64,000 nucleotides of DNA from Ensifer sp. BR816 (GTDB taxonomy: Bacteria; Pseudomonadota; Alphaproteobacteria; Rhizobiales; Rhizobiaceae): the NCBI RefSeq assembly GCF_000378985.1, contig NZ_KB905370.1, forward strand, positions 4,834,799-4,898,798. Direction: 5' to 3'. The position numbers and the translations under genes were made by a program. This document shows, piece by piece, positions 1 through 64,000 of the stretch; the stretch's first letter is position 1; each line of letters starts with the position of its first letter. Under the pieces are notes generated by a model. That model was not told the origin of the DNA. It did no database searches and saw only the letters and a list, made by a program, of their open reading frames with translations.

Positions 1-1047
<1,047 letters not shown>

Positions 1048-1136
1048 TGCCATCCCTGCCGTCAGCGCATTGATGCGCTGCGGTTAGGACGTTGGGCGGG
1101 GCAAGGTCAAGGAAAAACCGGCCCCGCGATCAAGAT

Positions 1137-3527
1137 TCACCGGCGCGCCTCGCGGCCCGAGCTCCGACGTGCGCTGCCGGACTGCTCGTCGGCGGGCCGG
1201 CCCTTGACGTGCTGCGCCGTCCGGGTCAGCGCCCAGATGGCCAGATCGTCGAGCGAGAGCGGCTTGCTGATCAGATAGCCTTGGAAGCGGTCGCAGCCGG
1301 CTGCCGTCAGCATGGCGAGCTTTTCCGGCGTATCGACGCCTTCGCCGATCACTGCCATGTCCTTGGCATGGCAGAGTGCGATCACCGCCTTGAGCACGGA
1401 AAGGGAGTGCGAGGCCGTGAGGTTGGTGACGAGCGCCCGGTCGAGTTTGATCGTGTCCGCGGCGTAGTCGATGATCTGCTGGATCGAGGTATAGCCGGCA
1501 CCGAAGTCGTCGATCGACAGGCGGAAGCCTTTGTGGCGCAGTTCCTCGATGTTCTGCCGAAGCTGGTCGCTGATCTTGACGGCGAACGTTTCGGTAAGCT
1601 CGATGTCGATCGATCGCGGTTCGAGCCGATGGAGGGTCGCGCAGTCCGACAGGTAGTCGCCGAGGGCGCGCGAATGCAGCTCCGCCGAGGAAATGTTGAT
1701 CGCCAGCACCGTATCTTGTCCGAAAAGGGCCTTCAACTGGCGGCAGTCGGACATCGCCTTGTCGATGACCCACCAGTCGATCTTGGTGAAAAGACCGGAG
1801 CTTTCGGCGATCGGGACGAATTCGTCCGGCGTCACGGGGCCGAGAACGGGCGAATTCCAGCGCAACAGGGCCTCGCAGCCGGTGACCTGGCCGCGCACGT
1901 TGACGATCGGCATGTAGACCAGGCGGAATTGCTCGTCAGGATCGAGTCCCCGCAGTTCCTCCTGGATCTGGCGCAGCCGCGTCCGCTTGTCGTGGAGCGC
2001 ACGCGAGAAACGAGAGGAGCGATTCCTGCCGCCGGATTTCGCCTGGTACATGGCGGCATCGGCATTGGAGATCAGTTCGGCGATGTTCGTCGCGTCATCC
2101 GGGCAGATCGCCACGCCGATGCTTGCAGTCACCGGATAGCGCTTGCCGGAAACTTCGAAGCCGCCATCGAAAAGGGCGAGGATTGCATCCGAGATTTCGC
2201 GGACGGTGCCTTTACCGGGGTTCGACCTCACCAGAACCGCAAATTCATCACCGGACAGGCGGGCGAGGACGGCAGGCTCCAGCTGTCTCCGCCGGGTGAT
2301 CGTCTCCACCGTTTGCCCGATGCGCATCGCAAGCGTCCTGAGCAGGTCGTCGCCAACATCATGGCCGTGCTTGTCATTGACGAATTTGAAATTGTCGATG
2401 TCGATGAACAAGAGGCTGCACTTCTCGTCCGAAGCGATCACTTGCTCGACGACGCCGGCCGCCAGCGCGTTGAAGCGGCCGCGGTTGTTGATGCCGGTGA
2501 GGGTGTCGGCCCAGGAGCTTTGCTGCACCAGGCGCAGCGCATTGGCAGACTGGCCATGAAGCTCGCGGATGTTATGGGTCAAACGCCCGATCTCGCCCGC
2601 TTCGTCCATGTCCCGGATATCGTCACGCTGGCCGTTCATCACCGCCGTGACATCGGCGTCGAGGCTCGCGATCGGCCCGGTGATGAAACGCCTGATCAAC
2701 AGCACGATCAGGAAAATGGAAATCAGGCTCATGGCGAGAGCGCCACAGGCAAGCAGCACCTTGCGGCGCAGCACTTGGGCCCCGAGATAGTCGTCCGGGA
2801 CGACGATCGTCGCGTAAAGCTGCGTACCGAGGGGCGTGCTCGCCGAAAGCCTGTCGGTGACGGCGAGCGGCCATGGTTGGAGAACGAGATCGGCTCCGTA
2901 CTCCTTCTTCAGTGCCGCCTGCATTGCGAGGAACCGGTCCGGCAGGACGGCTATCTGCATCAGCAGCGCATTGGTCTTGTTGCTCGGCATCGGCCGGGCG
3001 AAGGTGACCGGGTCGACGAAGAGGGAGTAGACGATCCGCGGCCGGTCGCCGGTCGGCTCGAGATAGGTTAAGTCGCTCAGCCGCTTGCCGGCGATCAGCT
3101 TTCTTGCAAGGTCGCGCTGGGGTTCGTCGATCTCGGCAAAGGGATCCCAGCTGTTCTCGAAATAGTATTCGGCTTCTTCTTTCGAGTTGAGGACCGCAAA
3201 GGAGATGTAGGCTATCGGATCCTCCGACAGCGACTTTATGCTTTCCTGCAGACGCGTGCCGTGTGCGGTGACGCGGTAGCGCTCATCGGCCTCGGCCACG
3301 AACTGGCGCAGGACGTTGCCGTTCAGCAGCGCGTTGAGGAAGCTCCTGCTGCGGTGAACCTCGTTCTGGAAAACCGCGGCCGCGTGCTCGAGCCGTTGGG
3401 AAAGCTTCGCCTTCTCCAGCGCCTGAATGGAGCGCTCCTGGGCGAAGTAGACCGACAGCGCCGCAAGCAGGTAGCCGAGAAGCACGACCGGAAAGATCAG
3501 ATAGAGTGCACGCTTGCTGAGGGTCAC
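1137..3527 (-). CDS. Membrane-bound GGDEF-EAL c-di-GMP enzyme, MbaA-like
   Basis: The 796-residue protein has an N-terminal membrane segment (about residues 9-29), a periplasmic region of about 225 residues, a second membrane segment (about 257-280), a HAMP-like linker, a GGDEF domain and an EAL domain. The GGDEF signature reads SGDEF at 425-429, so its first glycine is replaced. The EAL signature is intact (EALLRW at 552-557), as is the metal-binding DDFGAGYTS loop. Net phosphodiesterase activity is therefore plausible, but cyclase activity is not excluded. The start ATG overlaps the stop of the upstream periplasmic binding protein gene by 4 bp (ATGA), so the two are translationally coupled. 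Topology, length and partner match the Vibrio cholerae NspS/MbaA polyamine signalling pair. That functional parallel is inference. Confidence 0.9.
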   Translation of the reverse strand: MTLSKRALYLIFPVVLLGYLLAALSVYFAQERSIQALEKAKLSQRLEHAAAVFQNEVHRSRSFLNALLNGNVLRQFVAEADERYRVTAHGTRLQESIKSLSEDPIAYISFAVLNSKEEAEYYFENSWDPFAEIDEPQRDLARKLIAGKRLSDLTYLEPTGDRPRIVYSLFVDPVTFARPMPSNKTNALLMQIAVLPDRFLAMQAALKKEYGADLVLQPWPLAVTDRLSASTPLGTQLYATIVVPDDYLGAQVLRRKVLLACGALAMSLISIFLIVLLIRRFITGPIASLDADVTAVMNGQRDDIRDMDEAGEIGRLTHNIRELHGQSANALRLVQQSSWADTLTGINNRGRFNALAAGVVEQVIASDEKCSLLFIDIDNFKFVNDKHGHDVGDDLLRTLAMRIGQTVETITRRRQLEPAVLARLSGDEFAVLVRSNPGKGTVREISDAILALFDGGFEVSGKRYPVTASIGVAICPDDATNIAELISNADAAMYQAKSGGRNRSSRFSRALHDKRTRLRQIQEELRGLDPDEQFRLVYMPIVNVRGQVTGCEALLRWNSPVLGPVTPDEFVPIAESSGLFTKIDWWVIDKAMSDCRQLKALFGQDTVLAINISSAELHSRALGDYLSDCATLHRLEPRSIDIELTETFAVKISDQLRQNIEELRHKGFRLSIDDFGAGYTSIQQIIDYAADTIKLDRALVTNLTASHSLSVLKAVIALCHAKDMAVIGEGVDTPEKLAMLTAAGCDRFQGYLISKPLSLDDLAIWALTRTAQHVKGRPADEQSGSARRSSGREARR

Positions 3528-4564
3528 TGAAAATTCGCCAATGTGCTGATGATGCGTCGGCGCGCCTGGACCGACTGGATCGAGAGTTCCTGCTGGTACT
3601 GGCTTTTTGCCAGGGTCGCGGCCGGCGGATAGATCTCCGGATCGGAGCGCATCGCTTCCGGTAGAAGCTTCAATGCCGCGCTGCTCGTGGTCGGCATCGT
3701 CAAGGCAACGGCGTTGGCCGCGGCGCCTTCCGGCGAACCGATGAAGTCGAGGAACTCCAAGGCGCGCTGTTTGTGGGGCGAACCTGCGATAACCGAAACG
3801 CAGTCGAGCCAGGAAAGCGTCCCTTCCCGGGGGACCGAATAGCGCCAGAGTCCCGGCTTGCCGACCTTGTCATTGAGGACGTGCTGGTCACCGCTGTAGC
3901 CGAGCGCCATATGGATCTCTTTGCCGGTCGCCCCGTCCTGGATGGCGGTGATGACATAGTCGTAGGTCAGCACGGCCGGCGCCTGCGCCTTCAGAAGATC
4001 GAAGGCGGCCTTCAAGGTTCCTGTTTCGCTGGCATTGATGGATGTGCCGAGCAGCATCAGCGGCGGCACGAAGAGTTCGGTATGGTCGTCGAACATCGCG
4101 ATGTGCTTCTTGAGCGACACTGACGGCCGCATCATGTCCTGCCAGGAGGTCGGCGCCCGCGCGATGATATCGGACCGATAGAGAATGCCGACCGTTCCGG
4201 AGAAATAGGGCAGTCCGCGTCCGGCGCAGCGATCGCGCCACTTGGGCTCATAGTCGGCGAGCGTGGGCAAATTTGCCTCTTCAAGCGGCTCGAGAACGCC
4301 TTTCTTACCGAAAAGCTGCGCGCCGTTCTCATCGACGACGACGAGATCGATATTGTTGCTCGGATCGGCGAGAATCTCGTCGCGGGCGTCGTCGCTATCG
4401 AAATTGATCTGACGGATCGAGACGCCCGTCTCCTGCGTCCATCGGTCGATGAGGCCTTGGTCGATATAGGCTTCCCAGATCAGCAAGTTCAGCGTTTCGG
4501 CGCGGCTTGCGGCCGCGCAAAGCAACGTCGCCAGAAAGACGGATGTAGCCGCGCGCCTTCTCAT
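3524..4564 (-). CDS. Periplasmic PotD/NspS-like polyamine-type binding protein
   Basis: This is a 346-residue extracellular solute-binding protein of the spermidine/putrescine (PotD) class. The chosen ATG at 4564 gives a clean signal peptide (MRRRAATSVFLATLLCAAASRA) and has GAGGGG about 10 bases upstream. An upstream in-frame start at 4651 would add 29 non-signal residues. The mature protein begins ETLNLLIWEAYI, close to the N-terminal strand of PotD-like proteins. No ABC permease or ATPase gene accompanies it. Instead its stop overlaps the start of a GGDEF-EAL protein by 4 bp. This points to a sensory role, handing ligand status to the periplasmic domain of the neighbour, rather than uptake. 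The ligand cannot be read from sequence; a polyamine is the best guess. Confidence 0.85.
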   Translation of the reverse strand: MRRRAATSVFLATLLCAAASRAETLNLLIWEAYIDQGLIDRWTQETGVSIRQINFDSDDARDEILADPSNNIDLVVVDENGAQLFGKKGVLEPLEEANLPTLADYEPKWRDRCAGRGLPYFSGTVGILYRSDIIARAPTSWQDMMRPSVSLKKHIAMFDDHTELFVPPLMLLGTSINASETGTLKAAFDLLKAQAPAVLTYDYVITAIQDGATGKEIHMALGYSGDQHVLNDKVGKPGLWRYSVPREGTLSWLDCVSVIAGSPHKQRALEFLDFIGSPEGAAANAVALTMPTTSSAALKLLPEAMRSDPEIYPPAATLAKSQYQQELSIQSVQARRRIISTLANFQ

Positions 4565-4668
4565 TCCTTGCCCCTCGCCCTTCAACCCCCACTGGCAGAC
4601 GGTAACCGGCAATAATTTAGGAATGCTTACGGGGCGGCGCGAGCCATGCACCGCTCCGTCATGAGAGG

Positions 4669-5862
4669 CTATCGCGACGGGATTTTCGGCAGGAACACGG
4701 TGAAGATGCCGAGCAGCGGCAGGTAGGAGCAGATCCTGTAGACGAATTCGATGCCATGGCTGTCGGCGAAGATGCCGAGCACCGCCGCACCCATGCCGCC
4801 GAAGCCGAAGGCAAAACCGAAGAAGACGCCGGCGATGAGCCCGACGCGGCCGGGAACGAGCTCCTGCGCGAAGACGACGATCGCAGAGAAGGCCGACGAG
4901 AAGACGAGGCCGATCACCACGCTGAGCACACCCGTCCAGAACAGGTTCGCGTAAGGAAGCATGAGCGCGAAGGGAATGACGCCGAGGATCGACAGCCAGA
5001 TGACGAAGCGAGCGCCATAGCGGTCGCCAATCGGCCCGCCGAGGAAGGTCCCGGCCGCCGCGGATCCGAGGAAAAGGAACAGCATCAGTTGCGCCTGCTG
5101 CACGCTGGTGCCGAATTTTTCGATGACGAAGAAGGTGAAATAACTGGAGACGCTGGCGAGATAGACGTTCTTCGTCGCCGTCAGCAGGACGAGGATCGCG
5201 ACCGTCCAGAGGACGCGGGCCTTGGGCAGCGGCAGGGTCCGGCTCGGCACGGCGCGGCTCATGGTCGAGCGGCGATGCCGCACGTACCAGGTGCTGACCC
5301 AGGACAGCACGAAGAAACCGGTAACGGCGACCACCGAGAACCAGCTTAGGCTGCCCTGGCCGAAGGGCAGGACGATGAAGGCGGCAAGGAGCGGGCCGAG
5401 CGCGCTGCCGGCGTTGCCGCCGACCTGGAATAGGGATTGCGCGAGCCCGTGGCGGCCGCCCGAGGCGAGCCGGGCGACGCGCGACGATTCGGGGTGGAAG
5501 ATCGCCGAGCCGATGCCGATCAGGCTCGCCGCCAGCAGAAGCATCCAGAAGTGATCGGCATGGGCGAGAAGAAGGAGCCCCGAACAGGTCGACAGCATGG
5601 CGACCGGCAAGGTGTAGGGAAGGGCCCAGCGGTCGGTGACGATCCCGACGGCGGGCTGCAGCATCGACGCCGTGACCTGGAAGGTGAAGGTCAACAGGCC
5701 GATCTGCACGAAGTCGAGCGCGTAGTTCGCCTTGAGCAGCGGATAGAGCGCTGTCAGCAGCGATTGCATGATGTCGTTCAGCATGTGGCAGAAGCTGACG
5801 GCAAGAATGACGGAGAAGGCCGTCTTTTCCGGATTGATGCTACCAGCCGTGACCGAAGACAT
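4669..5862 (-). CDS. fsr: MFS exporter, fosmidomycin resistance (Fsr) family
   Basis: The 397-residue protein is a twelve-helix major facilitator. Recognisable Fsr-family stretches are SFCHMLNDIMQSLLTALYP near the N-terminus, VQIGLLTFTFQVTASMLQP, and HPESSRVARLASGGRHGLAQ around residues 125-145, all very close to Escherichia coli Fsr. Fsr proteins expel fosmidomycin and probably natural compounds from the cytoplasm across the inner membrane. The gene lies 104 bp upstream of the periplasmic binding protein on the same strand and is divergent from an AraC-type regulator, the obvious candidate for its control. The natural substrate is unknown. A fosmidomycin-type exporter in a genome carrying the isoprenoid pathway (dxs and ispH are in this window) is biochemically coherent. 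Confidence 0.92.
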   Translation of the reverse strand: MSSVTAGSINPEKTAFSVILAVSFCHMLNDIMQSLLTALYPLLKANYALDFVQIGLLTFTFQVTASMLQPAVGIVTDRWALPYTLPVAMLSTCSGLLLLAHADHFWMLLLAASLIGIGSAIFHPESSRVARLASGGRHGLAQSLFQVGGNAGSALGPLLAAFIVLPFGQGSLSWFSVVAVTGFFVLSWVSTWYVRHRRSTMSRAVPSRTLPLPKARVLWTVAILVLLTATKNVYLASVSSYFTFFVIEKFGTSVQQAQLMLFLFLGSAAAGTFLGGPIGDRYGARFVIWLSILGVIPFALMLPYANLFWTGVLSVVIGLVFSSAFSAIVVFAQELVPGRVGLIAGVFFGFAFGFGGMGAAVLGIFADSHGIEFVYRICSYLPLLGIFTVFLPKIPSR

Positions 5863-5970
5863 GAGGTGTTCCTTCCGAACGGCCCGCTTCGGAGCCTTTC
5901 ATCCATCTGTAAACGCCTTGCCGCTGGCCTGCTTTTGTGATTTGGTCGATTTCTTTCGCGAGTGGGCCAT

Positions 5971-6783
5971 ATGGAGAGTTTCGACCGTCACTACCTGCCG
6001 GAACTGCCGGATGCAGATCACTTCAGAAATCTAGAGTGGATCGAGAAGGCGAATGCGCCCGTCCTGGCGATCGGACGGGATTATGGCTGCGGGCTGATCG
6101 TGCCGTGGCACAGCCATAGCCGGACCCAGCTCTGGTGGGCCCGCTCCGGCGTGGTCCTCGTGCACACGGCAGACGGGCGATGGATGATCCCGCCCGGCCA
6201 TGCCCTGCTCATCCCTGCCGGAATGGAGCACTCGGCCGAGATGGTCAGCGACGTTCGCATGCATTCGATCTACATCGCGGCAATGAGTCGAGCGCGCCGG
6301 CCCCTGGTGCTGGAGGTGTCGGCGCTGGCCGGCAGCCTCATCGACGAACTCGTCCGTATCGAGAATGAAACGTCGTGCGATCGGCGCGAGCAGCTGATCA
6401 TGGACCTGTTGCTCGAAGAGATCCCGCGCCTCGCAGAGCGTCCGCTTGGCCTCCCATTTCCACAGGAGCGCAGTCTCGCCGGCCTCTGCCGGAAATTCCT
6501 GGAGGCACCTTCCGCCAGTGCCAATATCGATCAATGGGCCGACAGCCTCGGTATCAGCCGGCGTTCCTTCACCCGGTTCTTCCGCCGTGAGACGGGCATC
6601 AGCTTCGTCACCTGGCGCCAGCAGGCCTGCATCTTCGCCTCGCTGCCGCGCATTGCCGATGGCGAGCCCATCACCACCGTCGCGCTTGATGCCGGCTACG
6701 AGAATGTGGCGGCCTTCACCACCATGTTCCGCCGCATGCTGGGTGCCCCGCCGAGCCTTTATCTGCGCGGTCGCGATGTCTGA
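5971..6783 (+). CDS. AraC family transcriptional regulator with N-terminal cupin domain
   Basis: This is a 270-residue DNA-binding regulator. The N-terminal half is a cupin sensor (VPWHSHSRTQLWWARSG, then PPGHALLIPAGMEHS). The C-terminal third holds the two AraC helix-turn-helix units (IDQWADSLGISRRSFTRFF and ITTVALDAGYENVAAFTTMF). It is divergent from the Fsr-type exporter, with about 108 bp between the start codons, the usual arrangement for a regulator controlling its neighbour. The ATG at 5971 was preferred over an in-frame GTG at 5962. Neither has a strong ribosome binding site, so the exact start is uncertain. The inducer is unknown. Confidence 0.9.
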   Translation: MESFDRHYLPELPDADHFRNLEWIEKANAPVLAIGRDYGCGLIVPWHSHSRTQLWWARSGVVLVHTADGRWMIPPGHALLIPAGMEHSAEMVSDVRMHSIYIAAMSRARRPLVLEVSALAGSLIDELVRIENETSCDRREQLIMDLLLEEIPRLAERPLGLPFPQERSLAGLCRKFLEAPSASANIDQWADSLGISRRSFTRFFRRETGISFVTWRQQACIFASLPRIADGEPITTVALDAGYENVAAFTTMFRRMLGAPPSLYLRGRDV

Positions 6784-6839
6784 CTGAACGGATCATCGGG
6801 ACGCTTGACCGGCTGGCTAAGCGGGGCCAAACAGGGACC

Positions 6840-7799
6840 ATGAACAACTCATCCGTCGATTCCGGCCGCGTGCACGATGCACCGTCGAAGAACTGGGTCT
6901 ACCGCGCGCTGCCGCAGGCGCTCTGGCCCTATGCGCAACTCGCCCGTTGGGACCGGCCGATCGGCTGGCAATTGCTGATGTGGCCATGCCTCTGGTCGGC
7001 CGCGCTGGCGGCGGGAACCGCGGCCGCACTCGGCAGCTTCTCCCCGGCTCGTTTCCTCTTCCATGTCTTTCTGTTCGTTGCCGGGGCCATCGCCATGCGC
7101 GGCGCCGGCTGCACCTATAACGACCTTGTCGATCACGAGATCGACATGGAGGTGGCGCGCACCCGTTCGCGGCCGCTGCCGTCCGGCCGGGTCACACGCG
7201 CGCAGGCGAAGGCCTTCATGGTGCTGCAGGCGCTGCTGGGTCTCGTCATCCTGCTGCAGTTCAACGCCTTTACCGTCTTCCTCGGCATCGTCTCGCTGGG
7301 CCTGGTCGCCGTCTATCCATTCGCCAAGCGCTTCACCGACTGGCCGCAATTCTTCCTGGGGCTGGCATTTTCCTGGGGTGCCATCATGGGCTGGTCGGCG
7401 GAATTCGGGTCGCTGTCCTTTGCCGCCATCCTCCTCTACGCCGCGGCAATCGCCTGGACGATCGGCTACGACACGATCTATGCCTACCAGGATCGGGAGG
7501 ACGATGCCTTGATCGGTGTCCGTTCGACGGCACGCCGTTTCGGCGACAATCCGCGGCCTTGGTTGATCGGCCTTTACGGATTGACCGTACTTCTGATGTT
7601 TCTTGCATTCCTGGCGGCGGGCGCCGGCTTCTTCGCCCATCTCGGGCTTGTGGTGGCGGCTGTCATGCTCGGCTATCAGATCCTGGTGCTGAACATTCGC
7701 GACCCTGAGCAGTGCCTGGCGCTCTTCAAGTTCAACGGTGTCGTCGGATTGATCGTCTTCGCCGGGCTCGTGCTCGCGCTTCTCCTGCGCTTGATATGA
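6840..7799 (+). CDS. ubiA: 4-hydroxybenzoate polyprenyltransferase
   Basis: UbiA attaches the polyprenyl tail to 4-hydroxybenzoate in the inner membrane, an early step of ubiquinone synthesis. The 319-residue protein is strongly hydrophobic with several membrane helices. It carries both Mg-diphosphate binding motifs: NDLVDHEID (about residues 98-106) and DTIYAYQDREDD (about 214-225). The ATG at 6840 is preceded by CAGGGA. The gene stands alone between the AraC regulator and a repeat-containing intergenic region. The aa3 oxidase operon at 52-57 kb belongs to the respiratory chain that ubiquinone feeds. Confidence 0.96.
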   Translation: MNNSSVDSGRVHDAPSKNWVYRALPQALWPYAQLARWDRPIGWQLLMWPCLWSAALAAGTAAALGSFSPARFLFHVFLFVAGAIAMRGAGCTYNDLVDHEIDMEVARTRSRPLPSGRVTRAQAKAFMVLQALLGLVILLQFNAFTVFLGIVSLGLVAVYPFAKRFTDWPQFFLGLAFSWGAIMGWSAEFGSLSFAAILLYAAAIAWTIGYDTIYAYQDREDDALIGVRSTARRFGDNPRPWLIGLYGLTVLLMFLAFLAAGAGFFAHLGLVVAAVMLGYQILVLNIRDPEQCLALFKFNGVVGLIVFAGLVLALLLRLI

Positions 7800-7852
7800 A
7801 GAATCCTCCGGAGGATCCGGAGGATGCCGAGTTGAATTCGTGTGATGCGCGA

Positions 7853-7956
7853 CTACAGCGCCGTCGTCCTTTAGGACGCACAAAGGTCGCTGTAAGTCTT
7901 TGAATCTACGCATCGAGCTTTCCGAAAATCGAGTCCGATTTTCGGGCCGATGCGCT
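7853..7956. repeat. RIME-like rhizobial intergenic mosaic element
   Basis: About 104 bp made of two nested palindromes. The first has outer arms ACAGCG/CGCTGT and inner arms GTCCT/AGGAC. The second has outer arms CGCATCG/CGATGCG and inner arms CCGAAAATCG/CGATTTTCGG. The middle segment (AAAGGTCGCTGTAA...TTTGAATC) matches what I recall of RIME elements scattered between genes in Rhizobium and Sinorhizobium. The right end touches the stop codon of a small minus-strand ORF. A second copy lies at 44900-45006. Confidence 0.75.
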
Positions 7957-8059
7957 AAGCCCAGCTCGGTTCGGCGTCGGCTTTGCGCCGTCTGACGCTA
8001 TTGCGCCCACGCAAAGCGGCCCAAAGGGCGAAGAGGGGGGCGAGCAGGTGCTTGCGCAT
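7955..8059 (-). CDS. Possible 34-residue basic small protein
   Basis: The ORF reads MRKHLLAPLFALWAALRGRN, then a basic tail ending SWA, 34 residues in all. The reason to consider it is a textbook ribosome binding site: on the minus strand AAGGAGA stands 5 bases before the ATG at 8059. The N-terminal part could form a short hydrophobic helix (LLAPLFALWAAL) followed by an arginine/lysine-rich tail, as in small membrane-associated peptides. Its stop codon falls at the edge of the RIME-like repeat. I do not recognise a family. It could be a chance ORF with a good Shine-Dalgarno sequence. Confidence 0.4.
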   Translation of the reverse strand: MRKHLLAPLFALWAALRGRNSVRRRKADAEPSWA

Positions 8060-8177
8060 CGGTATCTCCTTCATTCGTTGCCTCGGCTATGAACCGCTTG
8101 TGGCAGGATGAAGGCGGGGCTGCTGTTTCCACCGTAACACCCACGGCGCCGGGTCCGCGTCGTGTCCGCGCAACAAC

Positions 8178-8208
8178 AAAAACCGGCCGCAGGGATTGGC
8201 CGGCTTTT
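8178..8208 (-). terminator. Rho-independent-like hairpin after the DUF6101 gene
   Basis: The stem CCGGCC (8183-8188) pairs with GGCCGG (8198-8203) and is flanked by A-rich and T-rich tracts on either side, so it could act in both directions. It lies 30 bp beyond the stop of the minus-strand DUF6101 gene. Confidence 0.6.
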
Positions 8209-8238
8209 GCACTGGAGAACGATGTAGTGCGGCACGCG

Positions 8239-8805
8239 TCAGTGCCGGGCGATGATCTCGCGGCCGTCGATCTTCATATGCACACCGAGCGTGCCGGTGG
8301 AGCGGCGCACGAGGAAGCGTGGCCGGCGCTCGGCGAAGAAGGAGTGCCGCCGGCGCGGTTTTACCGGGGCGGTGCGGATTTCACCGAGATGTTCTTCGAG
8401 CGGCCGGGCAACGCCGTCCGCTTCGACCATCAGCATCGGGATGCGGTAGGCCTCCGCCCAGGCACGCCAGTCGGCCGCTATGTCGGAAAGATCGTGCGCA
8501 ACGAGCAGCGGGATGCAAAGATCCGGATCGTCGTGATGGAGCTCCAGCGTCACAGTTACCTCTCCGTCGCCATGGTCGATGGCTCGCGCCGCCACGCCCT
8601 TGAATGCTCGCGCCGGCAAGGCGATCGAAAGGGGCAGGCCGCTGGATGGTAACACCTTGCGAAGGACAGCGCCACGCTGGTCGAGGCTGATGCTCACATT
8701 GCCCACATCGCCGCGCAGGACGTAGGACGCCTGTTGCGGAAAACGCTTCGGATCGAGCCGCAGCGTATTTCCGGCCCATGCCGGTTGAGAGAGTGTGTTG
8801 CGCAT
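8239..8805 (-). CDS. DUF6101 family protein
   Basis: This 188-residue soluble protein of unknown function resembles a family found mainly in Rhizobiales, which I match to DUF6101. Features are an N-terminal LRLDPKRFP stretch, a central beta-rich domain with many aspartates (LELHHDDPDLCIPLL), and a C-terminal basic block PRRRHSFFAERRPRFLVRR. No signal peptide or membrane segment is visible. It is transcribed away from the DUF1217 protein gene. The family label rests on memory of similar sequences and should be taken as moderate; no function is proposed. Confidence 0.75.
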   Translation of the reverse strand: MRNTLSQPAWAGNTLRLDPKRFPQQASYVLRGDVGNVSISLDQRGAVLRKVLPSSGLPLSIALPARAFKGVAARAIDHGDGEVTVTLELHHDDPDLCIPLLVAHDLSDIAADWRAWAEAYRIPMLMVEADGVARPLEEHLGEIRTAPVKPRRRHSFFAERRPRFLVRRSTGTLGVHMKIDGREIIARH

Positions 8806-9134
8806 TTTTTATCGCCCTTGTTTTCCTTGAGAGCCGGTTCCCGGTCTTCTTCTCGGGACGTTTTCGTCCTCTATGGGCGGGAGGATAGGCGGCCCCTCTT
8901 CCGGACGACTTAAAAATCGCGGTTAAAAAAACTTTGCGTCCTCCGATGGTTAGCAAAAGCCGAGGCGGCAAGGTTTCTCTTTCGTCAACAAGATTGCCGG
9001 CATTTTGCGGGTCTGCGGGCGGTCGGCGGAAAAGCCACGCACAAGCCTGTTGCGCCAGCTTCAAGCGATATGAAGAGACTTCGGGGATGTCGCGACTCCG
9101 GCTGTCCCCGATCCTTGTTGGCAGGGCGGCGCGC
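8806..9134. other. Divergent promoter region, 329 bp
   Basis: No gene is seen here. The segment separates the starts of the DUF6101 gene (minus) and the DUF1217 gene (plus). It contains an A-rich patch near 8910-8935, unusual against the GC-rich surroundings and likely part of the promoters. An ORF can be read through it in frame with the DUF1217 gene, but it lacks the family's conserved N-terminus. Confidence 0.5.
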
Positions 9135-11444
9135 ATGGTTTCGACCTATCTCGACTATAATCTCATCACGCGGGACATGAAGGTCAGCCTGAAACGCGTG
9201 TCGGAACAGACGCTCGTCGCGCGCGATACGCAATACTACAAGGACAATATCGGCAATGTGAGTTCGGTCGACGCGTTCCTCGACGACTACCGTCTCTATT
9301 CCTACGCGATGAAGGCTTTTGGCCTGGAGGAAATGATCGATTCGGTCGCCTTCATGCGAAAAGTGCTGGAAAGCGATCTCTCCGACGAGAACAGCTTTGC
9401 GAACAAGCTGACGGACGACCGCTATCGGGAATTCGCTCTTGCCTACAGCTTCAGTGGCGGCACCGCCGTCTCGCAGACGGAGGCACAACTCGACGAGATC
9501 ATCGGACTCTACGATACGAGCATTCTCAATATTGCGGAGACCCAGAAGGAGGAAACCCGTTACTACAATGTCATGATCGACAAGATCACCAGCGTCGATC
9601 AGCTCCTCAACAACGACCGGCTGAGGGCCTACGTCTTCACGGCTTTCGGTATCGACGAGAACACCTATTCCCGCCAGACGCTCCGCAGCGTGCTCTCCAG
9701 CAATTCCGGCGATGCGAGCAGCTACGAGAATACCGTGATTGCTCCGAAGCTCTCCGAACTCGAGACCGCCAAAGCGGCGGCGGAGGCGCAGTTGACTGCA
9801 GGCGGTCTCACCGACGAGGAAGAGGCGGAACTCGAGAGCAAGATAACGACCTACGCGAATTCCATTTCCACGCTCAACAACTATCTCGACCTGGCCGCGG
9901 CATTCGATTTCGGCGCCGACGGCACGGCGACCGCCGGTGCGGCGCAGACTGACGAGAACACGCAGGCCGTCAACGAACTCTATGTCTCCAGCAATTCCCG
10001 CGTGACGTCACAGGCGGCGTTGTTGAACAAGGCCTATTTCGAGGAGAAGATCGCGAGCATCACGACCGTCGCCGAGCTTACCGCCGATGAGCGACTCTAC
10101 AGTTATATCAGGACCGCCTTCGACCTCACCGGTGTGACGATCGTGCCTGCGACGATCAAGAACATCCTGACAAGCGATCCGGACGACCCGGACAGCTACG
10201 TCAACACGATCGGCGGCGGCGACGAGAATTACCTCGCGCTGGCCAATGCCTTCAATTTTGAGGAGGACGGGGCGCTGGCCGACGGCGACAATGCGCAGAC
10301 CGCAGCCCAGATGGCGCTTACCTCCAGCCGCTACATGACGCGCTATAACGACAAGGACGATGAAGCGGATGAGAAGGCGGTCAGCGCCTACAAGACCGCC
10401 GTCGCCAGCATGACGTCCGTCGACGACTTCATCAATTCCGCTTCGATCTATGATTTCGCCCTTCAGGCCGTCGGCCTGGATCCGGACACGGCAAGCGCAC
10501 GCACCATCAAGCGCGTTCTGACCAGCGACCTTACCGACCCAAAAAGCTTCGTCTACACCCTCAAGGATGAGCGATACCTGACGCTCGCCAAACTGTTCAA
10601 CTTTACGACAGAGGGCGAAATCGGCGCGCCGGCGCTGGCCCAATCGGAAACGCAGATTCAGGAAACCGCGAAGAACTACATCGTCATCAAGTCCCGTTTT
10701 GGGTCGGAGGACGACAAGACCAAGGCCCAGGAGGAAGGCGAATATTATACGGCGGAGGTCGCCAAGCTTTCCTCGCTCGACGAATTTCTGGCGGACACGC
10801 GTCTCGTCACCATTGCGCTCGAGGCGAACGGCATCGACCCGGAGGGCGTGACCGCCGATTTTCTCCGCGAGATATTCACCTCCGATCTCGACGACCCCAA
10901 GAGCGTCATCAACGAACAGGAGAATTCCGCCGCCTATATCTCGCTCGTTACCTCCTTCAATTTCGACAGCGATGGAAACGTGCTGCGCGAGGACAAGGAT
11001 GTCATCGTCACGCGCAACGGGCTTTACGAGACGCTTGATCAATATCTGCGCCAGACCTTGGAAGAGCAGGCGGGCGAGGACAACGAAGGTGTCCGCCTCG
11101 CGCTCTATTTCGAGCGGAAGGCGGGCTCGCTCGTCGACGCCTACGATCTCCTCGCCGACGATGCGCTTGCCGAAGTGTTCCGCACGATCTTCAGCCTGCC
11201 CGACGAGTTCAGCTCGATGGACATCGACCAGCAGGCAAAAGTCGTCGAAAAGAATCTCGATCTTGAAACGCTGAGCGACCCGGCTGAACTGAAGAAGCTG
11301 CTGGCGCGCTTCGCCGTGCTCTACGATCTGGAGAACAATACCGAAGTCGATCCGGCCGTGTCGGTGCTCACGAGCAGCGGCAGCAGCGTCGGTATCAGTG
11401 CCGATACGCTCCTGACGTTGTCGCAATTGAGGATGGGCGGGTAG
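9135..11444 (+). CDS. DUF1217 repeat protein with six repeats
   Basis: The 769-residue acidic protein is built from about six copies of a DUF1217-type unit. Each begins with an aromatic-rich helix (YYKDNIGNVSSVDAFLDD, YYNVMIDKITSVDQLLNN, YFEEKIASITTVAELTAD and so on). A block such as LESDLSDENSFANKL or LTSDLTDPKSFVYTL follows, and the unit closes on a short hydrophobic motif (LAYSF, LAAAFDF, LANAFNF, LAKLFNF). Repeats start near residues 33, 142, 300, 418, 536 and 636. The ATG at 9135 was chosen because the family begins MVSTYL; AGGG lies upstream. Longer in-frame starts (for example 8934) look non-coding. DUF1217 proteins occur near flagellar genes in Rhizobiales, but no flagellar gene is present here, so function is open. 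Confidence 0.88.
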   Translation: MVSTYLDYNLITRDMKVSLKRVSEQTLVARDTQYYKDNIGNVSSVDAFLDDYRLYSYAMKAFGLEEMIDSVAFMRKVLESDLSDENSFANKLTDDRYREFALAYSFSGGTAVSQTEAQLDEIIGLYDTSILNIAETQKEETRYYNVMIDKITSVDQLLNNDRLRAYVFTAFGIDENTYSRQTLRSVLSSNSGDASSYENTVIAPKLSELETAKAAAEAQLTAGGLTDEEEAELESKITTYANSISTLNNYLDLAAAFDFGADGTATAGAAQTDENTQAVNELYVSSNSRVTSQAALLNKAYFEEKIASITTVAELTADERLYSYIRTAFDLTGVTIVPATIKNILTSDPDDPDSYVNTIGGGDENYLALANAFNFEEDGALADGDNAQTAAQMALTSSRYMTRYNDKDDEADEKAVSAYKTAVASMTSVDDFINSASIYDFALQAVGLDPDTASARTIKRVLTSDLTDPKSFVYTLKDERYLTLAKLFNFTTEGEIGAPALAQSETQIQETAKNYIVIKSRFGSEDDKTKAQEEGEYYTAEVAKLSSLDEFLADTRLVTIALEANGIDPEGVTADFLREIFTSDLDDPKSVINEQENSAAYISLVTSFNFDSDGNVLREDKDVIVTRNGLYETLDQYLRQTLEEQAGEDNEGVRLALYFERKAGSLVDAYDLLADDALAEVFRTIFSLPDEFSSMDIDQQAKVVEKNLDLETLSDPAELKKLLARFAVLYDLENNTEVDPAVSVLTSSGSSVGISADTLLTLSQLRMGG

Positions 11445-11465
11445 GGAGAGGCGCGGCTTTCCGCC

Positions 11466-12899
11466 TCAATCCTGCCGGAGCACCTTGTCGGGATTCATGA
11501 TTCCGGCCGGATCGAAAGCGTGCTTGATCCGTCGCATCAGCTCCATCTCGATCGGCGAGCGGATTGCCGCGAGTTCGTCGCGCTTCAACTGACCGATGCC
11601 GTGTTCGGCCGATATCGATCCATTGTATTTGAGCACTATGGCATGAATGATGGCGTTCACGTCGCGCCAGCGGGCCAGAAAGGCTTCGCGGTCCGCGCCG
11701 ACCGGCTGGGAAATGTTGTAGTGGATGTTGCCGTCGCCCATGTGGCCGAAGGCGCAGATGCGCGCATCGGGGATCGCCGTCATGACTGCTGCGTCCGCCT
11801 CGGCCATGAACGCGGGAATGCTCGACACGGGCACCGAGACGTCATGCTTGATCGAGCCGCCCTCGGGTTTCTGCGCCGGCGACATGCTTTCGCGCATGTG
11901 CCACAGCGCCTTTCGCTGCGCTTCGCTCTGGGCGATGACGGCGTTTTCGATGAGGCCGTCGGCGATGCCCGCCTCAAGCAGGCTTTGCAGCATCCGCTCG
12001 GCGCTCTCGGCGGCGTCCGCGGTGGAAACATCGATCAGCGCATACCAGGGATGGGTCGTTTCCATCGGGTCGCGAACGCCCGGTATGTGGCGGGTGGTGA
12101 ATTCGATGCCGAGCCTCGGCATCAGCTCGAAGCCGGTCAAGGCGGGGCCGCAGAGGCTCGATGCCCGGTCGAAGAGAGCGAGCGCATCCTCAACGCTTGC
12201 GAAGCCGGCAAAGGCGACCTGATGGCCGCGCGGTTTCGGGAACAGTTTCAGGACGGCGCCGGTGATAACGCCGAGCGTGCCTTCCGCGCCGATGAAAAGA
12301 TCACGCAGGTCATAACCGGTATTGTCCTTCTTCAGCCGCCGGAGGCCATCCCAGATTTCTCCCGTCGGCAGTACGACTTCCAGCCCCAGGCAGAGCTGGC
12401 GCATGTTGCCATAGGCAAGCACGGCGGTGCCGCCCGCATTGGTCGAGAGATTGCCGCCGATCCGCGCCGAACCTTCCGATCCGAGCGACAAAGGGAACAG
12501 CCGGTCGACGTCGTCCGCCGCCTTCTGAATGTCTGCGAGAATGCAGCCGGCGTCGGCGACGATCACATGGCCGACCGCGTCGATATCGCGGATGCGGTTC
12601 AGCCGTTCGAGCGAGAGCACCACGTCGGCCTTGCCTTCGCGCGGGATCTGGCCGGCCACGTGGCCGGTGTTTCCGCCCTGTGGCACGATCGCCGTCTGGG
12701 TCTGGCTGGCGAGCCGCAGGATGCGCGACACTTCATCGACCGAAGCGGGCTTCAGCACGAGCGGAGTCGTGCCGCGGTAAAGCCCGCGCGATTCGACGAG
12801 ATAGGGCGCCGTCTCCGCCGGCCCGGTCAGCGCATGGCCGGGGCCGACGATGTCCGTGAACGAGGCGATCAGTTCGGGAGAAGGAATTGCTGTGCTCAT
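11466..12899 (-). CDS. FAD-dependent 2-hydroxyacid dehydrogenase (GlcD / D-2-hydroxyglutarate dehydrogenase type)
   Basis: The 477-residue flavoprotein belongs to the vanillyl-alcohol oxidase/PCMH fold. The N-terminal FAD-binding part contains PQGGNTGHVAGQIP (about residue 75) and GSEGSARIGGNLSTNAGG (about 140). The C-terminal FAD-oxidase domain has HMGDGNIHYNI and EHGIGQLKRDEL, which hold the metal and substrate ligands of the D-lactate/D-2-hydroxyglutarate dehydrogenase group. It probably oxidises a D-2-hydroxyacid and passes electrons to the respiratory chain or an electron-transfer flavoprotein. The exact substrate cannot be told from sequence. The gene is 60 bp downstream of the Sua5 homologue and may be co-transcribed with it. 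It converges with the DUF1217 gene, with only 21 bp between the stops. Confidence 0.9.
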   Translation of the reverse strand: MSTAIPSPELIASFTDIVGPGHALTGPAETAPYLVESRGLYRGTTPLVLKPASVDEVSRILRLASQTQTAIVPQGGNTGHVAGQIPREGKADVVLSLERLNRIRDIDAVGHVIVADAGCILADIQKAADDVDRLFPLSLGSEGSARIGGNLSTNAGGTAVLAYGNMRQLCLGLEVVLPTGEIWDGLRRLKKDNTGYDLRDLFIGAEGTLGVITGAVLKLFPKPRGHQVAFAGFASVEDALALFDRASSLCGPALTGFELMPRLGIEFTTRHIPGVRDPMETTHPWYALIDVSTADAAESAERMLQSLLEAGIADGLIENAVIAQSEAQRKALWHMRESMSPAQKPEGGSIKHDVSVPVSSIPAFMAEADAAVMTAIPDARICAFGHMGDGNIHYNISQPVGADREAFLARWRDVNAIIHAIVLKYNGSISAEHGIGQLKRDELAAIRSPIEMELMRRIKHAFDPAGIMNPDKVLRQD

Positions 12900-12959
12900 G
12901 TCCCTGCCTGCGATTTATATTGCCGAAACAGCCGGGCTGCACAGGTCTTGCGCTTCCGG

Positions 12960-13934
12960 TCAGACCCTCGGAGCCGCGGCCCGTTCGAGCCGGTCGACGA
13001 TCGCTTCGCCGAGGCCTTCGCTAGGGATTGGCCCGAAAGCGATGGTTCGAGCGCCGCTCGCATCCGCCTTTTTCATATAGTCGAAAAGATTGGCGGCCGC
13101 TTCCCTGAGATTTCCCGCAGGGCTGAGGTCGAGCACGATCGCCGCGCTACTCTCGCCGGGCAGTACCTTGCCGCCGAAGCGGATCAGCGCCTCCCCTTGG
13201 CGGACGTCCTCGGCGTTGAGCCGCACCGCGGCCCACGGCGCATAATGCGAGGCGAGCATGCCCGGTGCCTCGATCGTCGCCCCAGCCGTTTCCGGCCTTT
13301 CAACAGGAAGACCGGTGAGCGCCTCGATTTCGGTGACGTCGAGACCGCCCGGTCGAAGCAGCCGGATCCTGCCGTCGTCGACCTTGATGATCGTCGACTC
13401 GAGGCCGATTTCGGCGGGGCCTGCATCGAGGATAAGCTTCAGTTTCGAGCCGAGGTCCGCCTCCACATGCACGGCGCTGGTCGGACTGATCTTGCCGGAC
13501 GTATTGGCGCTCGGCGCCGCCAGCGGGCGCCCGAAATGCGCGATCACCCGCCGGGAAAAACCTTCAGGCATGCGGATCCCGAGCGTGTCGAGGCCGGCCG
13601 AGGCAAGCGCGTGCACGGTGCTTTCGGGTCGCTGCGTGAGGATCAGCGTCAGCGGTCCGGGCCAGAAGGCTTCCGCAAGCCGCCTGGAAATCGGGTCGAA
13701 TATTACATGCGCTTCGGCCATTCCCATGTCCGAGACATGGCAGATCAGCGGATTGAAACGGGGCCGGCCTTTCATCTCGTAGATACGGCTGATCGCATCG
13801 GCACTCGTTGCGTCCGCTGCAAGGCCGTAGACGGTTTCCGTCGGGATCGCGACAGGCTCACCTTCGGAAAGCACCGCGCAGGCCGTTTCGATCGCCCGAT
13901 CCGGTTCGCTGCGCGTATCGATGACTTCGGCCAT
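12960..13934 (-). CDS. tsaC: L-threonylcarbamoyladenylate synthase (Sua5 type)
   Basis: This protein makes threonylcarbamoyl-AMP from threonine, bicarbonate and ATP, the first step of t6A37 modification of ANN-decoding tRNAs. At 324 residues it is the long Sua5 form: an N-terminal YrdC domain (VAIPTETVYGLAADATS near residue 30, KGRPRFNPLICHV near 60, PSANTSGKISPTSA near 145) plus a C-terminal Sua5 domain (ASHYAPWAAVRL). The short TsaC form of enteric bacteria lacks the second domain. It sits immediately upstream of the FAD oxidoreductase on the same strand. Confidence in the family is high. SUA5 would be an equally valid symbol. Confidence 0.95.
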   Translation of the reverse strand: MAEVIDTRSEPDRAIETACAVLSEGEPVAIPTETVYGLAADATSADAISRIYEMKGRPRFNPLICHVSDMGMAEAHVIFDPISRRLAEAFWPGPLTLILTQRPESTVHALASAGLDTLGIRMPEGFSRRVIAHFGRPLAAPSANTSGKISPTSAVHVEADLGSKLKLILDAGPAEIGLESTIIKVDDGRIRLLRPGGLDVTEIEALTGLPVERPETAGATIEAPGMLASHYAPWAAVRLNAEDVRQGEALIRFGGKVLPGESSAAIVLDLSPAGNLREAAANLFDYMKKADASGARTIAFGPIPSEGLGEAIVDRLERAAAPRV

Positions 13935-14013
13935 GGCGTTACTGATCCTTTCCGTCGCTTCCTTAACGGAGGAGGAGGGAAAACAGAACGATTTTCTTTG
14001 TCGATGACCGGCG

Positions 14014-14610
14014 TCAGAGGCTGCGAATGATGCGCCGCAGCGCTTCGTCGCGTGCGCCGAGCATCAGGACGTTCTTGAGCGCCACCTTCGGGTCCTGCGT
14101 CCGGAAGATCAGACCGTTACCCCGAACATTGCGATCGACGACCATCCGCCCCTCTTCGGTGCCGGGTTGAATGGCGACGGCGAAATACATGCGCGAGTAG
14201 CTTGTCTGTATACGTTCGAAGAAGTGCGTCTCGTCGCCGAGGTCGGAGAAGAAGTTGGCAAAATAAAACGCCCAGGTGACGTCTCGTGATCGCGCGAGAT
14301 GGGTCCGCGCAGCGGTCACATGGCAATAGCCGAGATGGGGACTGTCGGCGAGTGTCCGGTGGAAGATCATCCTCGGAAACTGGATGGAGGCATGGAAGCC
14401 GTTGATCCGCCTATGGGTCGTCTCTCCCGCCGTCTGTAATCTCTGTCCGGTTCTCTCTGCCACTTCCTCATGCGTCATGTAGCGGCGCTGCTCGGGCAAC
14501 CACGGGCGGCGTCGGTCAATTCGCCCGGTGCGCAGGAACTCCGTGTGGACCGCCGTTTTCGGCGTCGCCGCCTGCGCCTTGCCGGCGTCGTAATATCTGA
14601 GCTTTGCCAT
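14014..14610 (-). CDS. Conserved hypothetical protein, DUF6656-like
   Basis: A 198-residue protein without signal peptide or membrane segments, starting MAKLRYYDAGKAQ. The ATG at 14610 has AGAGG five bases upstream. A start 14 codons earlier lacks a comparable site. It is rich in Arg and His, with a conserved-looking core including HLGYCHVTAARTHLARSRD and FFERIQTSYSRMYFAVAI. I associate it loosely with a rhizobial family annotated DUF6656; no function is known. It is transcribed away from the riboswitch-controlled Rieske operon, separated by a 590-bp intergenic region. Confidence 0.7.
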   Translation of the reverse strand: MAKLRYYDAGKAQAATPKTAVHTEFLRTGRIDRRRPWLPEQRRYMTHEEVAERTGQRLQTAGETTHRRINGFHASIQFPRMIFHRTLADSPHLGYCHVTAARTHLARSRDVTWAFYFANFFSDLGDETHFFERIQTSYSRMYFAVAIQPGTEEGRMVVDRNVRGNGLIFRTQDPKVALKNVLMLGARDEALRRIIRSL

Positions 14611-14917
14611 CGACCTCTGCGTCACCTGTCGCTGAACGGATTGCACCGCCAACGAACGCTAAATCACTATGGTTAACGGAGTATTTCGGGCGCCGTGCAT
14701 CGCTTTATGTCGCAAAATGGCCCGTGATCTTCGCGGCCGGGATGCCATTCCGAAAAAAGCGCGACTTTCCGGAAAATGCATCTATCACATTGTTTATTAT
14801 AGAAAATGCCACAAGACTTCCAACGCGCCAGCGGCGAAAATCTCTGTCGTCTTTCTGGAACGGAATGTCGCTCACCGGCAATTGCCGAGCCCATCTGGCC
14901 GCTTAGATTCGGAGTGC

Positions 14918-15092
14918 TCAAGGTGCCGCTTCTTCGCAGGGAGGAGCGGAGAATTGGGAAGCCGGTCAAACTCCGGCGCTGCCCCCGCAACGGTGGTGGA
15001 GCGAAAGCCGCGGCAAAAAGCCACTGGACATTGTCCGGGAAGGCGCCGGGCAAGGCCTTCGGGCCGCTCCAGAGCCCGGAAACCAGCCTTGA
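14918..15092 (+). promoter_or_regulatory. Cobalamin (vitamin B12) riboswitch
   Basis: The conserved B12-box core is plain: GCCGGTCAAACTCCGGCGCT followed by GCCCCCGCAACGGT (about 14960-14995), preceded by the GGGAA turn. The closing helix P1 can form between TCAAGG (14918-14923) and CCTTGA (15087-15092). AGAGCCCGGAAACCAGCC just before P1 resembles the usual 3' consensus. It lies on the plus strand in the leader of the Rieske oxygenase gene, ending 111 bp before its start codon. A short hairpin CCTGT/ACAGG (about 15175-15191) just upstream of the ribosome binding site could be part of the expression platform. Adenosylcobalamin binding would normally lower expression. Confidence 0.93.
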
Positions 15093-15203
15093 AGCGAAAC
15101 GACCGTAACTGGTTGCGGCGGGCAGCCGGATCGGAGCCATGGCGCACGGCATCTCTCCGGCGCGGTTCCTGTCCTGCCTGTCCGAAACAGGGCTAACGAG
15201 GAC

Positions 15204-16454
15204 ATGGGCATGGACATTCAGAACGATATGCTGCGCAAGCTGAAGACGCGTCGTGAGGGCTACAGTCTCGACCGGGCTTTCTATACCGACGCGGACTATT
15301 ACCGTCAGGACCTGGAGCATATCTGGTACAAGGATTGGCTCTTCGTCGGCCACGACTGCGAAATCCCGCGGTCCGGCAATTACTTCACGCTGCAGGTCGG
15401 CGACTATCCGATCGTCATCGTGCGCGACCGCCAGGGTTCTATCCGGGCTCTGCACAATTCGTGCCGCCACCGCGGCTCGCGCGTTTGTACGCAGCACAAA
15501 GGCTCCGCGGCCAAGCTCGTTTGTCCCTATCACCAGTGGACCTACGAACTCGACGGCAGGCTGCTCTTCGCTCGGCAGATGCCGGAGGGCTTCGATCCGT
15601 CTCAGCACAGCCTGAAGCCGGTCAATTGCGAAACGGTCGGCGGCTACATCTTCATCAGCCTCGCCGATGAGCCGATGGACTTCCAGCCGTTCCGCGAGAC
15701 TGTCACCGGCTATCTCGCGCCGCATCGGCTCGGCGAAACCAAGGTCGCCTATGAAAGCACGATCGTCGAGAAGGGTAATTGGAAGCTCGTCTGGGAGAAC
15801 AACCGCGAGTGCTACCACTGTGCCGCCAACCATCCGGAACTCTGCCGCACCTATCCGGAGGCGCCGACCGTGACGGGCGTCCAGGGCGCGATGGACGACC
15901 CGGAAATCGGTGCCCATTGGGAAAGATGCGAGGTGGCGGGACTGCCGAGCGCCTTCAGGATCGGCTCGACCGGCCAATTCCGCATGACGAGAATGCCGCT
16001 GATCAACGGCGCCGAGAGCTATACGATGTCCGGCGACAAGGCCGTCCGCAAACCGCTCTCTGCCGGCATAAGCGCGAGCGGCATCGGCACGCTGCTGCTG
16101 TTCCACTATCCGACGACCTGGAACCACATCCTCGGCGACCATGCGATCACCTTCCGAGTGCTGCCGCTCGGGCCGGAACTGACGCAGGTCACGACCAAAT
16201 GGCTCGTCAACAAGGATGCGGTCGAGGGGGTCGACTATACGCTCGAGGACCTGACGCATGTCTGGACCGAGACGAACGACCAGGACCGACAGATCGTCGA
16301 GGAGAATGCTTTCGGCATCCGGTCGCCCGCCTATGAGCCGGGCCCCTATTCGGCCGAACACGAGGGCGGGGTCATGCAGTTCGTCGACTGGTATTCGCGC
16401 TACATGCAGGACCGCCTGCCCGGCGGCGCCGCGCCTCTCTCACGGGTGGCATGA
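15204..16454 (+). CDS. Rieske non-heme iron monooxygenase alpha subunit, glycine betaine demethylase (GbcA) type
   Basis: A 416-residue ring-hydroxylating-type oxygenase. The Rieske [2Fe-2S] ligands are in CRHRGSRVC and CPYHQWTY (about residues 88-115). The mononuclear iron site follows around NRECYHCAANHPEL (about 200-213), with a C-terminal aspartate expected as third ligand. Length and motifs match GbcA-like enzymes that oxidatively demethylate betaines to dimethylglycine plus formaldehyde. Stachydrine/carnitine-type relatives are similar, so the substrate is not certain. An in-frame ATG at 15210 is better spaced from GAGG (15198-15201) and may be the true start. The gene overlaps the reductase gene by 4 bp and sits behind a cobalamin riboswitch, an unusual control for this family. 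Confidence 0.9.
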   Translation: MGMDIQNDMLRKLKTRREGYSLDRAFYTDADYYRQDLEHIWYKDWLFVGHDCEIPRSGNYFTLQVGDYPIVIVRDRQGSIRALHNSCRHRGSRVCTQHKGSAAKLVCPYHQWTYELDGRLLFARQMPEGFDPSQHSLKPVNCETVGGYIFISLADEPMDFQPFRETVTGYLAPHRLGETKVAYESTIVEKGNWKLVWENNRECYHCAANHPELCRTYPEAPTVTGVQGAMDDPEIGAHWERCEVAGLPSAFRIGSTGQFRMTRMPLINGAESYTMSGDKAVRKPLSAGISASGIGTLLLFHYPTTWNHILGDHAITFRVLPLGPELTQVTTKWLVNKDAVEGVDYTLEDLTHVWTETNDQDRQIVEENAFGIRSPAYEPGPYSAEHEGGVMQFVDWYSRYMQDRLPGGAAPLSRVA

Positions 16455-17551
16455 CCATGGAAATGGCCCGCTCCTTCCACCATTTCGACGAGCTTCATCC
16501 CTGGAAAGATCGCCAGTATCTGCTTGAATGCGTCTCCGCGGTCGCCGAAACCGCGGATGTGATGACCTTCACCTTCCGGTCCGACAGGCCGGCCTGGTTC
16601 CGCTACCTGCCCGGGCAGTTCGTGACCCTCGAGCTCCCCGTCGGGGAGGAGCCGGTCATGCGGACCTATACGCTGTCCTCGTCGCCGTCGCGCCCGCTTT
16701 CGATTGCGGTCACCGTAAAGGCGCAGTCGAACAGTATCGGCACGCGCTGGATGTTCGACAATCTGAAGCCGGGCATGACACTGAAGGCGCTCGGGCCGCT
16801 CGGCGATTTCAGCTTCGTTCGCCATCCGGGCGAAAAATACCTGTTCGTCTCGGCCGGCTCCGGCATCACGCCGATGATGTCGATGACCCGCTGGATGGCG
16901 GATTGCGCGCCGGCAACGGATGTCACTTTCATCTCCTGCGCCCGGCAGCCGGAGGATCTTCTGTTTAAGCCGGAGCTTGAGATCCTCGCGCGCCAGATGC
17001 CACAGCTCAATCTCGGCTTTCTGGTGGAAGGCCACGAGGCACGACACGGCTGGCACGGCCTGCGCGGCCGCATCGACGCGACGAAGCTGCCGCTGCTCGC
17101 GCCGGATTTTCTGGAGCGAACGGTCTTCTGTTGCGGTCCCGAGCCCTTCATGCGGGGCGTCCGGGAGATGCTGGAGGGGGCCGGTTTCGACATGGCCCGC
17201 TACCACCAGGAAAGCTTCCAGCCGGCCGCCGCTCCGGCGGCAGAGGAACTCGCCATTCGTGCCGGACCGGTCGCCGGGGCTCAAGCCGAGGCGGCGCGGG
17301 TAACCTTCACCATGAGCGGCAAGGAAGTCTCGACCGTCCCCGGCCAGACGATCCTGCAGACGGCACGCGCGAACGGCGTCAGGATCGGTGCTGCCTGCGA
17401 GGGGGGCATCTGCGGCACGTGTCGCGTGCTGAAGATCGCCGGCGATGTCGAGATGAACCACAATGGCGGCATTCTCGATGACGAAATCGACGAGGGCTAT
17501 ATCCTCGCCTGCTGCTCGCGGCCGCTCGGCGACGTTCAGATCGAGGCGTAG
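16451..17551 (+). CDS. FAD/2Fe-2S reductase partner of the Rieske oxygenase (GbcB type)
   Basis: The 366-residue hybrid protein transfers electrons from NAD(P)H to the Rieske oxygenase. It has an FAD-binding domain (RTYTLSSSPS, about residue 74), an NAD-binding domain (FVSAGSGITPMMSMTRWM near 133; FCCGPEPFMRGVREML near 222) and a C-terminal plant-type ferredoxin. The cluster ligands are CEGGICGTC (about 316-324) plus a distal cysteine in YILACCSRP. This order is that of GbcB and related one-protein reductases. The ATG lies inside the stop of the oxygenase gene (ATGA), indicating coupled translation. Both genes should respond to the upstream riboswitch. Confidence 0.92.
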   Translation: MTMEMARSFHHFDELHPWKDRQYLLECVSAVAETADVMTFTFRSDRPAWFRYLPGQFVTLELPVGEEPVMRTYTLSSSPSRPLSIAVTVKAQSNSIGTRWMFDNLKPGMTLKALGPLGDFSFVRHPGEKYLFVSAGSGITPMMSMTRWMADCAPATDVTFISCARQPEDLLFKPELEILARQMPQLNLGFLVEGHEARHGWHGLRGRIDATKLPLLAPDFLERTVFCCGPEPFMRGVREMLEGAGFDMARYHQESFQPAAAPAAEELAIRAGPVAGAQAEAARVTFTMSGKEVSTVPGQTILQTARANGVRIGAACEGGICGTCRVLKIAGDVEMNHNGGILDDEIDEGYILACCSRPLGDVQIEA

Positions 17552-17596
17552 CAATCCTGCACTGAAGGATCAGTCCGTGGTAAGCCGGCTGCCCCT

Positions 17597-18658
17597 TCAG
17601 CGACGCGCTGGCTGGTTGGGCAGATGCGCCTCGGCAGCCCTGACGCTGATCGCACCGGTGACCGTTCCGTCGACGCCGGTGCCCGATCCGCTCTCGGCCT
17701 CGGCCCGGCTGATGAGCAAGGGTTCTGCGAGCGGGATGGAGGTCGCCGCACTGGCTGCAGGTGCCGTGCCCGCCTTCGCGGAGGCGATGACGGTGACGAT
17801 CGGCGCTTTTTCCGGAAGCAGCGCGCCTTGCGGCCATACTTTCTTCAACTCCGAAACAGACATTGCGGCGACGTTCACGTCGATGTCGCTCAGCGTTCCC
17901 GGCACGCGATAGGGGCAGCGCTTCTTCCCGCAATTATGTGACGACGAGAACTGCCACAGCGCATAGCCATCCCAGTTGCCCATCGGAAAGACGTTGCGAA
18001 TGTCGGGCTTGTAGCGCGCGTACCAGAGTGGCAGGCGGGAGAGCAGCCGGTGCTGGGAGCGGTTGGCGGCGATCTGTTTCGCGGTGATGTGGTTGGTGTA
18101 GAGAATGGGGTAGCGGCCGGTGCGGGCCTTGATGTGGCCGGCAAAGATCGCAGCGTCCTCGAGCGACATGTAGTTCTCGGAATCGATCCCCTCGAGGTCG
18201 AGGACCATCAATTCGTCCTCGCGCGGCTCCGCATAATCGAGGAAGTGATTGGCCTGATCGACAGGATTGCCCGGTCGCGCCAGGTGATAGGCGCCCCAAA
18301 GCAGGCCCTGGGAGCGAGCGATCATCCGGCGCGTCTGATAGAGTTCCCGACTGACCGCATATTTTCGCCACATCGTCTTGCAGTGGGCGACGGTGTCTCC
18401 GCCGTGATCGCCGGTGCAGGTGTAGCTTTCCGGAAGGCCGTCCGAGGCTTTCGCGATGAAGCCGGCGATGCGCTTGTCCTTCAGCATCGCTTCCCAATCG
18501 ATGCTGTTCAACTCGTAGGCATCGACGACGATCGCGTTCTGCCGCGCTTTCCACGGCTCGACGTCAACGGCGCGTGCGTGCACCGCCGCGAAGGTCAGGC
18601 CTACGAAGGCCGCCAGGCGCAAGATCATCCCCGAGATCGAGATTCCCCGCTTTTCCAT
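17597..18658 (-). CDS. Exported GH25-family lysozyme (muramidase)
   Basis: A 353-residue protein with an N-terminal signal sequence (about residues 1-30, ending HARA) and a glycoside hydrolase 25 domain. Supporting motifs are VDAYELNSIDWEAM, LLWGAYHLARPGNPVDQANHF, MVLDLEGIDS (the DxE active-site pair), and LPLWYARYK with GYALWQFSS. GH25 enzymes cut the N-acetylmuramic acid-N-acetylglucosamine bond of peptidoglycan. In a Gram-negative cell this is likely wall remodelling or action on competitors. After about residue 275 the chain becomes Ala/Ser/Glu-rich and looks disordered. It converges on the Rieske operon, with 45 bp between the stops. Confidence 0.88.
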   Translation of the reverse strand: MEKRGISISGMILRLAAFVGLTFAAVHARAVDVEPWKARQNAIVVDAYELNSIDWEAMLKDKRIAGFIAKASDGLPESYTCTGDHGGDTVAHCKTMWRKYAVSRELYQTRRMIARSQGLLWGAYHLARPGNPVDQANHFLDYAEPREDELMVLDLEGIDSENYMSLEDAAIFAGHIKARTGRYPILYTNHITAKQIAANRSQHRLLSRLPLWYARYKPDIRNVFPMGNWDGYALWQFSSSHNCGKKRCPYRVPGTLSDIDVNVAAMSVSELKKVWPQGALLPEKAPIVTVIASAKAGTAPAASAATSIPLAEPLLISRAEAESGSGTGVDGTVTGAISVRAAEAHLPNQPARR

Positions 18659-18661
18659 TCT

Positions 18662-18702
18662 CTGAGATTGCCGACTTAGCGTTAAAGGGTCGTAAATCTC
18701 AG
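18662..18702. repeat. Inverted repeat in the GH25 promoter region
   Basis: CTGAGATT (18662-18669) and AATCTCAG (18695-18702) form an exact 8-bp inverted repeat with a 25-bp spacer, beginning 3 bp upstream of the GH25 start codon. It could be a leader hairpin or operator; nothing further supports either. Confidence 0.35.
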
Positions 18703-18819
18703 CCCCTCAGCCAATCTGCGCGAGACCGACGCGCCTGTACACTGACTCTTGGCGGTAAAGTGCCTCGCGATTCGGCTCTGGATTGCAATGAGCGACGCGG
18801 CGGCTTGGTGGTGCCGGGT

Positions 18820-19809
18820 CTAAAGGATGCCGACGCGCTTGAGGATGAGCCAGGCCAGTCCCATGGAGCCGGCAATGATCAGCCCGGCATAGAGCGTGCC
18901 GCCACCATCGGAGAAGGGGAGGGTTCCCGTGTTCATCCCGAAGAAGCCGGTAACCAGTGTCGGCGGCAGCAGGAAGGCGGTCATCAGTGACAGGATGTAA
19001 AGGTGGCGGTTTGTCTCCGAGGAAATCTTGCTGTCGATCTCCTCGTGCAGCAGCCTGGCGCGCTCCTGAAGCGCGAATACGTCGCGATCGACCGCCTCAA
19101 GCCGATCGGAAAGCCGCTCGGCGACATCGATGAAGCCCGGCGGCACCTCGTCCTCCTCCGACGCGCCGGCGCGCCGAAGCAGGGCGAGGATCGTCCTCAG
19201 ATGCCGATGCAGCCGCACCACGGTTCGGCGCAAGGGCGCCAGCCCCGGCTGCTGGCGATGTCCCGTTTCGCCGTAGACGCCGTCCTCGATGACGTTCAGT
19301 TCCTCCGTCAGTTCAAGCACCAGCGTGATCAACGTGCGCTGGAACTCGGTAACGAGCATTTCGAAAAGATCGATCGGCCGGCCACATTTGGCGCTCTTCT
19401 CGACCGCCGCCTTGACGCGGTCGATGCTTCTCAGCGGATGCAGTCGTGAGGTGATGATCATCCGGTCGCTGACCGCGAAGTGCAGCCAGCCGATCGTCTT
19501 CGTCATCGTGTCGAAGGTCCGTTCGAAATCGACGAGCGTGCCGTAGACGACGTCCTCGGCAACGGTGATCGCCGCCTGGGTATCATGGCTGGTCAGGGTC
19601 GCTATCGCCGCCGGCGGAAGATTGCCGATGCGCTCGATCAGCGCGGGCGTGCGCGCATCGCTCAGCGCCAGGTGCAGCCAGACCCACCCGTCGCCGCCTT
19701 GCAGGCTGTCGACGGGTGAATCCGTCGCGATGCGAAGGCAACGGCTTTCTCCCGGCAGGAAGCGATAGGCCCAGACGAGGCCCGGTATCTCGGGAGAAAT
19801 CAGGTTCAT
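18820..19809 (-). CDS. zntB: CorA/ZntB family divalent metal transporter
   Basis: The 329-residue protein has a large N-terminal cytoplasmic domain, a long coiled-coil helix (about residues 205-260), and two C-terminal membrane helices. The signature GMNTGTLPF precedes the last helix (about residue 290). This is the GMN motif of the CorA superfamily, and the overall size and N-terminal FLPGESRCL region fit the ZntB subgroup that moves Zn2+. The distinction between Zn2+ efflux or uptake and Mg2+ transport cannot be made safely from sequence. It is divergent from the acyl-CoA dehydrogenase operon. Confidence 0.88.
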   Translation of the reverse strand: MNLISPEIPGLVWAYRFLPGESRCLRIATDSPVDSLQGGDGWVWLHLALSDARTPALIERIGNLPPAAIATLTSHDTQAAITVAEDVVYGTLVDFERTFDTMTKTIGWLHFAVSDRMIITSRLHPLRSIDRVKAAVEKSAKCGRPIDLFEMLVTEFQRTLITLVLELTEELNVIEDGVYGETGHRQQPGLAPLRRTVVRLHRHLRTILALLRRAGASEEDEVPPGFIDVAERLSDRLEAVDRDVFALQERARLLHEEIDSKISSETNRHLYILSLMTAFLLPPTLVTGFFGMNTGTLPFSDGGGTLYAGLIIAGSMGLAWLILKRVGIL

Positions 19810-19906
19810 TGGAGCGCCGTCAAGAGGGCCATCACAACGGCTTCTATTCGCCCTTGATGACAGTTTTGTTACATGCTCTCGTCGCTCGGGTTGGATGGAA
19901 TTGACG

Positions 19907-19922
19907 TTGACGTTTACGTAAA
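19907..19922. promoter_or_regulatory. Putative MerR-type (LiuR-like) operator
   Basis: TTGACGTTTACGTAAA is an almost palindromic 16-mer of the form associated with MerR-family regulators of fatty acid and branched-chain amino acid breakdown (LiuR). It lies about 70 bp upstream of the acyl-CoA dehydrogenase start. A further TTGACG half-site precedes it at 19901. The match to LiuR is from memory of its consensus, so the regulator identity is tentative. Confidence 0.5.
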
Positions 19923-19993
19923 AACAAATAGGGTGCGGCCCATGAAGGAAGCTGAAGCGCGTCTGCGTCTACGGCCGCAAGAGGAGGAGAACC

Positions 19994-21775
19994 ATGTACA
20001 AGGCACCGGTGGACGAGATCGCATTCACCCTGAAGCATGTGGCCGGCATGGCCGATGCGATGAGCGCGGGCGTCTTCGGCGAACTCGGCGAGGATCTCGT
20101 CGATGCGATCCTTTCGGAAGCCGGCCGCTTTGCGACCGACGCGGTGGCGCCGCTCGGCGATGTGGGCGACCGGCAGGGATCGCGGCTCGTCGACGGCGCG
20201 GTCAAAACGCCGGAAGGCTGGCGCGACCTCTACCACAACTGGATTCAAGGGGGCTGGAACGGCCTGACGGCGCCGGAGGCCTTCGGCGGCCAGGATCTGC
20301 CGCACATGCTGCATGTCGCCGCCATGGAAATGTGGAACAGTGGCTCCATGGCCTTCGCGCTTGGTCCGACGCTCACCATGGGCGCGATCGAGGCATTGGA
20401 CAGGCACGGTTCCGATGCCCTGAAGGCGACCTTCCTGTCGAAGATGGTCTCCGGCGAGTGGATGGGGTCGATGAACCTGACCGAGCCGCATGCCGGTTCC
20501 GACCTCGGCGTGCTCAAGACCCGCGCCGAGCGCTGCGCAGACGGCAGCTACCGCATCTTCGGCCAGAAGATCTTCATTACCTGGGGTGAGCACGACTTCA
20601 CCGATAACATCGTCCATCTCGTCCTGGCGCGACTGCCGGATGCGCCGTCCGGCACCAAGGGCATCTCGCTCTTTCTCGTGCCGAAGTTCCTCGTCAACGA
20701 GGATGGCACGCTCGGCGCCCGCAACGATCTCTTCTGCCACTCGCTCGAACACAAGCTCGGCATTCATGGTTCGCCGACCTGCACGATGATCTATGGCGAC
20801 GGCAAGTTCGGCGGCGAGAAGGGCGCGATCGGCTATCTGGTCGGCGAGGAGAACCGCGGGCTCGCCTGCATGTTCACGATGATGAACAACGCCCGGCTTG
20901 CCGTCGGCATGCAGGGTGTGGCGATTGCCGAGGCAGCGACTCAAAAAGCGATCGCCTATGCCAGGGAACGCACCCAGGGCCGGGCGCCCGGCTGGAACGG
21001 CGCGGGCATGAGCCCGATCATCGAGCATCCGGATGTCGCCCGCACGCTCCTGACGATGAAGGCGTTGACGCAGGGCTCGCGCGCCATCGCCTATGCCTGC
21101 GCGCACGCCGTCGACATGGCGCATGCAAACCAGGGCGAGGCAGCGCGCCATTGGCAGGAGCGCTCGAGCCTGCTGACGCCGATCGCCAAGTCTTTCGCCA
21201 CCGATGCCGGCGTCGACGTCGCCTCCATGGGCATTCAGGTGCATGGCGGCATGGGCTTCATTGAGGAAACCGGTGCGGCCCGCTATCTGCGCGACGCGCG
21301 CATTGCGCCGATTTATGAAGGCACCAACGGCATCCAGGCGATAGATCTCGTCACCCGCAAGCTGCCGCTCTCCGAAGGCGGCCATGTGCGCGGCCTCATC
21401 GGCGAACTTCGCGAAGTCGCTCAAGCAGTTGCGGCTCAGAACAGGCAGGAGTTCGGCCAGACTGCCACGCGCCTCGAGGCATCGATCGACGATCTCTCCG
21501 AGGCAACCGAATGGCTGCTTGCCGCGCTCGGTGATGGAAAAACAGTCGATGCGCTTGCCGGCGCGACCGCCTATCAGCGCCTCTTCGGACTTGCGTTGAC
21601 CGGTGTATACCTTGCCAAGGGTGGCCTGGCGGAAGCCGGTGACGGCAAGCAGGAGGCGCGCATCGCCCTCTGCCGCTTCGCCGCGGAAAATCTGCTCGCC
21701 GAAACGGCGGCGCTCAAGGATCGTGTCGTCAGCGGCGCCGAGAGCCTCGCTGCCGCCCGCGCCATTCTCGATTAG
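19994..21775 (+). CDS. Acyl-CoA dehydrogenase (long form, DmdC-like)
   Basis: This 593-residue FAD enzyme introduces the 2,3 double bond into acyl-CoA thioesters. It shows the standard domain order: GSMNLTEPHAGSDLG (about residue 158) and IFGQKIFITWGEHD (about 192) for FAD and substrate binding, and GGMGFIEETGAARYLRDARI (about 418). The catalytic-base region IYEGTNGIQAIDLV follows, with Glu near residue 439, then an extra C-terminal acyl-CoA dehydrogenase domain. That long form includes 3-methylmercaptopropionyl-CoA dehydrogenase (DmdC), but substrate cannot be assigned. GAGGAGAACC stands just before the ATG. It is followed by an enoyl-CoA hydratase, so the pair covers the first two beta-oxidation steps, probably under the MerR-type operator upstream. 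Confidence 0.93.
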   Translation: MYKAPVDEIAFTLKHVAGMADAMSAGVFGELGEDLVDAILSEAGRFATDAVAPLGDVGDRQGSRLVDGAVKTPEGWRDLYHNWIQGGWNGLTAPEAFGGQDLPHMLHVAAMEMWNSGSMAFALGPTLTMGAIEALDRHGSDALKATFLSKMVSGEWMGSMNLTEPHAGSDLGVLKTRAERCADGSYRIFGQKIFITWGEHDFTDNIVHLVLARLPDAPSGTKGISLFLVPKFLVNEDGTLGARNDLFCHSLEHKLGIHGSPTCTMIYGDGKFGGEKGAIGYLVGEENRGLACMFTMMNNARLAVGMQGVAIAEAATQKAIAYARERTQGRAPGWNGAGMSPIIEHPDVARTLLTMKALTQGSRAIAYACAHAVDMAHANQGEAARHWQERSSLLTPIAKSFATDAGVDVASMGIQVHGGMGFIEETGAARYLRDARIAPIYEGTNGIQAIDLVTRKLPLSEGGHVRGLIGELREVAQAVAAQNRQEFGQTATRLEASIDDLSEATEWLLAALGDGKTVDALAGATAYQRLFGLALTGVYLAKGGLAEAGDGKQEARIALCRFAAENLLAETAALKDRVVSGAESLAAARAILD

Positions 21776-21818
21776 AGCGGGATGACGAAAAAGTGCGTGC
21801 GGTTTTCCGCCCGCGGCC
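21776..21818. repeat. Rhizobial dispersed repeat fragment
   Basis: The stretch AGAGCGGGATGACGAAAAAG followed by a GTGCGGTTTTCCGCCCGC hairpin resembles a short repeat common after rhizobial genes. The right arm is degenerate. It fills most of the gap between the acyl-CoA dehydrogenase and hydratase genes. Confidence 0.45.
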
Positions 21819-21844
21819 CGCATCTCAAGCAAACAGGAAATCCC

Positions 21845-22597
21845 ATGACCGACCATGTGCTCGTCGAACGTCCGCAGGCCTATCCCGGCGTACAGGTGAT
21901 CCGCTTCAACCGGCCCGAAAAGAAGAACGCCATCACGCGCGAGATGTACGCGAAGATGACGACTGCGCTGACGGTTGCCGGATCGGACCCGGACATTCGC
22001 GTCACCGCGTTTCTTGGCACGGAAGGCTGCTTCTCGGCCGGCAACGATATGAATGATTTTCTTGCCTTCGCCATGGGCGGGAGCATGGGAGGAGAGGTTC
22101 TTGATTTCCTTCGGGCCCTGGCGAGCGCGACGAAGCCGGTGGTTTCCGGGGTAGACGGTCTGGCGATCGGCATCGGCACGACGATCCATCTCCATTGTGA
22201 CCTGACGGTCGCCTCCGCCCGGTCGGTGTTCAGGACGCCGTTCGTCGATCTGGCGCTCGTCCCGGAGGCGGCCTCGAGCCTGATCGCACCGCGCATCATG
22301 GGCCATCAGCGCGCCTTCGCGCTGCTCGCTGCCGGCGAGCCGCTCGAAGCGGCCGACGCCCTTCAGGCCGGGTTGATCTGGAAGATCGTCGACGAGAACG
22401 CCGTCGACGAGGAGACGCTGTCGCTTGCTGGACGTCTCGCGAAAAAACCGCCCGAGGCACTGCGCATCGCCCGCGATCTCATCCGCGGCGACCGGAACGA
22501 CGTCCTCGCGCGAATCGACGAGGAGGCCGGGCATTTTGCCGCGCAGTTGAAGAGCGTCGAGGCGCGGGCCGCATTCGAGGCCTTCATGCGGAGGTGA
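21845..22597 (+). CDS. Enoyl-CoA hydratase/isomerase family protein
   Basis: A 250-residue crotonase-fold protein starting MTDHVLVERPQ, with AGGAAA nine bases upstream of the ATG at 21845. The oxyanion-hole segment GTEGCFSAGNDMNDF (about residues 59-73), the second loop VDGLAIGIGTTIHLHCDLTV, and FVDLALVPEAASSLIAPRIM with the usual catalytic glutamate are all present. It should hydrate trans-2-enoyl-CoA made by the preceding acyl-CoA dehydrogenase, in a fatty or branched-chain acid breakdown route. Substrate range is not resolvable. The 69-bp gap from the dehydrogenase contains a degenerate repeat but no obvious terminator, so co-transcription is likely. Confidence 0.9.
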   Translation: MTDHVLVERPQAYPGVQVIRFNRPEKKNAITREMYAKMTTALTVAGSDPDIRVTAFLGTEGCFSAGNDMNDFLAFAMGGSMGGEVLDFLRALASATKPVVSGVDGLAIGIGTTIHLHCDLTVASARSVFRTPFVDLALVPEAASSLIAPRIMGHQRAFALLAAGEPLEAADALQAGLIWKIVDENAVDEETLSLAGRLAKKPPEALRIARDLIRGDRNDVLARIDEEAGHFAAQLKSVEARAAFEAFMRR

Positions 22598-22916
22598 GGC
22601 GCCGCGCGCTCACGAACTTGCACGTTTGTTGAGCCACTGCAGCAACTTCGTCATGCCACGGACCTATCGCGGCCGGTAGCCATCGGCTCGGCAATGCTCC
22701 ACATTTGGAATGCCTAGAGGCAACTGCCCATATTTGGTGTTTAATGATGGAGTTACCGTATGCCGAATTTGATCAAGCATAGGTCTGCGAACGATGACGG
22801 GTTTGCCCGGACCGTCCATTTGAAAGTTCGCCATATGGCGAGGCATCACCGGAATGCCGCCGTCGTGGAACGAGAAGGCACTGGCTGGGCGTGGATGGCC
22901 ACCGCGGGGTGAACCC
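22598..22916. other. Intergenic region of atypical composition, 319 bp
   Basis: No gene, RNA or repeat was recognised. Base composition is more AT-rich than its surroundings, like the MscS gene that follows, which suggests the boundary of a transferred segment. An 8-bp TTGATCAA near 22769 lacks the spacer of an FNR/FixK site. Confidence 0.45.
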
Positions 22917-24008
22917 ATGGAACGACGGGACAAGGAAAGCGACAAGGAACAGGAGACCCTTTCCCGGCTCGAACGGGCCGCGCAACAAACTGCTGATCCA
23001 AAAACCATGCAACAGAAGGCGAAGAAGCCCGAGAAAGAATTCCGCTTCAGCCTTCGCAAGAAAGACATCTGGTGCACGGTAGGGTTCGCTGGCGCTGCCT
23101 TGCTGCTTTTTGGCATCCAAGTCCTGATCAACTGGCGCTTAGAGTGGCTTGACGCGCCTTCGCGCCTTCGCGTGCTGAATTACGTCAGGGGCGGCCTTCT
23201 CATTTTCACTATGTTGACCGTGGCGAATGTCGTTGAGATCTTTCTCATTGGCCGAATTCCCAATCGTGTTGCGCGTTTCAACCTGAAACGCATTTTTCGA
23301 TTGGTCGTCGTCGTCGCCATCGTCTTCGTGGCCATTTCAGTCTTGTTTGTGAACTGGTACGGCGCGGTCGTTTCGCTAGGCCTGATTTCTCTAATTCTCG
23401 GCTTTGCGCTGCAAATGCCGATCTCCAGTTTCATCGCCTGGATTTATATTCTGGTCAGGGCGCCCTATCGCGTCGGCGACCGCATTCGCATCGGCGATGC
23501 TCATGGCGATGTCATCGATGTCAGCTATCTCGACACGACGTTATGGGAATTCGGCGGCGAGTATCTTTGGACTGATCATCCGAGCGGCCGCATTATCAAG
23601 TTTCCGAATTCCACCGTGTTTGACACGCCGGTCTTCAACTATTCCTGGCCGCTGTTTCCCTATGTCTGGAACGAAATCAAGTTCCAACTCGCCTATGAAA
23701 GCGATCTGGAATTTGTGGCGCGAACCATGAGAGAGGTCGTGGAGGAGGAGATCGGCGACATCATGAGCCAGAAGGTGAAGGTCTATAAGCACATCCTGTC
23801 GGAAACGCCGGTGGACGAACTCGAAGTGAAGGAGCATCCCGTGGTTCATTTTCGCGTCAGCGAAAACACCTGGCTGGAGGCCATCGTACGTTACCTCGTC
23901 CCGCCGAAGGAAGCGGGGCGCACCAAAACACGCTTGATCAAGGAAATGCTGGCGCGAATGAATGCAAAACCTGATCGCGTGCTGTTTCCGAAGAGCAATT
24001 TGAGGTGA
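22917..24008 (+). CDS. Mechanosensitive channel, MscS family
   Basis: The 363-residue protein starts MERRDKESDKEQ, with GGGGTGA about 7 bases before the ATG. A charged N-terminal cytoplasmic stretch (about 55 residues) precedes membrane helices near residues 58-77, 91-112 and 127-147. The pore-lining segment follows (VVSLGLISLILGFALQMPIS, about 149-168), then the MscS beta domain (YRVGDRIRIGDAHGDVIDVS, RIIKFPNSTVFDTPVFNY). Such channels release solutes during osmotic downshock. Codon use and base composition are less GC-rich than the neighbours. It converges with the RNA methyltransferase gene. Close relatives may be restricted to some strains, but that is inference. Confidence 0.9.
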   Translation: MERRDKESDKEQETLSRLERAAQQTADPKTMQQKAKKPEKEFRFSLRKKDIWCTVGFAGAALLLFGIQVLINWRLEWLDAPSRLRVLNYVRGGLLIFTMLTVANVVEIFLIGRIPNRVARFNLKRIFRLVVVVAIVFVAISVLFVNWYGAVVSLGLISLILGFALQMPISSFIAWIYILVRAPYRVGDRIRIGDAHGDVIDVSYLDTTLWEFGGEYLWTDHPSGRIIKFPNSTVFDTPVFNYSWPLFPYVWNEIKFQLAYESDLEFVARTMREVVEEEIGDIMSQKVKVYKHILSETPVDELEVKEHPVVHFRVSENTWLEAIVRYLVPPKEAGRTKTRLIKEMLARMNAKPDRVLFPKSNLR

Positions 24009-24062
24009 GCTTCCTCACGCCACGAGTCGCATCTGGCCGGATGAACAGCGGCCGATGAGAAA

Positions 24063-25310
24063 TCACTTCTCCAGCGTCGCAACCGCCTCGACATGCGCCG
24101 ACCAGAGGAACTGGTCGATGGGGGTCACCGATGCAATGCGGTAGCCGGCGGCGACGAGGATCGAGAGGTCTCTCGCGAGCGTCACCGGATTACAGGAGAC
24201 CGCGGCGATTTTCTTCACGCCCGAGCGGGCGAGTTCGTGGCATTGCGCTTCGGCGCCGGCCCGCGGCGGGTCGAAGACGACGGCATCGAAGACCTTCAGC
24301 TCCTGCGCCATCATCGGCCGGCGGAAAAGATCGCGCTTCTCGACCGTCACCGGCTTCAGCCCTTGCGTATTGCGCGCCGCGAAGTCGAGCGCCTTCAGCG
24401 CCTTGTCCTCGCCCTCGACGGCATGCACTCGTCCGGTCCGGGCGATCCGAAGCGCAAAGGTGCCGACCCCCGCGAAGAGATCGGCCACGCGCTTCGCCTT
24501 GCCGAGATGGTCGAGGACGAGTTTCGCCATCGCTTCCTCGGCCGGCCGTGTCGCCTGGGTGAAGGCGCCGGGCGGCGGCGACACCGACACGCCGCCGAAA
24601 TCGATCAGCGGCTTGACCGGTTCGATGATGATCTCGCCGTTCAGGCTGACGCGGGCGATGCCTCGTACGCCCAGAACAGCCTCGACGGTCGATCGCCGTT
24701 GCCGATCGCCGAGCTTGATGTCTTCGAAGGCAAGGTCGAGACCGGTGTCGGTCTCGAGCACGGTGATCCGGAACGGCTCGGCGCCTGAGGCCATCGCCGC
24801 CGCGATCTTGCGGATGGTCGCGAGCCGCGAGACGATGCCCGGGCTGGTGATCGGACATTCGCCGATCGCGACGATATGATGGCTCTGTGCCTGGTTGAAA
24901 CCGAGCAGTAGTTCCTTTTCGGTCCGCCGGGCCGTGAACACCGCGCGCCGGCGCTCACCGGGCCGCGCGATCACGAGCGGCGCCACCTCTGGGGTCAGGC
25001 CTTTCGACTTCAAGGCGTCGATGACGAGATTGCGCTTGAAGGCGTGGTAGAGCGGATCGGAGGCGTGCTGCAGGGTACAGCCGCCGCAGGTACCGTTGAT
25101 GCCGTCCGGGCCGAAGTGCCGACACTTCGGTTCGGTCCGCTCCGGCGAAGCCTCCTTCAGTGAAATCAGCGTGCCATGCGTCTTGTTGACGGCCAGCGCG
25201 ACCGTCTCTCCGGGCAGCGTGAAGGGCGCGTAGACGGGGCCGGCTTCGGTCTGCGCGATGCCGTCGCCCTGGGCGCCGAGGCGGCTGATGGTGACGATCT
25301 CAGTGCTCAT
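24063..25310 (-). CDS. RNA (uracil-5-)-methyltransferase, RlmD/RumA type
   Basis: The 415-residue SAM-dependent enzyme methylates C5 of a uridine in rRNA or tRNA. An N-terminal TRAM-like domain (about 1-60) is followed by a probable [4Fe-4S] cysteine set in CRHFGPDGINGTCGGCTLQH (about residues 63-82). A Rossmann methyltransferase domain follows (VADLFAGVGTFALRIA, about 270; VFDPPRAGAEAQC, about 338). The catalytic cysteine region is AAVSCNPVTLARDL (about 372). The exact target base is not deducible. Its start overlaps the stop of tlyA by 4 bp, so two RNA methyltransferases are translationally coupled. Confidence 0.92.
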   Translation of the reverse strand: MSTEIVTISRLGAQGDGIAQTEAGPVYAPFTLPGETVALAVNKTHGTLISLKEASPERTEPKCRHFGPDGINGTCGGCTLQHASDPLYHAFKRNLVIDALKSKGLTPEVAPLVIARPGERRRAVFTARRTEKELLLGFNQAQSHHIVAIGECPITSPGIVSRLATIRKIAAAMASGAEPFRITVLETDTGLDLAFEDIKLGDRQRRSTVEAVLGVRGIARVSLNGEIIIEPVKPLIDFGGVSVSPPPGAFTQATRPAEEAMAKLVLDHLGKAKRVADLFAGVGTFALRIARTGRVHAVEGEDKALKALDFAARNTQGLKPVTVEKRDLFRRPMMAQELKVFDAVVFDPPRAGAEAQCHELARSGVKKIAAVSCNPVTLARDLSILVAAGYRIASVTPIDQFLWSAHVEAVATLEK

Positions 25311-26062
25311 CGCTTCAGCCCCGCAAGCAGAAACTCCCTGTTGCCGTCGCCGCCGGCAATGGGCGAGGGGACGAGGCCATGGCTTTGCCAGCCCATGTCC
25401 TCCACTAGCCAGCGTTCGAGTTCGGCCGCGACAGTCGGGGCACTCTCCGGATCCTTGAGGAGCCCGGCCTTGCTGATCGCGTCGCGTCCGGCTTCGAACT
25501 GCGGCTTGACGAGCAGGATGCAGTTGGCGCCCGGCTCGGCCAGCGACAGCGCCGGCGGCAGCGCCAGCTTGAGCGAAATGAACGAGACGTCGGAGACGAT
25601 GAAGGTGATGGCCCGGTTGTCGATATCGTCCGCCGACATCGCCCGGGCATTCAGCCCTTCGATACTGGTGACCCGTGGGTCTTCCGCGATGCGCGGATGC
25701 ATCTGCCCGTGGCCGACATCCACCGCCACCACATGCGCTGCGCCGCGCTTCAGCAGCACCTCGGTAAAGCCGCCCGTGGAGGCGCCGACGTCGAGGCAGG
25801 TCAGACCTGCCGGATCGAAGCCGAAATGATCGAGCGCGGCAACGAGCTTCAGCGCTGCGCGGGAGACATAGGCCTGCGCCGGATCGTCGATGGTGATCGC
25901 CGCGCTTTCGCCAAAGCTGGCAGCCGGCTTGGTCACGGTGCGACCGTCGACCTTGACGGTGCCGCGCTGGATCGCGTCCCGCGCCCGGGCGCGGCTGGCC
26001 ACCAGGCCCTTGTTCAGGAGCAATTGGTCGAGGCGGATCATGCTTTGCTTGCTATCGGACAT
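25307..26062 (-). CDS. tlyA: TlyA family rRNA 2'-O-methyltransferase
   Basis: A 251-residue protein with an N-terminal S4 RNA-binding domain (MIRLDQLLLNKGLVASRARA, then VKVDGRTVTKPAA) and an FtsJ-type methyltransferase domain (GLTCLDVGASTGGFTEVLL, about residue 88; VAVDVGHGQMHPRI). TlyA enzymes in other bacteria 2'-O-methylate cytidines of 16S and 23S rRNA. Older annotations call this hemolysin A, which is misleading. The 4-bp overlap with the following methyltransferase gene, and its position 55 bp downstream of dxs on the same strand, suggest one transcript from dxs onwards. Confidence 0.93.
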   Translation of the reverse strand: MSDSKQSMIRLDQLLLNKGLVASRARARDAIQRGTVKVDGRTVTKPAASFGESAAITIDDPAQAYVSRAALKLVAALDHFGFDPAGLTCLDVGASTGGFTEVLLKRGAAHVVAVDVGHGQMHPRIAEDPRVTSIEGLNARAMSADDIDNRAITFIVSDVSFISLKLALPPALSLAEPGANCILLVKPQFEAGRDAISKAGLLKDPESAPTVAAELERWLVEDMGWQSHGLVPSPIAGGDGNREFLLAGLKR

Positions 26063-26117
26063 TGGCCGTCATCGCCCGTCGGGCGATACATTGCAAGGGC
26101 GTTCGGCAAGATGTGTT

Positions 26118-28055
26118 CTAGCCGGCCGCGCCGAGACCCACCGACTGCTTCTGGCCGAGCGCCTTGAAAACGGTCGATACGATGCCGGTCCGGTCGAGGC
26201 CGGCCTGCGCATACATGGATTCGGGTTTTGCCTGCTCCATCCAGATATCCGGCAGCACCATCGGCCGCACTTTGAGGCCGCCGTCGAGCAGGCCTTCGTC
26301 AGCCAGGAAGTGCAGCACGTGGCTGGCGAAACCGCCGATGGCGCCTTCCTCGATGGTGATCAGCACCTCGTGGTGACGGGCAAGCCGGCGGATCAGCGCC
26401 TGGTCGAGAGGCTTGGCGAAGCGTGCATCGGCGACCGTCGTCGAGAGGCCGGCGGCATCCAGGTCCTCGGCAGCCAGAAGACAGTCGGCGAGCCGCGTTC
26501 CGAAGGAAAGCAGCGCCACCTTCGTGCCTTCCTTGATGATCCGCCCCTTGCCGATCTCGAGGATCTCGCCCCGATCGGGAAGCTCCACGCCGACGCCTTC
26601 GCCGCGCGGATAGCGGAAGGAGATCGGGCCTTCGTCATAGGCCGCGGCGGTGCGTACCATGTGCTTCAATTCCGCCTCATCGGCCGCCGCCATCACCACG
26701 AAACCCGGCAGAGAGGCGAGATAGGTCGTGTCGAAGGAGCCGGCATGGGTCGGCCCGTCGGCGCCGACGAAGCCGGCGCGGTCGATCGGGAAACGCACCG
26801 GCAGGCCCTGGATCGCCACGTCGTGCACGACCTGGTCATAGGCACGCTGCAGGAAGGTCGAGTAGAGCGCCGCGAAGGGTTTGTATCCTTCCGCGGCAAG
26901 ACCGGCGGCGAAGGTCACGGCGTGCTGCTCGGCAATGCCGACGTCGAAGCAGCGCGATGGATGCACGGCCGCGAAGCGGTCGAGCCCGGTGCCGGACGGC
27001 ATGGCGGCGGTGATCGCGACGATCTTGTCGTCGAGGCTAGCCTCCTGCACCAGCGCATCGGCGAAGACGGACGTGTAAGCCGGCGCGTTCGGCTTTGCCT
27101 TCGCCTGGGCGCCCGTGATCACGTCGAACTTGTTGACGCCATGATATTTGTCGGCGGCGGCCTCGGCCGGCGGATAGCCCTTGCCCTTCTGTGTCACAAC
27201 ATGGATCAGCACCGGTCCGCGCGCATTGTCGCGGACGTTGCGCAAGACCGGCAGCAGATGGTCGAAGGAGTGACCGTCGATCGGGCCGATATGGTAGAAG
27301 CCCATTTCCTCGAAGAGCGTGCCGCCGGTGACATAGCCGCGTGCATGCTCGACGGCGCGGGTGATCGCCCGGTCGACCGTCTTGCCGAGATAGGCGGTCA
27401 GCTTCTTGCCGACTTCGCGGATGCCCATATAGGTCCGCCCGGAGGCAAGCCGCGCCAGATAGGCGCTCATCGCACCGGTCGGCGGGGCAATCGACATGTC
27501 GTTGTCGTTGAGGATGACGATCAGGCGGGCATCGAGCGCACCGGCATTGTTGAGCGCCTCATAGGCCATACCGGCCGACAGCGCGCCGTCGCCGATGACG
27601 GCGATGACGTTGCGGCTCTTGCCGTCGAGATCGGCTGCGACCGCCATGCCGAGGCCGGCGGAGATCGAGGTCGACGAATGCGCCGCGCCAAAGGGATCGT
27701 ATTCGCTCTCGGCGCGCCGGGTGAAGCCGGAAAGACCGCCTTCCTGACGCAACGTGCGGATGCGATCGCGGCGCCCGGTGAGGATCTTGTGCGGATAGCA
27801 TTGATGGCCGACATCGAAGATCAGCCGGTCATGCGGCGTGTCGAAGACCTTGTGGATGGCGATCGTCAGTTCGACGACGCCGAGGCCGGCGCCGAGGTGG
27901 CCGCCGGTGCGCGACACCGCATCGATCATTTCCGCGCGCAGTTCGCTTGCCAGTTGCGGCAGGTCCTTGTCGTCGATCCTCTTCAGATCGTCGGGGACAT
28001 CGACCTGGTCGAGCAACGGGGTCGCTGGCATCGGATTTGTTGGCAGTTGTGTCAC
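26118..28055 (-). CDS. dxs: 1-deoxy-D-xylulose-5-phosphate synthase
   Basis: The 645-residue thiamine-diphosphate enzyme condenses pyruvate and glyceraldehyde-3-phosphate, the first step of the MEP isoprenoid pathway. Transketolase-type motifs are present: [15 protein letters not shown] near residue 50, [17 protein letters not shown] near 150 (ThDP/Mg binding), and [18 protein letters not shown] near 430. The length is typical. ispH, the last step of the same pathway, is at 59.4 kb, and an Fsr-type exporter (the family expels the MEP-pathway inhibitor fosmidomycin) is at 4.7 kb. The order dxs-tlyA-RNA methyltransferase on the minus strand is close-packed. Confidence 0.98.
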
Positions 28056-28192
28056 GCTCTCGTGCCTCGTGCGCGCCAGAGGGGGCGCGCGAATTGTTGA
28101 TGAGTTCCGTCAGGATGGCTGTTTAGACGCAATCCTCGTTGAATGCAAAAATTAGGCTTTCCTGCGTCGCCAACCAAGACCCCAACGAAAAA

Positions 28193-29116
28193 TTAGCCTT
28201 CCGGCAAGGGGATGAATTCTTGCGCGTCCCCCGGAACGATATCGAAGCGGCCACTCCGCCACTCTTCCTTCGCCTTGTCGATACGCTCCTTGGACGAGGA
28301 CACGAAGTTCCACCAGATATGCCGCGGCGAGCCAAGCGCCGCGCCGCCGAAGAGCATCACGTGACAGCCGGACGGCCCCGCGGTGATGGTGATCTCGTCG
28401 CCGGGCCGAAAGACGAGAAGCTGGTTGTCGGCGAAATGGTCGCCTGCAATGATCGCTTCGCCCGAGAGAATATAGATGGCGCGCTCTTCCCATTGGGCAG
28501 CAAAGGGAGCGCTGCGGCCGGCCTCGATCGCGAGATCCACATAGATCGTATCGGTGAAGGCGGAGACGGGCGAGGCGGCGCCCTCGAATCGGCCGATGAC
28601 GACTCGTGCGCGCACGCCGCCGTCGGCCAGATGCGGCAGCATGCGTTCCTCGGTGTGCGCGAAGTCCGGGTCGATCTCTTCCTTGTCGTCGGGCAAGGCC
28701 AGCCACGTCTGCAATCCGGACAGCGAGCGGTCATGGCCGCGCTGGTTTTCCGGCGAGCGCTCGGAATGCACGATGCCGCGCCCCGCCGTCATCAGGTTCA
28801 CGTCGCCGGGGCGGATCACCATTTCTGTGCCGAGGCTGTCGCGGTGCTTGATCTCGCCATCGAAGAGATAGGTGACCGTCGACAGGCCGATATGCGGGTG
28901 CGGGCGCACGTCGATCGCCTGGCCGGCGCGCAGCAGCGCCGGTCCCATGCGGTCGAAGAAGATGAACGGCCCGACGAGCCGGCGCCGCGCCGTCGGAAGC
29001 GCCCGGCGCACTTCTAGGCCGCCGATGTCGCTGGTGCGCGGGATGATCAGATGCTCGATGGCGTCACAGGCCGGCTTGTCGCCGGCGAGCGGATCGGGAC
29101 CAGGAAAGAAGGACAT
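28193..29116 (-). CDS. Pirin family protein
   Basis: A 307-residue bicupin. The N-terminal cupin has the pirin signature (GPFIFFDRMGPALL, then IDVRPHPHIGLSTVTYLFDG with metal-binding histidines, and GRGIVHSE). The C-terminal cupin contains GEAIIAGDHFADNQLLVF. Some bacterial pirins are quercetin dioxygenases and others regulate metabolism by protein contacts; which applies here is unknown. The gene is transcribed alone, with 137 bp before dxs on the same strand. Confidence 0.92.
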   Translation of the reverse strand: MSFFPGPDPLAGDKPACDAIEHLIIPRTSDIGGLEVRRALPTARRRLVGPFIFFDRMGPALLRAGQAIDVRPHPHIGLSTVTYLFDGEIKHRDSLGTEMVIRPGDVNLMTAGRGIVHSERSPENQRGHDRSLSGLQTWLALPDDKEEIDPDFAHTEERMLPHLADGGVRARVVIGRFEGAASPVSAFTDTIYVDLAIEAGRSAPFAAQWEERAIYILSGEAIIAGDHFADNQLLVFRPGDEITITAGPSGCHVMLFGGAALGSPRHIWWNFVSSSKERIDKAKEEWRSGRFDIVPGDAQEFIPLPEG

Positions 29117-29308
29117 GACGCTTACTCCGGTTGGTGGGCAGTGTGAAAGTAGCGACGATCCCTCTCACCCGCTATCGGACATCGGCGAACGCAGCGTTTC
29201 CCGCCTTTGGGCGGCAATGCCAACGGAGGGCCCGCCCCTCTCCGCGGGATTAACCCGGGCCGGCAGGCCGGATGAGGGGCGACTCCCGACGGTTCCCGGA
29301 CGCGCTCA

Positions 29309-29563
29309 CTATTCCGCGTCGAGCGGCTCCACCGATTGCGGCTTGCCGTTTCGATCCAGGCGGATTTTCTCGATGCGGTCCTCGGCGGCCTTCAGCAGCG
29401 TCTCGCAATGCTTCTTCAGGGCCTCGCCGCGCTCATAGATCTCGATCGACTTGTCGAGCGCGACGTCGCCGCGCTCGAGCGCGGAGACGATCCGCTCCAG
29501 CTCCTCGACGGCCTGTTCGAAGGAGAGGGCGGAGACGTCCGGCTGCGTATTGTTGTTGTTCAT
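29309..29563 (-). CDS. xseB: Exodeoxyribonuclease VII small subunit
   Basis: The 84-residue helical protein contains the family core [20 protein letters not shown] followed by [17 protein letters not shown]. With XseA it forms the nuclease that degrades single-stranded DNA to oligonucleotides. The ATG at 29563 follows GAGAGGG at good distance; an in-frame TTG just before it is less likely. The gene starts 3 bp after the stop of the HDAC-like gene, so the two are co-transcribed. xseA is not in the window. Confidence 0.93.
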
Positions 29564-29566
29564 CAA

Positions 29567-30496
29567 TTACCCTCTCATCAATCTCAGTACGTGCAGGCCG
29601 GCCGATTCGGCGAGCCCCTGCAGGTCATAGCCGCCCTCGAGCATGCTGACCACTCGGTTGCCGGCGCTCCTACCGGCGGCCTCCATAAGACGACCGGTCG
29701 CCCAGTCGAAATCCTCTGCCACTAGATTGATCTGTGCCAGAGGATCGCGGTAGTGCGCGTCGAAACCGGCGGAGATCAGCACAAGGTCCGGGCGGAAATT
29801 GTCGAGAGCGGCGAGAACGCGGCTACGGAAGGCGTCGCGGAAATGCTCGCTGCCGCTGTTGGGGGAGAGCGGCGCATTGACGATATTGTGCTTGACGCCC
29901 GTCTCTTCCTTGGCGCCGGTGCCGGGATAGAGCGGCATCTGGTGGGTCGAGCAGAAAAGCACCGACGGATCGTTCCAGAAGATGTCCTGGGTGCCGTTGC
30001 CGTGGTGCACGTCCCAGTCGACGATGGCAACGCGCTCGACGCCGTGCGCCTTCTGCGCATGGCGCGCGGCGATCGCGATCGTGTTGAAGAAGCAGAAGCC
30101 CATCGCCTTGTTCTTTTCGGCGTGGTGGCCAGGCGGGCGGGCCGCGATGAACGCGTTGTCGGCTTCTCCGGCGAACACCGCGTCGATGGCGGCAACGGCA
30201 CCGCCGATGCCGGTGAGCGCCGCCTCGAAGCTCGAGGGGCTCGCATAGGTATCGGCTTCGATCTGATTGATGTCCTCGTCCGGTATCGCCCGGGTGATCG
30301 ACCTGAGATGCTGCTCGGAATGGGCAAGCAGCACCAGGTCCTCGCTGCCCTTCGACGCCTCGATACGCTTGAGCGGCGCGAAATTCGGATGCTCCAGCGC
30401 GAGGTTCAGCGCCCTCAGCCGATCCGGCCGCTCCGGGTGCCCGTCCGGAACTTTGTGTTCCTGGAAGAGAGCATTTTCATAGAGATGCGTGGTCAT
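29567..30496 (-). CDS. Histone deacetylase/AcuC-like deacetylase family protein
   Basis: A 309-residue zinc-dependent deacetylase of the arginase/deacetylase fold. Motifs are HPERPDRLRAL at the N-terminus, RPPGHHAEKNKAMGFCFFN with the catalytic histidine pair, VDWDVHHGNGTQDIF with the zinc-binding Asp/His, and ISAGFDAHYRDP with the second zinc aspartate. Bacterial members act on acetylated proteins, polyamines or other small molecules; the substrate here is unknown. The ATG at 30496 gives the usual MTTHLYEN start, whereas an in-frame start at 30547 adds 17 atypical residues. It is followed after 3 bp by xseB. An acetylpolyamine amidohydrolase role is conceivable given the polyamine-type sensor at 4 kb, but this is speculative. 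Confidence 0.9.
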   Translation of the reverse strand: MTTHLYENALFQEHKVPDGHPERPDRLRALNLALEHPNFAPLKRIEASKGSEDLVLLAHSEQHLRSITRAIPDEDINQIEADTYASPSSFEAALTGIGGAVAAIDAVFAGEADNAFIAARPPGHHAEKNKAMGFCFFNTIAIAARHAQKAHGVERVAIVDWDVHHGNGTQDIFWNDPSVLFCSTHQMPLYPGTGAKEETGVKHNIVNAPLSPNSGSEHFRDAFRSRVLAALDNFRPDLVLISAGFDAHYRDPLAQINLVAEDFDWATGRLMEAAGRSAGNRVVSMLEGGYDLQGLAESAGLHVLRLMRG

Positions 30497-30559
30497 CCGC
30501 GCAAAGCTAGTGCGCGGGCCCGTCAAAATCCATGGCCGCAAGCGCAAAACCAGAAATTT

Positions 30560-31528
30560 TCAACAGCGCGGATCGAGCAGGATTTTGCCGTTGCGGAGCG
30601 GATCGGCCTGATGCGCCAAGGCTTCGTCCAGCCGGCTCAACGGGTAGCTTGCCGCGACCGGGCTCGCGAACAGCCTGTCGCGAAGGCCTGCAAAGCTTCG
30701 GGCAAAGGCTGCCTCGAGGGCTTCGCGCCCGGCGGAATGGACCCAGGTCCGCAGCCACAGAAAGGCGAAGCGAACGTCGGGGCGGCCGGCGATCGCCGCC
30801 TGCGGCACCGGAACCCCACTCAGCGCACCGTACTGGATGAAAGTGCCGCCCGGCGAGATGGAGCGGCTGATCAGCCCGGCGGCGAGCGTCCCGCCGACGG
30901 CATCGAGCACTGCGTCGAACCTCGTTCCGGCCGGAACGCCGCCGCCGTCGGTCACGATGATCGGGTAGCCTTCACCGAGACGGTGGCGGCTCTTGTCGCT
31001 GCGAAGGATCGCCGTGGGCGCCGAGCCTTCCAGCGCCAGCAGCTTCATCAGCATGCCGCCGATTGCCGAGCCCGCCGCCGTCACGCCGACGCTGCGATGT
31101 TCAAGCGAACCGAAATGCGTGCGCAGCGCCTCGACGAGTCGCAGCGCCGTCAGAGGGTTGACGTAGCTCATTGCCGCCTGCATGTCGCTCACATCGTCCG
31201 GCACGGCAAAGCACCATTCGGCCGGGCGGACGAGGAACTGCTGCCACAGCCCGCTGGCGCCGATCGGAACCACCCGGTCTCCGGGTTTCAGCTGGTGCAC
31301 GCCTGCTCCGACCCGGCTGACGGTGCCGACGCCCTCGAAGCCGGGCACGAAGGGCAGTTCGGTGCGGGCACGATAGGCGCCGGTGACGGGGATCAGGTCC
31401 GAGGGATTGATCGCCGCAAGCGAGATTTCGACCTCGACCTCGCCCGGCGCAGGCTCGGTACGGCCGGTCTCGACAAGCTCGATGACTTGTTCGGGATCGC
31501 CAAACTGTCTAACGAGAGTGGAGCGCAT
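30560..31528 (-). CDS. MDR-superfamily oxidoreductase, 2-enoyl thioester reductase-like
   Basis: A 322-residue zinc-free medium-chain dehydrogenase/reductase. The N-terminal catalytic fold has AAINPSDLIPVTGAYRA and PFVPGFEGVGTVSRVGAGV, followed by a Rossmann domain with SVGVTAAGSAIGGMLMKLLA. The NPSD...TGAY pattern resembles mitochondrial-type enoyl thioester reductases (MECR/ETR1) and quinone reductases. Together with the neighbouring thioesterase, thiolase and acyl-CoA ligase it suggests acyl-thioester metabolism, but this is contextual. The start codon is only 14 bp from that of the divergent thioesterase, so each promoter must overlap the other gene. The start has a poor ribosome binding site. 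Confidence 0.82.
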   Translation of the reverse strand: MRSTLVRQFGDPEQVIELVETGRTEPAPGEVEVEISLAAINPSDLIPVTGAYRARTELPFVPGFEGVGTVSRVGAGVHQLKPGDRVVPIGASGLWQQFLVRPAEWCFAVPDDVSDMQAAMSYVNPLTALRLVEALRTHFGSLEHRSVGVTAAGSAIGGMLMKLLALEGSAPTAILRSDKSRHRLGEGYPIIVTDGGGVPAGTRFDAVLDAVGGTLAAGLISRSISPGGTFIQYGALSGVPVPQAAIAGRPDVRFAFLWLRTWVHSAGREALEAAFARSFAGLRDRLFASPVAASYPLSRLDEALAHQADPLRNGKILLDPRC

Positions 31529-31542
31529 GTAAGGGGTCTCGC

Positions 31543-31944
31543 ATGGACGGTACAGAGCGGGAAAATGTCACGGAAATCCGTATTCCATTTCGCGATATAG
31601 ACATGCATGGCCACATGCACAATGCGGCCTACTACGCGCATGCCGAGGCGGCGCTCGCTAACCTCTGGCGGCATCGGCCACCTATCAACAACGAACCGGC
31701 CTATCTGGTGCGCCGCTCCGCCTGCCTCTTCCATCGCGGTTTGCGCTTCGACGAGCCGGCGCGGTTGACGGTGTCCGTGGCGAAGATCGGCGGCAGTTCG
31801 GTGAGCTTTGCCGTGCGCGTCGAGGCAGGCGCGCATCTGGCGGCGGAGGTGGAAATCGTCTGGGTCGCTGTCGATCCTGCGCGCCATCAGCCGGTGCCGC
31901 TGCCCGCCGCGACGCGCGACTGGCTCCCCGCCTATGCGGTGTGA
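31543..31944 (+). CDS. Acyl-CoA thioesterase, 4HBT hotdog family
   Basis: A 133-residue hotdog-fold protein with the 4-hydroxybenzoyl-CoA thioesterase signature IPFRDIDMHGHMHNAAYYAHAE; the aspartate near residue 18 is the usual catalytic residue. It should hydrolyse acyl-CoA; chain preference is unknown. AAGGGG precedes the ATG by 7 bases. Its last 13 bp overlap the end of the convergent thiolase gene, so these two genes share coding DNA at their 3' ends. Confidence 0.88.
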   Translation: MDGTERENVTEIRIPFRDIDMHGHMHNAAYYAHAEAALANLWRHRPPINNEPAYLVRRSACLFHRGLRFDEPARLTVSVAKIGGSSVSFAVRVEAGAHLAAEVEIVWVAVDPARHQPVPLPAATRDWLPAYAV

Positions 31945-33128
31945 TCCAGTCTCAGCGAACGGAAATGGGCGACGACGCCCATGCCGCCGCCAACACCCAT
32001 CATCGCCAGCCCCTCGCTGTCCGTCGCTGTGGCGAGCATCTGCGAAAACAGCCTGACGACGAGAATCGCGCCGGAGGCTCCATAGGGATGGCCGAGCGCG
32101 ATCGCGCCGCCATCGCGATTGACGCGCTCCGCCGAAATGCCGAGGGGATCGAGACTGCCGAGAACCTGGGAGGCGAACGCCTCGTTGAACTCGATGAAGT
32201 CGACCTTGTCGACGTCAAGCGCCGGATTGCGGGCACGAAGCTTCGCCATCGCTGGCACCGGGCCGAGGCCGAGCAGGTTGGGATCGACGCCCGCCGTCGC
32301 CGCATCGAGGAATTCAAGGGCATAGGACACGCCAAGCCGCCTAGCCTCGGCGAGCGACGTCACCAGTACGACCGCCGCGCCGTCATTGATCGGGCAGGCA
32401 TTGCCGGCTGTGACGGTGCCGTCCCTGACGAAGACCGGCTTCAGCCGGGCGAGCGTCTCGGCCGAGGCGTTGGCCCGGGGGCATTCGTCGCTGGCGACGA
32501 GGCCGGTCGGTGTGCCGACGGGCACGATCTCGCGTCCGAAGCGGCCCTCCATCTGGGCAGCCACGGCACGGCGGTGGCTTTCAAGCGCGAACCGGTCCTG
32601 GCGCTCGCGCGAAATCCCGCAGGCCATCGCGACGTTCTCCGCCGCAACACCCATGTCCGGGTCGCCGATGACATCGGGCGCCATCCGCGCGCGCTTCACC
32701 GGCTGCAGTTCCTCGCCGCGCGCCAGCGGCGGGCGAAGCCGGATATGGGCGCGGCTGGCGCTTTCGGTGCCTCCGGCGAGATAGTATTGCCCGGCGCCGG
32801 CCTGGATCTGCCGCGCTGCAAGGATGATCGCTTCGAGCCCGGAGCCGCATTGGCGGTCGACGGTGACGCCGGGGATAGCAACCGGCAGGCCGGCCTCGAG
32901 GGCGGCGAGACGCGCCAGGTTGCCGGCGCTGTTTGCGGCATTGCCGAGGAGCACGTCGTCGATCTCCCGGTCGATACCGACGTCCGAGACGATGCGATCG
33001 ATCAGAAGGGCGGCAAGGCTTGCCGGCTCGATCGCGGCGAGACCGCCGTTGACGCGGCCGATCGGGGTACGCAGCGCCGCGATGACGACCGGTACGCGGG
33101 TGGGATCAGAAGAGGCGTTCAAGGGCAC
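31932..33128 (-). CDS. Thiolase family protein lacking the second catalytic cysteine
   Basis: A 398-residue thiolase. The nucleophilic cysteine is present (VTVDRQCGSGLEAII, about residue 89), as are NEAFASQVLG and the catalytic histidine in GGAIALGHPYGASG (about 352). The C-terminal motif normally reading C-x-GGG-x-G is here MGVGGGMG, with glycine (codon GGT) where the acid/base cysteine belongs. Such a change is known from condensing relatives such as OleA, so classical thiolysis may be impaired or redirected. The gene overlaps the end of the acyl-CoA ligase gene by 23 bp and is the last of the bioMNY-ligase-thiolase operon. A sequencing error at that codon is the main alternative. Confidence 0.88.
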   Translation of the reverse strand: MPLNASSDPTRVPVVIAALRTPIGRVNGGLAAIEPASLAALLIDRIVSDVGIDREIDDVLLGNAANSAGNLARLAALEAGLPVAIPGVTVDRQCGSGLEAIILAARQIQAGAGQYYLAGGTESASRAHIRLRPPLARGEELQPVKRARMAPDVIGDPDMGVAAENVAMACGISRERQDRFALESHRRAVAAQMEGRFGREIVPVGTPTGLVASDECPRANASAETLARLKPVFVRDGTVTAGNACPINDGAAVVLVTSLAEARRLGVSYALEFLDAATAGVDPNLLGLGPVPAMAKLRARNPALDVDKVDFIEFNEAFASQVLGSLDPLGISAERVNRDGGAIALGHPYGASGAILVVRLFSQMLATATDSEGLAMMGVGGGMGVVAHFRSLRLDHTA

Positions 33129-34602
33129 CGTTCTCCTCCGCGATCCACTGCCGCAATTGCCCGGCCGCGATCTTGCCGGAAGCGGTCATCGGCATCTCCC
33201 GGCAGAGCCAGACCTTTCGTGGATGCTTGTAGCGCGGCAGGGCGTCAGCAAGATGACGCTGCAGCGCCTCACGCTCGAACCTATCATCGTTCGGCTGGAC
33301 GACCGCGACAAGCTCGCTGCCGAGATCCGGATGATCGAGGCCGAAGACCAGCACCGACTGGACGCCGGCCGCAGCCATGATCGCGCTCTCGACCTCCGAG
33401 GGATAGATATTGTTGCCGCCGGAAAGCACCATGCCGCCGGCGCGGCCAAGGAGGTGCAGGGTGCCGTCCTCGTCGAGAAATCCGAGGTCGCCGACGGTGG
33501 CGAGCCGCCCATGGCGTCGAAAACCGACATTGTCGCCGCCGACTATGTAGCCATCCGATATCAGCGCGCTTTGGACGAAGATCGTTCCGGTCGCGCCCGG
33601 CGGCAGGCTATTTCCGCGATCGTCCAGAATGGCGAGGCGAACGCGCGGAAATGCCTTGCCCACGGCAGTCGGGGAATGATGCCCGTGCGCGCCGTTGACG
33701 GTGATGAATCCGAGCTCCGATGCGCCGTAATATTCGATCACCTCGGCCGCGGGGAAGCTGCGTGCTGCAGCGCTGCGGTCCGCCGGCGTCAGCTTGGCAC
33801 CGGCGACGGTGATCTTTTCGACGCAGATCACCTGGGCACCTTCCGCCTCATCGCAAAGCCGCCTGAGCATCGTCGGCACCAGCACCAGGCGTTTCACCTT
33901 GGCGCCGTGTACAATATCGAGCGCCTGGCGCGGCTCGAAATGCCGGGCGCCGATGAATTCGGCCCCGGCCGCAAGGCTTTCGACCAGGGCGTAAAGGGCC
34001 AGCCCGTGCGCCAGCGGTCCGGGTGCATAGGTCGTCGTTTCCTGTCCTATGCCAAAGAAATTTTGGCCGATCTCGAGGCTGAGGCGCCAGGACTGGCGGT
34101 CGCGGATGATCGCCTTCGGTTCTCCGGTGCTGCCGGAGGTGAAGACGACGAGAAAAGGTTCGGCGCCGTCGCCGATACGGATTGGAGACGAACCGTCGAA
34201 AGCATCGAGCGAATGCGTTTGTCGCGTCGAGGGTACGTCCAGGTACAAGAGATCGCCATCAGCCCGGATGACGATTTCCGGCCGCAACTTCTCCTTCATC
34301 CGCTGGCGCGTCGAGTCCGGCAGGTGCGGATCGATGAGTGCGGCACAATTACCGCCCGATGTCGCGGCGATGAAGGCTGCGGCAAAGAGCGGGTGATTGC
34401 CGGGTTCAAGGGCAATCAGCCGGACGCGGCCGGAAAGGACGCTTTGCTCTGTTGCCTGCAGGGCCGCTTGTTCGATCGCGTGGAGAATCCGGCACGCATC
34501 CGCGACAAGCCCGCCATATGTGAAAACCCGGCCCTCCATGCGGAAAGCCGGTGCGTGCGGGCGCTCGCCCGCATGTCGCGCTATGGCGCCTGCGAGCGGC
34601 AT
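33106..34602 (-). CDS. AMP-dependent acyl-CoA synthetase/ligase
   Basis: The 498-residue adenylate-forming enzyme carries the P-loop FLVVFTSGSTGEPKAIIRD (about residue 148), the A5 motif YYGASELGFITVNG (about 290) and the C-terminal hinge and lysine domain (GDLGFLDEDGTLHLLGRAGG, about 390; MTASGKIAAGQLRQW, ending near 485). It activates a carboxylic acid with ATP and CoA. It starts 4 bp after the stop of bioY without a clear ribosome binding site, which implies translational coupling to the biotin transporter. The acid substrate is unknown. A dicarboxylic or pimelate-like acid would make sense next to biotin uptake but is speculation. Confidence 0.9.
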   Translation of the reverse strand: MPLAGAIARHAGERPHAPAFRMEGRVFTYGGLVADACRILHAIEQAALQATEQSVLSGRVRLIALEPGNHPLFAAAFIAATSGGNCAALIDPHLPDSTRQRMKEKLRPEIVIRADGDLLYLDVPSTRQTHSLDAFDGSSPIRIGDGAEPFLVVFTSGSTGEPKAIIRDRQSWRLSLEIGQNFFGIGQETTTYAPGPLAHGLALYALVESLAAGAEFIGARHFEPRQALDIVHGAKVKRLVLVPTMLRRLCDEAEGAQVICVEKITVAGAKLTPADRSAAARSFPAAEVIEYYGASELGFITVNGAHGHHSPTAVGKAFPRVRLAILDDRGNSLPPGATGTIFVQSALISDGYIVGGDNVGFRRHGRLATVGDLGFLDEDGTLHLLGRAGGMVLSGGNNIYPSEVESAIMAAAGVQSVLVFGLDHPDLGSELVAVVQPNDDRFEREALQRHLADALPRYKHPRKVWLCREMPMTASGKIAAGQLRQWIAEENGALERLF

Positions 34603-34606
34603 CGCG

Positions 34607-35170
34607 TCAGGCGCGGGCCGGCAGCAGCGGATAGCCGGCGTAGACGGCGCGGGCCGCGAGCGTGGCGATTGCCGCCTTGAGGAGATCGCCCGGAATGAAC
34701 ACCAGCGAACCGGTCGCGGCGGTCATGAGCGGCGTACCGGTAACCGCGGAGAGCCACGGCACGCCGATCGCGTAAAGGGCGACGATACCGCCGATTACGG
34801 AGGCGAGGAAAAATCCGACGAACTGACGGGCTTCCGAATTTCCCGGATGTACGAAGCGCTCGGCGATCAGGCCGGTGACGAAGGCGGCAACCGACCAGCC
34901 GAGGATGAAGCCGCCCGAAGGACCGGCGAAGACGGCAAGTCCGCCACGACCGCCGGACAGCACCGGCAGGCCGATCGCGACCAGCAGGATGAACAGCAGG
35001 AAGGAAAACGCGCCGCGCTTGGCGCCGATGATGCAGCCGGCCAGCATGACGCCCATCGACTGCGCCGTGATCGGGACGGGGATGAAGCCGAGCGTGATCG
35101 GCGGGATGAGGCCGAGCACGACGACGATCGCGGCAAAGAGCGCAATGAGGACGAGGTCTCTGGTGTTCAT
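34607..35170 (-). CDS. bioY: Biotin transporter substrate-binding component BioY
   Basis: The 187-residue six-helix membrane protein has the BioY hallmarks: ITLGFIPVPITAQSMGVMLAG near the N-terminus and GPSGGFILGWSVAAF in the middle. BioY is the S component that binds biotin in the ECF-type importer. It is the third gene of bioM-bioN-bioY, 32 bp after bioN, and is followed after 4 bp by an acyl-CoA ligase gene. Confidence 0.96.
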   Translation of the reverse strand: MNTRDLVLIALFAAIVVVLGLIPPITLGFIPVPITAQSMGVMLAGCIIGAKRGAFSFLLFILLVAIGLPVLSGGRGGLAVFAGPSGGFILGWSVAAFVTGLIAERFVHPGNSEARQFVGFFLASVIGGIVALYAIGVPWLSAVTGTPLMTAATGSLVFIPGDLLKAAIATLAARAVYAGYPLLPARA

Positions 35171-35202
35171 GTGGTCCTACCCTTTTATTAGAAAGCGCGA
35201 AT

Positions 35203-35808
35203 TTATTGGCGACGGAATCCGCGCGCGTCAATGGCCGCGGCGATCGTATCCGCATCTTTGAGTGTCAGGATAATCAGCGGCCCGATGATCGTCATCGGCC
35301 GGATTGGCAGGCCGCGGGCGCGATGGGCCTCGCTGATTGCCTGATAGCGGGCGAAGATATCCGGGACGAAGCGCAGCACGAGGCCGAGCGCCAGGCTGAC
35401 ATCGGCCGCCCACAGCAGCCCCAGACGCTCCAGCGGCTTCAGCAGGATGGTGATCTCGTCCATGAAGGCGCCGATCGTCGTCGTCGCCGTGACCGCGGCG
35501 GCAAAGAGCACGAGGGTTGTCAGCCGCAAGACAAGAGCGGCGACCTGCGGCAGCGGGACCAGGAATAGGTTGACGGCGGCAAGCACCAGGATGGTGAACA
35601 GGACGAAGCCGACACGCGAAAAGGCGTCGCGCGCCGTCATACCGAGCGAAAGGTAGAGCGCGCCGCAGAGGAGAAAGGCTGGCAGCAGCAGGAGCGGCGC
35701 GTCCGTCGTGAAGAGCGCCACGCTCAGGACGGGGAGTGCAATGAGCTTCAGGCGCACCGGCACCCGGTGGAACCAACTCTGTCCTTCCACATAGAGGCTC
35801 GTCAGCAT
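35203..35808 (-). CDS. bioN: ECF transporter transmembrane (T) component BioN
   Basis: A 201-residue membrane protein of the EcfT/CbiQ family. It joins the ATPase BioM to the biotin-binding BioY. Several membrane helices are evident (LKLIALPVLSVALF, LLLLPAFLLCGALYL, VLFTILVLAAVNLFLVPL), followed by a cytoplasmic region with a coupling-helix-like ISEAHRARGLP. Its start overlaps the end of bioM by 7 bp, which shows tight coupling. It is at the short end of the family, as expected for BioN. Confidence 0.95.
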   Translation of the reverse strand: MLTSLYVEGQSWFHRVPVRLKLIALPVLSVALFTTDAPLLLLPAFLLCGALYLSLGMTARDAFSRVGFVLFTILVLAAVNLFLVPLPQVAALVLRLTTLVLFAAAVTATTTIGAFMDEITILLKPLERLGLLWAADVSLALGLVLRFVPDIFARYQAISEAHRARGLPIRPMTIIGPLIILTLKDADTIAAAIDARGFRRQ

Positions 35809-36482
35809 CCGGCCACCTCGTGGTAGCGCCGAATGGTTTCGCCGGGGCCGCCGTCGGCGACGAGACGGCCCTCGTGAAAGAGCAGAAGACGCTCAACTCC
35901 TTCGACCAGCCCCAGGTCATGGGTGATGACGATCGTGTCCTCGTCGAGCGCATCGATCGTTGCCGCGACCATGCGGCGGTTGCGCAGGTCGAGCTGGTTG
36001 GTCGGCTCGTCGAGGATCAGGATTTTCGGGCCGGTGACGACGACGCTCGCCATGGCGACAAGCTGCGTTTCCCCGCCCGAAAGCTCGTGCACCCGCCGGC
36101 GCGCCAGATGGCTGACGCCGAAGCGGGCCAGCACCGCATCCGTTCGAGAGGAGATCTCGTTGCCCGGCAGCCCGCGATTCTTGAGCCCGAAGGCAATGTC
36201 GTCGGAAACGATGGGCATGATCAGCTGATGCTGCGGGTTCTGGAAGATGAACCCCGCCTCGGCAAGCACCGCCCGGTCGTTCTTCACCGTATCGAGCCCA
36301 TTGACCAAAACGTGGCCCGTCGTCGGCTTGACGAGCCCGTTGATCAACCGCGCGAAGGTCGTCTTGCCGGAGCCGTTGAGGCCGATGATGCCGATCCGCC
36401 GTTCGTCGAGGGCAAGCGTCAGCGGGTGAAGCGCTACCCGCTCGCCGAACCGGACCGAGCAATCGGTGAAGCGGATGTTCAA
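35802..36482 (-). CDS. bioM: ECF transporter ATPase BioM
   Basis: The 226-residue ABC ATPase drives biotin uptake with BioN and BioY. Walker A is GLNGSGKTT, the Q-loop FQNPQHQL, the signature LSGGETQLVAMA and Walker B ILILDEPTNQLD, with a switch histidine in VITHDLGL. The TTG at 36482 (LNIRFTDCSVRFG) places the start where ECF ATPases usually begin. An in-frame TTG at 36542 would add 20 residues; neither has a strong ribosome binding site. I looked upstream for a BioR-type TTATNNATAA operator and found none that fits well. Confidence 0.93.
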   Translation of the reverse strand: MNIRFTDCSVRFGERVALHPLTLALDERRIGIIGLNGSGKTTFARLINGLVKPTTGHVLVNGLDTVKNDRAVLAEAGFIFQNPQHQLIMPIVSDDIAFGLKNRGLPGNEISSRTDAVLARFGVSHLARRRVHELSGGETQLVAMASVVVTGPKILILDEPTNQLDLRNRRMVAATIDALDEDTIVITHDLGLVEGVERLLLFHEGRLVADGGPGETIRRYHEVAGC

Positions 36483-36615
36483 TCTTGATCCTCGTCCAGT
36501 TGTCGTGGTGGCTCTATAGGGCAACTCGATCGGCAAGGGCAATGCAGCCTTTGCCTGATTGCTTTATGGTTAGATCGCATTTGAAATATGGGAATAAAAG
36601 CCTATCTTCTTGCCC

Positions 36616-37815
36616 ATGACGATTCGCCTCTCCAACCGCGACGCCCGACGCATCTTCCTCGCCAAGCAGGGTCTCTCGGCCGCGCCGCATCGCGCCCTCG
36701 GCAAGGATGGCCTTTTGCGGCTGATCCACGATATCGGCTTCGTGCAGGTCGACAGCATCGGCACCGTCGAGCGTGCCCATCATCAGATCCTGTTTTCCCG
36801 CAACCAGACCTATCGCCGCGAGCATTTGAGCGAATTGCTGGAAGAGGATGGCGAGCTCTTCGAGCACTGGACCCATGACGCCTCGATCATTCCGAGCGCC
36901 TTCTTCGTCTATTGGAAGCATCGCTTCAAATGGGAGAGCGATACGCTCAGCGAGCGCTGGCGCAAATGGCGCGGTGACGGCTTCGATGCGGGTTGCGAGG
37001 AAACCTATGAGCGGATCGCCAGCGGCGGCGCCGTTATGGCGCGCGAGCTGAAGGAGGATCATCACGAATCGGGCGGCTGGTGGAACTGGCACCCGTCGAA
37101 GACGGCGCTTGAGGTGCTATGGCGCCAGGGCCGGTTGGCGATCGCCCGCCGCGTCAATTTCCAGAAGGTCTATGATCTTACCGAACGGGTGATCCCGGCG
37201 CATCACTACGACGGCGATGTGAGCCATCCTGAATTTATCGATTGGGCCTGCCGCAACGCCCTCGAACGTCTCGGCTTTGCAACGCACGGGGAGATCGCCG
37301 CCTTTTGGGATCTCGTCTCACCCGAGGAGGCGAAGGCCTGGGTCGCCGCGCATCGCGACGAGCTTTGCGAAATCGTCATTGAGCCTGCCAATGGCGGCAA
37401 GCCGCGGCCGTCCTATGCCTTCGCGGGCTTTCCGGACAACCTGCCCGATATTCCCGACCCGCCGGCGCGCATTCGCGTGTTGAGCCCCTTCGATCCCTTG
37501 TTGCGTGACCGGAACCGCACCGAACGCCTTTTCGACTTTTTCTACCGGATCGAAGTCTTCGTTCCCGAGGCGAAGCGCGAATATGGCTATTATGTCTTTC
37601 CGCTTCTCGAAGGCGATCGGCTGATCGGCCGGATCGACATGAAGGCCGACCGCAAGCGCGGCAGCCTCGACGTAAAGCGCCTGTGGCTCGAAGAGCGCGT
37701 CAAGCCGGCGTCGGGCCGCATTGAGAAGCTGATGGCCGAACTCGATCGGATCGCCCGTTTCACCGGCGTCGGAGAGGTCAATCTGCTGGAAGGCTGGAAC
37801 GCCGATCTCTCCTGA
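36616..37815 (+). CDS. YcaQ/AlkX-type winged-helix DNA glycosylase (crosslink repair)
   Basis: A 399-residue member of the HTH_42 family that unhooks DNA interstrand crosslinks and alkylated bases. Near the N-terminus the catalytic QxD motif is seen in GFVQVDSIGTVERAHHQIL (about residues 38-56). Downstream are HWTHDASIIPSAFFVYW and the winged-helix repeats with RVLSPFDPLLRDRNRTERLF and GYYVFPLLEGDRLIGRIDMK typical of YcaQ proteins. The ATG at 36616 gives MTIRLSNRDARR; an in-frame TTG two codons earlier is less likely. It is divergent from bioM. Confidence 0.9.
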   Translation: MTIRLSNRDARRIFLAKQGLSAAPHRALGKDGLLRLIHDIGFVQVDSIGTVERAHHQILFSRNQTYRREHLSELLEEDGELFEHWTHDASIIPSAFFVYWKHRFKWESDTLSERWRKWRGDGFDAGCEETYERIASGGAVMARELKEDHHESGGWWNWHPSKTALEVLWRQGRLAIARRVNFQKVYDLTERVIPAHHYDGDVSHPEFIDWACRNALERLGFATHGEIAAFWDLVSPEEAKAWVAAHRDELCEIVIEPANGGKPRPSYAFAGFPDNLPDIPDPPARIRVLSPFDPLLRDRNRTERLFDFFYRIEVFVPEAKREYGYYVFPLLEGDRLIGRIDMKADRKRGSLDVKRLWLEERVKPASGRIEKLMAELDRIARFTGVGEVNLLEGWNADLS

Positions 37816-37885
37816 CCGATTTTTCTTGGCTTGCGGCGTCGGGCTTCCTAAATGGGAGGAATTCTTCACGACGCGGAGCAGAACG

Positions 37886-39301
37886 ATGGACACCAACCTC
37901 ATAAGCCTCTTCGATGCGGACGAGGCGACGGTCCGCAAGGTTCTCTCCGAGACGCTTTCGGGCGCCGACGACGGCGAACTCTTCCTAGAACACGCCCAGG
38001 CGGAGGTGCTCTCCTTCGACAATGGCCGTCTGAAGGGCGGCAGCTTCAACACCGATCAGGGCTTTGGCCTGCGGGCCGTCGCCGGCGAAGCTGTCGGTTA
38101 CGCGCATGCAGGAGAATTGTCGCTAGAGGCATTGAAACGGGCCGCGGAAGCGGTCGGGCAGGTGACCCGCGGCTATTCCGGCTCCTATGCCGCTGCCCCG
38201 CAGCGCACCAACAAGAAGCTCTATGGCGATGAAAACCCGATCGGCGAGCCGAGCTTCGAGACGAAGGTGACGCTGCTCCAGGAAATCGACGCCTATCTGC
38301 GCGCCAAGGAGCCCAAGGTCCGGCAGGTGACCGCGACGATCGCCGCAAGCTGGCAGGTCGTCGACATCTTGAGGGCCGATGGACATCGCGTTCATGACGT
38401 GCGGCCGATGACCCGCATCAATATCTCGGTCGTGGTCGGCGAGGGCGAACGGCAGGAATCCGGCACCTTCGGTATCGGCGGCAGGCGCGGCTTCGGCGAT
38501 TTCATCACCGAAGAGAACTGGAAGCGCGGTGCCGACGAGGCGTTGCGGCAGGCGCTCGTCAATCTCGAGGCGATCGATGCGCCGGCAGGAACCATGGATG
38601 TCGTGCTCGCTTCCGGCTGGCCGGGCGTGATGTTGCACGAGGCCGTCGGTCACGGCCTCGAAGGCGATTTCAATCGAAAGAAGACCTCCGCCTTTGCCGG
38701 CCTCCTCGGCGAACAGGTGGCCGCCAAGGGTGTCACCGTCGTCGATGACGGCACGATCGAAGCGCGGCGCGGCTCGATCTCGATCGATGACGAGGGCACG
38801 CCCTCCGGCTACAACGTCCTGATCGAGGACGGCAAGCTCGTCGGCTACATGCAGGACCGGCAGAATGCGCGGCTGATGGGCATGAAGCCGACCGGTAATG
38901 GCCGCCGCCAGGGCTATGCCCATGTGCCGATGCCGCGCATGACCAACACCTACATGCTCGCCGGCGACCGCACGCCCGATGAAATCATCGCCTCGGTGAA
39001 GAAGGGCATTTACGCCGTTTCCTTCGGCGGCGGCCAGGTGGACATCACCTCAGGCAAGTTCGTGTTCGGCTGCACCGAAGCCTATCTGATCGAGGACGGC
39101 AAGGTGGGGGCACCGGTCAAGGGCGCGATGCTGATCGGCAACGGACCGGATGCGATGAAGCGGGTGACGATGGTCGGCAACGACATGAAACTCGACACCG
39201 GCATCGGAAATTGCGGTAAGGGCGGCCAATGGGTGCCTGTCGGCGTCGGTCAGCCGCATCTCCGGATGGACCAGGTCACCGTCGGCGGCACGCAGGCATA
39301 G
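37886..39301 (+). CDS. tldD: Metalloprotease TldD
   Basis: The 471-residue zinc protease acts with TldE/PmbA in peptide maturation (microcin B17, CcdA) and general proteolysis. The metal site HEAVGHGLEGD (about residues 251-261) fits the family's HExxxH. FGLRAVAGEAVGYAHAGELS near the N-terminus and the C-terminal GNCGKGGQWVPVGVGQPHLR are highly typical. The ATG at 37886 has GGAG about 9 bases upstream; an in-frame start at 37826 gives 20 atypical residues. The partner tldE is not in this window. It may be co-transcribed with the GNAT gene 9 bp downstream. Confidence 0.96.
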   Translation: MDTNLISLFDADEATVRKVLSETLSGADDGELFLEHAQAEVLSFDNGRLKGGSFNTDQGFGLRAVAGEAVGYAHAGELSLEALKRAAEAVGQVTRGYSGSYAAAPQRTNKKLYGDENPIGEPSFETKVTLLQEIDAYLRAKEPKVRQVTATIAASWQVVDILRADGHRVHDVRPMTRINISVVVGEGERQESGTFGIGGRRGFGDFITEENWKRGADEALRQALVNLEAIDAPAGTMDVVLASGWPGVMLHEAVGHGLEGDFNRKKTSAFAGLLGEQVAAKGVTVVDDGTIEARRGSISIDDEGTPSGYNVLIEDGKLVGYMQDRQNARLMGMKPTGNGRRQGYAHVPMPRMTNTYMLAGDRTPDEIIASVKKGIYAVSFGGGQVDITSGKFVFGCTEAYLIEDGKVGAPVKGAMLIGNGPDAMKRVTMVGNDMKLDTGIGNCGKGGQWVPVGVGQPHLRMDQVTVGGTQA

Positions 39302-39310
39302 GCGAGCGGG

Positions 39311-39814
39311 ATGATCGGGCAGTCGGGCGATATTCTGGAAATCCGGCGTTTTTCGGCGGCGGACGAGCAGGCGGTCATTGACCTCATCCTGCCTATACAG
39401 CGTGAGGAATTCGGCGTTGCCATCACCGCCGAAGATCAGCCGGATCTCCGGGGGATCCCCGAATTCTATCAGACAGGCGACGGCGACTTCTGGGTTGCGG
39501 CTATTGGCCAAAGCATCGTCGGCACGGTTGCCCTGAAGGAAATCGGAGGTGCGGAGGCAGCCCTGCGCAAGATGTTCGTCGCGTCCGACTTTCGCGGCCG
39601 CGAACACGGCGTGGCCGCCCGCCTGCTCGATGCACTCGTTGCCCATGCGGAGCGGCGGAAGATAAGATCGATCTATCTCGGGACCACCGAGAAGTTCCTC
39701 GCCGCCCACCGGTTCTACGAAAAGAGCGGCTTTATCGAAGTCGCCAGGCACGACCTGCCGGCGCGCTTTCCGGTCATGGGCGTCGATACGAAATTCTACG
39801 TTCGCCGATTTTAG
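39311..39814 (+). CDS. GNAT family N-acetyltransferase
   Basis: A 167-residue acetyl-CoA-dependent acyltransferase. Acetyl-CoA-binding motif A is visible as LRKMFVASDFRGREHGVAARLLDAL (about residues 85-109), followed by AERRKIRSIYLGTTEKFLAAHRFYEKSGF, the usual beta-bulge and C-terminal pattern. The substrate is unknown. It begins 9 bp after the tldD stop codon and is probably in the same transcript. Confidence 0.9.
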   Translation: MIGQSGDILEIRRFSAADEQAVIDLILPIQREEFGVAITAEDQPDLRGIPEFYQTGDGDFWVAAIGQSIVGTVALKEIGGAEAALRKMFVASDFRGREHGVAARLLDALVAHAERRKIRSIYLGTTEKFLAAHRFYEKSGFIEVARHDLPARFPVMGVDTKFYVRRF

Positions 39815-39878
39815 AGGCCCCGAAGCATCACGACACTCTTGCGGGAGCACCCGTGCGACGGAAGCGCGCGATATCCTG

Positions 39879-40277
39879 TCAGGTTTTTGCCGGAATACGG
39901 GCGATGACCTTTATCTCGAAGTCGAAGCCAGCGAGCCAGTTTACCCCGAGCGCAGTCCAATTTGGGTACGGCGGGTTGCTGAAAATCTGTTGTTTGACCT
40001 CCATAATGGTTCCGAACTGGTTTTCTGGATCAGTGTGGAAGGTCGTCACGTCCACGATGTGATCCATCGTGCAACCCGCTGCGCTCAGCGTCGACTTGAG
40101 ATTTTCAAATGCCAGCTGGACCTGGCGCCTGAAGTCGGGTTCGGGAGTTCCGTCAGGACGGCTGCCAACCTGTCCGGAAACGAACAAGAGATCGCCGGAT
40201 CGAATGGCGGCGGAATATCCATGCTCTTCATAAAGTGCGTGCCTGTCTGCAGGAAAGATTGCTTCGCGCTGGGTCAT
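39879..40277 (-). CDS. RidA/YjgF family enamine/imine deaminase
   Basis: A 132-residue protein beginning MTQREAIFPADRHAL. AAAGGAA stands 7 bases before this ATG, better than the in-frame ATG at 40298. LFVSGQVGSRPDG and QVQLAFENLKSTLSAAGCTMDHIVDVTTFHTD are characteristic of the family. The strictly RidA-type deaminases carry an arginine near the C-terminus (here IARIPAKT), compatible with hydrolysing reactive enamines. It is divergent from a TetR regulator, with three phased palindromes between them, so it is probably that regulator's target. Confidence 0.88.
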   Translation of the reverse strand: MTQREAIFPADRHALYEEHGYSAAIRSGDLLFVSGQVGSRPDGTPEPDFRRQVQLAFENLKSTLSAAGCTMDHIVDVTTFHTDPENQFGTIMEVKQQIFSNPPYPNWTALGVNWLAGFDFEIKVIARIPAKT

Positions 40278-40350
40278 TCTGATTTCCTTTGGGATCATTT
40301 AGAGAGCCAATGAGCGCGGTCCATGCTTCACAAGCCAGCGCCATTTTGGT

Positions 40351-40413
40351 ATACGGAACGTATGTGAAATATTCAAATACGCGTCGTATGTCAAGTCTAT
40401 GTACGAGTCGTAT
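40351..40413. promoter_or_regulatory. Three phased palindromic operators between ridA-like and tetR genes
   Basis: Three 13-bp palindromes of the form RTACG-N3-CGTAT lie at 40351-40363 (ATACGGAACGTAT), 40377-40389 (ATACGCGTCGTAT) and 40401-40413 (GTACGAGTCGTAT). Start-to-start spacing is 26 and 24 bp. The first and third are followed by GTGAAAT. A fourth half-site GTACG lies just before the TetR start. This looks like a cooperative operator for the adjacent TetR regulator, serving both divergent promoters. Confidence 0.8.
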
Positions 40414-40432
40414 GTGAAATTGTGGGTACGAA

Positions 40433-41074
40433 ATGGCGAAGAGACGCAGCGAAACGATGGAGGAGAACCGGGTCAAATTGATCGCGGCTGCACGAAAGGC
40501 CTTCGCTGAAAAGGGATATTCCGCGGCATCGATGGACGACTTGACCGCCGAGGCAGGTTTGACGCGCGGTGCGCTCTACCACAATTTTGGGGACAAGCGC
40601 GGGCTGCTTGCGGCGGTTGTCGAGCAGATCGACTCGGAGATGGCTTCCCGCGCGCAGGAGATCGGCGCACGTGAGGGCAATGAGTGGCTCGGACTACTGG
40701 CCGAGGGCGCGGCCTATATAGAGATGGCGCTTGACCCCGAAGTGCAACGTATTGTTCTTCTCGATGGACCTGCTGTGTTGGGTGATCCGTCGCAATGGCC
40801 CAGCCAGAACAGTTGCCTACAAGTTACGAAGAGAGCTATGGAACTCCTTATTGCGCAGGGCATCGTCAAGCCACTTGACGCGGAAGCATCCGCCCGGCTT
40901 CTCAGTGGTGCGGCGCTCAATGCCGCTCTCTGGGTCGCCGCAAGCGACAACCCACCGGATGTGCTGCCGAAAGCCGTGGACGCTTTCCGTTCTCTTGCGG
41001 CGGGGCTGCTTTTGGAGCCTTCGAGCGCTGCCGATGACTGTGCGCATCGCTTGGAAAAAGCGCCTGGATCTTAG
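40433..41074 (+). CDS. TetR family transcriptional regulator
   Basis: A 213-residue regulator with the N-terminal TetR helix-turn-helix (LIAAARKAFAEKGYSAASMD followed by LTAEAGLTRGALYHNFGDKRGLLAAVV) and an all-helical C-terminal ligand domain. It is divergent from the RidA-like gene, with repeated palindromes covering the shared promoter, so it likely represses itself and its neighbour. The inducer is unknown. Its last four bases overlap the stop of the convergent D,D-carboxypeptidase gene. This pair is somewhat less GC-rich upstream than the surrounding genome. Confidence 0.93.
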   Translation: MAKRRSETMEENRVKLIAAARKAFAEKGYSAASMDDLTAEAGLTRGALYHNFGDKRGLLAAVVEQIDSEMASRAQEIGAREGNEWLGLLAEGAAYIEMALDPEVQRIVLLDGPAVLGDPSQWPSQNSCLQVTKRAMELLIAQGIVKPLDAEASARLLSGAALNAALWVAASDNPPDVLPKAVDAFRSLAAGLLLEPSSAADDCAHRLEKAPGS

Positions 41075-42324
41075 CTCCGGCCGGGGAGCAGCCGGCAGTC
41101 GTAGGACCGTTTCTTGAGGATGCTGCAGGCAGAAGCGGCCGCCTCGCGGCTGGCGAAGCCGATGAAGCGGGCGCGGTAGCGCTTGGTGGAGCCGCTGCCG
41201 TCCACTTCAGTGTGCGGCGATGCGCCGAGCAGGGCCGCACCGCCGGCGGACTGCGCCTCGACGAGAATCTTGCGTGCGGCGTCCGCCGAGGCCGCCGTTG
41301 AAATCTGGATCTGCCAGTAGGCGCCGGCCTCCGTTTCCGTGCTCGCGAATTCCACTATCGCGGTTGGTCGGTCCGCCGGAACGACGGCAGCAGGCGATGC
41401 TGCCATGAGGGCTGCGCTCGCGTTCTTTCCCGCGCGATTGGGTTCGGCATAGAGCGACACGCCGGGCAAACTCGCCACTTGGGCCGTGTCGAGCGGCTTC
41501 GCCGCGGCGATCGTCGGCCCGTCCGCCGGCGCCGTTGCCCTGCCCAGGTGTTGATCGAGCAGCGCCGCCATCTTGTTGTCGCGGCTTTTCGCGGTCCGTC
41601 CGCCGAGCACGACGCCGATGACACGGCGGTTGCCGTCGCTGACCGCACTAACGAGATTGAAGCCGGAGGCGTTGGTGTAGCCCGTCTTGATGCCGTCCAT
41701 GCCGTCGTAGCGATACATCAGCTTGTTGTGGCCGCGGATTACACGGCCGCGGAAATTGAAGCTCTGTGCCGAAAAGAGCCGGTATTCCCTTGGAAAGTCC
41801 CTGATCAGCGCAATGCCGAGCCTTGCCATGTCGCGTGCCGTGGTCACCTGCTGGCTTGCCGGCAGGCCGGAGGCGTTGACGAAGACGGTGCGGGTCATCC
41901 CGAGCCGGCGCGCCTTCGCCGTCATCATCTGGGCAAAGGCGGCCTCCGAGCCCCCGAGTTTTTCCGCCATCGCCGCGGCGGCATCATTGGCGGAATGGAT
42001 GATCATGCCATAGACGGCCTCCTCGACGGTGATGGCATCGCCGGGCTTGAGGCCAAGCTTGGTCGGAGGCTTGCGCGCCGCCTCCTTGGACATCGGCACG
42101 CGGGTCTGCCAGCTGATCTCGCCCCGGTGCAACGCTTCGAAGGTCAGGTAAAGCGTCATCATCTTCGTCAACGACGCCGGGTAGTTCAATTCGTCAGCGT
42201 TCTCGGACGAGAGGATCCTGCCGCTGCGGGCGTCCATGACGAGAGAAGCGTTGCCAGCGAAAGCCGATGCGGTGGCAGCGACGAATGCTACGATCGCCGC
42301 CAGGGCAATTTGCAAGTTCTTCAT
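41071..42324 (-). CDS. D-alanyl-D-alanine carboxypeptidase (PBP5/DacF type) with SPOR domain
   Basis: A 417-residue exported penicillin-binding protein that trims the terminal D-Ala from peptidoglycan stem peptides. The signal peptide spans about residues 1-23. The active-site motifs are SLTK (in PASLTKMM, about residue 51), SAN (MIIHSANDAAAAMA, about 110) and KTG (IKTGYTNASG, about 214). The C-terminus (about 340-417) forms a SPOR-like domain (WQIQISTAASADAARKIL, then RARFIGFASREAAASACSIL) that binds denuded glycan at the septum. This arrangement is typical of Rhizobiales. The gene stands alone. Confidence 0.94.
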   Translation of the reverse strand: MKNLQIALAAIVAFVAATASAFAGNASLVMDARSGRILSSENADELNYPASLTKMMTLYLTFEALHRGEISWQTRVPMSKEAARKPPTKLGLKPGDAITVEEAVYGMIIHSANDAAAAMAEKLGGSEAAFAQMMTAKARRLGMTRTVFVNASGLPASQQVTTARDMARLGIALIRDFPREYRLFSAQSFNFRGRVIRGHNKLMYRYDGMDGIKTGYTNASGFNLVSAVSDGNRRVIGVVLGGRTAKSRDNKMAALLDQHLGRATAPADGPTIAAAKPLDTAQVASLPGVSLYAEPNRAGKNASAALMAASPAAVVPADRPTAIVEFASTETEAGAYWQIQISTAASADAARKILVEAQSAGGAALLGASPHTEVDGSGSTKRYRARFIGFASREAAASACSILKKRSYDCRLLPGRS

Positions 42325-42566
42325 GATTCCCCCTTGGACCGCGTAGCTTCTCGCGTGCGAAGTGTATCAGGACGTGACGGCCGTGGATTTGTCGTAACAT
42401 TAAGGCCGAAAATCGATAAAGGCAGCCCTTTTTTAACGCTTGCCCCGACTTTTGGTGAAAGCGGGGACCGATTCAGCAAGGCTTAACAGAGGCGGCGTAA
42501 AGCTTCGGCACTTGGAGCGGGCGGCTGAATGCGCGTGCGCAAGCCAGTACGGGACAGCGGAGAAAG

Positions 42567-43619
42567 ATGAAAGACTCGCTCGCCATGATGGTTCGCCACC
42601 ATTTGAGGCGAGCCGCAATTGCCGGCGGGCTCGAGGCCGCGCATGTCCTTGCGCGCACAGGTTTGCTGGGCGAGGCGCGCGGTCGCGGCGCCGTCTTTAC
42701 CCTGCATCATGTCCGCCCCAGGCGTTATCGGACCTTTGATCCCAACGCCCATCTGGAAATCACCCCGGCGTTCCTCGATAGGACGATCCTGACATTGAAG
42801 CGCGCCGGCTACCGTTTCGTTGCACTCGAAGCGTTGCCGGAATGCCTCGGCTCGGCTGACGACCGGCCCTTCGCTTGCTTCACGCTCGACGACGGCTACC
42901 GCAACAATCTCGAATGGGCACTGCCCGTATTCGAGAGGCACGGCGTTCCCTTCACGGTCTTCGTCACGGCCGGCTATGTCGATCGCAGCCACACGCTGTG
43001 GTGGGAAACGCTTGCCGACCTGCTGTCGGCCAGCCGCGAGTTCCGCTTCGATTTCGGCGATGGTGCGGTGTTGGTTCCGAGCGGCACGTCTTTGCAGAAG
43101 CAGGCGGCTTTCGGTCGCATCGCAGCCCATATCCGTGGCACCGACGAGGCGAGCGCCGTGGCGGCGCTGAACGATGCTGCGTTCGAGCACGGCATCGACC
43201 CCCTTACCATCACCGAGCTACTGACGCTTGACGAAGGCGGCCTTCGCGCCCTGATCTCAAGCCCGCTCGCGAGCCTTGGTGCGCACACGATCAGCCATCG
43301 GGCGGTGGCGCGGCTCGATGACGACGAGGCCCGCCGGGAAATCGCCTCGTCCGCCGCGCGCGTCGAGGCGATCACCGGCAGGCATCCGCTGACCTTCGCC
43401 TATCCCTATGGCCACCGGCCGACGGTTTCGAGCCGCGACCATCGACTGGCCGCGGAACTCGGCTTTGCCGTTGCGGTCACGACGGAACCGGGCACACTCT
43501 GCCGCGGCGTCAACCTTCACGCCGTGCCCCGGATTTCGCTGAACGGCCATTTCCAGAGCGAGCGACATGTGTCCGCCCTGGCTTCCGGCATTCCATTCTG
43601 GCGGCTCGGGGCGCGATAG
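42567..43619 (+). CDS. Polysaccharide deacetylase family protein (NodB-like fold)
   Basis: A 350-residue protein with the NodB homology domain. FACFTLDDGYRNNLEWALPVF (about residues 107-127) contains the two motif-1 aspartates, SLGAHTISHRAVARL has the metal-binding H-x3-H, and LTFAYPYGHRPTVS completes the site. A preceding segment (about 1-40) lacks a clear signal peptide. Such enzymes remove N- or O-acetyl groups from polysaccharides or anchor-linked sugars; the substrate is unknown. Only 6 bp separate its stop from that of the convergent pdxH gene. Confidence 0.9.
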   Translation: MKDSLAMMVRHHLRRAAIAGGLEAAHVLARTGLLGEARGRGAVFTLHHVRPRRYRTFDPNAHLEITPAFLDRTILTLKRAGYRFVALEALPECLGSADDRPFACFTLDDGYRNNLEWALPVFERHGVPFTVFVTAGYVDRSHTLWWETLADLLSASREFRFDFGDGAVLVPSGTSLQKQAAFGRIAAHIRGTDEASAVAALNDAAFEHGIDPLTITELLTLDEGGLRALISSPLASLGAHTISHRAVARLDDDEARREIASSAARVEAITGRHPLTFAYPYGHRPTVSSRDHRLAAELGFAVAVTTEPGTLCRGVNLHAVPRISLNGHFQSERHVSALASGIPFWRLGAR

Positions 43620-43625
43620 GCCTCC

Positions 43626-44246
43626 TCAGGGATACATCCGCACCTTCTCCCAGCCCCCTTCCGGCACGGGGCGACGGAACTCCATGCGGTCGTGCAGCCG
43701 GAATGGTCGGTCATGCCAGAATTCGATCGAGGTCGGCCGGATGCGGAAACCGGACCAGTAGTCCGGGCGCGGGATTTCGCCGATGGCGTGACGCGCGGTG
43801 AATTCGGCGACCGCCTTCTCGAGCGCGAAGCGGCTCTCGAGCGGGCGCGATTGCTTCGACGCCCAGGCGCCGATGCGGCTTCCGCGCGGCCGGCTCTTGA
43901 AATACTCATCCGCCTCTGCGTCGGTGACGATTTCCACCGGGCCGCGCAGGCGAACCTGGCGGCGCAGCGACTTCCAGTGGAAACACATGGCCGCCTTGCG
44001 GGTGGCCAGAAGCTCGCGGCCTTTCTGACTCTCGAAATTTGTGTAAAAGACAAAGCCGCTTTCGTCGAATCCCTTGAGCAGCACCATGCGCACATTGGGC
44101 AGTCCATCGGGATCGACGGTTGCAAGGGCGACAGCGGTGGGGTCATTCACCTCGCTTTTCTCGGCGTCCTTCAACCATGTGCCAAAGAGGGAAAAGGGCT
44201 CGTCTGCGTCTGTGAAGTCACCGGTTGTTAACTCGTTCGCGGTCAT
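43626..44246 (-). CDS. pdxH: Pyridoxamine 5'-phosphate oxidase
   Basis: The 206-residue FMN enzyme oxidises pyridoxine/pyridoxamine phosphate to pyridoxal 5'-phosphate. Family motifs are NAVALATVD-like [20 protein letters not shown] (about residue 36), [36 protein letters not shown], and the C-terminal [14 protein letters not shown] with RMYP at the very end. The start [18 protein letters not shown] is standard for the rhizobial protein. Confidence 0.97.
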
Positions 44247-44385
44247 ATTGCCTTCCTATGCCGTGTGTCTGGCGCGGGAACGCGTCGGGATGAGCCCGAT
44301 TGGTGTTTCCGCATCGAAAATTGTCAGAGCCTGCCAGCGCTTCATCGGGCTGCGTTTCGGCTCTGGCGAGTCTGACAGGATTGCC

Positions 44386-44838
44386 GTGCAAGACATAGCA
44401 AAGTGGATCGATGGCAAGAAGGATTTTTCCTTTGCGGTGCTGCGCGGTGCGGCCTTATGCCTGACCGTCTTCGCGCTCCCGGGGTGCATGGGCGGCGGTC
44501 TCGATCTCTTCGGAGGCTCGAGCGTCGATCGTTCCGTCGCAACCGGGACCGTGCCGGTCGCCAAGACGTCGGACGGTCTCTCCGACGCGGTGGCGGTGCG
44601 CAATGCCGTTTCCTCTGCCGAAATCACTGAGGGCGGCAGCGCCATTCCCTGGGCCAATGCCACGTCAGGCAGCGCCGGCGTCATCAGCAGTATTGAGGAA
44701 GACAGCGCTTCCGGCGTGCTTTGCCGCCGGTTCATCACCACGCGCCATTCCTTTGAAGGCATCGCCAAGTTCGACGGCAGAACCTGCCGGCTGGAGAATG
44801 GCGAGTGGTATTTGACGAGTTTCGGCCCGCAAAGCTGA
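44386..44838 (+). CDS. RT0821/Lpp0805-type surface lipoprotein
   Basis: A 150-residue exported protein. The GTG at 44386 follows AGGA by 6 bases and gives a signal peptide ending in the lipobox FALPGC near residue 34, so it is probably a lipoprotein. The ATG at 44290 would place the lipobox too deep. The mature part contains GSAIPWANATSGSAGVISSI and LCRRFITTRHSFEGIAKFDGRTCRL, a pattern I recognise from the small RT0821/Lpp0805 surface protein family, which often shares SAGVI and the RxF segment. Function is unknown. It is divergent from pdxH. Confidence 0.75.
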   Translation: MQDIAKWIDGKKDFSFAVLRGAALCLTVFALPGCMGGGLDLFGGSSVDRSVATGTVPVAKTSDGLSDAVAVRNAVSSAEITEGGSAIPWANATSGSAGVISSIEEDSASGVLCRRFITTRHSFEGIAKFDGRTCRLENGEWYLTSFGPQS

Positions 44839-44899
44839 AATCCCCGGTTAACCACATTCCCGCAAAGGCACGGACGGCCGGGCTGGACGGCCCGGATCC

Positions 44900-45006
44900 A
44901 TAACAGCGCCGCGCCTCCTCATCAGATGCGCAAGATCCCTGTAACGCTTTGAAATACTGCATGTTTCTCCGCCTGAATCGGCGACGCTTCAAAGGAAACC
45001 TGCAGG
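44900..45006. repeat. RIME-like rhizobial intergenic mosaic element, second copy
   Basis: About 107 bp, laid out like the copy at 7853-7956: ACAGCGCCGCGC, then a CTCATCAGATGCGC segment, CCTGTAACGCTTTGAAA, then a palindrome bounded by CTGCATGTTTC and GAAACCTGCAG. It fills much of the 313-bp gap between the lipoprotein gene and the J-domain gene. The remainder (45007-45151) shows nothing beyond a presumed promoter. Confidence 0.8.
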
Positions 45007-45151
45007 AGCGCCACGGCGAGCCGGCTAACCGTTATTTAGCAACTTCCCCGGATCATCGCGATTGAGAGGAGCGGCTCATCACGGGCTGCCGATGTAACGC
45101 GTAAGCCGATCCGCCGCGAAGGGCGGACATTCAAGAATGCGGTGAGAAGTC

Positions 45152-46198
45152 ATGCGCGATCCCTATGCAATCCTCGGCGTGCGCCGCAACGCCGGGCAGG
45201 AGGAAATCAAGGCTGCCTGGCGGTCCGTCGCCAAGGCGATCCATCCGGACCACAATCAGGACGATCCTCTGGCGACAGAACGCTTTGCCGAAGCCGGCAG
45301 GGCCTATGAACTGCTGCGCGATCCGGCCCGCAGGAACCGCTACGACCACGCGCGGCGTGAGGCGGAGCTGCGCCGTATGGAAGCCATGAAGGAGAAGATG
45401 CGCGCCCCGGAACCGGCCGAGGAGCCGGTCGGCGCGGAGAGCGCCGAGGAGGCGGTCTCGCGCATCTTCGGCCTCGATCCGCAGCCCAATACATCCGGCA
45501 CCAAGGCTCATGCGCCGCGCGCTGCAGAGAAGGCTGGCGCCGCTGCCGAGGCGAAACCGGAACTCACGGAAGATACCAAACAGGAGCCGACAAAGCCGGA
45601 GGCAACGGTTCGACGACTTGCAGCGCCCGGAACGGAGTTGGTCGCGGCAATCGTCCGGCGCATTCGCGACCGCATGACAAAGACGGCGGAGAAGGTCCCG
45701 GATCTGGTTGTCGATTTGTCCGTCAGTATTGACGAGGTGGTGAACCGGGCGCGCGTCGCGGTGGAGCTTCCGGATGGCGAAACGGTGAAGGTAGCAATCC
45801 CGCCTGGCGCCACCGACGGGCAGGTCATCCGCCTGAAGGAGCAGGGATACCGTGTCGCCGGCATGACTCGTGGCGACGTGCTTGCGACCTTGCGTGTTCG
45901 TCAGGATGGGCCGTTTCGCACCCAGGGTCTCGACCTCGTGACGAGCCTGCCGCTGGGCCTGCAAGACGCGGTCCTCGGCTGCGAGACCAGTATCGAAACG
46001 CCGAGCGGCGCCGCCACGGTCGTGGTGCCGGCCTGGTCGGGATCCGACAAGGTCATCCGAATTCCCGGCAGCGGATTGAAGGGAGCGAATGGCGAAAGCG
46101 GCGATCTCCTCGTCGAATTGCGCCTGGTGCTGCATGAAAAGCCCGACGACAAGGTCACGGACCTGATGCGGTCGCAGCGCGACGGCCTCTATTTGTAA
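45152..46198 (+). CDS. J-domain co-chaperone with DnaJ C-terminal domain (CbpA-like, no zinc finger)
   Basis: A 348-residue protein. The N-terminal J domain runs from DPYAILGVRRNAGQEEI through the HPD motif (AIHPDHNQDD, about residue 29) to RNRYDHARR. A Glu/Ala/Lys-rich linker (about 70-170) follows. The C-terminal substrate-binding domain then begins LVVDLSVSIDEVVNRARVAV and includes IPPGATDGQVIRLKEQGY. There is no CxxCxGxG zinc-finger repeat, so this is a type II Hsp40 like CbpA. It should stimulate DnaK. It is transcribed towards fabI, with 204 bp between. Confidence 0.9.
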   Translation: MRDPYAILGVRRNAGQEEIKAAWRSVAKAIHPDHNQDDPLATERFAEAGRAYELLRDPARRNRYDHARREAELRRMEAMKEKMRAPEPAEEPVGAESAEEAVSRIFGLDPQPNTSGTKAHAPRAAEKAGAAAEAKPELTEDTKQEPTKPEATVRRLAAPGTELVAAIVRRIRDRMTKTAEKVPDLVVDLSVSIDEVVNRARVAVELPDGETVKVAIPPGATDGQVIRLKEQGYRVAGMTRGDVLATLRVRQDGPFRTQGLDLVTSLPLGLQDAVLGCETSIETPSGAATVVVPAWSGSDKVIRIPGSGLKGANGESGDLLVELRLVLHEKPDDKVTDLMRSQRDGLYL

Positions 46199-46402
46199 CG
46201 GTTTTCTGACAAGCTGAACCAATATTACGGGGACTAACAGTTCCTGATCCGCACCGCGCTTGAACCGCTCTGGCGGCTATGCCATAGGCAATGCTCGACA
46301 TTTTGCCGCACCCATCTTTGGTGGCGTGGTGCGGCGCCATCGACATTCGGAAAACTGGCATCGGCCTCGGCCGGACCAGGCAGACAGTATTGGGGACATT
46401 CC

Positions 46403-47221
46403 ATGGCTCAGGCATCGGGTCTGATGAATGGCAAGCGCGGCGTCATCATGGGCGTTGCAAACAATCGCTCGATTGCGTGGGGCATTGCCAAGGCGTTGTC
46501 GGAAGCCGGCGCCGAAATCGCGCTGACATGGCAGGGCGACGCGCTGAAGAAGCGTGTCGAACCGCTGGCGCAGGAACTCGGCGCCTTCATGGCCGGCCAT
46601 TGCGACGTGACCGATCTCGCCACGATCGACGGCGTTTTTTCGGCGCTTGAAGAAAAATGGGGCAAGATCGATTTCGTCGTGCACGCGATCGCCTTCTCCG
46701 ACAAGGACGAACTGACGGGTCGCTATCTCGAGACGAGCCGCGACAACTTCACCCGCACGATGGATATTTCCGTCTATTCCTTCACGGCCGTCGCGGCGCG
46801 AGCCGAGCGCATCATGAATGATGGCGGCTCGATGCTGACGCTCACCTATTACGGCGCCGAGAAGGTGATGCCGCACTATAACGTCATGGGCGTCGCCAAG
46901 GCGGCGCTTGAAGCAAGCGTGCGCTATCTCGCCGTCGATCTCGGCAACCGCGGCATCCGCGTCAACGCCATCTCGGCCGGTCCGATCAAGACGCTTGCCG
47001 CTTCCGGCATCGGCGACTTCCGCTATATCCTCAAGTGGAACGAGTACAACGCGCCGCTGAAGCGCACAGTTTCGATCGAGGAAGTCGGCAATTCGGCGCT
47101 CTATCTCCTGTCAAACCTGTCGACCGGTGTCACCGGCGAGGTGCACCATGTCGATTCCGGTTATCATACGGTCGGCATGAAGGCGGTCGACGCCCCGGAC
47201 ATTTCCGTCCTGAAGGACTGA
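46403..47221 (+). CDS. fabI: Enoyl-[acyl-carrier-protein] reductase (NADH)
   Basis: FabI reduces trans-2-enoyl-ACP in the last step of each fatty acid elongation cycle. The 272-residue short-chain dehydrogenase has the FabI cofactor motif GKRGVIMGVANNRSIAWGIA (about residues 10-29), and the active-site tyrosine and lysine in HYNVMGVAKAALEASVRYLA (about 158-177). SAGPIKTLAASGIGDF follows. The family match is unambiguous. It is followed by a long inverted repeat and a histidine phosphatase gene. Confidence 0.97.
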   Translation: MAQASGLMNGKRGVIMGVANNRSIAWGIAKALSEAGAEIALTWQGDALKKRVEPLAQELGAFMAGHCDVTDLATIDGVFSALEEKWGKIDFVVHAIAFSDKDELTGRYLETSRDNFTRTMDISVYSFTAVAARAERIMNDGGSMLTLTYYGAEKVMPHYNVMGVAKAALEASVRYLAVDLGNRGIRVNAISAGPIKTLAASGIGDFRYILKWNEYNAPLKRTVSIEEVGNSALYLLSNLSTGVTGEVHHVDSGYHTVGMKAVDAPDISVLKD

Positions 47222-47244
47222 GTGCTTCTTGCCTGCAACCGCAT

Positions 47245-47272
47245 GACCTCGGATCGAATTCGATCTGAGGTC
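47245..47272. repeat. Interrupted palindrome downstream of fabI
   Basis: GACCTCGGATCG-AATT-CGATCTGAGGTC reads as a 28-bp dyad with a single mismatched pair. There is no T tract, so a classic terminator is unlikely. It may be a dispersed repeat or an RNA processing hairpin between fabI and the phosphatase gene. Confidence 0.5.
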
Positions 47273-47344
47273 GTGCCACGGTCCAGGCACGACGGCATCC
47301 TTGGCGCCTGAGGCGAAGCACTATAGGCGGCCGCCTCATCCGGA

Positions 47345-47938
47345 GTGAACACTGTGCTCATTTACATGGTTCGCCACGGCCAGACGGACTGGAATGCCGA
47401 GAGCCGTCTCCAAGGGCAGAAGGACATTCCCCTCAATGAAACCGGCCGCCAGCAGGCGACCGGCAATGGCGTTGCGCTGGGAGAGATCCTCGGGCGCGAT
47501 GCGGCCAGGTTCGATTTCGTCAGCAGTCCGCTCGGCCGTACGCGCGAAACCATGGAGCGTCTCAGGCGGTCCATAGGGCTCGATCCGTTTGCCTATCGCA
47601 CCGACGAGCGGCTGAAGGAGGTTTCCTTCGGTGCCTGGGAGGGCTTTACACTCGCAGCCTTGAAGCGCCGCGTGCCCGAGCGCATTGCCGCAAGGCGGGT
47701 GGCGAAGTGGGATTTCATCCCGCCCGGGGCGGATGCGGAAAGCTACGAAATCCTGTCCTGGCGCGTCGGCGCCTGGCTGAAAGATGTGAGGGAACCCACC
47801 GTCTGCGTCAGCCACGGCGGGGTAATTCGTACCCTGTTCAAGCTGCTCGGGGAGATGGAGCCGGATGAGGCGGCGGCGGCGGCCATCCCGCAGGACCGGC
47901 TGCTGAAGATCGTCGATGGTTCGATCAGCTGGCTTTAG
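47345..47938 (+). CDS. Histidine phosphatase family protein (phosphoglycerate mutase-like)
   Basis: A 197-residue protein with the catalytic RHG motif in YMVRHGQTDWNAESRLQGQ (about residue 8) and the partner histidine in VCVSHGGVIRTLF (about 155). The fold is shared by cofactor-dependent phosphoglycerate mutases and many phosphatases; at this size a broad phosphatase role is more likely than glycolysis. The GTG at 47345 is followed by alternative GTG (47354) and ATG (47366) starts, so the first few residues are uncertain. Confidence 0.9.
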   Translation: MNTVLIYMVRHGQTDWNAESRLQGQKDIPLNETGRQQATGNGVALGEILGRDAARFDFVSSPLGRTRETMERLRRSIGLDPFAYRTDERLKEVSFGAWEGFTLAALKRRVPERIAARRVAKWDFIPPGADAESYEILSWRVGAWLKDVREPTVCVSHGGVIRTLFKLLGEMEPDEAAAAAIPQDRLLKIVDGSISWL

Positions 47939-48003
47939 ACTAAGCGTATCGAGAAATAGCGGAAATGTCCCTCCGACGCATACGGGTCGGGATGCCGCCT
48001 GGC

Positions 48004-48264
48004 CTACTGGACGATCTCCAGATCATTGATGACGCGCTTGCCGTCGACCTCGGTATAGAAGACGAGGACCTTCACGCCGGCTTCGAGCCCTTCGAAATTG
48101 AATTCCTCGGGCGCCTGGTAGCTCTTGCCGTCGTCAAGCGAGAGGCTCAACTGCTCGGTGTCGATATTGGTGATCACGGCTTCGACGTCTGCACTTTCCG
48201 CATGAACCGAAAGCGGCGAAAGCAAGCTTGCGGTGGCCATGAGCGTAGCAATGACAAATCGCAT
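48004..48264 (-). CDS. Exported DUF1344 domain protein
   Basis: An 86-residue small secreted protein. A signal peptide (MRFVIATLMATASLLSPLSV, cleaved after HA) is followed by the DUF1344 domain VITNIDTEQLSLSLDDGKSYQ, ending VINDLEIVQ. The ATG at 48264 has GAGGG about 10 bases upstream; an in-frame start at 48309 would bury the signal peptide. DUF1344 proteins are common, often multiple, in Rhizobiales and of unknown function, likely periplasmic. It is divergent from aroC. Confidence 0.85.
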   Translation of the reverse strand: MRFVIATLMATASLLSPLSVHAESADVEAVITNIDTEQLSLSLDDGKSYQAPEEFNFEGLEAGVKVLVFYTEVDGKRVINDLEIVQ

Positions 48265-48778
48265 CCTTGTTGCCCTCTTCCATGATTCTGCGAATTTTCT
48301 TGTCATCACCCTTTGATCCCCGATTGTGGCAAAAGTTCATTTTTGCCATGGTTTTTTAGGATTTTAGCTGTTCGTACCGGACGTGTTTTCGGCGAACGAG
48401 AGAGTGAACGCGCTCCGCGCCCATTGCAAGTCGCCGAAAGGGGAACGAGCTGGCGCAAGCCCTGCTGAAGGCCGCTTTCACGAGGTTTTCCAAAGAAACA
48501 TCACGACGGCCAGCCCTGAAGTCCAGGCCGCAGTCGCTGCAATCCGGATGATGATGCGTCAGTAATCGGCCGCGCTGGTTATTCTTGCCGCAGGTTTCCG
48601 CGCAACAGCGGATGCTCTTTCCCCAGCGAACGCTTTCCACTAAGAGAGGGCACGCGCCTTGGCGCAGCGTCTGAAGCAATGCGACATGGTTCGCGTTCTG
48701 CTCTGACTCGATTAGAATCGATCCCCAGAGATTGTGTCGTCCTGTCCGATCTCTTGGATCCTGAACTCGGTAGCCGTC
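48265..48778. other. Long intergenic region upstream of aroC, 514 bp
   Basis: No gene is convincing here. A 60-codon GTG-started ORF (48383-48565) lacks a ribosome binding site. Near its right end an exact dyad TCGATT-AG-AATCGA (48708-48721) lies in a stretch that resembles dispersed rhizobial intergenic sequence. The region must hold the promoters of the DUF1344 gene and aroC. Confidence 0.4.
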
Positions 48779-49876
48779 ATGTCGCACAATACCTTCGGTC
48801 ATCTCTTCCGCGTCACCACCTGGGGCGAGAGCCACGGGCCGGCGCTCGGCTGCGTCGTCGACGGATGCCCGCCCGGTATTCGCTTCACGCTCGCGGAAAT
48901 TCAGGCCTGGCTCGACAAGCGCAAGCCCGGCCAGTCGCGCTTCGTGACCCAGCGCCGCGAAGATGATCTGGTGAAGGTCCTGTCCGGCGTGATGCTCGAC
49001 GAGGACGGCGAGACGATGATCTCGACGGGCACGCCGATCTCGATGATGATCGAAAACACCGACCAGCGCTCGAAAGACTATTCGGAGATTGCCAAGCGCT
49101 ACCGACCGGGCCATGCCGACTACACCTATGACGTCAAATACGGCATTCGCGACTATCGCGGCGGCGGCCGGTCCTCGGCACGCGAGACGGCGGCGCGCGT
49201 CGCGGCCGGCGGCATCGCCCGCAAGGTCGTGCCGGGCCTCGTCGTCCGCGCCGCGCTGGTGCAGATCGGCAAGCACCGGATCGATCGGGCCAATTGGGAC
49301 TGGGCCGAGGTCAACAACAATCCGTTCTTTGCGCCGGATCCGGCCATCGTTCCCGTCTGGGAAGAGTATCTCGACGGCATCCGCAAGGCCGGCTCGTCGA
49401 TCGGCGCCGTCGTCGAGGTCGTTGCCGAAGGGGTGCCGGCCGGCATCGGTGCGCCGATCTACGCCAAGCTCGACCAGGACATCGCTTCGAACCTGATGTC
49501 GATCAATGCCGTCAAGGGCGTCGAGATCGGCGACGGCTTTGCCACGGCCGAGCTGAGCGGCGAGGAGAACGCCGACGAGATGCGCATCGGTCCGGATGGC
49601 GAGCCTGTTTTCCTTTCCAACCATGCCGGCGGCATTCTCGGCGGCATCGCGACCGGCCAGCCGATCGTCGCTCGCATCGCGATCAAGCCGACCTCGTCCA
49701 TCCTGACCGAGCGCCGTTCGATCGACAGCGACGGCAACGAGGTCGACGTGCGCACCAAGGGTCGCCACGATCCTTGCGTCGGGATCAGGGCGGTGCCGAT
49801 CGGCGAGGCCATGGTTGCCTGCACGATTGCCGATCACTATCTGCGCGACCGGGGCCAGACCGGCCGGCTGAAGTAA
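48779..49876 (+). CDS. aroC: Chorismate synthase
   Basis: AroC makes chorismate from EPSP, the last common step of aromatic amino acid synthesis, using reduced FMN. The 365-residue protein begins [20 protein letters not shown], the strongly conserved N-terminus. It contains [42 protein letters not shown] and, near the end, [19 protein letters not shown], all hallmark regions. The ATG at 48779 is chosen over an in-frame start at 48734, which lacks conservation. It is 19 bp upstream of ribB; the two may be co-transcribed. Confidence 0.98.
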
Positions 49877-49895
49877 TTTTCTGGAGAGAATGAAG

Positions 49896-50996
49896 ATGTC
49901 CTATGACCAGAAGCGCGTCGTCGATGCCATTCGCGCCTTCGAGGCCGGCGAGATCGTCGTCGTCACCGACGATGGCGGGCGCGAGAACGAAGGCGACCTG
50001 ATCGTCGCGGCGGTGCACTGCACGCCCGAGAAGATGGCCTTCATCGTCAGGCACACCTCGGGCATCGTCTGTACGCCCATGCCGCGCGACGAGGCGAAAC
50101 GCCTCAATCTGAATGCGATGGTCGCCGAGAACGATTCCGCCCACACCACCGCTTTCACGGTTTCCGTCGACTTCAAGCATGGCACCACCACCGGCATTTC
50201 GGCCGACGATCGCACCTTGACGGTTAGAAACCTTGCCAATCCGAATGTTGGGGCGGCGGATTTCGTGCGGCCCGGCCACATCTTCCCACTGGTGGCGCGT
50301 GAGGGCGGCGTGTTGATGCGCTCCGGCCACACCGAGGCGGCCGTCGACCTGTGCAAGCTCGCGAGCCTGCCGCCGATCGGCGTTATCTGCGAACTCGTCA
50401 ATGACGACGGCACGGTTACGCGCGGCCCGCAGGTGGACGCGTTTGCCGAGACCCACGGTTTGAAACAGGTCTCCGTCGCCGATCTCATCGCTTACCGGCA
50501 GCGCAAGGAGACCTTGATCGAGAAGGCCAACAGCTTCGACATCGACACACCCTATGGCAAGGCCAAGGGCCACACCTATTCTTTGCCCTGGGATCCGATG
50601 CAGCATCTTGCCGTCGTCTTCGGCGATGTCCGCGACGGCGTCGACATTCCCGTCCGCCTTCACCTCGAGAATGTCGGCGCGGACGTCTTCGGCAATGATC
50701 GCCAGATCGACGAGATCATGAAGCGCATCGCTGGAGAGGGCAGGGGCATCATCGTCTATCTGCGCGAGGGCTCGGTCGGCGTCGGCGTTTCGCAGACTGC
50801 GCGAAAGGGCAAGCACGAACGCGAAGCCCATACGGAAGCACAGGCGCGCGAGAGCGAATGGCTCGAAATCGGTCTTGGCGCGCAGATCCTCAAGGACCTC
50901 GGCATCACCTCCATCCGCCTGCTCTCTTCGCGGGAGCGCCACTATGTCGGCCTCGAAGGTTTCGGCATCAAGATCGCCGCGACCGAGATCCTTTAG
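49896..50996 (+). CDS. ribB: 3,4-dihydroxy-2-butanone 4-phosphate synthase with degenerate GTP cyclohydrolase II half
   Basis: The N-terminal ~205 residues form a complete DHBP synthase (VVVTDDGGRENEGDLIVAA, HTSGIVCTPMP, RPGHIFPL, RSGHTEAAVDL), which makes the four-carbon unit of riboflavin from ribulose 5-phosphate. The C-terminal half has the RibA fold (IPVRLHLENVGADVFGNDRQ), but the zinc-binding cysteines of true GTP cyclohydrolase II are absent; I see no cysteine in that half. It is therefore probably monofunctional, and an active RibA should be elsewhere. The 366-residue ORF starts at 49896, with GGAGAG 9 bases upstream. An ATG two codons earlier is too close to that site. Confidence 0.95.
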   Translation: MSYDQKRVVDAIRAFEAGEIVVVTDDGGRENEGDLIVAAVHCTPEKMAFIVRHTSGIVCTPMPRDEAKRLNLNAMVAENDSAHTTAFTVSVDFKHGTTTGISADDRTLTVRNLANPNVGAADFVRPGHIFPLVAREGGVLMRSGHTEAAVDLCKLASLPPIGVICELVNDDGTVTRGPQVDAFAETHGLKQVSVADLIAYRQRKETLIEKANSFDIDTPYGKAKGHTYSLPWDPMQHLAVVFGDVRDGVDIPVRLHLENVGADVFGNDRQIDEIMKRIAGEGRGIIVYLREGSVGVGVSQTARKGKHEREAHTEAQARESEWLEIGLGAQILKDLGITSIRLLSSRERHYVGLEGFGIKIAATEIL

Positions 50997-51016
50997 CGAC
51001 GGCACCGCCAGCCAAC

Positions 51017-51051
51017 AAAAAGCCGCGCACCCAAAAGGAGCGCGGCTTTTT
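51017..51051. terminator. Strong bidirectional terminator between ribB and ialB
   Basis: AAAAAGCCGCGC, an 11-base loop, then GCGCGGCTTTTT: an 8-bp GC stem with an A tract before and a T tract after. It can end transcription of ribB (plus) and of the convergent IalB-type gene (minus). Confidence 0.92.
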
Positions 51052-51075
51052 CATTTCATTGGGTACTCAAGGAAA

Positions 51076-51606
51076 CTACGGCAGTGCATCGTAGCCCTCG
51101 CCGAAACCTTTGAGGTCGACCGGAATGCCGATCCCTTCCTCCGGCGACTGGAAGACGATGAAGGTCGCCGTCGCGCCGGCGCGCATCGTCTTCAAGAGCT
51201 CGTCCTCGAGCACGACCTCGGCATAGCAGCCGTCGGAGAAGCACCGAACGAAATAGGCGCGTCCGATGTCCTTGCCGTCGACATTCAGGCCGAGGCCGTT
51301 GGGCAGCAGTACGCCGAGGGGTGCCAGGACGCGAAGGATCTTCGCCTTGCGATCGGCAGTCTTGAGCACGACGACGGAGAGCCCGACCTCGGGCCGGTCC
51401 TCGGCGATCACGTTCTGCATCAAAGCGCATTGCTCGGCCGAGGCGCCGGCCGGCTGATCGCAGACGATCGACCAGGCACCGTGGTTCGACTTTACCGTCC
51501 CGGGTGTCGCGGCGGATTGCTGCGCCATGCTTGCGGCGGGAAAGACGAAGGCGGCAATTCCGAGCGCGATCAAAGCGGGCAGCCGGGAGAAGAGGGACAG
51601 GCCCAT
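51076..51606 (-). CDS. Invasion-associated locus B (IalB) family exported protein
   Basis: A 176-residue periplasmic protein with a signal peptide (MGLSLFSRLPALIALGIAAF, cleaved near SMA-QQ). The IalB domain shows HGAWSIVCDQPAGASAEQCALMQ, VLLPNGLGLNVDGKDIGRAYFVRCFSDGC and IPVDLKGFGEGYDAL. Four cysteines probably form two disulphides. The ATG at 51606 has GAGG 6 bases upstream. IalB was first noted in Bartonella for erythrocyte invasion; in rhizobia its role is unknown, and the name should not be read as virulence. Confidence 0.88.
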   Translation of the reverse strand: MGLSLFSRLPALIALGIAAFVFPAASMAQQSAATPGTVKSNHGAWSIVCDQPAGASAEQCALMQNVIAEDRPEVGLSVVVLKTADRKAKILRVLAPLGVLLPNGLGLNVDGKDIGRAYFVRCFSDGCYAEVVLEDELLKTMRAGATATFIVFQSPEEGIGIPVDLKGFGEGYDALP

Positions 51607-51999
51607 GTAAACCTCAAAACGTCGAATCATTCGGGCTATTCTTGAAGTGCGCAGATATAAATGAAAAGCCCTGCTTCTTACATTCCAGCGGCATATGGCC
51701 GAAATTGGGCTCTCTCTCGCCGTATCAGGCGCTCTCGACGTTTTGCCTGAGCCGGCCGCCTGTGGACGGGAGCCTCGATGTGGCGGCGTAGGCCGTGCAC
51801 GGACCGGCGCTCTAGCACAATCTTTGATACCGCGCGAAGGGGGCAGCGAGAAAACTTGGCTTTGTGCAAAAATGCCGCACGAGGTTCATTGCACAGATGT
51901 TGCGGCGCTGGTCAAACTGTGGTTTGAAGCGCTTCCAGTATCGCAGGGATTCTGCGTTCCGGGTTTGATCCTGATCAAGCGCATTGGGGAGACGTAATT
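51607..51999. other. Promoter region of the aa3 oxidase operon, 393 bp
   Basis: No gene is seen. The region separates the divergent ialB-type gene and ctaC. Its downstream end carries an FNR/FixK-type dyad at 51965-51978, listed separately. Confidence 0.6.
51965..51978. promoter_or_regulatory. FNR/FixK-type box (anaerobox) upstream of ctaC
   Basis: TTGATCCTGATCAA is a perfect dyad matching the TTGAT-N4-ATCAA consensus bound by FNR/FixK-family regulators. It lies 21 bp upstream of the ctaC start codon, downstream of where a promoter would normally be. That position favours repression of the high-oxygen oxidase when oxygen falls. Confidence 0.8.
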
Positions 52000-54593
<2,594 letters not shown>

Positions 54594-54691
54594 CGGACAA
54601 CGAACAGGAGCCGCCGGTTACGGCGGCTTCTCCCCGCCGGCCTTCCGGCATGATGCGGCCTGTCCGGCCGCAGCAGAATCGGGAAAGAGAC

Positions 54692-55648
54692 ATGACGCTC
54701 ATCGACAATCACGAGGCAGTCGGCATGGAAGGCGCACCGCGCCTGTCCGAGGCCTCTGCGCGCGATTACTTCGAGCTCCTGAAGCCGCGCGTCATGTCGC
54801 TCGTCGTGTTCACGGCCTTTGCCGGCCTCGTGCTGGCGCCCGGTTCCATCAATCCCTTCATCGGCTTCATCGCCATTCTCTGCATCGCCATCGGCGCCGG
54901 CGCCTCCGGTGCGCTGAACATGTGGTATGACGCCGATATCGATGCAGTGATGAGCCGGACCGCCAAGCGTCCCATTCCCGCCGGCAAGATCCTGCCGCAG
55001 GAGGCGCTCGGCTTCGGCCTCACCTTGTCGGCGTTTTCGGTGATCATCCTCGGGCTCGCCGTCAACTGGCTCGCAGCCGGGCTGCTCGCCTTCACGATCT
55101 TCTTCTACGTGGTCATCTACACGATGTGGCTGAAGCGCTCGACGCCGCAGAACATCGTCATCGGCGGTGCCGCCGGCGCGTTCCCGCCGATGATCGGCTG
55201 GGCCTGCGTGACCGGCGGCGTGTCGGTCGAAAGCATCGTGCTCTTCCTCATCATCTTCCTTTGGACGCCCGCCCACTTCTGGGCGCTGGCGCTGTTCAAG
55301 ATGGGCGACTACGGCGCCGTCGGCGTGCCGATGATGCCGAACGTCTGCGGCGAGGCGACCACCAAGCGGCAGATCGTCGTCTACGCGCTTCTGACGGCGT
55401 TGAGCGGCATCTGTCCCACCCTGCTCGGCTTTGCGAGCCTTGGGTACGGAGCCTTTGCCACGGTCCTTGGCCTGGGGTTTGTCTGGTATTCGCTCGCCGT
55501 GCTGCGCATGCCCGAAGGCGACAAGCGGATGCTGCCGGCCAAGAAACTCTTTGCTTTCTCGATCGCCTATCTTTTCGCGATCTTCTCAGCCCTGCTTGTC
55601 GACTACGTGATCGCGCAGGTCTGGCTGAACGCCGGAGGTATTATCTGA
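54692..55648 (+). CDS. ctaB: Protoheme IX farnesyltransferase
   Basis: CtaB (haem O synthase) converts haem B to haem O, required before haem A can be made for aa3 oxidase. The 318-residue membrane protein has the UbiA-superfamily motifs [19 protein letters not shown] (about residues 77-95) and a second acidic region near [17 protein letters not shown]. The ATG at 54692 follows GGAAAGAGA; an in-frame start at 54533 overlaps ctaD and is unlikely. Its stop overlaps the start of coxF by one base. Confidence 0.97.
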
Positions 55649-55788
55649 TGGAAACCGTCAAGCTCAGCGAAACCCAGAAGAAGTCCCGCCGCGGCCGCAA
55701 CATCGCGCTCGGCCTGGTGCTCGCGGGGCTCGTCGCACTGTTCTATGTCGTCACGCTGATCAAGTTCGGCGGCGGCATGGCCCATTGA
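55648..55788 (+). CDS. Small cytochrome oxidase-associated membrane protein CoxF
   Basis: The 46-residue protein [20 protein letters not shown] is followed by one membrane helix ([19 protein letters not shown]) and ends FGGGMAH. A small single-helix protein at this spot between ctaB and ctaG is standard in alphaproteobacterial oxidase operons and is usually called CoxF. It probably assists assembly. Its start overlaps the ctaB stop by one base, and its stop is 10 bp before ctaG. Confidence 0.9.
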
Positions 55789-55798
55789 GGTGCGGCGC

Positions 55799-56398
55799 AT
55801 GACGGACACCCCGCAAAAAGCCCGGAAGGAACGCGCCAACGGCGTCATCGTCGGCGCCTGCCTTGCCTTCGTGGCCGGCATGGTCGGCATGGCCTATGCG
55901 GCCGTTCCGCTCTACGACATGTTCTGCCGGGTAACGGGCTACAACGGCACGACGCAGCGGGTCGAGCAGGCCTCGGACGTCATTCTCGACGAGACGGTCA
56001 AGGTCACCTTCGACGCCAATGTCGGGCCGGGCCTGCCATGGGATTTCACGCCGGTCCAGCGTGACATCGACGTCAGGATCGGTGAGACCGTGCAGGTCAT
56101 GTACCGTGCCAAGAACCTTTCGTCGAAGCCGACGACCGGCCAGGCCACCTTCAATGTGACGCCGATGGCGGCGGGCGCCTATTTCAACAAGGTGCAATGC
56201 TTCTGCTTCACCGAAACGACGCTCGAACCCGGTGAAGAAATGGAGATGCCCGTCGTCTTCTTCGTCGATCCGGAGATCGTCAAGCCGGTCGAGACCAAAG
56301 ACATCAAGACACTGACGCTATCCTACACCTTCTATCCGCGCGAGCCGTCGAAACCGGTGGCCGCGGCGAAGGACGAGGAAACTGAGAACAGACTTTGA
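55799..56398 (+). CDS. ctaG: Cytochrome c oxidase assembly protein CtaG (Cox11)
   Basis: This membrane-anchored copper chaperone delivers copper to CuB of subunit I. The 199-residue protein has a short cytoplasmic N-terminus, a single helix ([21 protein letters not shown]) and a periplasmic domain with the copper-binding motif [12 protein letters not shown] at 55799 has GAGGTG about 5 bases upstream; an in-frame GTG at 55790 is an alternative. Confidence 0.97.
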
Positions 56399-56459
56399 CA
56401 TGAGGTCCGTTTCGGCTATGCCGGACGGGCACAAGAGAGGACCATCGGGGATTACTGAC

Positions 56460-57338
56460 ATGGCCGGAGCGCATCAGAAGAATCACGACTACCACATCAT
56501 CGATCCGAGCCCGTGGCCGTTGCTCGCCTCCATCGGCGCCTTCGTCATGGCTTTCGGCGGCGTCGGTCTCATGCGCTACGTTGCCGGCGGTTCGTTCAAG
56601 CTGTTCGGCCTGGAACTCGCCAATCCGTGGGTTTTCGCGATCGGTCTGGCGATCGTTCTCTACACGATGTTCGGCTGGTGGTCGGATACCATCCGGGAAG
56701 GCCGTGAGGGGCACCATACCCGAGTCGTTTCGCTGCACCTGCGCTACGGCATGATCATGTTCATCGCCTCCGAGGTGATGTTCTTCGCCGCCTGGTTCTG
56801 GGCCTTCTTCGATGCGAGCCTGTTTGCCGGCGAACCGATCCAGGCCGCTCGCGCCGCCTATACCGGCGGCGTCTGGCCGCCGAAGGGCATCGAGGTCCTC
56901 GATCCCTGGCACCTGCCGCTCTATAACACCGTCATCCTGCTGCTCTCCGGCACGACGGTCACCTGGGCGCACCACGCTCTGCTGCACGACGACCGCAAGG
57001 GGCTTGTCTACGGTCTGACGCTCACGGTGTTGCTCGGCGTTCTCTTCTCCTTCGTCCAGGGCTATGAGTACGCGCACGCGCCGTTCGCCTTCCGCGATTC
57101 GATCTACGGCGCCACCTTCTTCATGGCGACCGGCTTCCACGGTTTCCACGTTTTGGTCGGGACCATCTTCCTGCTGGTCTGCCTGTTCCGGGCGCTCGGC
57201 GGCGGCTTCAGTCAGCAGCATCATTTCGGCTTCGAGGCGGCAGCCTGGTACTGGCACTTCGTTGACGTGGTCTGGCTGTTCCTCTTCTTCTCCATCTACA
57301 TTTGGGGTGGCTGGGGCGCGCCGATCGCGCACGGCTAA
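56460..57338 (+). CDS. ctaE: Cytochrome c oxidase subunit III
   Basis: The 292-residue seven-helix subunit supports stability and proton uptake of the aa3 oxidase. The start [20 protein letters not shown] is typical. Later segments include [35 protein letters not shown], and the C-terminal [19 protein letters not shown] with [18 protein letters not shown]. It closes the oxidase operon: a strong terminator follows within 20 bp. Confidence 0.97.
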
Positions 57339-57356
57339 GACGGGTTCGTTACTGTG

Positions 57357-57394
57357 AAAACGGGGCGGCTGCTGCGAGGCAGCCGCCCCGTTTT
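57357..57394 (+). terminator. Strong Rho-independent terminator of the aa3 oxidase operon
   Basis: AAAACGGGGCGGCTGC, loop TGCGAG, GCAGCCGCCCCGTTTT: a 12-bp perfect GC stem with A and T tracts. It lies 19 bp after the ctaE stop. Confidence 0.95.
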
Positions 57395-57420
57395 GTTCAC
57401 GACGATTGCATGGTTGGACG

Positions 57421-57918
57421 ATGAAAAGCACCTTTTCGTTACCGCTCGCTGCCGCACTCCTACTGTCGCCGCCGCTTTCGGCCCTGGCCGACGAAACTGC
57501 GGATAAGGTTGTCGTCTACAAGGAACGCCGTGTGCTGCAACTCTTCCAAGGCGAACGGCTCCTGCGCGAATTTCCGATCGCGCTCGGCGGCAATCCCGTC
57601 GGGCACAAGGTGCGCGAAGGCGATCGAAGGACGCCGGAGGGGCGCTACGTTCTCGACTGGCGCAACGACGCGAGCAGCTTCTACCGGTCGATACACATCT
57701 CCTATCCGGCACCCGAGGACCGGGAGGCGGCCGCTTCGAAGGGCCTCGATCCCGGCGGCATGATCATGATCCATGGTCAGCCCAACTATTTCGGCTGGCT
57801 CGCCTTTTTGACGCAGATGTTCGATTGGACGGACGGCTGCATTGCGGTTACCAATGCGGAGATGGACGAAATCTGGGACATGGTTCCGAACAGCACGGCG
57901 ATCGAGATCAATCCATGA
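57421..57918 (+). CDS. L,D-transpeptidase family protein (YkuD)
   Basis: A 165-residue exported enzyme. A signal peptide (MKSTFSLPLAAALLLSPPLS, cleaved near ALA) is followed by a YkuD domain: VVYKERRVLQLFQGERLLREF, GHKVREGDRRTPEGRYVLD, MIMIHGQ and the catalytic cysteine in WTDGCIAVTNAEMDEIW. Such enzymes form 3-3 peptidoglycan crosslinks or attach proteins to the wall; this compact single-domain type is abundant in Rhizobiales. Its stop overlaps the DUF983 start by 4 bp. Confidence 0.92.
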   Translation: MKSTFSLPLAAALLLSPPLSALADETADKVVVYKERRVLQLFQGERLLREFPIALGGNPVGHKVREGDRRTPEGRYVLDWRNDASSFYRSIHISYPAPEDREAAASKGLDPGGMIMIHGQPNYFGWLAFLTQMFDWTDGCIAVTNAEMDEIWDMVPNSTAIEINP

Positions 57919-58298
57919 ATGACGACAAGGCGCTGTACCCGCCGGTAGACCCGATCACGACCGGGATCAGGGGACTTTGCCCGCGCTGCGGCCAGGGCCA
58001 TCTCTTCGACGGTTTCCTGAAGGTCCGACCGGCCTGCGAGAGTTGCGAGCTCGACTACCGCTTTGCCGATTCCGGCGATGGCCCCGTCGTTTTCGTCATC
58101 CTCATCGTCGGCTTCGTCGTGCTCGGGGCGGCGCTCTGGATGGAGGTCAGCCTCAATCCGCCGCTGTGGCTGCACTTCCTGCTCTGGATACCCTTGGCGA
58201 CGGCATTCAGCCTTGCTCTCACACGAATGCTGAAGGGCCTGCTCATCAACCTCCAATATCGCAACAGCGCGCGATCGGGCGAAATCGACCGTGGCTGA
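57915..58298 (+). CDS. DUF983 domain membrane protein
   Basis: A 127-residue protein with an N-terminal zinc-ribbon-like pair (LCPRCGQGHLFDGFLK and CESCELDYRF) and two membrane helices (about 58-80 and 84-106). DUF983 proteins often lie beside cytochrome oxidase genes in alphaproteobacteria and may assist assembly, but no activity is proven. The start overlaps the L,D-transpeptidase stop by 4 bp and the end overlaps SURF1 by 8 bp, so all three are coupled. Confidence 0.9.
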   Translation: MNDDKALYPPVDPITTGIRGLCPRCGQGHLFDGFLKVRPACESCELDYRFADSGDGPVVFVILIVGFVVLGAALWMEVSLNPPLWLHFLLWIPLATAFSLALTRMLKGLLINLQYRNSARSGEIDRG

Positions 58299-59049
58299 GG
58301 TTCGGTCGGCCCCGCGCGGCCCTCTCGGTCGGATTGCCGGTTTTGCAGCGGTCGCGATCGCTTTCGTCGTGCTTGTCTCGCTCGGCACCTGGCAGGTGGA
58401 GCGGCTATACTGGAAGGAAGCTTTAATCGCGGCCATTGCCGAACGACGCTCGGCGCCGCCGGCCTCACTCGGGGAGATCGAGGCCATTGCTGCGACGGGA
58501 GAGGACATCGACTATCGCGCCACGCGCGTTTCCGGCGTCTACGACCACGGCAAGGAGCGGCACTTCTTCGCCACTCATGAAGGCCGGACCGGTTACTACG
58601 TGTTCACGCCGCTGATGCTCGCGGACGGCCGCGCCCTATTCGTCAATCGCGGCTTCGTGCCGTTCGAGATGAAGGAGGCCGCGACGCGTGCCGAGGGACA
58701 GGTTGCCGGAACAGTGACGATCGATGGCCTGGCGCGCCCGCGGCTTTCGGAAAAACCGTCGTCGCTGGTGCCCGACAACGACATCGCCAAGAACATTTTC
58801 TACTGGAAGGATCTCGATGCGATGGCACGCGCCGCCGGCATCGCCGCGGACCGTGTCGTTCCATTCTTCCTTGACGCGGACTCTTCCGAAAATCCGGGCG
58901 GCCTTCCGATGGGCGGCGTGACGCAGTTCGACCTGCCAAACAACCATCTCCAATATGCGCTCACCTGGTATGGGCTTGCGGGAGCATTGGTTGTGGTTTG
59001 CGGCGCGTATGCTTTTCGCCATCGACGCAGAGACTATTCCGAAAAGTGA
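58291..59049 (+). CDS. SURF1 family cytochrome oxidase assembly protein
   Basis: A 252-residue protein with two membrane helices, one near the N-terminus (FAAVAIAFVVLVSLGTWQVERL) and one near the C-terminus (LTWYGLAGALVVVCGAYAF), enclosing a periplasmic domain, the classic SURF1 topology. Motifs include VSGVYDHGKERHFFATHE, ALFVNRGFVP and LPNNHLQYALTWYGLA. SURF1 helps insert haem a into subunit I. The start is GTG, inside the DUF983 gene. It fits the oxidase genes upstream even though a terminator and the L,D-transpeptidase gene intervene. Confidence 0.94.
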   Translation: MAEVRSAPRGPLGRIAGFAAVAIAFVVLVSLGTWQVERLYWKEALIAAIAERRSAPPASLGEIEAIAATGEDIDYRATRVSGVYDHGKERHFFATHEGRTGYYVFTPLMLADGRALFVNRGFVPFEMKEAATRAEGQVAGTVTIDGLARPRLSEKPSSLVPDNDIAKNIFYWKDLDAMARAAGIAADRVVPFFLDADSSENPGGLPMGGVTQFDLPNNHLQYALTWYGLAGALVVVCGAYAFRHRRRDYSEK

Positions 59050-59061
59050 ATCGGGGGACAA

Positions 59062-59427
59062 ATGGGTATTCTCGCCGCTATCCTGATAGCGTTTGCCGCA
59101 TTGCTGCACGTCGGCTTCCTCGTGCTCGAAATGTTCCTCTGGACGAAACCCCAGGGGCGGGCGGTCTTCCGGATGACGGCGGAGCGGGCCGAGACGACGC
59201 GGGTGCTTGCCGCCAATCAGGGGCTCTATAACGGATTCCTGGCCGCAGGCCTGCTCTGGTCGCTGCTCCAGCCCGAAGCGGCCTTTGCCCTGCAGTTGAA
59301 GGTCTTCTTTCTTGTGTGCGTGATCGTTGCCTCTATATATGGCGCATGGTCGGTCAAGCCTCGCATTCTGCTCGTGCAGGGCGGACCGGCAATGCTTGCG
59401 CTCCTGTTCGTTCTATTGGCGTCCTGA
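59062..59427 (+). CDS. DUF1304 membrane protein
   Basis: A 121-residue protein with four predicted membrane helices. The N-terminal segment LLHVGFLVLEMFLWTKPQGRAVF followed by ANQGLYNGFLAAGLLW is characteristic of DUF1304, a small family of unknown function. It starts 12 bp after SURF1 and ends 3 bp before ispH, so it is likely in the same transcript. Confidence 0.88.
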   Translation: MGILAAILIAFAALLHVGFLVLEMFLWTKPQGRAVFRMTAERAETTRVLAANQGLYNGFLAAGLLWSLLQPEAAFALQLKVFFLVCVIVASIYGAWSVKPRILLVQGGPAMLALLFVLLAS

Positions 59428-59430
59428 CCC

Positions 59431-60441
59431 ATGGCCTCACCCCCGGCAGCAAAATCCCCGATCACCATACGTCTCTGCGGGCCGCGTGGCTTCTGCGCCG
59501 GCGTCGACCGGGCCATCCAGATCGTCGTGCTGGCGCTCAAGGAATTCGGCGCCCCGGTCTATGTCCGCCACGAGATCGTGCACAATCGCTACGTCGTCGA
59601 GGGGCTCGAGGCCAAGGGAGCGATCTTCGTCGAGGAGCTCGACGAGATCCCGCCGGAGCACCGCAAGCAGCCCGTCGTCTTCTCCGCCCATGGCGTGCCG
59701 AAATCCGTGCCGGCCGACGCGGATCAGCGCAATCTCTTCTATCTCGACGCCACCTGCCCGTTGGTCTCGAAGGTCCACAAGCAGGCAATGCGCCACCACC
59801 GGCTTGGGCGGCATGTGGTGCTGATCGGCCATGCCGGACATCCGGAGGTCATCGGCACGATGGGGCAACTGCCGGAGGGGGCGGTCTCCCTCGTCGAGAC
59901 GGTGGAGGACGCCGATGTCTATGTGCCGCCCGATCCGGATAACCTCGGTTTCGTCACGCAGACGACGCTGTCCGTCGATGATACCGCAGGGGTCATCAAG
60001 CGCTTGCACGAGCGTTTTCCGAACCTGACGGCGCCGGCAGCCGATTCGATCTGCTACGCCACGACCAACCGGCAGGAAGCGGTCAAGCAGGCCGCCCCCG
60101 GCTGCGATCTGTTCCTGATCGTCGGTGCTCCCAATTCCTCCAATTCCAAGCGGCTCGTCGAAGTGGCGCTGCGGGCGGGGGCCAGGCATTCCGTGCTGGT
60201 GCAGCGTGCCTCGGAGATCGACTGGGATACCCTCGGCGACATCGCGACGGTCGGTCTGTCGGCGGGGGCCTCGGCGCCGGAGGTGATCGTCAACGAGATC
60301 ATCGAGGCGTTCCGCGAACGCTATCACGCGAAGGTCGAGCTCGCCGACACGGTCGAGGAAAACGAGAACTTCCTCGTCAATCGCGAGCTCCGCCATGTCG
60401 AACTGACCGCCGCCGACATGGCCTTCGTCAACGGCGAATAG
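59431..60441 (+). CDS. ispH: 4-hydroxy-3-methylbut-2-enyl diphosphate reductase
   Basis: IspH makes isopentenyl and dimethylallyl diphosphate, the final MEP-pathway step, using a [4Fe-4S] cluster. The 336-residue protein has the three cluster cysteines in [28 protein letters not shown] and [14 protein letters not shown], plus [16 protein letters not shown] for substrate binding. It is separated from DUF1304 by 3 bp. dxs at 26-28 kb supplies the start of the same pathway. Confidence 0.98.
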
Positions 60442-60442
60442 A

Positions 60443-60464
60443 GCGGAACGAGAAAACGTTCCGC
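60443..60464. repeat. Hairpin between ispH and thrB
   Basis: GCGGAACG-AGAAAA-CGTTCCGC is an 8-bp perfect inverted repeat directly after the ispH stop codon. It lacks a long T tract and resembles a shortened dispersed rhizobial repeat (compare 21776-21818). Attenuation or mRNA stabilisation is possible. Confidence 0.5.
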
Positions 60465-60501
60465 GCCAACCCCTTGGATCCTGTCTCCGAAAGTAGCGAC
60501 C

Positions 60502-61482
60502 TTGGCAGTTTACACCGATATCACGGAAGATGAGTTGGTCCGCTTTCTCGCGGCCTATGAGGTGGGGGTGCTGACCTCCTACAAGGGTATTGCCGAAGGC
60601 GTCGAGAATTCGAACTTCCTCCTCCATACGACCAAGGGTGCCTACATCCTCACGCTTTACGAGAAGCGGGTGAATGCCGACGACCTGCCGTTCTTCCTGG
60701 GTTTGATGCATCATCTCGCCGAAAGAGGGCTCTCCTGCCCGCTGCCCTTGCCGCGGGATGATGGCGCGCTTCTCGGCACCCTGTCCGGCCGGCCGGCCGC
60801 CGTCATCTCCTTCCTGGAAGGCATGTGGTTGAGGAAGCCGGAGGCGCAGCATTGCCGCGAGGTCGGCCGAGCGCTCGCTTCGATGCATCGGGCCGGCGAA
60901 GGTTTCCCCTTGAAGCGCGCGAACGCGCTGTCCGTCGGCGGCTGGCGGCCACTCTGGCGGAATTCGGAAGCGCGCGCCGACGAGGTGCAAGCCGGGCTGA
61001 GGGAAGAAATCGCAGCGGAGCTCGCCTATCTGGAAGCGCACTGGCCAAAGGGGCTGCCGGAAGGCGTGATCCATGCGGATCTCTTCCCGGACAATGTCTT
61101 CTTTCTGGGCGACCGCCTTTCCGGTCTCATCGACTTCTACTTCGCCTGCAACGACTTCTTCGCCTACGACGTCGTTACCTGCCTGAATTCCTGGTGCTTC
61201 GAGAAGAACGGCTCCTACAACATCACCAAAGGCATGGCCCTGCTTTCCGGTTACGAAGGCGTGCGGAAGCTGACGGCCGAGGAGGTCGCAGTCCTACCGC
61301 TGCTCGCCCGCGGTTCGGCGCTACGCTTCTTCCTGACGCGGCTCTACGACTGGCTGATGACGCCGCCCGGCGCGCTGGTGGTCAAGAAAGACCCGCTCGA
61401 ATACTTGACGAAGCTGCGCTTCCACCGCGCCGTCGTCTCCAGCGCCGAATACGGCCTGAGGCGCGACGAGGCCTCGCAATGA
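60502..61482 (+). CDS. thrB: Homoserine kinase (aminoglycoside phosphotransferase-like type)
   Basis: A 326-residue kinase that phosphorylates homoserine for threonine synthesis. It is of the ThrB type related to choline/aminoglycoside kinases. [24 protein letters not shown] corresponds to the nucleotide-binding N-lobe, [13 protein letters not shown] is the catalytic Brenner motif, and [16 protein letters not shown] the metal-binding segment. It starts with TTG at 60502 ([16 protein letters not shown]); no better ATG is available without losing conserved sequence. It overlaps rnhA by 4 bp. Confidence 0.95.
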
Positions 61483-61940
61483 AGCACGTCGACATCTTTA
61501 CCGACGGCGCCTGCTCGGGAAACCCCGGACCCGGCGGCTGGGGCGCGGTGCTGCGCTACGGCGACGTGGAAAAGGAGATGTCCGGCGGCGAGGCGGAAAC
61601 GACCAACAACCGCATGGAACTGATGGCCGCCATCTCGGCCTTGAACGCGCTGAAGCAGTCTTGCGAGGTCGATCTGCACACCGACAGCAAATATGTCATG
61701 GACGGCATCTCGAAATGGATCCACGGCTGGAAGCGCAACGGCTGGAAGACCGGCGACAGGAAGCCGGTTAAGAACGGCGAACTCTGGCAGGCTCTCGACG
61801 AGGCGAGGGACCGCCACCAGGTGACCTGGCACTGGGTCAAAGGCCACGCCGGCCATCCGGAGAATGAGCGTGCCGATGAGCTTGCGCGCAAGGGCATGGA
61901 GCCGTTCAAGAAAACACGCCGCACGAATGCTGCGCTCTGA
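61479..61940 (+). CDS. rnhA: Ribonuclease HI
   Basis: The 153-residue enzyme cuts the RNA strand of RNA-DNA hybrids. All four catalytic carboxylates are in place: [15 protein letters not shown] (Asp), TNNRMELMA (Glu), [12 protein letters not shown] (Asp) and [11 protein letters not shown] (Asp). The length equals the family norm. Its ATG overlaps the thrB stop (ATGA), so expression is coupled to homoserine kinase, an arrangement I recall from other alphaproteobacteria. Confidence 0.97.
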
Positions 61941-61948
61941 CAAGTGAA

Positions 61949-61970
61949 GGCGGGCCCGCTCAGGCCCGCC
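61949..61970 (+). terminator. Hairpin after rnhA
   Basis: GGCGGGCC-CGCTCA-GGCCCGCC forms an 8-bp perfect GC stem 8 bp after the rnhA stop, but with only a weak T run. It lies 20 bp from the end of the convergent peroxiredoxin gene and could serve both. Confidence 0.6.
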
Positions 61971-61990
61971 CCGTTGACACTATCTCAAAA

Positions 61991-62476
61991 TCAAAGCTGT
62001 TCCAGCATGGCTGCCGCGCCGGAAACGGTCGCCTGGCCCGGGGAGTCTTCGACGTTCAGCGCCTTGACCACGCCATCCTCGACCAGCATCGAGTAGCGCT
62101 TCGAGCGGAGGCCGAGCGTGCCGGCCGACAGATCGATATCCAGGCCAAGTGCCTTGGTGAAGGCGGCGTTCCAGTCGGACAGGAAATGGATCTTGCCCAT
62201 GCCGCCCGACGCCGTTGCCCAGGCGCCCATCACATGCAGGTCGTTGACGGCGACCACGGCGATATCGTCGACGCCGCGGGCGAGGATCGCATCGCGGTTC
62301 TCAAGATAACCAGGCAGATGGTTGAGCGAGCAGGTCGGGGTAAATGCCCCCGGCACGGCGAAAAGCACGACGCGCTTGCCCGCGAACAGCTGGTCGGCGG
62401 TGATCTCGACCGGGCCGTCGGCGGTTTTTTCCTTGAAGGTTGCGTTGGGCAGCTTGTCTCCGACAGCGATGGTCAC
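61991..62476 (-). CDS. Peroxiredoxin, Prx5 type with a single cysteine
   Basis: A 161-residue thiol peroxidase of the thioredoxin fold. The peroxidatic cysteine lies in VPGAFTPTCSLNHLPGY (about residue 49). LRSKRYSMLVEDGVV and NVEDSPGQATVSGA are typical of the Prx5/PrxII group. No second cysteine exists, so it is a one-Cys enzyme that must be reduced by an outside thiol such as glutaredoxin/glutathione or thioredoxin. It should detoxify hydrogen peroxide and organic hydroperoxides, which matters in nodules and near the respiratory chain. Confidence 0.95.
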   Translation of the reverse strand: MTIAVGDKLPNATFKEKTADGPVEITADQLFAGKRVVLFAVPGAFTPTCSLNHLPGYLENRDAILARGVDDIAVVAVNDLHVMGAWATASGGMGKIHFLSDWNAAFTKALGLDIDLSAGTLGLRSKRYSMLVEDGVVKALNVEDSPGQATVSGAAAMLEQL

Positions 62477-62549
62477 ATTTCTCTCCTCGATTTCAACTCA
62501 CGGCTCGGCAATGGGGCGTGCCGCGCCTGCGAGCGACTATAGGAGCGCG

Positions 62550-63392
62550 TCAGTCAAAGGCAAGGGTGGTTTCCATGCTGCGAGCGCCGGCACGCACGGT
62601 GAGCGTGATCGGTTTGCCGGCCATCGTCGGCTCCTTGCCGGCGAGCTTCACCGGAATGTCGATGCGCCGCTCGGCGCCCGCCGGATCGCCCGCGACCGGT
62701 GCTCCGAAGGAGAGACCCGCGGGGCCGGCCAGGAAGATCTCCGGTTTGCCTGCGCCTTGCGGCAGCCGGAGGTCAAGGCGGATGATGCCAGCATCCTCGT
62801 CGAAATCTGCCTTCGCGATCCTGAAGTCCTCGGAAGGCGGCTCCGGAAGCGATGCGACAGCCTTCTCAATGCGGACACTGTCCAGAGGATTGTCGAAATC
62901 GCCGCTTTTGAGCGCCAGATCGAGTGTCCCTTGAAACGGAATGCAGATGTCTTGGCAAACGCCGAGGAACACGGAAACGCGGACCGCCAGGTCCTTTTCG
63001 CCGCTTACCCGTCTGAGCGCAAGCGGGAAGGCAACTGAGCTGTCGTAGCCCACATAGCGCCCGGGTCCCTCGCCAAAGGTCTTCGGTGCGGGGAACCGGA
63101 TCGATTCCAGCGCGACGCCGCCGGCCGGATCGAGCGTGATCTGCGGCGGTATTCCGCTCGCCCCGGGATCGCGCCAGTAGGTCTTCCAGCCCGGTTCGAG
63201 CTTGATTTCGAGAATCGCGGGAATGGAGCCGTCCGGTTTCGGCTGGGAGGCGACGAGGCGGATCGCGCCGCCAGGTGAGGTCACCCATGCACTGGTGGCG
63301 GCCTGCGACGGGACCGGCAAAAAAATAGCGGCGAGAAGGCTTGCCTTCGCGAGGCGCTGGGCCATCTTCTTTCTGGTTCGGCGTCTGGTCAT
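62550..63392 (-). CDS. Exported DsbD N-terminal-domain protein (DsbD-alpha-like, no membrane domain)
   Basis: A 280-residue periplasmic protein. Signal peptide about residues 1-31 (SLLAAIFLPVPSQAA). The remainder resembles the immunoglobulin-like N-terminal domain of DsbD (LEIKLEPGWKTYWRDPGASG, then FLGVCQDICIPFQGTLDLAL near residue 150 with a C-x3-C pair). Full-length DsbD also has a membrane electron-transfer core and a thioredoxin domain; neither is present here. It could take electrons from a separate CcdA-type protein and reduce periplasmic thiols. It is divergent from the YqgE gene. Confidence 0.87.
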   Translation of the reverse strand: MTRRRTRKKMAQRLAKASLLAAIFLPVPSQAATSAWVTSPGGAIRLVASQPKPDGSIPAILEIKLEPGWKTYWRDPGASGIPPQITLDPAGGVALESIRFPAPKTFGEGPGRYVGYDSSVAFPLALRRVSGEKDLAVRVSVFLGVCQDICIPFQGTLDLALKSGDFDNPLDSVRIEKAVASLPEPPSEDFRIAKADFDEDAGIIRLDLRLPQGAGKPEIFLAGPAGLSFGAPVAGDPAGAERRIDIPVKLAGKEPTMAGKPITLTVRAGARSMETTLAFD

Positions 63393-63637
63393 GAGCTAGC
63401 ACTAGCGCGTTTCAGCATCCGTCTCCAGCCGCCCGCGAGAGGTCGGCGATCATATCTGCTTGATCGGCGATTTCGGGTGACGGATGCCGCCCGTTTTGGG
63501 TTCCAACCTTGCGGCCAGATTGTCTTTGTTCGCTGGAGATCGAAAGCAACGCGAAAGAGCGTCGCGCGTGCAAATTCAGGCCGGCGCGACGTAGAGACGC
63601 TTTTCATTTCGTACCGAATTGGTAGGCTGTCTTCGTT

Positions 63638-64000
63638 ATGGCGACAAAAATGCAGCAGAAGATACGCGAACGCGGCTTCCTTGACGGTCAGTTCCTGATC
63701 GCCATGCCCAGCATGTTCGACGCCAATTTTGCCCGCACGGTGATCTTCGTCTGCGCCCACTCGGAAGACGGGGCAATGGGCTTCGTGCTGAACCGGCCTC
63801 AACGGCTGACCTTTCCCGACGTGCTCCTGCACCTGCAACTGCTTGATTCCGACGAAGTGATCCGGCTGCCTTCGGCAGCGCGCGAATTCCAGATCCAGGC
63901 TGGCGGCCCCGTCGAGACTGGCCGTGGCTTCGTCCTGCATTCGGACGACTATCTGAGCGATTCGAGCATTCCGGTCAGCGACGATATCTGCCTGACGGCG
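63638..64000 (+). CDS. YqgE/AlgH family protein, 3' end cut by window edge
   Basis: The first 121 codons are in the window. [40 protein letters not shown] is the classical UPF0301 N-terminus, and [18 protein letters not shown] the next conserved block. The whole family protein is about 190-200 residues, so around 75 are missing. Function is unknown; the name AlgH comes from alginate regulation in Pseudomonas. Confidence 0.95.

Follow-up and report, generated by a model that had tools for sequence, protein, structure and literature searches.

A cobalamin riboswitch before a betaine-demethylase-type Rieske oxygenase operon accompanies MttB-family methyltransferases across genomes

Results

The 64-kb stretch of Ensifer sp. 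BR816 DNA analysed here (the window) holds a two-gene operon for a Rieske oxygenase and a flavin/iron-sulphur reductase, led by a cobalamin riboswitch (Table 1). A preliminary description had seen this riboswitch in the letters alone, and the covariance-model scan confirms that it is real: the match to RF00174 covers the full model (1-189) with no end missing, lies far above the gathering score of 31.5 bits, is the only Rfam match above threshold in the window, and returns with the same 105 bits when the whole genome is scanned. The preliminary description had the end of the operon right and began the riboswitch 14 bases too late.

Table 1. Features of the operon, its leader and its divergent neighbour
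Feature	Position	Strand	Evidence
DUF6656 gene, divergent neighbour outside the operon	14014-14652	-	Pfam 303.8 bits; synteny
Cobalamin riboswitch aptamer RF00174	14904-15105	+	cmscan 105 bits, E 3.1e-25
Hairpin 3' of the aptamer, loop CGGCGGGC (15116-15123)	15109-15129	+	predicted fold
Predicted helix, TGTCCT (15170-15175) with AGGACA (15199-15204)	15170-15204	+	minimum free energy fold
GbcA/Stc2-family Rieske oxygenase, 416 aa	15204-16454	+	Pfam, NCBIfam, PDB 3n0q and 3vca, tree
GbcB-like flavin/2Fe-2S reductase, 366 aa	16451-17551	+	Pfam, NCBIfam

The loop CGGNGGGC (15116-15123) is predicted to pair with the GCCCCCG loop of the aptamer, and its motif is kept in all 56 leaders compared (the window and 55 relatives, L031 excluded). 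We take the two to be L5-L13 kissing partners, following the P13/L13 naming, so that the hairpin is probably the kissing partner of the aptamer. Further downstream, the helix of the minimum free energy fold masks most of the Shine-Dalgarno GAGGA (15198-15202), and probably represents a translational off-state. With the loop locked in silico, the predicted accessibility of the Shine-Dalgarno fell in 12 of the 54 leaders and rose in 5, under a crude rule by which two of the 56 leaders have no Shine-Dalgarno.

The oxygenase carries the Rieske and Ring_hydroxyl_A domains of Pfam, and the reductase, whose gene overlaps the 3' end of the first by 4 bases, FAD_binding_6, NAD_binding_1 and Fer2. Translation of the oxygenase probably starts at ATG 15210, because, of the 80 best among 591 relatives, 56 match it only from its third residue onwards. 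Its domains and full-length similarity place it, by sequence, in the GbcA/Stc2 family of quaternary-amine demethylases in the broad sense, in a clade of its own: it is 56% identical to Stc2 (PDB 3vca, which we take to be the stachydrine, i.e., proline betaine, demethylase of Sinorhizobium) and 45-49% identical to the canonical GbcA clade, whose 17 rows form one branch (100/100) that excludes it. The likeness to GbcA and GbcB proposed earlier thus holds at the level of the family, but both proteins miss the NCBIfam cut-offs, with 520.5 bits against 670 for GbcA (NF058607; 503.4 and 510.6 bits for relatives L064 and L096) and 391.5 against 500 for GbcB. The oxygenase probably demethylates betaine-like compounds; since it misses the GbcA cut-off, glycine betaine itself is a putative substrate. 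The window neighbours identified by Pfam (threonylcarbamoyl-AMP synthase, FAD-linked oxidase, DUF6656, glycosyl hydrolase 25 and CorA) include no betaine genes.

The preliminary description had looked to the MttB family for a corrinoid-dependent alternative, and six genes of this family are indeed present in the genome. One of them, a candidate mtgB, clusters with candidate mtgC and mtgD and with the corrinoid activator RACo, near cobalamin genes, so that the same genome offers a candidate B12-dependent counterpart, as in the metE kind of regulation. Further B12 riboswitches lead each of two metE copies, the formaldehyde dehydrogenase gene fdhA, and bluB. A role of the operon in the synthesis of the lower ligand of B12 was discounted, the protein being clearly of the quaternary-amine family and bluB having a riboswitch of its own. 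The genome also has a separate Stc2-like copy, 85% identical to 3vca, at which no B12 riboswitch was found; by eye, this copy adjoins a LysR-type gene.

Six MttB genes leave room for a swap involving another quaternary amine (proline betaine, carnitine or a choline-type compound) and a different enzyme of the MttB family. The clade of the oxygenase is closer to Stc2 than to canonical GbcA, and the Stc2-like copy without riboswitch points the same way. Even so, the only MttB of six genomes that bear the riboswitch (one more such genome, G345, lies outside this comparison) is a relative of the candidate mtgB at 66-92% identity, and in four of them mtgC adjoins it; a system of this mtgB-mtgC type has been shown to act on glycine betaine in Ruegeria (PMC12478193). 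We therefore regard another substrate as rather unlikely, while keeping it in mind.

If the operon stands in for a B12-dependent route, its riboswitch should be kept only where that route exists, and the distribution observed comes very close to this. Among 111 genomes with a related oxygenase gene (this one included, and G565 counted although its oxygenase groups with Stc2), 78 have a riboswitch at the gene and 33 have none; the MttB/MtgB family occurs in 77 of the former and 3 of the latter. The two samples behind these figures, which share two genomes (G100 and G268, taken as those of L087 and L090), agree: in the first, drawn from the best 80 of 591 relatives and with L032 outside the MttB count, 54 of the 55 riboswitch-bearing genomes have MttB, against 1 of the 24 others, and in a sample across the order and class the figures are 23 of 23 and 2 of 10, respectively. 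MttB occurs without a riboswitch at the gene in L042, G249 and G565, the last of which, grouping with Stc2, may fall outside the relevant gene set, whilst the single riboswitch match without MttB (L031) has a damaged aptamer core. For canonical GbcA, a motif scan of 1.5 kb flanks found no riboswitch at any of 17 NCBI-qualified GbcA loci, a model scan gave nothing there over 14.4 bits (E 0.017), and MttB occurs in one of the 17 genomes. The idea of an isozyme swap, offered initially as a hypothesis, thus gains comparative support, the riboswitch tracking MttB nearly one to one across 110 other genomes.

Such a pattern could in principle be inherited without any functional link, had one main loss in a single Rhizobium/Agrobacterium branch removed both riboswitch and mtgB. 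This branch does hold 24 of the 30 rows in which the two are missing, and a strict test on pairs, run on the oxygenase tree, falls short of 0.05 (median p 0.06 to 0.125), although 3.8 to 4.8 of its 5 pairs on well-supported branches go in the expected direction and none is opposed. On the other hand, both are also missing in Agrobacterium vitis with G455, in Xaviernesmea oryzae (beside L031), and in G198, G771 and G759 (the last on a long, uncertain branch), and a likelihood test of correlated evolution favours dependence (ratio 22.8, 4 degrees of freedom, p 1.4e-4), with a fitted rate of riboswitch loss of 16.5 without MttB and 0.22 with it, on the oxygenase tree, which served for both tests in place of a species tree. 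Together with the similar pattern on fdhA described below, this makes shared ancestry alone a very improbable explanation.

Neither did the negative genomes of the first set lose their B12 riboswitches at large: all 24 carry at least two matches elsewhere, and that explanation was discarded. The DUF6656 gene marks the same chromosomal site whether or not a relative has the riboswitch, and the gap to this gene is about 230 bases shorter without the riboswitch (median 395 over 24 loci) than with it (624 over 23 loci). These observations also bear on the thought that low B12 induces betaine breakdown in order to furnish B12 synthesis with methyl groups and with the glycine that aminolevulinate requires. 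The available parts of PMC5948670 and of the review PMC8123684 mention, respectively, betaine in an S. meliloti B12 fermentation medium and stimulation of the ALA precursor by betaine and choline. Yet the switch is missing at this gene in lineages keeping their other B12 riboswitches, its absence tracks MttB, and a riboswitch on formaldehyde dehydrogenase suits disposal rather than supply. We hold precursor supply to be quite unlikely, and the pattern can be explained without invoking any stimulation of B12 production by betaine.

Where MttB is gone, what is left of the riboswitch looks decayed. At 60 near-invariant core positions, columns picked from the intact sequences themselves, the window and 55 relatives show 0-2 differences, against 12-14 in three matches from genomes without MttB. 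A leave-one-out version omitting a metE riboswitch, in which 70 columns count, gives 12 and 10 for the two metE copies of this genome; because it is less clean, we give more weight to 66 positions set by the Rfam consensus, where the same three matches have 18, 20 and 24 mismatches and the other 67 at most 15. The leaders of fdhA are similar: with Rfam, an intact riboswitch is found in three of five genomes with MttB, and a riboswitch in two of 20 without it, damaged in both. Scanning with model R1 adds fainter signals upstream of fdhA in four genomes without MttB (24.8, 17.1, 13.9 and 12.5 bits; E 6e-6 to 0.07), of which only the first is likely, since the scan gives up to 14.4 bits at loci of canonical GbcA as well. 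That the aptamer regulates little, or serves an unrelated need such as oxygen or iron, would agree with the absence of a clean switch in the folding, but is hardly credible given a core so well kept in 56 leaders and so damaged in the three MttB-less matches.

Discussion

The results of this work suggest, with a probability of about 0.82, that the operon serves as a B12-independent backup to a B12-dependent route for demethylating betaine-type quaternary amines. Given ample adenosylcobalamin, the leader RNA would bind it and form the kissing loop, hiding the Shine-Dalgarno, so that oxygenase and reductase would not be made; betaine would then be demethylated by MtgB-MtgC-MtgD, which requires a corrinoid, with tetrahydrofolate receiving the methyl group. 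Under B12 scarcity, the leader would open and the oxygenase replace the Mtg route on a substrate common to both, using O2 and reduced nicotinamide. This oxidative demethylation would release formaldehyde, which in some genomes, this one included, the riboswitch-led formaldehyde dehydrogenase would clear. The riboswitches, including those on fdhA and metE, the genes, the candidate mtg cluster and the co-occurrence are direct results; ligand, direction of control, substrate and the use of both routes in vivo are inferred.

With less assurance, though still as the probable wider picture, B12 may act as a switch of one-carbon chemistry in these bacteria: in its presence, corrinoid transfer of the methyl groups of betaine-type osmolytes to folate, and in its absence an O2-using, formaldehyde-producing mode made up of riboswitch-led Rieske demethylase, formaldehyde dehydrogenase and metE. 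Loss of the corrinoid route would let the riboswitches decay, so that the oxidative route would no longer be under their control.

If this is correct, a catabolic, formaldehyde-producing reaction joins the functions that bacteria duplicate against B12 shortage, fdhA, of known chemistry, becomes tied to a B12-sensing leader, and these genomes keep a natural record of riboswitch decay following the loss of the enzyme that justified it. One would then also expect B12-making rhizobia to keep a betaine route silent when cultured in the laboratory with ample B12, a point relevant to the second S. meliloti betaine pathway discussed in PMC12478193.

Comparison with known systems

A cobalamin riboswitch 5' of S. 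meliloti SMc00982 is listed from Rfam (PMC2245857, PMC2573895) and the gene is named a likely dioxygenase (PMC2848018), with no function proposed for the switch in the available text of these three papers. Its divergent gene arrangement is that of the window operon, and SMc00982 is presumably the orthologue of our oxygenase. A literature search covering parts of mostly non-subscription papers returned no proposal of a B12-switched betaine-demethylase swap.

GbcAB of Pseudomonas and Chromohalobacter has the same two-protein make-up and gives the best NCBIfam matches, but the window oxygenase stands apart from it in identity and clade and the operon lies below both cut-offs. Stc2 belongs to the same family, and its close copy in this genome, unlike the window operon, lacks a B12 riboswitch. 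MtgBCD, a corrinoid-dependent methyltransferase for glycine betaine in aerobic bacteria (PMC12478193), is the proposed counterpart, with candidates for all three proteins in this genome; it is unrelated to the oxygenase in protein family, and needs a corrinoid and no O2. A parallel in logic is metE/metH, where a B12 riboswitch likewise precedes a B12-free enzyme with a B12-dependent counterpart in the same genome, a kind described in the available parts of PMC2211319 and PMC3766115. Unlike metE, the operon would have a catabolic function, the demethylation of quaternary amines, and the two routes differ in by-product (formaldehyde as opposed to methyl-tetrahydrofolate) and in their need for O2. 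The betaine demethylase swap would thus be a new enzyme pair within an already known regulatory kind.

The operon and its leader

The covariance-model scan bears out the cobalamin riboswitch that the preliminary description had placed in the leader of a Rieske operon, as the sole Rfam match over gathering within the 64-kb window (see table). The adjoining motif is kept in 56 of 56 leaders (the window's and 55 relatives, the damaged L031 being left out), and the Shine-Dalgarno sequence pairs with TGTCCT as a helix in the predicted fold. When the loop is locked in folding, predicted Shine-Dalgarno accessibility goes down in 12 of 54 leaders and up in five. Translation of the oxygenase probably starts at ATG 15210, since with 56 of the best 80 relatives the alignment does not begin before residue 3.

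Features of the operon, and riboswitch-led genes and mtg cluster of the Ensifer sp. BR816 genome (riboswitch-led genes assigned by position; names given by eye are marked)
Feature	Position	Strand	Remarks
Cobalamin riboswitch RF00174	14904-15105	+	105 bits, E 3.1e-25 (Rfam)
Motif CGGNGGGC	immediately 3′ of aptamer		complementary to the aptamer's GCCCCCG
Rieske oxygenase gene	ORF 15204-16454	+	starts ~100 bases after riboswitch
Flavin/2Fe-2S reductase gene	16451-17551	+	overlaps oxygenase gene
Two metE copies	C2:403675-403885, C2:160816-161022 (riboswitches)		riboswitch-led, one per copy, same replicon
Two transporter operons with binding protein			riboswitch-led; by eye
bluB			riboswitch-led
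cbtA			riboswitch-led
The window's operon			riboswitch-led
Glutathione-independent formaldehyde dehydrogenase (fdhA)			riboswitch-led; TIGR02819, 715.7 bits, cut-off 637
cobP, then cobW, cobN			weak ninth riboswitch (28.5 bits); cobW, cobN by eye
mtgB (MttB family)	mtg cluster		779.5 bits
Corrinoid protein, mtgC candidate	mtg cluster		top NCBIfam match MtgC, 209.8 bits, below cut-off 370
Betaine-homocysteine methyltransferase	mtg cluster		582.9 bits, cut-off 338
MTHFR	mtg cluster
Pterin-binding protein, mtgD candidate	mtg cluster
RACo-type corrinoid activator	mtg cluster

The operon had been called GbcA/GbcB-like; the best NCBIfam matches of its two proteins are GbcA (520.5 bits) and GbcB (391.5 bits), both below the cut-offs (670 and 500). 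The closest PDB chains to the oxygenase are 3n0q and 3vca, the latter of which we take to be the stachydrine demethylase Stc2. In a tree of 39 proteins the 17 NCBI-qualified GbcA form a single clade (100/100) with the window protein outside; it is 45-49% identical to these and 56% to Stc2. Judged by its sequence, the window protein is a member of the quaternary-amine demethylase family outside both the GbcA and Stc2 clades. Domain annotation names no betaine genes among the operon's neighbours within the window. The one other close oxygenase copy of this genome (L011) is Stc2-like, 85% identical to 3vca, and adjoins a LysR-type gene (named by eye); neither motif scan nor our riboswitch model R1 found a riboswitch there.

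Several side observations concern the relatives' loci. Among the loci L019-L098 a GbcB homologue (E up to 1e-10) accompanies the oxygenase in 56/56 with the riboswitch vs 10/24 without, and from the latter count the reductase seems to have been lost or relocated for many Rhizobium oxygenase copies. Four loci (L154, L158, L162, L163) have a second cobalamin riboswitch upstream of the oxygenase, on the opposite strand, and two loci have an extra one downstream, no more than 1 kb past the reductase gene (L056:5769-5975, +; L040:5766-5974, -); in L056 a metH-like gene (by eye) stands directly upstream of the oxygenase. A genome of the same class, G1022, has a riboswitch core (L230:1201-1316, 84.4 bits) upstream of an oxygenase whose place in the tree is on the Stc2 side, so riboswitch and oxygenase may have become linked on more than one occasion.

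Co-occurrence of riboswitch and MttB genes

The riboswitch of an oxygenase that backs up B12-dependent demethylation is expected to be kept only where that route is present. Among the best 80 of 591 oxygenase relatives (69-90% identical, flanks up to 3 kb) the riboswitch lies upstream of the oxygenase in 56 (17, 14, 13 and 12 per batch of 20), and in the 79 genomes of this first set where the B12-dependent MttB methyltransferases were sought they are present in 54 of 55 with the riboswitch vs 1 of 24 without. A second sample, drawn evenly from the order (397 genomes) and the class (387 genomes) and having two genomes in common with the first, gave 33 genomes with an oxygenase match besides the window's; MttB occurs in all 23 with the riboswitch upstream vs two of the ten lacking it. 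With both samples and the window's own genome combined, the figures are 77/78 vs 3/33, and the comparative expectation of the isozyme swap hypothesized in the preliminary description is thus borne out.

The exceptions are L031, with a riboswitch match and no MttB, and L042, G249 and G565, with MttB and no riboswitch at the oxygenase. L042 is a true exception, since its MttB is itself an mtgB relative adjoining mtgC; the oxygenase of G565 groups with Stc2. Where the riboswitch goes with a single MttB (six genomes examined), that MttB is 66-92% identical to the own-genome mtgB, and mtgC stands beside it in four.

In each of the 24 first-set genomes without the switch at the oxygenase, two or more cobalamin riboswitches are matched elsewhere (E up to 0.001), at least one of them over the cut-off; a match over the cut-off occurs in 50 of the 50 genomes searched. 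The same chromosomal site, recognised in 47 of the 80 loci by the divergent DUF6656 neighbour, has a gap of 593-1033 bases to the oxygenase with the switch (median 624; 23 loci, L031 included) vs 323-482 bases in 23 of the 24 loci without it (median of the 24, 395), the odd one being L073, whose DUF6656 neighbour is elsewhere. At the 17 canonical GbcA loci the motif scan finds no riboswitch (R1 at most 14.4 bits), and one of the 17 genomes has MttB.

On a tree of 113 oxygenases there are at least nine riboswitch changes and six MttB changes. A Pagel-type likelihood test, counting L031 as having the riboswitch, gave a ratio of 22.8 (p 1.4e-4 on 4 degrees of freedom); the rate of riboswitch loss was fitted at 16.5 without MttB vs 0.22 with it. 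The independent-pairs test, stricter and confined to well-supported branches, put 3.8 to 4.8 of 5 pairs in the expected direction and had no opposing pair, with a median p between 0.0625 and 0.125; the ranges depend on which trait and which state of L031 are chosen. In view of both tests a dependence is likely, resting on about six events and on a gene tree rather than a species tree.

Damaged riboswitches and fdhA

Three riboswitch matches occur in MttB-less genomes, one upstream of the oxygenase (L031) and two upstream of fdhA (L119, L168). In that order they differ at 14, 13 and 12 of 60 near-invariant core positions vs 0-2 in 62 others (the intact sequences from which these columns were chosen), and mismatch 24, 20 and 18 of 66 Rfam-consensus positions, more than any other of the 70 sequences compared, among which 15 (own bluB and cobP riboswitches) follows. 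Each of the three has an altered CACT in the B12 box, which is unaltered throughout the 62. Most changes are common to L119 and L168, whose damage may therefore be one event.

An FdhA sharing 92% identity or more with the own-genome protein (E up to 1e-100) is present in 25 of 50 genomes, namely 20/24 without MttB vs 5/26 with it, and the upstream region was examined in all 25. The riboswitch is intact in three of the five MttB-bearing genomes (84.7-104.9 bits) and in the own genome, none being found upstream of fdhA in L024 and L034; in the MttB-less genomes it is found in two of 20, damaged each time (48.7 and 49.7 bits). A pattern like that of the oxygenase is in this way seen at a second gene, and the product of this gene would consume the formaldehyde expected as the oxygenase's by-product. 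Faint riboswitch-like traces in four further MttB-less genomes (L169 24.8, L122 17.1, L124 13.9, L121 12.5 bits; sense strand, ~300 bases upstream of fdhA), the weaker ones at the noise level of the scan, are possibly later stages of decay.

B12 riboswitches and the mtg cluster of the own genome

The genome (6.95 Mb, 3 contigs) has eight cobalamin riboswitches over the cut-off and a weaker ninth. The one transporter binding protein, of the two, that was run against NCBIfam passed no cut-off. The mtg cluster lies ~15 kb from the cobP riboswitch, and its mtgC candidate passes for Pfam B12-binding domains. The MttB search suggested earlier yielded six genes of the family in this genome, one of which, on the second contig, is ~95% identical to mtgB.

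Discussion

The best explanation of these patterns, to which we give about four chances in five, is that the oxygenase would serve as a B12-free backup when B12 is low, with corrinoid-dependent demethylation being used when it is available. The identity of the oxygenase's substrate is the weakest link of this reading.

According to the parts available of PMC12478193, Ruegeria requires both MtgC and MtgD to demethylate glycine betaine, S. meliloti mtgBCDE occurs together with the cobalamin operon, and the betaine-homocysteine methyltransferase gene equates with mtgE; riboswitches are named there once, in a reference title. The riboswitch itself is probably catalogued already, as PMC2245857 and PMC2573895 place, in the portions available, a B12 riboswitch upstream of SMc00982, a likely dioxygenase according to the accessible text of PMC2848018. 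A proposal of this swap was not found in the literature searched, as far as its text was available. Isozymes under B12-riboswitch control are described in PMC3766115 and PMC2211319, whose main texts, in the parts available, name no betaine, Rieske or dioxygenase; the proposed swap is a new enzyme pair within a known regulatory kind.
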